Source of the DNA: a virus
Direction: 5' to 3' (one strand)
Virus record (IMG/VR): IMGVR_UViG_3300034418_011714
Location: 1 to 21,758 of that record
Length of the DNA: 21,758 nt
In this document: positions 1 to 21,758 of the stretch, piece by piece
Numbering within the stretch: the stretch's first letter is position 1
Layout: each line of letters begins with the position of its first letter
Made by a program: the position numbers and the translations under genes
The notes under the pieces: model-generated
The model's database searches: none
What the model was told of the DNA's origin: nothing
Seen by the model: only the letters and a program-made list of their open reading frames with translations

Positions 1-53
1 ATAGCGGTTGCTACAATCCAGAGGTTCATGTTCCTGTTCATATTATTACTCAT
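1..53 (-). CDS. Possible leftward gene, N-terminal fragment only
   Basis: An open frame runs leftward from an ATG at 53-51 to the window edge and reads MSNNMNRNMNLWIVATA. It lies about 40 bases downstream of a strong leftward promoter (99-126), which is the main reason to believe in it. No good Shine-Dalgarno sequence precedes the ATG, and an internal ATG at 29-27 is also possible. The last visible residues are hydrophobic, so a signal or membrane segment may begin here, but only 17 codons are seen. Function unknown. Confidence 0.3.
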   Translation of the reverse strand, partial: MSNNMNRNMNLWIVATA

Positions 54-70
54 ATAAGGTTATTCATATT

Positions 71-90
71 AGGTAGCGTTATTGCTACCT
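71..90 (-). promoter_or_regulatory. Perfect inverted repeat at the start of the leftward transcript
   Basis: AGGTAGC (71-77) and GCTACCT (84-90) form a perfect 7-bp inverted repeat around a 6-base centre. The repeat begins a few bases downstream of the -10 box of the leftward promoter, so it would sit at the very 5' end of the transcript. It could be a repressor operator covering the start site or a 5' RNA hairpin that protects the message. It has no T-run typical of a terminator. The structure is seen directly; its role is inferred. Confidence 0.5.
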
Positions 91-98
91 TGAATATA

Positions 99-126
99 AG
101 TATACCTTGTTCATTTTTTATGTCAA
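99..126 (-). promoter_or_regulatory. Strong sigma70-type leftward promoter
   Basis: On the minus strand a perfect -35 box TTGACA (126-121) is followed by a 16-bp spacer and the -10 box TATACT (104-99). Upstream of the -35 box lie three A-tracts spaced about one helical turn apart (130-157), as in UP elements or curved promoter DNA. Transcription would start near 92 and run left out of the window, away from the structural genes. This suggests a regulatory or early operon to the left. Confidence 0.7.
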
Positions 127-129
127 CAG

Positions 130-157
130 TTTTTTTAATATTTTTTTCATTTTTTTT
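130..157 (-). promoter_or_regulatory. Phased A-tracts, probable UP element / bent DNA
   Basis: On the + strand, T-runs occupy 130-136, 141-147 and 150-157, with centres near 133, 144 and 153.5. That spacing is close to the 10.5-bp helical repeat and should give intrinsic curvature. They lie directly upstream of the leftward -35 box, where the RNA polymerase alpha C-terminal domain binds A-tracts. Further AT-rich DNA continues to about 175. Confidence 0.55.
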
Positions 158-175
158 ATTAAATATTTATTTTTA

Positions 176-531
176 TGGGGTGTGGGGTGTAACCCCCTTT
201 TGGTATGCTAATTGCGCCACCCCCCTCCCTCCCCATAGACGGCACATTTTGAAAATAGCCTCCCCAAAATAGAGCAAGGCTCCTTTAGAAAAAGCACTAG
301 ATAGGGTAAGCCTAATAGCGCCATTGCCTTTTGCCTTTATTGGCAAGGCATGGCTTAACAAAAAGAGTAAGCCGAAAATGCGCCTGGTCAGTGCTTTAAA
401 AAGAGCACAGAGTGGAAGGATGCATCTCGTTGCAAATTCGGCAACCCTGGAAAGTGTCGTCAAAGTACTTGATGGAATGGGACAAATGCTTTACTTTAAA
501 TTTAATTGGGTGACTTATAAATTATAATGGA
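176..531. other. Non-coding, hairpin-rich stretch with a different base composition
   Basis: No convincing gene is seen here. The stretch is more GC-rich than the A/T runs on its left. It contains a C-rich run (about 221-235), a nested stem at 320-354 (TTGCC 331-335 with GGCAA 342-346, plus outer pairs), a 5-bp stem GTTGC/GCAAC at about 430-446, and a distant complementary pair AAAGCACT (about 289-296) and AGTGCTTT (about 391-398). It could be a structured RNA, an intergenic repeat element or the remains of an insertion. Open frames on both strands here (for example 173-463 on the minus strand, from TTG) lack ribosome binding sites. A weak TATAAT-like box at 523-528 overlaps the next gene's ribosome binding site. 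Confidence 0.35.
320..354. repeat. Nested imperfect inverted repeat
   Basis: TTGCC (331-335) and GGCAA (342-346) form a stem with a 6-base loop. After a 2-base bulge it is extended by about seven further pairs between 320-328 and 347-354, with one unpaired base at 324. It is flanked by TAAGCC (307-312) and overlapped by GGCTTA (352-357), which can pair as an alternative outer stem. No T-run follows, so it is not an obvious terminator. Function unknown. Confidence 0.45.
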
Positions 532-537
532 GTGGTT

Positions 538-1335
538 ATGACGAATAGTGCTTTGGAATATTATGAGACGATTGCAGAGGATTATGATGAAGAAACGAAA
601 AGCCCCGTGATGCTTGCCGAAGATATTGTGCTTTTTGATTTTCTAAAAAATGAAGGAATGCTTCGTGGAAGAGTGTTGGATGCCGGATGTGGCACAGGCC
701 TCTTCCTGGATCAATGCTATTGGCCCAAGTGGGACATTGAGCACTATATTGGCTATGACTTTTCCAAGTCAATGCTCAACAAATTCGGCAAGAAGTGGCC
801 CAGCTTCCGCCAGTTTATTCATCAAATGAGCTTCCTGGATGACCATGACAAATTCGGTGACACCTTTACTGCAGTGGTTAGCCTTTATGCTGGATTGAAT
901 TGCCTCACTAGATCTGAGATGAAACTCGCTTTTGAAAATCTTTGGGGTTGTGTTAAAAAAGGCGGCACCCTTTGCTTGATGACCTATGGTTCCTTGACTC
1001 CAGAGGAAAGAGACACTAGCCTACATACCATCTTATCTGACAAAAAAGGCTACCACTATTCTATGGTAGAGGACTTTGTTCTTTATGAATGGTTGAGATC
1101 CCTGCCACAATCCTCCAACCACAGAATACTCCCCTTTTCACAGCCATTGCCACCGGATGTGTCCGAACCGATAACTGGTTCAGATAACATGGGTTCTATT
1201 CTGTACCACAAGGATCGAATTGAAGAGGACTTGGAAGAGGTATGCCTTGAACAAGATACCATGCACTATAGCAAAAAAGGCGGCACCTCAAGAAAAGAGT
1301 GCTCCTTTTATCTATGCATTGCCGATAAATTTTAA
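538..1335 (+). CDS. Class I SAM-dependent methyltransferase
   Basis: This 265-residue protein has the glycine-rich SAM-binding motif I of class I methyltransferases, VLDAGCGTGLF, at about residues 46-56. An acidic residue ends the next strand (GYDFSKSML, about 73-81), and a later strand reads VVSLYAGLNCL. A motif of the type KKGGTLCL follows, as in Methyltransf_11/25-like proteins. No DNA-methylase catalytic motif (DPPY or PCQ) is visible, so the substrate could be a small molecule, protein or nucleic acid. The ATG at 538 is preferred over the GTG at 532 because GGAG at 529-532 then sits 5 bases upstream. It is followed after 14 bases by the PAPS-reductase-like gene, which suggests co-transcription. 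The class call is solid; the substrate is unknown. Confidence 0.85.
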   Translation: MTNSALEYYETIAEDYDEETKSPVMLAEDIVLFDFLKNEGMLRGRVLDAGCGTGLFLDQCYWPKWDIEHYIGYDFSKSMLNKFGKKWPSFRQFIHQMSFLDDHDKFGDTFTAVVSLYAGLNCLTRSEMKLAFENLWGCVKKGGTLCLMTYGSLTPEERDTSLHTILSDKKGYHYSMVEDFVLYEWLRSLPQSSNHRILPFSQPLPPDVSEPITGSDNMGSILYHKDRIEEDLEEVCLEQDTMHYSKKGGTSRKECSFYLCIADKF

Positions 1336-1349
1336 CCTGAGAAGGACTG

Positions 1350-2489
1350 ATGCCGAGAAAGAAAACCGGAAACACTGTTTTAGATGAAGCCATTGGTAGA
1401 GTTGCTTGTCTCTATGAAGAAGGACATCGCATTGTGGTATCTTTTTCTACTGGGAAGGACTCTACAGCACTACTGGAAATTTGCATAATGGCTGCCCAAA
1501 TGACGGGTAGATTGCCTGTTGATATTGTGATCCGTGATGAAGAAGTAATGTTCCCTGGAACTTATGAATTTGCAGAAAGGGTCGCAAATCGACCCGAAGT
1601 CAATGTTACCTGGCTTGTAGCAAATCAACCAATAATCAATGTTTACGACAGAAATAATCCATATTTCTGGGTTATGGACAAAGAATTGAGTCCATCCGAA
1701 TGGATGAGAGAACCGCCCAAGTGGGCAACCTATATTAAGGAACAACATATTGAAGCAATGACAACTCCTGCTAGGTTTCCATTGCAAACGGATCAAAAGC
1801 TATATGCTGCAATTGGTCTTAGAACCGATGAATCCAGACATCGTTTATATGGATTATTTACTTCTGGAGGGTACATCACTAAACCAAATCGTTATAAGGT
1901 TGCTAACATCCGTCCAATTTATGATTGGACATCAAAAGATGTTTGGAAATTTATCAAGGAGTTTAACCTTGATTACAATAGGGCTTATGACGTTATGTTA
2001 AGGAATCGTATACCTAATCCTATTATGAGAATTGGGCCTCCTACTTCTAATCCTTATGGAATTGAGGCACTACGAATGGCTTCTAGTGCATGGCCTCAGT
2101 GGTTTGACAGGGCTTGCGAAAGGTTAAAAGGGATTAGAACTGGAGTGAAGTTTGGGATGCATGCCTTGACACCTACAAGAAAGTATGGTGAAACATGGGA
2201 AGAGTGTTTTCATAGAACTTGTGTTGATGAGGCTCCAGATTGGATTCGTGAAAGGGCCTTATTGACTAAGAAAATCTATATGAGAAGACATGCTAAACAT
2301 GCTTCTACTGCATTTCCAGAAGTTCATCCTTGTATGAGTTGCACTGGAAATATTGCGTCATGGAAAAAGATGGCAATGTCATTGTATAATGGAGATCCTT
2401 GGTCAACAAAGGCATCATTTTTACCAATGGTAGAACCGGAATTTTTTAGAGAAGGCGCAGGTAACTGGAATGGTAAACCGACTTTTTAA
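1350..2489 (+). CDS. PAPS-reductase / ATP-pyrophosphatase family protein (IbrA-like)
   Basis: The 379-residue protein carries the PP-loop SFSTGKDS at about residues 31-38, which binds and adenylates with ATP in the PAPS reductase / DndC / tRNA-thiolation superfamily. GLRTDESRHR (about 156-165) and RPIYDWTSKDVW (about 188-199) are further hallmarks of the family. Two cysteine pairs, CFHRTC (about 286-291) and CMSC (about 328-331), could bind metal or an iron-sulfur cluster, or act in redox chemistry. With a ParB-like gene directly downstream it matches the IbrA/IbrB type of pair known from Escherichia coli and many phages. Metabolic sulfate reduction is unlikely, since no partner genes are seen. 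Sulfur transfer to nucleic acid or a regulatory role is possible but inferred. The ATG is preceded by GAAGGA. Confidence 0.85.
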   Translation: MPRKKTGNTVLDEAIGRVACLYEEGHRIVVSFSTGKDSTALLEICIMAAQMTGRLPVDIVIRDEEVMFPGTYEFAERVANRPEVNVTWLVANQPIINVYDRNNPYFWVMDKELSPSEWMREPPKWATYIKEQHIEAMTTPARFPLQTDQKLYAAIGLRTDESRHRLYGLFTSGGYITKPNRYKVANIRPIYDWTSKDVWKFIKEFNLDYNRAYDVMLRNRIPNPIMRIGPPTSNPYGIEALRMASSAWPQWFDRACERLKGIRTGVKFGMHALTPTRKYGETWEECFHRTCVDEAPDWIRERALLTKKIYMRRHAKHASTAFPEVHPCMSCTGNIASWKKMAMSLYNGDPWSTKASFLPMVEPEFFREGAGNWNGKPTF

Positions 2490-2514
2490 TCTGAAACTTT
2501 ATAACCTATATAAT
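2486..2514 (+). promoter_or_regulatory. Weak candidate promoter before the parB-like gene
   Basis: A perfect -10 hexamer TATAAT (2509-2514) lies in the 59-base gap between the PAPS-reductase-like and ParB-like genes. The -35 position, 17 bases upstream (2486-2491), is a poor match. In AT-rich DNA such a hexamer can occur by chance, so this is only a candidate. Confidence 0.25.
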
Positions 2515-2548
2515 TTTTTTGTATTCTTTCAATGAAAAAGGTTTTTGT

Positions 2549-3460
2549 ATGAATAGTAAGCCTATTGAACAACAAGTTGAAAATACCACACCTGCTGAAA
2601 CTCAACAGAGGGTTACTGAAAAAGTAAAAAAGAAGGGTAAAAGGGCTGTAGATAAAAAGAATAAGGCCTTAGAGACCTTAAATGTTGAATATGTTAATGT
2701 AAATGATATTCATCCTAATGAGTGGAATCCAAATCGACAAAGTGATCATGACTTTGAATTGCTTTTGAAGTCCATGTCTGAGGATGGCTTTACTCAACCT
2801 GTGGTTTGTATACGAACCGAGGATGGTAGAATTAAGATTGTGGATGGGGAACACCGTTGGAGAGCAGCACACTCTCTTGGGTTTGAAGAGATCCCTGTAG
2901 TGATCACTCCAATGACGGAAGAACAAGCAAAAATTGCGACACTTCGTCACAATCGTGCAAGAGGTTCGGAGGATATTGACTTAACTGCAGAATTGCTAAG
3001 GGATTTAGAGAAAGTTGGGGCTTTGGATTGGGCACAGGATTCTCTAATGTTGGATGATGCAGAATTGAATAAACTCCTTGAGGATATTCCTGCTCCAGAC
3101 GCATTAGCAGGAGAGGATTGGAGTGAGGCCTGGGAACCTTCCAATGACAGGGATATTGAGGATGATGATGAGTTGGAAACTACTACAGAGACGAGAGAGA
3201 TTAATTCTGGTGGTGGAGGAACTGTTGCTGCTGCATCATCCATTGCAGCAGTGGAGCGTCAACGTGAAAGAGAGAAGCAGTTGGCAGAAGCAAAAACTGC
3301 AGAGGAGCGTCAGGCCTTACGAAAGGATCACGATATCTTTAGATTGTACTTAACCTTTACTGGGGATGAAGCCACTGTTGTAAAGAAGGTTCTAGGAAAC
3401 AGGGCTGCAGAGAAAGTTATTGAAATGTGTCAAAAGGAAGAACAATTAATGGAGGAGTGA
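2549..3460 (+). CDS. ParB-like nuclease-domain protein (IbrB-like)
   Basis: The 303-residue protein has a ParB/sulfiredoxin-type N-terminal domain at about residues 45-190. It shows the signature DGEHRWRAA at about 99-107, and TLRHNRARG at about 131-139 in the place of the second ParB box. A basic segment (about 21-40) precedes the domain. After it come an acidic linker (about 205-230), a charged coiled-coil-like stretch and a small C-terminal domain. ParB-family domains can bind or hydrolyse CTP, and some related proteins cut DNA. Next to a PAPS-reductase-like gene it resembles IbrB; next to the terminase genes it could also act in packaging. It is not a plasmid-partition ParB, as no parA is present. 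The ATG at 2549, with AAGG 7 bases upstream, is preferred over the TTG at 2519. Confidence 0.8.
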   Translation: MNSKPIEQQVENTTPAETQQRVTEKVKKKGKRAVDKKNKALETLNVEYVNVNDIHPNEWNPNRQSDHDFELLLKSMSEDGFTQPVVCIRTEDGRIKIVDGEHRWRAAHSLGFEEIPVVITPMTEEQAKIATLRHNRARGSEDIDLTAELLRDLEKVGALDWAQDSLMLDDAELNKLLEDIPAPDALAGEDWSEAWEPSNDRDIEDDDELETTTETREINSGGGGTVAAASSIAAVERQREREKQLAEAKTAEERQALRKDHDIFRLYLTFTGDEATVVKKVLGNRAAEKVIEMCQKEEQLMEE

Positions 3461-3461
3461 T

Positions 3462-3962
3462 TTGGGTAGAAAAACAAGCTTTCCCCAAGAGGAACTTGGG
3501 AGGATGAAAGCAAGATGGGAGGCTGGTGATGATATTGAAGATATTGCAGGTGAGTTTAATTTGACTTCAAGTGCTATTCGATATCATGCAAAAGAAAATA
3601 AATGGGAAAGTAGAGGGGCCTTTAAGGAAAAATATAATCAAAATACCTTAGAGGCCAAGAGAAATGTTGTCATTGCAGACAAGGTTGAGAGATCCCTGCA
3701 AGAAACAGAAAAGTTTATACAGGATTCCGAAAGGATTCGGATGTTGATTCTTCAATTTCAAGGAAGGATGTTGAAGAATAGAGATCCTGCTACAAACGAG
3801 TTGATTCTTGATAAGTCAGAAGGGGATCTTATTTTCCAATATTTAAAGTGCTGTAAGATTTCTATGGAAACTCTTACGATTGGATATATGGGTAAGCGTA
3901 AGGCCCTTGGAATGGATGATGTTGTGAAGAATGATGTTACTGTTCTACCTTGGGAGGATTGA
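3462..3962 (+). CDS. terS: Terminase small subunit
   Basis: The 166-residue protein begins with a helix-turn-helix at about residues 20-46 (DIAGEFNLTSSAIRYHAKEN is the core). This is the DNA-recognition fold with which small terminases bind the packaging site. A helical middle and C-terminal region, suited to ring assembly and contact with the large subunit, follows. The start is a TTG with a very strong GGAGGAG at 3451-3457, only 4 bases upstream. The stop overlaps the large terminase ATG by one base (TGATG), which suggests translational coupling. The call rests on the helix-turn-helix plus the position directly before a clear large terminase. Confidence 0.85.
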   Translation: MGRKTSFPQEELGRMKARWEAGDDIEDIAGEFNLTSSAIRYHAKENKWESRGAFKEKYNQNTLEAKRNVVIADKVERSLQETEKFIQDSERIRMLILQFQGRMLKNRDPATNELILDKSEGDLIFQYLKCCKISMETLTIGYMGKRKALGMDDVVKNDVTVLPWED

Positions 3963-5194
3963 TGCCTCTTACTGCTGCGCAGAAAGATATTTCTGAATCG
4001 GATGCTAGATTTAAGGTTGTAGCTGCAGGAAGGAGGTTTGGCAAAAGTTTTTTGAGCCTTTCCTTAATGGCGAAGGTGGCTCGTTATCCTTATTCTCAAG
4101 TATGGTATGTTACTACAACGTATTCTGCTGCAAAGAATATAATGTGGTCTTACCTAAAGCAAAAACTTCAGAAGTTTGGATGGGCCAAATCCTTTCATGA
4201 AGTAGCACTACAGGCCAATTTAGTGAATGGTTCTGTGATTTCTTTAAAAGGGGCCAACAATCCAGATAGTCTTCGTGGAATTGGTTTGGATTATTTGGTT
4301 TTGGATGAGGCGGCATATCTGGATGAAAGAGTATGGACAGAAGTTTTGCGTCCCACTTTGTCAGATAAACAAGGTGGGGCCTTATTTATTTCAAGTCCTT
4401 CTGGAAGAAATTGGTTTTATGATCTCTGGATTGCAGGACAGGATGAGGATGAAGAGGATTGGGAATCCTGGCAATATACAACACTGGAAGGTGGAAATGT
4501 ACCTCCAGAAGAAGTAGAGGCAGCAAGAAGGAATTTGGATGAAAGAACATTTGAGCAAGAATATGAGGCAGAGTTTGTTACTTACACTGGTTTAGTATAT
4601 TATGGTTTTAATTATATGGAATCTGTTGTGGATCGAGAGTATAATCCAGAAGAACCAGTTTTAATAGGAATGGATTTCAATATTGATCCAATGACTGCAA
4701 CAGTGTTCCAAATGGATGAGTATGATGGAACTTTATTTCTTGTGGATGAAATTGAAATCTTTGGTTCAAACACTGATGAAATGGCAGAAGAGATTCTTTG
4801 CAGATATCCAGAAAGAGAAATTACAATATTTCCAGATCCTGCTTGTGTTCAGACAAGGACATCTGCTGGTGGAAGGACTGACCTTTCTATTTTGCAGAGT
4901 TATGGATTTAAGTGTAAATTTCGCAGGAAACACCCATTGGTGAGGGATCGTATTAATGCAGTGAATTCTGCTCTTTGTTCTGCAGATGGAAGTAGGCGTT
5001 TATTGGTTCATAAGGGATGTAAGCGTGTGATTCATGCTTTGGAAAGGCATTCTTACAAGAAGGGTACAAACCTTCCTGAGAAGGGTGGAGATAATGATTT
5101 ATCACACATGACAGATAGCATTGGTTATTTGGTTGAGTATCTTTATCCAGTTAATAAACAAGAAGCTGGAACTGCTGACATTTATGGAGTTTAA
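3962..5194 (+). CDS. terL: Terminase large subunit (packaging ATPase and nuclease)
   Basis: The 410-residue protein has the packaging motor ATPase at its N-terminus. Walker A is AAGRRFGKS at about residues 21-29, Walker B is YLVLDEAAY at about 109-117, and the coupling motif ISSPSG lies near 141. The C-terminal RNase H-like nuclease shows acidic positions in GMDFNID (about 235-241), IFPDPA (about 288-293) and NDLSHMTDSIGY (about 377-388). It pumps phage DNA through the portal and makes the headful or site-specific cut. The ATG at 3962 follows GGGAGG and overlaps the small-subunit stop; an upstream TTG at 3950 is less likely. At 410 residues it is a compact family member. Confidence 0.95.
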   Translation: MPLTAAQKDISESDARFKVVAAGRRFGKSFLSLSLMAKVARYPYSQVWYVTTTYSAAKNIMWSYLKQKLQKFGWAKSFHEVALQANLVNGSVISLKGANNPDSLRGIGLDYLVLDEAAYLDERVWTEVLRPTLSDKQGGALFISSPSGRNWFYDLWIAGQDEDEEDWESWQYTTLEGGNVPPEEVEAARRNLDERTFEQEYEAEFVTYTGLVYYGFNYMESVVDREYNPEEPVLIGMDFNIDPMTATVFQMDEYDGTLFLVDEIEIFGSNTDEMAEEILCRYPEREITIFPDPACVQTRTSAGGRTDLSILQSYGFKCKFRRKHPLVRDRINAVNSALCSADGSRRLLVHKGCKRVIHALERHSYKKGTNLPEKGGDNDLSHMTDSIGYLVEYLYPVNKQEAGTADIYGV

Positions 5195-5202
5195 GAGGAA
5201 GA

Positions 5203-6702
5203 ATGTACTACTATAATACAACAAATCGTTCCGCACAGATTCAGTATAATTCTGTTCATCCAAAATATAAGGATTACTTGGACATTTGGTTGAAATGTAG
5301 GGATTGTTTTGATGGAGAAGAAGCAGTAAAGGATAAGAATCAAAGATATCTTCCTTTTTTGACAATGCAGGAGTCCAGCGAATATTACAATTATAAGAGT
5401 AGGGCCATATTTTTGAATGTAATGAGAAGAACCATTCAAGGATTAGTTGGTGCGGCCCTGCGTAAAACTCCAATTATAAAAGTTCCTGCAAGAATGGAGT
5501 CCTATCTGGAGGACATGGATCTTCATGGAATGACAATTATGGAGTTAATCCAGAAGTTATTGACAGAGATGTTGGTGACAGGAAGAGTTTGTGTAGTTGT
5601 GGATCGTCTTGAAAATAGCAGATGTTATACATCCTGTTATTCTGCAGAATCGAATATCAACTGGAGATATCAGGACAAGACTCCAATTATGTCTGTTTTT
5701 GCAGAAGAGATAGATGTTACAGAGGATGGGTTTTCCCATGAATTGAGTAATCAATATCGTGTTTATGATTTTGATGAGGATGGAAATTTAAGGGTTCGTG
5801 TGGCCTTGGAAAAGCTCCCAGAGGAAGAAGATGGTGAAAAGGGTGATGAGGCCAGTAGGGACTTTGAAATTATACATGAGGTTTACCCTTCTTTTCGTGG
5901 TGAAGGATTAAAGGATCTACCTGTTTTTGTTTTCAATTCTTCTGGGTTGGGGTTGGATACAGTGAGTCCTCCTCCTTTAGTGGATCTTGCAAATATTTCT
6001 CTTTCTCATTATCGTACATCTGCTGATTTAGAAAATGGCAGACACTTCACATCGTTACCGCAAGCTTGGTTGACAGGGGTTGATAAGGATGATTTCATCA
6101 ATGGATTGCACATTGGTGGAAACAAGGCCTGGATCATTCCAAATGAAGCGGCAAGGCTGGGGTATTTGGAATTTTCTGGTCAAGGTTTAGGTTCATTGGA
6201 GAATGCCTTAAAGGAAAAAGAGGCAATGATGGCAGTAGTTGGGGCCAGACTCCTTGAATCTAAGAAAGGTGTGGAAAGCGCAGAAACATCCAGAATTCGT
6301 CAAAATATAGAGACAAGTGTTTTATCTCATATTGCAGTCACCCTTCAAAATGGTCTTCGTAAGGTACTAGGGTACATGGCCCAATGGGAGGGATTGAATG
6401 CAGATGAAGTCCATCTTGAACTCAATATGGATTTTGTGGATGTTCGTATTCCTCACCAAGAGATCATTGCACTTGTACAAGCGTACCAAATGGGTGGCAT
6501 TTCTATGGACACACTTCTTTATAATCTCAAGCAAGGCGAAGTCATTCCAGATGATGTTTCAATTGATGATGAACGAGAAAAAATAGAGATGGAACATGGA
6601 TCAAATGACGATGGCCCAGAGGACAACAGGAGCGAAGTATTACGAGATACCGAGCAGGAAAAGCTCCGAAAGGCCCTTTCCGACTCAGGGAGAGGTGATT
6701 GA
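5203..6702 (+). CDS. Portal protein, DUF4055 type
   Basis: The 499-residue protein matches the DUF4055 family of phage portal-like proteins. The conserved early segment reads YLPFLTMQ, then YNYKSRAIFLNVMRRTIQGL (about residues 66-85) and GAALRKTP just after. The family forms the dodecameric ring at one head vertex through which DNA enters and to which the connector binds. The C-terminus is highly charged and rich in Asp, Glu and Arg. GAGGAAGA lies just before the ATG, and the gene sits 8 bases after the large terminase. The next gene probably begins inside its last codons. Confidence 0.85.
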   Translation: MYYYNTTNRSAQIQYNSVHPKYKDYLDIWLKCRDCFDGEEAVKDKNQRYLPFLTMQESSEYYNYKSRAIFLNVMRRTIQGLVGAALRKTPIIKVPARMESYLEDMDLHGMTIMELIQKLLTEMLVTGRVCVVVDRLENSRCYTSCYSAESNINWRYQDKTPIMSVFAEEIDVTEDGFSHELSNQYRVYDFDEDGNLRVRVALEKLPEEEDGEKGDEASRDFEIIHEVYPSFRGEGLKDLPVFVFNSSGLGLDTVSPPPLVDLANISLSHYRTSADLENGRHFTSLPQAWLTGVDKDDFINGLHIGGNKAWIIPNEAARLGYLEFSGQGLGSLENALKEKEAMMAVVGARLLESKKGVESAETSRIRQNIETSVLSHIAVTLQNGLRKVLGYMAQWEGLNADEVHLELNMDFVDVRIPHQEIIALVQAYQMGGISMDTLLYNLKQGEVIPDDVSIDDEREKIEMEHGSNDDGPEDNRSEVLRDTEQEKLRKALSDSGRGD

Positions 6703-7627
6703 TTTAATTCTTTCAAGACATATAAGAATTGTTAAGTTTGCAAATTATGTAGCAAATTCAATTAACAATGAATTTATAGGATTTTGTAATGAGTTGGTTA
6801 GTGATTTATTGATTGATGCAAAGGATTCAATATTTGATGATTCTATTAGCAGAATTGATAAATTTTTAGAGAAGATGCATGTTAAGTTTTATCAATTAAC
6901 AAAAAGAATAGATTTGTTATTGGGAGAGAACATTGATTCTACTTTTAAAAGCGAGATCTCTTTTTTGGAACGATCCTTCCCAGGATTGTTATACGACAGA
7001 ACCAAGTCTCCTTCTCATGAATTATTTGGCGTCCCTTACAGGGATCATTTTTCTGTTATCTTTACTTCATTAAGAAAAGACATTACATCAAATTATAAAG
7101 TTTCGATTTCTTATAATCATCCAGATTCTTTTTTATTGGACAAGTTTAGGGGTAGTCGAAAATTCAATTATAAGGATAGTATTTTTGCTAATTATCACAA
7201 TAAGTTAAAGTCTCTTGTCAAGAGTATTATTCTTTGTTTTTCTTCGGAGGTTCGTTTTTTCTTTTATTTTAAAAACCAAGAGAATTTTCCTTTTTTCCAA
7301 GAATCCCTTCCTCTCTCCGAATCTAAGTCCAAGAAGAAAGATTCTAAATTGGGCGTTTATTCAACCAGCGATTTTTCTCCTAGAAATAATTCTGAAGTTT
7401 GGAAAGGATGTCTTCCTCATTTTAATTCCACATTAACACAAGTTCCTTTATTTAATTTGGAAGAATCCAATAATTTTGATTTCAAGAATTGGTTTTATTC
7501 TCAACCAAAAACTTTCCAGAAGGAGGTGTTGGGAGAAAAGAGATTTAAACTAATGTTGAATGACAAATATTCTTATTCTCAGATTTTTGATTTTTCAAGG
7601 TCAAATTTAAATGGTGCAAATTTATGA
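6695..7627 (+). CDS. Putative minor head protein, MuF-like
   Basis: This frame of about 310 codons is rich in Phe, Ser, Asn and Lys. The C-terminal segment WFYSQPKTFQKEVLGEKRF (about residues 271-289) fits the pattern of MuF / SPP1 gp7-like minor head proteins, where a Trp, a QP and an LG-x-x-R follow one another. Position after portal and before scaffold supports this. Minor head proteins of this type attach to the portal or are ejected with DNA. The best start is GTG at 6695, overlapping the portal stop (GTGATTGA); the frame is also open upstream to an ATG at 6596. Codon use is much more T-rich than in the neighbours, which may reflect separate ancestry. Confidence 0.55.
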   Translation: MIDLILSRHIRIVKFANYVANSINNEFIGFCNELVSDLLIDAKDSIFDDSISRIDKFLEKMHVKFYQLTKRIDLLLGENIDSTFKSEISFLERSFPGLLYDRTKSPSHELFGVPYRDHFSVIFTSLRKDITSNYKVSISYNHPDSFLLDKFRGSRKFNYKDSIFANYHNKLKSLVKSIILCFSSEVRFFFYFKNQENFPFFQESLPLSESKSKKKDSKLGVYSTSDFSPRNNSEVWKGCLPHFNSTLTQVPLFNLEESNNFDFKNWFYSQPKTFQKEVLGEKRFKLMLNDKYSYSQIFDFSRSNLNGANL

Positions 7628-7911
7628 TTATAATGGATTCTATTAAGGATGGTTATTCAATTGGAACTAGTCATCATTCTCATTACGATATTGATTCTTT
7701 TACTGGTGGTTTGGAAGTTTTTTCCAGATTAAATGGTGTCAACTTTGAATTTTCAAAGTTGAATCATCATGTATTTTTTGAAGAATTTGATGATTGTGAG
7801 ACCCATCAATTAGGGATTCCCTTTAATTTTTCTTTAGTTTATCAAGAAGGACTTGATTTTGTCGAAGGAAGAGACTGTATCAAGATTGATGTCTCTGAAA
7901 AAGAGGCATGA
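7624..7911 (+). CDS. Small protein of unknown function
   Basis: This 95-residue frame starts with an ATG that overlaps the previous stop (ATGA), a common sign of translational coupling. A second ATG lies at 7633. The protein has several His residues near the N-terminus and is acidic overall, with Phe and Asp/Glu pairs (FFEEFDD) in the middle. No signal peptide, membrane segment or known motif is seen. It shares the T-rich codon use of the gene before it. Position between a minor head gene and the scaffold suggests a head-assembly accessory role, but this is inference. Confidence 0.55.
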   Translation: MIIMDSIKDGYSIGTSHHSHYDIDSFTGGLEVFSRLNGVNFEFSKLNHHVFFEEFDDCETHQLGIPFNFSLVYQEGLDFVEGRDCIKIDVSEKEA

Positions 7912-8269
7912 AGTATTCAACCCATACAGAGAAGCCTTATTTTTAGTAAGGAAGGTTGAAGAAAAGGGTTGCTTCATTAAGGATTACGAAGATCCTGAGA
8001 AGGCCCAAGAGGTTGTTTTAAAATTGAATTCTCTCTTGTCTTATGATATAGAGGGAGTTCAAAATTATGGTGCTCTAGTAGTTAGAGAAACCGAAGTAAA
8101 TGTTTTCTCTTACTGGAATCCTATTTCAGAAGAAGAGGAGAACAAAATCCTAGAAAGGAAAAAGAGAGAGTTATGGAACAAGCACAGCAAGAAGCAGCCA
8201 GCATGGTACAAGAAGTACAGGCAACAGCAGGAGGAGAAGCGCAAGCAGGGGTCGAAGTACCTCAAATAG
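7889..8269 (+). CDS. Unknown protein overlapping the scaffold gene
   Basis: From the ATG at 7889 this frame encodes 126 residues. An upstream TTG at 7853 would add 12. It overlaps the previous gene by 23 bases and runs 97 bases into the scaffold gene in another frame. The N-terminal two thirds look like a small folded domain. The C-terminus is strongly basic and Gln/Lys/Tyr-rich (SKKQPAWYKKYRQQQEEKRK), a nucleic-acid or scaffold-binding look that is partly forced by the overlapping frame. The only purine-rich site, GAAGGAAGAG, is farther upstream than usual. Function unknown. Confidence 0.5.
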   Translation: MSLKKRHEVFNPYREALFLVRKVEEKGCFIKDYEDPEKAQEVVLKLNSLLSYDIEGVQNYGALVVRETEVNVFSYWNPISEEEENKILERKKRELWNKHSKKQPAWYKKYRQQQEEKRKQGSKYLK

Positions 8270-9015
8270 ATCTTGGAGATGCGGAAAACTTTAGTCGAGA
8301 TCAAGTGCAGGAGATTGTCAACAATGCTTTGAAAAGCGAAATTGTTGGATTGAAATCGAATAACCAGGCCTTGAAGGATGAGAAGAAAAAGGCACAGGAT
8401 CGTATTCGTGAGTATAGTGATATTCTTAGTAGTTTTGGTGGTCAAGAAGGCTTGAATCAACTACAGGCCCTTAAGCAAAAGATTGAGCAAGATGAAGAGT
8501 TGCGTCTATTTACTTCTGGGGATCGTGAAAAGTATAACGATAGAATTTTGGCAAGGGCCAAACAGGATCATGCAAATCAACTAAAAATGTTGAGTGAGGA
8601 TCGTGACAAATGGAAGGGGCAAGCAGATTCTTTTGTCAAGAAGTTCCAACAAAGAGAAATAGAAAAGTCAATCATGGATGGATGTGCAGCATCTGGTGTA
8701 AATCCAAGGTATTATAAAGCGATGAGTGCCCAGGTTCGGGATGACATCATCTTTGATGAAGAAACCGAAAGAGTCATTGTTAAGGACAATGATAATAATT
8801 TGCGTTATGGCAAGGATGGTCAACCAATGCAGGTTGGAGAATTAATTGATACTCTTCGTGATGATCAACCAGAATTATTTATGCAGTCCACTGGTAGTGG
8901 TGCAGTTGGATCTTCTTCTGGTGTTAGAAGGTACACTGGAGTGTCACAGGATGAAATCAAAACGATGTCTGTCAGTGATTATAAGAAGTTGCGTGAACAG
9001 GGAGTCATTCGTTGA
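8173..9015 (+). CDS. Capsid scaffold protein
   Basis: The 280-residue protein is dominated by charged, helical, coiled-coil-like sequence (about residues 45-180). A Gln/Ala-rich N-terminus, a flexible Gly/Ser-rich stretch (STGSGAVGSSSGVRR) and a short basic helical C-terminus (SDYKKLREQGVIR) complete it. This is the usual architecture of phage scaffolding proteins, whose C-terminal helix binds coat protein during procapsid assembly. The place before the major capsid gene agrees. The ATG follows GAGAGAG. No Ser protease signature is seen, so scaffold may be released rather than cleaved. Confidence 0.75.
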   Translation: MEQAQQEAASMVQEVQATAGGEAQAGVEVPQIDLGDAENFSRDQVQEIVNNALKSEIVGLKSNNQALKDEKKKAQDRIREYSDILSSFGGQEGLNQLQALKQKIEQDEELRLFTSGDREKYNDRILARAKQDHANQLKMLSEDRDKWKGQADSFVKKFQQREIEKSIMDGCAASGVNPRYYKAMSAQVRDDIIFDEETERVIVKDNDNNLRYGKDGQPMQVGELIDTLRDDQPELFMQSTGSGAVGSSSGVRRYTGVSQDEIKTMSVSDYKKLREQGVIR

Positions 9016-9548
9016 TTTATAGTGACATTTCTTTGTTTGAATTGCAGAAGCAGGGATATCTTCCAGAAGGGGCCTTTATAGGCCCTTCTAGTGTGGATTT
9101 AACTTTATCAAATTCATTTTGTATTCTTGATCCAAAACATGAAGAAGAGATAGATATTCGTGTTGAGCAAGAATTTTATGAATGGAATTCTGAATTTATC
9201 GTAATGGAACCTGGAGAATTTGTTTTAGCTTCAACAAGTGAGGAAATAGGAGTTCCTATTGATTGTGCTGCATATGTTGAAGGAAGGTCTTCTGTAGGAA
9301 GAATTGGAATACAAGTTCAAAATGCAGGTTTTATTGATGCTGGATTTCGTGGTCAAATAACATTAGAACTACAAAATCAATCTAAGCACTTTATTAGACT
9401 TTATTCTGGAATGAGGATATGTCAATTGGTGTATTGTCAAATGACAACTCCTTGTTCTAGTCCATATAATGGTAAATATCAGTTCCAAAAAGGAGCAACT
9501 TTTTCTAGAATACATCAAGATGTAGAATTTTATGATGATTTGTCGTAA
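9012..9548 (+). CDS. dcd: dCTP deaminase family enzyme
   Basis: The 178-residue protein has the dCTP deaminase fold of the dUTPase superfamily. IGPSSVDLTLS (about residues 23-33) is the family's N-terminal signature. EGRSSVGRIGIQ (about 90-101) carries the substrate-binding Arg92, Ser93 and Arg97. AGFIDAGFRGQITLEL (about 105-120) carries the catalytic Glu119. YQFQKGATFSR (about 156-166) is the nucleotide-closing tail. The enzyme converts dCTP to dUTP, feeding dTTP synthesis or base substitution. A TTG start at 9012 overlaps the scaffold stop (TTGA) and has GGGAG 7 bases upstream. A nucleotide enzyme between scaffold and coat genes is unusual and suggests a later insertion. A bifunctional deaminase/dUTPase cannot be excluded. 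Confidence 0.9.
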   Translation: MIYSDISLFELQKQGYLPEGAFIGPSSVDLTLSNSFCILDPKHEEEIDIRVEQEFYEWNSEFIVMEPGEFVLASTSEEIGVPIDCAAYVEGRSSVGRIGIQVQNAGFIDAGFRGQITLELQNQSKHFIRLYSGMRICQLVYCQMTTPCSSPYNGKYQFQKGATFSRIHQDVEFYDDLS

Positions 9549-9554
9549 AAACTC

Positions 9555-9583
9555 TTGACATATTTATATATAACATTTAGTAT
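9555..9583 (+). promoter_or_regulatory. Strong promoter for the major capsid gene
   Basis: A perfect TTGACA (9555-9560), an optimal 17-bp spacer and a good -10 box TAGTAT (9578-9583) lie immediately after the deaminase gene. Transcription would start near 9590, leaving a leader of about 140 bases before the coat gene ATG. This would give the coat gene extra transcription on top of read-through from upstream. Confidence 0.75.
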
Positions 9584-9589
9584 TTTCTT

Positions 9590-9731
9590 ACTTTCCCAGA
9601 GGGAAAACGAAAATCTCCCTTACGAGTTTCGCCTTTCTACGCAGGAGCGCAGTGGCCTTTAAAATAAGGGGCCTCCTGCATGGAGTGATCCCCACCGAAA
9701 TTGATTACTCTATTCAGATAAGGATGGAACA
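9590..9731 (+). promoter_or_regulatory. Structured 5' leader of the capsid gene
   Basis: The leader has a long stem. GCAGGA (9641-9646) pairs with TCCTGC (9674-9679). Inside it, GGCCTTT (9654-9660) pairs with AGGGGCC (9667-9673), with two G-T pairs and a 6-base loop. A smaller stem, CGAAA (9608-9612) with TTTCG (9627-9631), comes first. No T-run follows the long stem, so it is not a plain terminator. It may stabilise the abundant coat message or bind a regulator. The ribosome binding site AGGA (9721-9724) lies outside both stems. Confidence 0.5.
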
Positions 9732-11018
9732 ATGGCGACTAGCTACGGAAATCAAAATACCTTTCTTACCCCCGATGTAATTGCAAGAGAAGCCCTGCTT
9801 ATTCTTGAAAACAACATCGTATCTCCCCAATTGATGTCAACTTCTGCAACTTCAGATTTTACTGGTGCAAAAGTTGGTGATACCATTCGTGTACGAAGAC
9901 CAGCCTTTTTTGGCGTAGATACGTTTTCAAGAAATTCTGGTTCTCCTAATACAGAAGTTATTATTCAAGATGCATTTGAAAACAGTGTAAATCTTGTAAT
10001 TGAGAAGCACTTTGATGTTTCTTTTGAAGTTTCTTCAAAGGAACTTGCTCTAGCAGTTGATGATTTCAATGAGCGACTTCTGCAACCAGCAATGAGTGCA
10101 TTGTCTCAGAAAATTGACCAGTATGCGCTAACCAAGATTGCGAATCTAGGTGGTGTATATACCGGAAATGCTTATGCTGCACCAAATACTCTAACAACAA
10201 TTGCTGGTATTGTTGAGAAGATGAACAAGCAAAATATCCCAATGTCCAATCGTAAATTGCTTGTTTCTCCTGCAATGCAAACTGCCCTATATAATATCGA
10301 AGCATTTACCCGTGCAGACTTCCGTGGTGGTGGTTATGTGTCACCAGTTCAAGAGGCCACACTTGGTAAGTTCATGGGTATGGATGTCATGATGTCCCAA
10401 GTTCTACCACAGCATAGTGCTGGAACTGCTCTTACTGTTCCTCTAAGTGATTTGGTTGGCGCAATTAACAATGTTGCTGGATATAACGAAGGCGCAACAA
10501 CAATTGCAATTGATGGCCTAGCAAATGCTACTCTAAATACAGATGATGGTATCAATGTTGGGGACACCATTTCAATTACTTACTCTGATGGTGTGGTTCG
10601 TGACCATGTGGTCACTACTGCTGCAGCGGTAAGTGGCGGTGGCGCTGTTGCTGCTTTGAATATTTTCCCTGGATTGTATGGTGTAGTAACAAGTGCCCCT
10701 GGTTCAAGTGGGAATCGTCCAGTAGTTGTTGCTGACAACGCAGTGATTACACTAACTGGTGGATCAAATGCTGCTCCAACTTATACAATGGGTGCTGCTT
10801 TCCATCCAAGTGCATTCCAGATGGTGTTTGTACCTCAACCAAACCCAATGGGGCCAGGCACAAGTTCTTCTACCGTGAATTATAACGGTATGAGTCTTCG
10901 TGTTCTGCAGAGTTATGATCATGTCAAGAAGCGAGATCTAATCTCTGTCGATTGTCTGGTTGGTGTTGCCGCAGTAGATGGGCGACTTGGTGTGCGTGTA
11001 CCTTCAACTGGTGGTTGA
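9732..11018 (+). CDS. Major capsid protein, P22 coat-like
   Basis: The 428-residue protein matches the P22 gp5-like coat family with the HK97 fold. VGDTIRVRRPAFF (about residues 48-60) begins the shell domain. EATLGKFMGMDVMMSQVLP (about 208-226) is a family landmark. The region from about 246 to 300 (GATTIAIDG, NVGDTISI) matches the segment where P22-like coats carry VNGA and GD-type motifs. The C-terminus reads YDHVKKRDLISVDCLVG. It forms the icosahedral shell around the scaffold. AGGA with a 7-base spacer precedes the ATG. It has its own upstream promoter and a downstream terminator, so it is set up for high expression. Confidence 0.88.
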   Translation: MATSYGNQNTFLTPDVIAREALLILENNIVSPQLMSTSATSDFTGAKVGDTIRVRRPAFFGVDTFSRNSGSPNTEVIIQDAFENSVNLVIEKHFDVSFEVSSKELALAVDDFNERLLQPAMSALSQKIDQYALTKIANLGGVYTGNAYAAPNTLTTIAGIVEKMNKQNIPMSNRKLLVSPAMQTALYNIEAFTRADFRGGGYVSPVQEATLGKFMGMDVMMSQVLPQHSAGTALTVPLSDLVGAINNVAGYNEGATTIAIDGLANATLNTDDGINVGDTISITYSDGVVRDHVVTTAAAVSGGGAVAALNIFPGLYGVVTSAPGSSGNRPVVVADNAVITLTGGSNAAPTYTMGAAFHPSAFQMVFVPQPNPMGPGTSSSTVNYNGMSLRVLQSYDHVKKRDLISVDCLVGVAAVDGRLGVRVPSTGG

Positions 11019-11034
11019 TCAGTTGGTATAAATC

Positions 11035-11062
11035 TTGGGGGTGGGTAACCACTCCCAATTTT
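11035..11062 (+). terminator. Intrinsic terminator after the capsid gene
   Basis: TTGGGGGTGG (11035-11044) pairs with CCACTCCCAA (11049-11058), ten pairs with one G-T, around a GTAA loop, followed by TTTT (11059-11062). The short T-run suggests partial termination, so downstream connector and tail genes are still reached by read-through but at a lower level than coat. Confidence 0.75.
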
Positions 11063-11085
11063 ACATTCCAATAAGGAGAAATCAC

Positions 11086-11325
11086 ATGTTGGTTACGTTA
11101 TATAAGAATGGTGATGGTAAAAATCCTGTTCAAGCCTCTCCTTCTCAAATGGTGGAGTTGATGAACATGGGTTACACTAGAGAACCTGTTAAGGAATCTC
11201 CAAAGAAAATGGTAGTGAAGGCTGAACCTGTGCAGGAAGTTGTTAAGGAAGAGCCTGTTGTCGAAGAAGATTCTTCTAATAAGAAGAGAGGGTATCTAAA
11301 GAAATCAACATCTGAAGGTAAATAA
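11086..11325 (+). CDS. Small acidic-tailed protein after the capsid gene
   Basis: The 79-residue protein has a short N-terminal region (MLVTLYKNG, then SPSQMVELMNMGYTRE), which looks like a small folded motif. A low-complexity tail rich in Lys, Glu, Pro and Val (VVKEEPVVEEDSSNKK) follows. The ATG at 11086 follows AAGGAG, and the longer frame from TTG 11035 would start inside the terminator stem. Its stop overlaps the next ATG by one base. A head accessory or decoration role is possible from position; no family is recognised. Confidence 0.65.
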   Translation: MLVTLYKNGDGKNPVQASPSQMVELMNMGYTREPVKESPKKMVVKAEPVQEVVKEEPVVEEDSSNKKRGYLKKSTSEGK

Positions 11326-12122
11326 TGGCCTTGGATGCCACTATAAAAGGAAGTAGTTCCAATTCCTATGCAACAGTTGCTCAAGCAGATGCATATTTTG
11401 CAGATAGGTTGGGTTCTAGTTCATGGAATTCTATTGGTGATGAGATCATCAATATCTCTTCCGCAACAATAAGTGGTGTTTACAGTTCTGTTGATAATCA
11501 AACGGAAGTTACGGTTGCTTCTATTGTTGCTCCAAGTCCAGGTTTGGCCTTGGGGGATTCGATGCAAATGGTAACAGATGTTGTAGGAGTGGATGGAACT
11601 CACTTTATTACAAAAGTGGTTTCTTCTACTTCTTTTAAGTTTTTGGTTAGTGGTGATCAGAGTACAGTTTCTGCACTTACTTATCTGGATCGTTCAACTT
11701 ATAGTGATAAGGCCAAGGCCTTAATCATGGCAACTCGTTACTTGGATCAATTGATGTATTTTGGTGAAAGAACCACCACAACACAGAAATTGTCTTTTCC
11801 AAGAATGTTTTTAACTGATCCAGATGCAACTGCAATGTATTGGGGGCAAGCACTTCGTTTGCGTACCGATTATTTTGATGAAAATACAATTCCAGATAGA
11901 ATTCTATTTGCAACTTATGAGTTAGCTCTTCGCTTACTCAGTGATCCAGAATTGACAGGAGACCCTACGGTTCGTCAATTTAGAAAAGTTTCAATTGATG
12001 GTGTCCTCTCTGTAGAATTCAATTCTAATTCATTGGTCAGGCCTTTGGATCGGAATATCCTCAACTACATTTCTCCTCTATTGAAATCTGGTGGAAGTTC
12101 TACGGTACTATTAAGGAGATAG
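11325..12122 (+). CDS. Head-tail connector, DnaT-like/gp6-like, with a beta-rich insert
   Basis: The 265-residue protein begins with SYATVAQADAYFADRLGSSSW (residues 14-34, quoted here only in part as a landmark: ADAYFADR). It resumes at about 125-165 with KALIMATRYLDQLMYFGER and QKLSFPR. These are the pattern of the head-completion proteins often annotated as DnaT-like, which form the adaptor ring under the portal. Between the two parts, about residues 42-124, lies an extra Thr/Val/Gly-rich segment with ALGDSMQMVTDV and FITKVV. It looks like a beta-sandwich insert and resembles segments in the tail tube protein below. GAAGG lies upstream of the ATG. Confidence 0.7.
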   Translation: MALDATIKGSSSNSYATVAQADAYFADRLGSSSWNSIGDEIINISSATISGVYSSVDNQTEVTVASIVAPSPGLALGDSMQMVTDVVGVDGTHFITKVVSSTSFKFLVSGDQSTVSALTYLDRSTYSDKAKALIMATRYLDQLMYFGERTTTTQKLSFPRMFLTDPDATAMYWGQALRLRTDYFDENTIPDRILFATYELALRLLSDPELTGDPTVRQFRKVSIDGVLSVEFNSNSLVRPLDRNILNYISPLLKSGGSSTVLLRR

Positions 12123-12123
12123 A

Positions 12124-12546
12124 ATGGCATTCAATGACGATATGGTGAAATTGGTCTTGGATGTTTTCGATGGCTCTTTGATTCGTGGAATTACTGTATC
12201 TGTGGATGGGGTTTATCGTTCCGTTAGAAGTAGTGGAAGTTACAGTCCAATTACAGGAACCGTTACCAGAGAGATACAGGATTATACTGTAAAGGTAATC
12301 AAAAAAGCTGATTCTTCTGGACTTTCTTCTGGTTCTTCTGGGAAGGAATCAATCATTGACGATAGGTCAGCAATTGCAAAAAGGGATTATCTTGAATTCA
12401 TGATTACACCTATTTCTGGAATACTTCCAGAACAAGGAATTGACGATGAGTTGATTCTTTCTGAAAAAACGTATAAGGTAATGTCGATTGAATCTAAGAA
12501 CTTGGGGCCAAACAGATTAGTTTATAATTTAATTGCTGTAGGTTAA
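12124..12546 (+). CDS. Putative head closure / neck protein
   Basis: This 140-residue protein has no motif I can name with certainty. It is beta-rich, with a flexible Ser/Gly linker (SSGLSSGSSGKES, about residues 64-76) and an ILSEKTYKVMSIES segment. The latter is reminiscent of stopper or head-closure proteins, in which a small barrel ends with a strand predicting KVM or KVI. It sits between the connector and a gp10-like protein, the usual place of a head-tail joining protein. AAGGAG lies 5 bases before the ATG, inside the previous gene's last codons. Confidence 0.5.
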   Translation: MAFNDDMVKLVLDVFDGSLIRGITVSVDGVYRSVRSSGSYSPITGTVTREIQDYTVKVIKKADSSGLSSGSSGKESIIDDRSAIAKRDYLEFMITPISGILPEQGIDDELILSEKTYKVMSIESKNLGPNRLVYNLIAVG

Positions 12547-12573
12547 AATTAAAGTTTTTTGATTTAAATAAAA

Positions 12574-13011
12574 ATGGCTATTAAAAGATCCACAGGTAGA
12601 AGCAGAAGTAAGGCGAGAGTAACTCTTCTTGATGAATTTGAGAATGTTAAGAAGAAGCTTTATAAAGATGCTTCAGATGTAATCCTAAAGGGATTTGCAG
12701 ACATTGTGGAAGAAACTCCAGTTTTGACAGGTTATGCACAGTCAAATTGGAAAGTTTCCTGGGGTGGGACTTCTGAGTCTTCTGCTCCAGCAAAAGATGG
12801 AGGGCCTTATCGTAGTAAGGAACAAGTAATTGAGGATGGTAAATCTGTAATCAAGTTGATTGAGAAATACGGATTCCAGAATAATATAAAATTCTTCAAT
12901 TCAACTCCTTATATTAACGAATTGGAAAATGGTCATTCTAGTAAGAATTCTTTTTTTATTAAGCGTAGTACATTGAAAATGAAAAACAGCTTGTCTGGAT
13001 TAAGAGGTTAA
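12574..13011 (+). CDS. Tail completion / HK97 gp10-like protein
   Basis: The 145-residue protein has the pattern of the HK97 gp10 family. A helical N-terminus is followed by TPVLTGYAQSNWKVSWG (about residues 49-65), where family members have D/P-x-x-TG-x-L-x-x-SW. STPYINELENGHSSK near the C-terminus corresponds to the conserved Y-A-x-x-x-E-x-G segment. It helps join head and tail. The 30 bases before the ATG are almost only A and T with no Shine-Dalgarno sequence, which is unlike its neighbours. Translation may rely on S1-type binding or on ribosomes from the preceding gene. Confidence 0.75.
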   Translation: MAIKRSTGRSRSKARVTLLDEFENVKKKLYKDASDVILKGFADIVEETPVLTGYAQSNWKVSWGGTSESSAPAKDGGPYRSKEQVIEDGKSVIKLIEKYGFQNNIKFFNSTPYINELENGHSSKNSFFIKRSTLKMKNSLSGLRG

Positions 13012-13012
13012 T

Positions 13013-13435
13013 GTGCTTTTAGTAGAAAGGGAAATTTTGGGGTACTTGTCTGATAATTGGTCAGTGCCTTCTCCTGCAACAACGCCAATTTTGGCTTGGA
13101 CAAACTTTAACGTAAGTGTGAATTTCTCATCGGATCAAGATTATTTGGTTCCCATTTTGAGAAATTTGGATTCTAGAATTTTGGAAATCCCTGCGGAATG
13201 CGGAGCAGTACGCAGAGACTACGCAATGGGCCTGAACCTTCTCTTGAGGGAAAACACAGGAACAAGTGCGGCAAATGCTTATGTTGATGTACTAAAAAAT
13301 CTCTTTGATAAAAAGGAGATTACTACATCAAGTTTCGATTATTCATTTTCCCCGCTTGAAATTGGAGCAGGGTTTGGTCAGGGGCCACACTTTGAACTTC
13401 CAGTTTCAATTGAATTCTTTGTTTATTCCTCATAA
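13013..13435 (+). CDS. Tail terminator-like protein
   Basis: The 140-residue protein begins with GTG at 13013, just after the preceding stop; a nearby ATG at 13011 is in a different frame. The order of elements is a short helix, VPILRNLDSRILEIPAE in the middle, an ANAYVDVLKNLFDK helix, and a last strand HFELPVSIEFFVYS. This resembles gpU/DUF4128-type tail terminators, which cap the tail tube at its head-proximal end. The position between a gp10-like gene and the tail tube gene agrees. Confidence 0.6.
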   Translation: MLLVEREILGYLSDNWSVPSPATTPILAWTNFNVSVNFSSDQDYLVPILRNLDSRILEIPAECGAVRRDYAMGLNLLLRENTGTSAANAYVDVLKNLFDKKEITTSSFDYSFSPLEIGAGFGQGPHFELPVSIEFFVYSS

Positions 13436-13450
13436 TGAAGGAGAAGTAAG

Positions 13451-15088
13451 ATGGCTTTAAGTACTGGATTAAATCGGAGTAGGTCGGCTATTGTCTTTGT
13501 GGTTAATGAAACAACCCCAGGGACTATTGCTGCCGATCCTGCTGATGCGGATCGTTTTGGACTAACTACTGCGCCTGTAATTGGACAAGCTGGTAACTAT
13601 ACAGATACATCGGAGATTGGCCCAGAGTTGATTTCTGTGGATCGTGTATTGAATTACATGGAATATTCCACATTTGATTTTGAGTTTTATGCAAAACCAG
13701 GTGGACATACAGAAACTACTATTGACCTAACTGGAATTTCAACATCACTAGTAGGTAGTACTGTTACTGTTAGTGTAACAGGAGATCCATCATTGGCTGC
13801 TGGAGACACAATTCTTGTCGCTTCTGATGAGGCTGCAGCAACTGGATATTTCACAGTAACAAATCCAACAGGAGCTTACGATTTTGATTTTGTTTGTGCA
13901 ACAGCTCCAGGTGGTGCTCCAACAATTACATCTATTAAGAAAGTTGTTTTGGGTATGCCAGAAGAGCATAACATTCTTAATCGTTGTTTTGGTGGTGTGA
14001 AGTACATGAGTCGTAGCCACAATGGTTATTTGGCAGGTGCAATTAGTGGAACTGGGGTTACCCAATCCAATGCGGCAGTTGTACAGTATTATTTGTCAAA
14101 TACGATTCAAACCATGACTGTTACTGCACGACAGTTTACCGATGATTCTGTGCAAATGTATACGGCAAGTGGATCACTACCAACTTCTTGGAGTGTATCT
14201 CTTGCAAAGGATGGCCCTGTTACCTATTCAACAGGATTCCAGGCCAATCGTGTTTATTATGCAGGTACGGCAGAGATTAGCGCTTCTGGTACTGTCGCAA
14301 ATGCTGGTGAATCAACAGTCACTGTTACTTCTCCAAAGCGACACGCTTCTGATGCTGCTGCAACTGCAGAAGACATTGCCTGGTATCATTCTGCAACGAT
14401 TGGTGCAAGATTCATGTTGAAAAACAATGGATCTATCGTTACAGATGGAAGTGGGAACAATAGTGTATTTGAAGTAAGTAGTGTCATTTCTGGAGCAAGC
14501 ATAGGAATTACTCCTGTGGCAAATGCTCCTGTTGGTTCTGTCACTCTTTCTGGAACTGCATTTTTGATTCCTTACACTCCTGTACCTTGTCCAGATACAA
14601 CTGCAATTCTTGACCAAAGAAAAGTGCAGGTATTCATGACAGATGAGTTGACAGGAACAGGACTTGATTTTGTAACAAGTGCAAATACTGAACTATTCAA
14701 TTCTGCAAATGAGTTGGATGTGACTGCAGTTTCTTGGGATTTTGATCGAAGTATTTCAACTCCAGCATTGACAGAAATGACTGGTGAGGAATTCCCTCCT
14801 GCAAGTTATGTAATTAATGAGCCTACTGTTTCCGGTTCATTTACTCTCTTGCTTCGACCAAAGGACTTCCAGTTAATGAACTCACTTCGTGCCGAACCTC
14901 ATAGAGCCTTTGGTGTGCGAATTGGTTCATTAGAAGGAAAGATTATCGAAATGGCTGCACCTTCTGTATTTATGGAGATCCCAACTCCTGCGGATGCAGA
15001 TGGAGCAACCCAGATTGATATTCCTTTCACTGTGGTTCGTGGTGCAGAATGTGAGGATGCAGACAAGTTCTTCATTCGATATCGTTAA
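13451..15088 (+). CDS. Major tail tube protein with two beta-rich inserts
   Basis: This 545-residue protein is longer than a typical tail tube protein (often 200-350). The N-terminus has SRSAIVFVVNETTPGT and later VDRVLNYMEYSTFDFEF, typical of tube proteins that start with a bait-and-switch of beta strands. The C-terminal part (about 400-545) contains VSWDFDRSIST and FTLLLRPKDFQLMN, also tube-like. Two Thr/Ser/Val/Gly-rich segments, about residues 88-165 and 273-375, look like inserted Ig-like or similar beta domains that would project from the tail. AAGGAG precedes the ATG. It is followed by a hairpin that may lower downstream transcription. Confidence 0.75.
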   Translation: MALSTGLNRSRSAIVFVVNETTPGTIAADPADADRFGLTTAPVIGQAGNYTDTSEIGPELISVDRVLNYMEYSTFDFEFYAKPGGHTETTIDLTGISTSLVGSTVTVSVTGDPSLAAGDTILVASDEAAATGYFTVTNPTGAYDFDFVCATAPGGAPTITSIKKVVLGMPEEHNILNRCFGGVKYMSRSHNGYLAGAISGTGVTQSNAAVVQYYLSNTIQTMTVTARQFTDDSVQMYTASGSLPTSWSVSLAKDGPVTYSTGFQANRVYYAGTAEISASGTVANAGESTVTVTSPKRHASDAAATAEDIAWYHSATIGARFMLKNNGSIVTDGSGNNSVFEVSSVISGASIGITPVANAPVGSVTLSGTAFLIPYTPVPCPDTTAILDQRKVQVFMTDELTGTGLDFVTSANTELFNSANELDVTAVSWDFDRSISTPALTEMTGEEFPPASYVINEPTVSGSFTLLLRPKDFQLMNSLRAEPHRAFGVRIGSLEGKIIEMAAPSVFMEIPTPADADGATQIDIPFTVVRGAECEDADKFFIRYR

Positions 15089-15100
15089 TTTTTAATCAAT

Positions 15101-15119
15101 GGCCCCTTCGGGGGCCTTT
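15101..15119 (+). terminator. UUCG-loop hairpin after the tail tube gene
   Basis: GGCCCC (15101-15106) and GGGGCC (15111-15116) form a perfect 6-bp stem with a stable TTCG loop, followed by TTT (15117-15119). The short T-run suggests weak or partial termination, so tail tube would be made in excess of what follows. The next ribosome binding site, AGGAG at 15121-15125, begins right after it, so the hairpin could also affect translation. Confidence 0.6.
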
Positions 15120-15132
15120 GAGGAGTAATCCA

Positions 15133-15546
15133 ATGAAATTTTCTTACGATTTGAAAATCAACAACAAGAAAGCTTCCTTGACAATGGAAGCTCCATCAAT
15201 GGATTCTATTGCTTCTTTTTATGGATTTAGTGGGCCAACTAAGGAAGTTGAACAAATTAAGAAAAAAGTTGATTGGAATACTTCTGTAGTTGATATTGTA
15301 AACAAAATAAATTCAATGCATTTTTGCAACATTGTTTCTTCCAGTAGCAGTGGGGAACCTGTAAAAGAAGAAGTTGTTGTAGAAGAAGAAATTTCTTCAG
15401 AAGAATCTTCTCAAGAAGAGGAGGGCCAGAATAGCAGTGCGCAGGGTTTTCGATACTCATGGAGTCTCGACAACGAACCGCATGGCGAAGCTGTTCCAGC
15501 CTCATCTGATAATGAAGAGGCTAATGAAGAAAAAGTAGGCGACTAG
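15133..15546 (+). CDS. Unknown protein with acidic low-complexity tail
   Basis: The 137-residue protein has a small N-terminal domain (MKFSYDLKINNKKASLTME onward) with alternating strands and helices to about residue 70. A Ser/Glu-rich tail follows (PVKEEVVVEEEISSEESSQ and more). Its tail composition resembles that of the small protein after the capsid gene. The ATG at 15133 has AGGAG 7 bases upstream; the longer frame from TTG 15118 starts in the terminator. It lies between tail tube and tail chaperone genes, a place where a tail-assembly accessory would be expected. It is not recognised. Confidence 0.6.
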   Translation: MKFSYDLKINNKKASLTMEAPSMDSIASFYGFSGPTKEVEQIKKKVDWNTSVVDIVNKINSMHFCNIVSSSSSGEPVKEEVVVEEEISSEESSQEEEGQNSSAQGFRYSWSLDNEPHGEAVPASSDNEEANEEKVGD

Positions 15547-15556
15547 GAACGTTCCT
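15547..15556. repeat. 10-bp perfect palindrome GGAACGTTCC
   Basis: GGAACGTTCC directly follows the preceding stop codon. It is a perfect palindrome, without the extended stem of an RNA hairpin. It could be a protein-binding site, but one copy of 10 bp may be chance. Confidence 0.3.
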
Positions 15557-15563
15557 CAAGGTT

Positions 15564-15601
15564 GCCCCATCCTTGTGTCGCCTTTCGACAAATGGGGCTT
15601 T
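15564..15601 (+). terminator. Hairpin before the tail assembly chaperone genes
   Basis: GCCCCAT (15564-15570) pairs perfectly with ATGGGGC (15592-15598). Inside is an imperfect stem that includes GTCG and CGAC around a short loop. TTT follows at 15599-15601. This is a second weak-terminator-like hairpin, which would reduce transcription of the chaperone and tape measure genes compared with tail tube. Confidence 0.6.
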
Positions 15602-15625
15602 CACTCTTAATTTATGGGGTAATTT

Positions 15626-15991
15626 ATGGCTTTTGTACCAAGCAAACTGCAAGAGACATTTCGGATTCAATGTCCTGGTGCAGAAATGAATGATGATCTT
15701 AAAGATGTTTACTTTGAGATGCGTCCATTGACTCGACACGAAGTCTCTGGAATTTATGAAAAACGTGTAAAGAACAACAAGGGGATTTCCAAGTTTCTGG
15801 AAGACCAGTGGATCAAGTGTTGTATCTCTTGGGAAAATGTAACAGACGAGAGAGGTACAGCAATTGAGTGTAATGAGGAGAACAAGCGGGATTGGTTCCG
15901 CAACCCTGCATTGCAACCCTTGATTGAAGAACTTTTGAATGAGTTGGAGAACCGTTCAAGAGACCAACTGGGAATTCAAGAAAAAAACTAG
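15626..15991 (+). CDS. Tail assembly chaperone, short form (G-like)
   Basis: This 121-residue protein sits two reading frames before the tape measure, the standard place of the lambda gpG type chaperone. It is mostly helical, with DWFRNPALQPLIEELLNELE near the C-terminus. The last codons are GAA AAA AAC TAG, which contain the slippery heptamer A AAA AAC (15982-15988) in the correct phase. Most ribosomes would stop at the TAG to make this short form, and a fraction would shift to -1 and make the long form. The ribosome binding site is weak (GGGG about 10 bases upstream). Confidence 0.8.
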   Translation: MAFVPSKLQETFRIQCPGAEMNDDLKDVYFEMRPLTRHEVSGIYEKRVKNNKGISKFLEDQWIKCCISWENVTDERGTAIECNEENKRDWFRNPALQPLIEELLNELENRSRDQLGIQEKN

Positions 15992-16020
15992 ACTTCCTGC
16001 TTAAACTCCATACAGGGAAG
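15982..16020 (+). promoter_or_regulatory. Programmed -1 ribosomal frameshift site
   Basis: The heptamer A AAA AAC (15982-15988) is in the zero-frame phase X XXY YYZ, directly before the TAG of the upstream frame. Four bases later CTTCCTG (15993-15999) can pair with CAGGGAAG (16013-16020), with one bulged G. A second stem, GGTCA (16020-16024) with TGACC (16044-16048), lies just after. After the shift the next codon is CTA at 15988, and the -1 frame is then open to 16485. This fits lambda G-GT type frameshifting. Confidence 0.85.
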
Positions 16021-16485
16021 GTCACTTATGAAGAGGCCTCCCCTGACCACGGAATTTCAGCAGGGATGCCGTTTCGATTTGAATGGTGTTGTCAACATGC
16101 CCAACTATGGGAAGAAGACGATGCTGGCCCTCCATGTGATGTCTGTCCTCTTTCTGAGAATGAGCCAGACCCTTTCAACCAGTTTTGTTTGGAGCATTGG
16201 AAGATGCTTGATGTTACTGGCAGAGATAGAGGTTTTGGTGAATCTCCCCTCCGTGAAGAAGCCATTGACGCTCATCTAAAGCGTTATAGTGCAAACGATC
16301 CAGATATTTATGAATCTCTATTCAAGATAGAGATGAGTCTATTCTCACATCGACAAGAAGAAGAAAAGAAGAAGCAGGAACGAGAAAAGAAGAAAAATGA
16401 GGCAAAGAACAAAGGGCCTCAAAAAGGATATTCTGCTCCAGTTCCAAGAAAATCTGCAAGTATGCGACAGCCGAGAAGGAGATAA
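15988..16485 (+). CDS. Tail assembly chaperone, -1 frameshift extension (T-like)
   Basis: This open frame has no stop between the slip site and 16485. It gives a 286-residue GT-like fusion, of which 165 residues come from this part. The first in-frame ATG (16066) has no properly spaced ribosome binding site, which favours frameshift expression. The early part holds a Cys/His cluster: CC and H at 16087-16098, CDVC at 16135-16146, and C-x-x-H at 16186-16197. The spacing suggests a zinc-binding knuckle. The C-terminus is a charged, Lys/Glu-rich coiled-coil-like stretch (EEEKKKQEREKKKNEAK). The long form would bind the tape measure while the short form recruits tail tube, as in lambda. Its stop overlaps the tape measure ATG by one base. 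Confidence 0.8.
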   Translation, partial: LDFLLKLHTGKVTYEEASPDHGISAGMPFRFEWCCQHAQLWEEDDAGPPCDVCPLSENEPDPFNQFCLEHWKMLDVTGRDRGFGESPLREEAIDAHLKRYSANDPDIYESLFKIEMSLFSHRQEEEKKKQEREKKKNEAKNKGPQKGYSAPVPRKSASMRQPRRR

Positions 16486-19400
16486 TGGCAGCAACAATGG
16501 AAGTGATCCTAGAGTCTGGACAGGCTCAACAGGGTATCAATACTTTAAATAAGGGTTTTGCAAAGCTAGATCTTTCGATAAATAGGCTTGAGAAGACGAT
16601 GCAAAGGATTGAACAATCCATTAATAGGATTGTTAAGCCTATTGAGAATATGGCAAAAGCTATTAATTCTATTGCTGCAGCGACAGGTAATTACAATGCT
16701 CAAATTACAGCATTGCAAAATGCTAACAAGGATTTAGCAAAACGTCTTGATGAAACAAATAATAAATTAAGAAACACTGCAGAAAATCTATCTGCAAAAG
16801 CAAAAGCCTTAAATAAGGCAAATAAAGAACTAGATAAAACGAATAAGGCTGCAGAAAAAGCAGGTACCCGTTTTATGATTTTGAACAGAGATCTTGGTGC
16901 TTTAAATTATACATTAAAGAGTATGAGTTTCTCCTTAAAGACAAATTCATACCTTATGACTACTCTTGCACAAGCGGCTGCTCAATTTATTGCACAGAAT
17001 GTTGTTGGTTATTTGATTCGGATGACGGATCAATTCAAATTGATGGAGAGTAGACTTAGAATTGTAAATAATAATTTTGCAACTCTTAATACAAATCTAA
17101 GAAGTGCAGTTTCTGTTGCTATGGCAACAAGACAATCCTTGTTTGCAATTGGCAACTTGATGGCAAGGGTTGGTAGAAATTCAAGAGAACTGCAAAAAGA
17201 TACTCTTGCACTAGCACAAGCAACTTCAACAATTTCAAAAGCATTCCAAATTGCAGGTGCAACTGCAGAAGAAGCAAGAAATGCGATTGTTCAGTTGTCG
17301 CAAGCCTTGGCTTCTGGAAGGTTGCAGGGTGATGAACTTCGTTCCATTTTGGAATTGGCCCCGACACTTGCAGAATCTATTTCAAGATCCATTGGTATTA
17401 CAGTTGGTCAATTGAGAGCCTATGCAAGAGAAGGGTTAATTACGACAGAAGTAATGCTGGCAGCAATTGATGAATCCAGAGCAAAGATCAATAAGTCCTT
17501 TGAGGATATCAAGCCAACGGTTTCACAAGCTATTACGAATGTTCAGACTTCTGTTCAAGCATTGATGGGATTTAATGTATCCTTTCAAAAAGCGAATGAT
17601 GCCCTGGCAAATAGTTTCTTGTCTCTTGCCAATTTTATTCAAAAATTTGCAGACAATAAGGATGTAATTGCTCCTTTTGCAGAAGCCTTGGAGAAACTTG
17701 CAAATAATATTATCCCACTAACAGCAGGTTTTGTTGAATTTGTAAAAGTATTTGGTGCTATTTCATTGGCAGCATATGCTGCAACAAAGGCTTTGAAAAT
17801 ATTTCAAGTCACTGCAACTCTAGTTGCAACCATTATGACAACAGGGCCAGCAAAAGGACTTATGGCTTTTGCTCAACTTGCAGTTGTCATCTTGAAGGTG
17901 ACTGGACTATTTTATGCTCTAAATTCTGCTGCAAATGCATTTGAGAGTACAGAAAAAACAGTTGGTTTGGTAGCATACAATGCAAGGAATCTTGAAGAAG
18001 CACTTGCTGCTGCAGCATCCGAGATAACAAGAGTAAATGATGAAGCCAGAAAACTTGAGACTAGTTTATTAACTCCTGCAGAAGAAGCAACTATTGAGTG
18101 GAACTATTTGAATCAAGCATTTGAAAATAATGTTACTGCTCAAAAAGAAATTGCAAATGAAATAGAAGTTGTAAAGAAGAAAATAAAAGAGTTTTCTGGA
18201 TCTGCAAGAGATGATTATGGAAGTGTTTTTGCTACAGTTGAAAAGTCATTTAAAGCTGTTGGTGTAGTTATTATGAGAACAGTTAAACTTGTTCTCAATT
18301 CATTTCAAGCATTTTATAAGTGGCTTAAGGGTTTAGGTAATGCAATAGCTGGAGGTGTTAGTTTTATTCTTGATAAAACTCTTGGTAATTTGCCGGATTC
18401 TGTTCAGAATTTCCTTGGAATTAATGGAATGTTTGAAAGACATTCTGAAAGAGCATTTGGAATGATGAAGAAAAATGCAACAGAAGCTGCAAATCATGTA
18501 AAAGAAGCATTTAAGCAACTTGGAAAGGCTACAGAAGAAGAGTTGAGTTTCATCGGCAGAACTCAAATTACTGATATGATGTTTGGAGAAAGTAAAAAAG
18601 ATCTTGAAGGGCAATTATCTAATTTAAAAAAGTTGCAAGAAACAGCAACGATTAATGGCAAAAAGTTATCTGATGAAATACAGAAAAGAGAGGTTGAAAG
18701 ACAAAAGGATGCTAAGGAACTTCTATTGAAACAACAAAGAGCTTCAACAGAAGCAGCAGTTCTTCAATATCGTTTGGAAGCAAGATTAGCGAGAAAAGCA
18801 TTTCAAGAAGAATTCAACAATCCATTTGATATAAAATTTACACCAATTCAATCTGCTCTTTCAAAATTTGCGCTTTCTTTCCAAAAAGATTTCCAGAAGG
18901 AGTTGCAAACTCTTGTAAAAGAAGCATCATTTGATTTTGATAAGGAATTTTTTAGAGTAGATGCTCCCGATTCTTTGTTTAATGCAAGGAATTTTAAGAA
19001 AATGTTAGATGATTCTGGAATTGATCTAACATTGAGGAATTTTAGGAAGAGAATTTATGAAGATGGTTCTTCTTCAAAAATTAAAGAAAGAGGAGAACTA
19101 GAGACGATTTTGGGGTTTGATAGATTGGTGGATATGATTAAGCAGATTCCTGCAGTTCAAAAAGCAATTCAAGATGCAGGAGAAAAAGCAATTCTTCCAG
19201 AACAATTAGAGTTTAAGATTGAAGAGATTGTTGAAAAGTATGGCCCTGCTATAGCAGAAGCTGTTCAACAGGTAGAAAAATCATTCAATGATTTCTTCAA
19301 AAATACTGAGCTTGATAAAGAAACAACATTAAAAACACAAAGAACAAGCCTCAAAATTGCAAAGGAAAGAAGTAAGTATGTAGATGAAGAAATGAGCATG

Positions 19401-21758
19401 TTGGAGTTTAGGAAGTTTGATATTAAGGAAAGGGCAAAACTTGAAAAAGAGTTGTTGATGAACCAAATGTTGGCAATGGGATTTGATCCCGCTAACAAAA
19501 GAGACAAAGCAAGAATGGATGCTTTGGCCTTTCAAATTGATCAACAAACAGAAGTCAATCTTCTTCTTGCAGAAGAGGAAACAAGGTTGGCTGCAATTGA
19601 AAAGATAAAGCAGCAGGATACAGAAAATAGAAGAAGACAAGAGTCGATTGGAATCTTGCAAATGGAATCTTCCTTATTGAAGGGGAATAAATCTATTACA
19701 GAAATAGAAAATATCTTATTGCAAGAAAGAAATGAGATTGAAAAGAATATCTTGGAAGAAACTATTAAAAAGGATGGAGTTCTAAAAGCAGAAGCTGACA
19801 GGATGCGTGGGTTGCTGCTTGATAAGCAAAACCAATTGGAAATAGAAAGAAATATTACAAAAGAAGTCGATTTGCAAAAACAATTGCGAATGACAGAACA
19901 GGAAATTGCAAAAACAAAATTTGTTCAAACGATAGAAGCTTACTTCGACAAGCAACTCAAAGATAGATCCTTCGCAGAAAAAATCTTTGGCGATCCTAGC
20001 CAAATCAAAACCCAGTTAGAAAAACAATTATCCGCAGTAGAAACCTACCTAAAACAAGGTGTTGATATAGGTGCGTTGTACTTCAAGGATGGAAAAGTCC
20101 AAATGGATGCATCCTTGTTGAGTGAGGATCTTAGAAAGAATTCTACACTTATCAATAAATTGGTTGAAAAGAATCAAGAACTAATTGATGTAACAAATAG
20201 GTCTGTAACAGAACAGCAAACCTTTGGTGATTTCTTTGCAGGAGAGTTGAGAGGATTTGTTCAAAGTTTGCGAGGAACGGCAGGATTTTCTAATAGAAGG
20301 GGTGTTAAATATGAGGAACAGTCCAGAGGTGGATTGTTATTTGGGCCTTCTCATGAAAGAGGTGGAATTAAAGGATTTCTTGAAGGAACTCCTATTGAAG
20401 TAGAAGGTGGCGAATACATTATCAATAAAAAAGCAGTAGCCAAATATGGTATTCCCATGTTTGATGCTTTGAATACAATGAAATTCCAGGAAGGTTCAAC
20501 AGGAGGAGTTACTTTCAGAAAGAAAAATGCTGGATTGAATAATCCAATGACATTTTTGTCAGGTACTGCTCCAAGGTTTGATATTACAAAAAGTGATGCA
20601 TTAGAAATATATAAGAATATTCCAAAATATGCTACAGCATTGGCTGCTGGGGCCTATCCAGGAGATAGTGCAAGATTGGCTGCTGGTAGCCCAGAATCAA
20701 AATTTAGTCAGTCAATGGGCCAAATGGCTGAATTGATAAGTGGAACAAATATTAAAATTAAAGCATTTAAAGAAACAGTAGAAACAACAACAGAAAAAAA
20801 TAAAGAGCAGATTCCATCAATACAAGCCATTACAGAAGCAAATAAAAATGCTCCACTTTGGAAAGATGTAGATCTTTCAGATAGTGGGAAATTCACAATG
20901 GAGAAAATGACGGCAGCAAATATGGCTGCTCAAAATTTTGAAACTTTTGAAAGTATCGACAAAACACTAAAGGAGATTAAGGATTCTGAATCCGAAGATG
21001 GCAAGAAAACCGGAGGAGGTTTTGATTGGGTTTCTGATATGATTTCTGGGGTTGGTAATGAACTGCAAATGTTGGTTAATGATCCTCTTACGATTATTGG
21101 AAAATATACTTATCAAGCCTTGATGAAGAATGAAAGATTCCAGAAAGTACAAGAAAGATTCTTTAATTTCTTTATGGGTGCCTTTGAAGGATTTGCAGAA
21201 GGGATTGCGATAGTTCTTGAATCCTTATTGGATGTGATGGAACCATTGAAACCTTTATTTGATATGGTAGGAGGTTTTTTAAAGAGTGTAGGTAGAGCAT
21301 TAACTCAAGTAATTGCTCCATTTGGTCAAATATTTGAGATGCTTACACCTATTTTGATTTATGTTGCAGGATTTCTGCAGGTTGTTGCTCAATTGATATC
21401 GAATATATTCGGTTTCTTTGGAATGGTCTTTAGTTCTGCTATTGAAGTTGTTGTGGATGGAGTTGGTAAGGCCTTTGGTTATGATGATTTAACAACAGAA
21501 AAATATAAATCCTTATCTCTTTTAAGACAAGAGAGAGATATTATTGGCGAAATCAATACTTCTATTGCTGGATTGTCAGATACTCTTTCAAAGATTCAAG
21601 ATGTGATCTTTGAAATTATGAATTCTGCTTTGAACATTGCTGCTCCAGGAGTGAAATTAGAACTTGCTGCAGAAAAGTATAATGAATTGTATATGGCAGC
21701 AACAAGATTAGGTGCAGATGATGCAGCAATTACAGAATTCCAAAATTACACAAAGGCC
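16485..21758 (+). CDS. Tape measure protein, incomplete at the window end
   Basis: The ATG at 16485 (TAATG overlap, with AAGGAGA upstream) opens a frame of 1758 codons with no stop. The protein sets tail length and is packed inside the tube. The N-terminus is a helical coiled coil. QLSQALASGRLQGDELRSIL (about residues 268-287) is the core of the tape measure N-terminal domain. Hydrophobic stretches lie at about 420-480 and again at about 1565-1660, possible membrane-insertion segments. The middle (about 700-1250) is long charged coiled coil. A motif of the type GPSHERGGI...EGGEYIINKKA lies at about 1287-1320 and is seen in many tape measure proteins. The C-terminus, and any lysin domain there, is outside the window. 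Confidence 0.9.
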   Translation, partial: MAATMEVILESGQAQQGINTLNKGFAKLDLSINRLEKTMQRIEQSINRIVKPIENMAKAINSIAAATGNYNAQITALQNANKDLAKRLDETNNKLRNTAENLSAKAKALNKANKELDKTNKAAEKAGTRFMILNRDLGALNYTLKSMSFSLKTNSYLMTTLAQAAAQFIAQNVVGYLIRMTDQFKLMESRLRIVNNNFATLNTNLRSAVSVAMATRQSLFAIGNLMARVGRNSRELQKDTLALAQATSTISKAFQIAGATAEEARNAIVQLSQALASGRLQGDELRSILELAPTLAESISRSIGITVGQLRAYAREGLITTEVMLAAIDESRAKINKSFEDIKPTVSQAITNVQTSVQALMGFNVSFQKANDALANSFLSLANFIQKFADNKDVIAPFAEALEKLANNIIPLTAGFVEFVKVFGAISLAAYAATKALKIFQVTATLVATIMTTGPAKGLMAFAQLAVVILKVTGLFYALNSAANAFESTEKTVGLVAYNARNLEEALAAAASEITRVNDEARKLETSLLTPAEEATIEWNYLNQAFENNVTAQKEIANEIEVVKKKIKEFSGSARDDYGSVFATVEKSFKAVGVVIMRTVKLVLNSFQAFYKWLKGLGNAIAGGVSFILDKTLGNLPDSVQNFLGINGMFERHSERAFGMMKKNATEAANHVKEAFKQLGKATEEELSFIGRTQITDMMFGESKKDLEGQLSNLKKLQETATINGKKLSDEIQKREVERQKDAKELLLKQQRASTEAAVLQYRLEARLARKAFQEEFNNPFDIKFTPIQSALSKFALSFQKDFQKELQTLVKEASFDFDKEFFRVDAPDSLFNARNFKKMLDDSGIDLTLRNFRKRIYEDGSSSKIKERGELETILGFDRLVDMIKQIPAVQKAIQDAGEKAILPEQLEFKIEEIVEKYGPAIAEAVQQVEKSFNDFFKNTELDKETTLKTQRTSLKIAKERSKYVDEEMSMLEFRKFDIKERAKLEKELLMNQMLAMGFDPANKRDKARMDALAFQIDQQTEVNLLLAEEETRLAAIEKIKQQDTENRRRQESIGILQMESSLLKGNKSITEIENILLQERNEIEKNILEETIKKDGVLKAEADRMRGLLLDKQNQLEIERNITKEVDLQKQLRMTEQEIAKTKFVQTIEAYFDKQLKDRSFAEKIFGDPSQIKTQLEKQLSAVETYLKQGVDIGALYFKDGKVQMDASLLSEDLRKNSTLINKLVEKNQELIDVTNRSVTEQQTFGDFFAGELRGFVQSLRGTAGFSNRRGVKYEEQSRGGLLFGPSHERGGIKGFLEGTPIEVEGGEYIINKKAVAKYGIPMFDALNTMKFQEGSTGGVTFRKKNAGLNNPMTFLSGTAPRFDITKSDALEIYKNIPKYATALAAGAYPGDSARLAAGSPESKFSQSMGQMAELISGTNIKIKAFKETVETTTEKNKEQIPSIQAITEANKNAPLWKDVDLSDSGKFTMEKMTAANMAAQNFETFESIDKTLKEIKDSESEDGKKTGGGFDWVSDMISGVGNELQMLVNDPLTIIGKYTYQALMKNERFQKVQERFFNFFMGAFEGFAEGIAIVLESLLDVMEPLKPLFDMVGGFLKSVGRALTQVIAPFGQIFEMLTPILIYVAGFLQVVAQLISNIFGFFGMVFSSAIEVVVDGVGKAFGYDDLTTEKYKSLSLLRQERDIIGEINTSIAGLSDTLSKIQDVIFEIMNSALNIAAPGVKLELAAEKYNELYMAATRLGADDAAITEFQNYTKA

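Follow-up and report, generated by a model that had tools for sequence, protein, structure and literature searches.

The window considered here is the whole 21,758-nucleotide stretch of IMG/VR virus record IMGVR_UViG_3300034418_011714. Near its start it carries three genes in a row, all on the plus strand, which encode a methyltransferase (MT), an IbrA-like protein and an IbrB-like protein (Table 1). The first-pass annotation, made from the letters alone, had placed this trio directly upstream of the terminase genes; the Pfam and PHROG matches and the coordinates confirm that placement, and IbrB is followed, in order, by genes for the putative small subunit of the terminase, its large subunit (TerL) and the portal. 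The IbrB start is probably the ATG at 2549 rather than the TTG at 2519, because most close relatives begin at the matching ATG. Compared with relative L004 (NG86), the trio is under purifying selection, with dN/dS values of ~0.21 for MT, 0.04 for IbrA and 0.06 for IbrB at a dS near or above saturation.

Table 1. Features of the locus, in positions of the window
Feature	Position	Strand	Basis
MT, class I SAM-dependent methyltransferase, 265 aa	538..1335	+	Pfam Methyltransf_25/23/11
IbrA-like PP-loop (PAPS_reduct) protein, 379 aa	1350..2489	+	Pfam PF01507 2e-14
PP-loop ATP pyrophosphatase motif SFSTGKDST in IbrA	1440..1466	+	alignment of 47
Cys291 in EECFHRTC motif of IbrA	2220..2222	+	conserved 45/47
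HxxH...CxxC zinc-type site of IbrA (H314, H317, C328, C331), predicted	2289..2342	+	alignment
Empty slot between IbrA and IbrB	2490..2548	+	filled by other genes in relatives
IbrB-like ParB/Srx-fold protein, 303 aa	2549..3460	+	Pfam ParB_N 1.2e-15; start from relatives
IbrB nucleotide-pocket motif VDGEHRW	2840..2860	+	GEHRW in 41/41
gp4, putative small terminase	3462..3962	+	weak phrog_867 'DNA binding domain' match 0.0014; position; synteny
Terminase large subunit (TerL)	3962..5194	+	Pfam Terminase_6N 8e-15
Portal protein	5203..6702	+	phrog_145 2e-114

The association of the three genes was observed directly in a set of 90 distinct modules, obtained by searching with IbrA. Of the modules with sufficient flanking sequence on the relevant side, 68 of 73 have MT upstream and 86 of 87 have IbrB downstream; in the reverse search with IbrB alone, IbrA accompanies every match whose upstream sequence exceeds about 1.25 kb. 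The wider MT alignment was too divergent, and the MT search was made with the alignment of a single clade (A7): nine of its ten matches were contigs already known to carry IbrA, and the tenth contig ends within MT. A 4-bp overlap between MT and IbrA is common. The three proteins have evolved together, as judged from protein distances in 58 modules (Mantel r of 0.92 for IbrA-IbrB and 0.84 for IbrA-MT). The contigs bearing modules span 32-74% GC, and the TerL groups near the modules are 4, 13, 11, 22 and 36 (24, 19, 10, 10 and 4 contigs, respectively). Since several terminase groups accompany the trio, its being the baggage of one clade was ruled out, and within phage lineages it has been co-inherited with the terminase over the long term. 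The gene-neighbourhood check proposed in the first pass thus shows a genuine module, extending far beyond the phage of the window: the three genes are not rarely found together, nor does the ParB-like gene alone track with the terminase.

The IbrA protein matches phrog_2302 (7e-50) in addition to Pfam PAPS_reduct. In structure searches with its AF2 model (pLDDT 92), residues 4-251 resembled PP-loop enzymes, the PAPS domain of FAD synthase reaching a Z of 17.8, APS/PAPS reductases 13.6-14.8 over residues about 1-247, and TtuA, NcsA and TilS 11-12, with residues 252-379 falling outside the structural matches; no PDB sequence matched the IbrA profile at E 0.01. Across 47 relatives the PP-loop residues S33, G35, K36, D37 and S38 are invariant. 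The first-pass annotation had described two Cys pairs, a description that does not hold for two equal pairs: C291 is kept in 45 of the 47 relatives, C286 in 32 and the CxxC (C328/C331) in 36. The CxxC and H317 disappear together (35/1/0/11; Fisher p = 7e-10), and this joint loss points to a zinc-type HxxH...CxxC site. Judged from the alignment, the cysteines of IbrA are one nearly invariant residue and a dispensable zinc-like HxxH/CxxC site. The catalytic ECGxH motif of PAPS reductases occurs in none of the 47 relatives, and the window IbrA falls far under the cut-off of the NCBIfam PAPS-reductase equivalogs, as well as that of the DndC equivalog TIGR03183 (16.6 bits vs 290.4). A Fe-S thiolase of the TtcA/TtuA type was also rejected, the cluster cysteines (CxxC + C) being unconserved.

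MT matches Pfam Methyltransf_25 (E 1.3e-9) and contains a motif I of sequence VLDAGCGTG. The nearest solved folds to its AF2 model (pLDDT 88) are small-molecule methyltransferases, led by 2avn (Z 21.6, rmsd 2.8, 226 aligned), and CmoM follows with a Z of 18.2 (rmsd 3.7, 225 aligned). None of 45 MT sequences contains a DNA-methyltransferase motif, whether the amino type [DNS]PP[FYWH] (for example DPPY) or the C5 type PCQ, and MT itself was consequently ruled out as a DNA methyltransferase.

With respect to IbrB, the Pfam ParB_N match (PF02195) is accompanied by one to phrog_2159 (7e-35) and by PDB profile matches to Noc/ParB (6e-13) and SbnI/SerK (6e-5 to 2e-4). The GEHRW box is found in 41 of 41 IbrB sequences, where DGEHRW is invariant, and GERR in none; the ParB_N domain together with this nucleotide-pocket box assigns IbrB to the ParB/Srx (ParB-CTPase) superfamily. 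It is not a ParB partition protein: the GERR box is absent and the score for TIGR00180 (parB_part) is 52.9 vs a cut-off of 58.45. The protein carries an additional C-terminal region, and a search for a helix-turn-helix (HTH) found none. IbrB also aligns to the ParB portion of phrog_498, a family of ParB-DNA methyltransferase fusions, and one methyltransferase encoded between IbrA and IbrB in a relative weakly matches a different section of the same family.

This space between IbrA and IbrB behaves as a swap slot. In relatives it hosts an N6/N4 DNA methyltransferase, a glucosyltransferase (GT), a GNAT acetyltransferase, a 2OG-Fe(II) oxygenase-like protein or a protein of ~113 aa (s113), all of them optional, and the window module, its slot being empty, has no DNA-modifying slot gene of its own. 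Recognised DNA-modifying enzymes inside the cassettes are N6_N4_Mtase, detected by HMM in 25 of the 90 modules, and a C5 DNA methyltransferase adjoining MT in relative L012. Among 16 N6_N4_Mtase members that cluster together, 15 carry DPPW or DPPY; homologues L108 and L064 are examples of modules with a DNA methyltransferase. The glucosyltransferase, phrog_854, is present in 34/90 modules and lies in the slot in seven of eight GT-bearing contigs; in relative L074 it is fused to IbrB as a single protein. No thymidylate-synthase-type hydroxymethylase (PF00303, PF02511) was found in 15 long contigs, which may be incomplete, and with no ThyA/ThyX homologue in these contigs a direct, hydroxymethylation-dependent glucosylation is less likely.

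The exchange of DNA amino-methyltransferases, glucosyltransferases and other enzymes in the slot fits nucleic-acid modification. We favour, at roughly even chances, a reading in which the trio forms the core of a portable cassette by which phages modify nucleic acid, the most likely target being the genome of the phage itself prior to packaging. Drawing on ATP at its PP-loop, IbrA would adenylate an oxygen of the target and then replace this oxygen, a step in which Cys291 would probably carry the sulfur or act as nucleophile. The small-molecule-type MT would then add a methyl cap to the product, and IbrB, as a nucleotide binder, would recruit the enzymes to DNA or gate access by NTP; in many relatives the slot enzyme (DNA amino-methyltransferase, glucosyltransferase, acetyltransferase or oxygenase) might give an extra decoration or an alternative mark. 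We infer the DNA substrate, the order of the steps, the use of sulfur and a protective role. The first-pass annotation had suggested nucleic-acid modification by sulfur plus methyl addition: the slot swaps fit the modification, while the sulfur part is hypothetical, with ECGxH in 0/47 and a single near-invariant Cys. Thiolation plus methylation by the trio is possible. It is rather unlikely that the cassette represents a previously unrecognised pathway of phage DNA modification in which a PP-loop enzyme relying on one catalytic cysteine adds sulfur or an amino group to a base or phosphate, a dedicated small-molecule-type methyltransferase caps it, a ParB-fold NTPase does the targeting and decorators are interchangeable; if true, a modular sulfur-plus-methyl DNA mark would extend across phages of very different hosts. 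Several points count against a DNA target, namely the lack of DNA-methyltransferase motifs in MT and its likeness to small-molecule enzymes, the empty slot of the window, the optional nature of the slot genes, and the lack of a hydroxymethylase in the 15 long contigs, which leaves the acceptor of the glucosyltransferase unexplained.

Known systems offer partial parallels. PP-loop-based base modification in phages was reportedly predicted by Iyer et al. in 2013. Dnd/Ssp phosphorothioation combines a PP-loop sulfur enzyme (DndC/SspD) with the ParB-superfamily DndB on DNA, whereas the cassette is phage-borne and has an additional MT, and no Dnd/Ssp partner genes were noticed adjoining the modules. 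In type-4 BREX the PAPS-reductase-like BrxP acts in a DNA-marking context (PMC12839542) and the PADLOC BrxP model gives a weak match (6.8e-10), but the cassette is a compact phage trio and no PglZ or other BREX genes were noticed nearby. The Dpd system, where the ParB-like ATPase DpdB assists a base-modifying enzyme in 7-deazaguanine insertion into DNA (PMC12839542), differs in that the trio has a PP-loop enzyme and MT, and no TGT-like DpdA was noticed in the modules. ParB domains are further tied to DNA-modifying enzymes in phages by the phrog_498 fusions, by ParB-CTPase folds fused to N6_N4 MTase and Methyltransf_23 (PMC12704722) and by the ParBc neighbours of the DNA carboxymethylase CmoX (PMC12783734); in the cassette, in contrast, the ParB partners are IbrA and a non-DNA-type MT, and the DNA methyltransferase is optional.

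The pair itself recalls the canonical IbrA/IbrB, annotated as co-activators of prophage gene expression in E. coli, Streptococcus, Lactobacillus and Flavobacterium phages, and the first-pass annotation had considered that the trio might steer host transcription or packaging. Both pairs join homologous PP-loop PAPS_reduct and ParB_N domains (profile matches to canonical IbrA of 6e-35 to 3e-44, and to canonical IbrB of 2e-23 to 3e-36), and a few canonical pairs, those of Obutu, FCL-2 and XCL1123, have terminase or portal genes close by. However, DUF3440 (PF11922), present in three of the four canonical proteins tested (PhiR5_2, CHPC1230 and FCL-2; not Obutu), has no match in the IbrA of the window, L108 or L084; no MT, GT or DNA methyltransferase adjoins the pair at 12 canonical loci; ten canonical IbrA proteins have no Cys aligned to Cys291; and, among the matches listed, GenBank phage IbrA proteins are at most about 31% identical to that of the window. 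Given also a slot rich in modifying enzymes and an IbrB in which no HTH was found, it seems improbable that the pair co-activates or reprograms phage or host transcription as in E. coli, with MT modifying a regulator, and the suggestion of steering is weak. Equally little weight falls on a cassette in which MT, GT and other enzymes decorate capsid or tail proteins and IbrA activates a donor or acceptor. In Cluster O mycobacteriophages such as Firecracker, phrog_854 GTs adjoin a methyltransferase between portal and protease, a region for which capsid modification has been proposed (PMC4351075), and the MT fold is akin to that of small-molecule and sugar methyltransferases. This arrangement in a capsid operon also counts against a DNA target, but those phages have no IbrA/IbrB alongside, the GT is optional and missing from the window slot, the slot also hosts DNA amino-methyltransferases, and the fusion partner of the GT is the ParB-fold IbrB rather than a structural protein, nucleotides or DNA being the usual targets of ParB-fold proteins.

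There is likewise a small chance that the trio modifies tRNA during infection, in the manner of a PP-loop thiolase or lysidine synthase acting with a CmoM-like methyltransferase. The fold matches to TtuA, NcsA, TilS and CmoM and a weak match to a phrog_4752 tRNA methyltransferase are consistent with it, while these fold matches are unspecific, the Fe-S cysteines are unconserved, and the N6/N4 enzymes of the slot and the ParB partner point elsewhere. We give similarly low credence to an anti-defence or nucleotide-pool system leaving no mark on DNA, in which the substrates of IbrA/IbrB would be adenine nucleotides or a signalling metabolite, with MT capping the product: the ParB/Srx fold covers free-serine kinases and NTP binders (PMC12704722), MT is small-molecule-like and the site by the terminase is an accessory one, but co-inheritance with the terminase and the adjacent DNA methyltransferases suggest a link to packaged DNA, and the near-invariant Cys of IbrA would be unaccounted for. 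Strongly disfavoured, to the point of being negligible, is an auxiliary gene boosting host sulfur metabolism, as reported for comparable phage genes (PMC10434257); the Pfam PAPS_reduct match would suit a PAPS reductase, but ECGxH is missing, the equivalog scores are far too low and IbrA is almost always paired with a ParB-fold protein.

A literature search for the MT-IbrA-IbrB trio found no description, and isolate-based collections have missed the cassette, as no close relative of it was found among 50,697 GenBank phage records. It looks like a little-known kit, carried by many uncultured bacterial viruses, that would put a chemical mark on the DNA of the virus itself; if it does so, it would add a modular anti-restriction chemistry absent from those collections. 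IbrA/IbrB-like pairs, common in phages, go by the labels 'PAPS reductase', 'partition protein' or 'co-activator', and a branch bound to MT, with a swap slot for DNA-modifying enzymes, makes the question of which reaction they carry out directly testable.

The first-pass annotation had read three non-structural genes in a row before the terminase genes, and the ORF listing and Pfam/PHROGs scans bore this out: in this IMG/VR virus record (21.8 kb, GC 0.384), a class I SAM methyltransferase (MT), an IbrA-like PP-loop protein and an IbrB-like ParB/Srx-fold protein are encoded in one orientation. The same listing and scans placed putative small terminase, large terminase (TerL), portal and tape-measure genes 3' of the trio, and the scaffold and major capsid genes, located by position and GenBank similarity, sit between these. 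The capsid module includes a dCTP deaminase/dUTPase-family gene (9012-9548), flanked by the scaffold gene and the major capsid gene and retained in relatives (62-66% identity in contigs L015 and L017). A 343-aa ORF (6596-7627) overlaps the 3' end of the portal gene; within it, only 40 aa look head-morphogenesis-like (phrog_241) and nothing in Pfam matches, and in relatives it is fast-evolving with synteny kept.

Trio genes located in the window by the ORF listing and Pfam/PHROGs scans
Gene	Position	Orientation
MT	538-1335	same as IbrA and IbrB genes
IbrA-like	1350-2489	same as MT and IbrB genes
IbrB-like	start probably ATG 2549, end 3460	same as MT and IbrA genes

The proposal that these genes form one module was supported by their relatives. 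An IbrA alignment search yielded 86 contigs from viruses, of which 80 were kept, plus 5 metagenome-assembled bacterial contigs; these hits and those of other searches, with redundant cores merged, gave 90 modules, which are not 90 independent events because several are near-copies. All module-bearing sequences are metagenomic, with flanks frequently cut. MT was present in 68 of the 73 modules whose upstream sequence reached 800 bp, and IbrB in 86 of the 87 whose downstream sequence reached 1.2 kb. The reverse searches agreed: among the best 80 of 443 IbrB matches, IbrA was found upstream wherever the upstream sequence exceeded about 1.25 kb, and nine of ten matches to MT (one clade) were contigs already known to carry IbrA, the tenth ending inside MT. 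MT-IbrA overlaps of 4 bases are common. The order MT-IbrA-IbrB-small terminase-TerL-portal is the same in every sufficiently complete close IMG/VR relative, with one variant, contig L012, where IbrA and MT are separated by a C5 DNA methyltransferase along with small genes. The nearest GenBank TerL relatives, Pelagibacter phages (about 48%), carry no trio in their annotation over the 6 kb leading up to TerL. In one clade, IbrB and the small terminase are separated by a convergent Amidoligase_2 and gamma-glutamylcyclotransferase (GGACT) pair (L013:3720-5249 and many relatives, including L056, L058 and L071), and some contigs carry a second, shorter ParB-like gene 5' of the module (L104:4487-5011, L043:3505-4131, L053:3627-4127).

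In many relatives, the slot between IbrA and IbrB, empty in the window, holds one or two additional genes. These include a family of about 113 aa (40/90 modules, e.g., L058:6092-6433; motif WxWAKTYAxxAPHWY ... YKYW) with no match in Pfam or PHROG, a glucosyltransferase-like protein (phrog_854; 34/90) and a short N6/N4-type DNA methyltransferase (25/90), of whose 16 clustered members 15 have DPPW/DPPY, the SAM motif being mostly intact. GNAT acetyltransferases occupy the slot in L049 and L057, and a 2OG-Fe(II) oxygenase-like protein, scoring slightly below the Pfam cut-off, in L091. When positions were compared, phrog_854, found in 8 of 15 long contigs, was the slot gene in 7 of the 8, and L074 encodes the glucosyltransferase and IbrB as a single fused protein.

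The IbrA model (AF2, pLDDT 92) comprises a PP-loop domain (residues 4-251) resembling the FAD-synthase PAPS domain (Z 17.8, rmsd 3.3, 170 aligned), ATP sulfurylase subunit 1zun_A (Z 15.7) and APS/PAPS reductases (Z 13.6-14.8). Its PP-loop residues are invariant in the alignment, and the PAPS-reductase ECGxH motif occurs in none of 47 sequences. CxxC and H317 are absent together, with one exception in 47, and since the loss of one tracks that of the other, CxxC is best read as a putative zinc-type structural site. C291 is kept in 45/47, and ten canonical IbrA proteins have nothing equivalent; a near-invariant cysteine limited to the MT-associated branch is compatible with sulfur transfer, without proving it. 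In IbrB, the ParB/Srx box reads DGEHRW in 41/41 and GERR in 0/41; the protein scores below the partition-protein cut-off, and profile comparison with the PDB relates it to Noc/ParB and, less strongly, to the kinases SbnI and SerK. The SAM motif of MT is canonical (VLDAGCGTG), and no DNA-methyltransferase motif was found in the window copy. The MT model (pLDDT 88) is similar to methyltransferases of the small-molecule C-, N- and O- kinds (2avn, Z 21.6), with tRNA CmoM a less close match (Z 18.2); such fold matches do not pinpoint the substrate.

The window pair has the same two folds as IbrA/IbrB, yet is not a canonical member, as follows from three observations. All 50,697 GenBank phage records fall below 60% to three IbrA queries, none of the matches listed exceeding about 31% identity; MT, the glucosyltransferase, the DNA methyltransferase and the 113-aa family are absent from 12/12 canonical loci; and the window IbrA lacks DUF3440. 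The window MT had no match at E 1e-5 in GenBank phage records.

The gene content, conservation, exchange, fusion and motifs of the module are established. We give an even chance to nucleic-acid modification, most likely of phage DNA; that substrate, a use of sulfur, the order of steps and a protective purpose are what we infer. ParB folds have precedents in such settings: DpdB is the ParB-fold partner of a DNA-modifying enzyme (PMC12839542), the DNA-modifying CmoX has ParBc neighbours (PMC12783734), and in phages ParB is fused with N6_N4 MTase and Methyltransf_23 (PMC12704722). Transcriptional co-activation, as by canonical IbrA/IbrB, appears improbable. Modification of tRNA is similarly unlikely. 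Virion modification, a published alternative (of the capsid) for MT and glucosyltransferase in cluster O mycobacteriophages (PMC4351075), and nucleotide or anti-defence chemistry are given the same low probability.

Downstream of the modules, TerL belongs to sequence types 4, 13, 11, 22 and 36 (24, 19, 10, 10 and 4 cases; 14 unassigned). These groups derive from home-made profiles, and types 4, 11 and 13 match a common Pfam family, Terminase_6; type 22 matches TerL_ATPase/TerL_nuclease, and type 36 has no Pfam match. Module contigs range from 32 to 74% GC. Across the tree of IbrA, TerL type must change at least nine times, against a possible minimum of four, and is still clustered; therefore, the module is kept within a phage lineage over long spells and appears to be swapped between lineages with different packaging enzymes. 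Distances correlate (Mantel) between IbrA and MT (0.84) and between IbrA and IbrB (0.92). Conserved functional sites are the usual location of intein-like insertions, and the IbrB of contig L008 (2648-4369) bears one of roughly 270 aa, which splits GF from TQP in the conserved box and is missing from its close relative L010. In both contigs, TerL carries a LAGLIDADG intein directly after the Walker A GRRFGK (L008:4906-7188 and L010:4292-6574).
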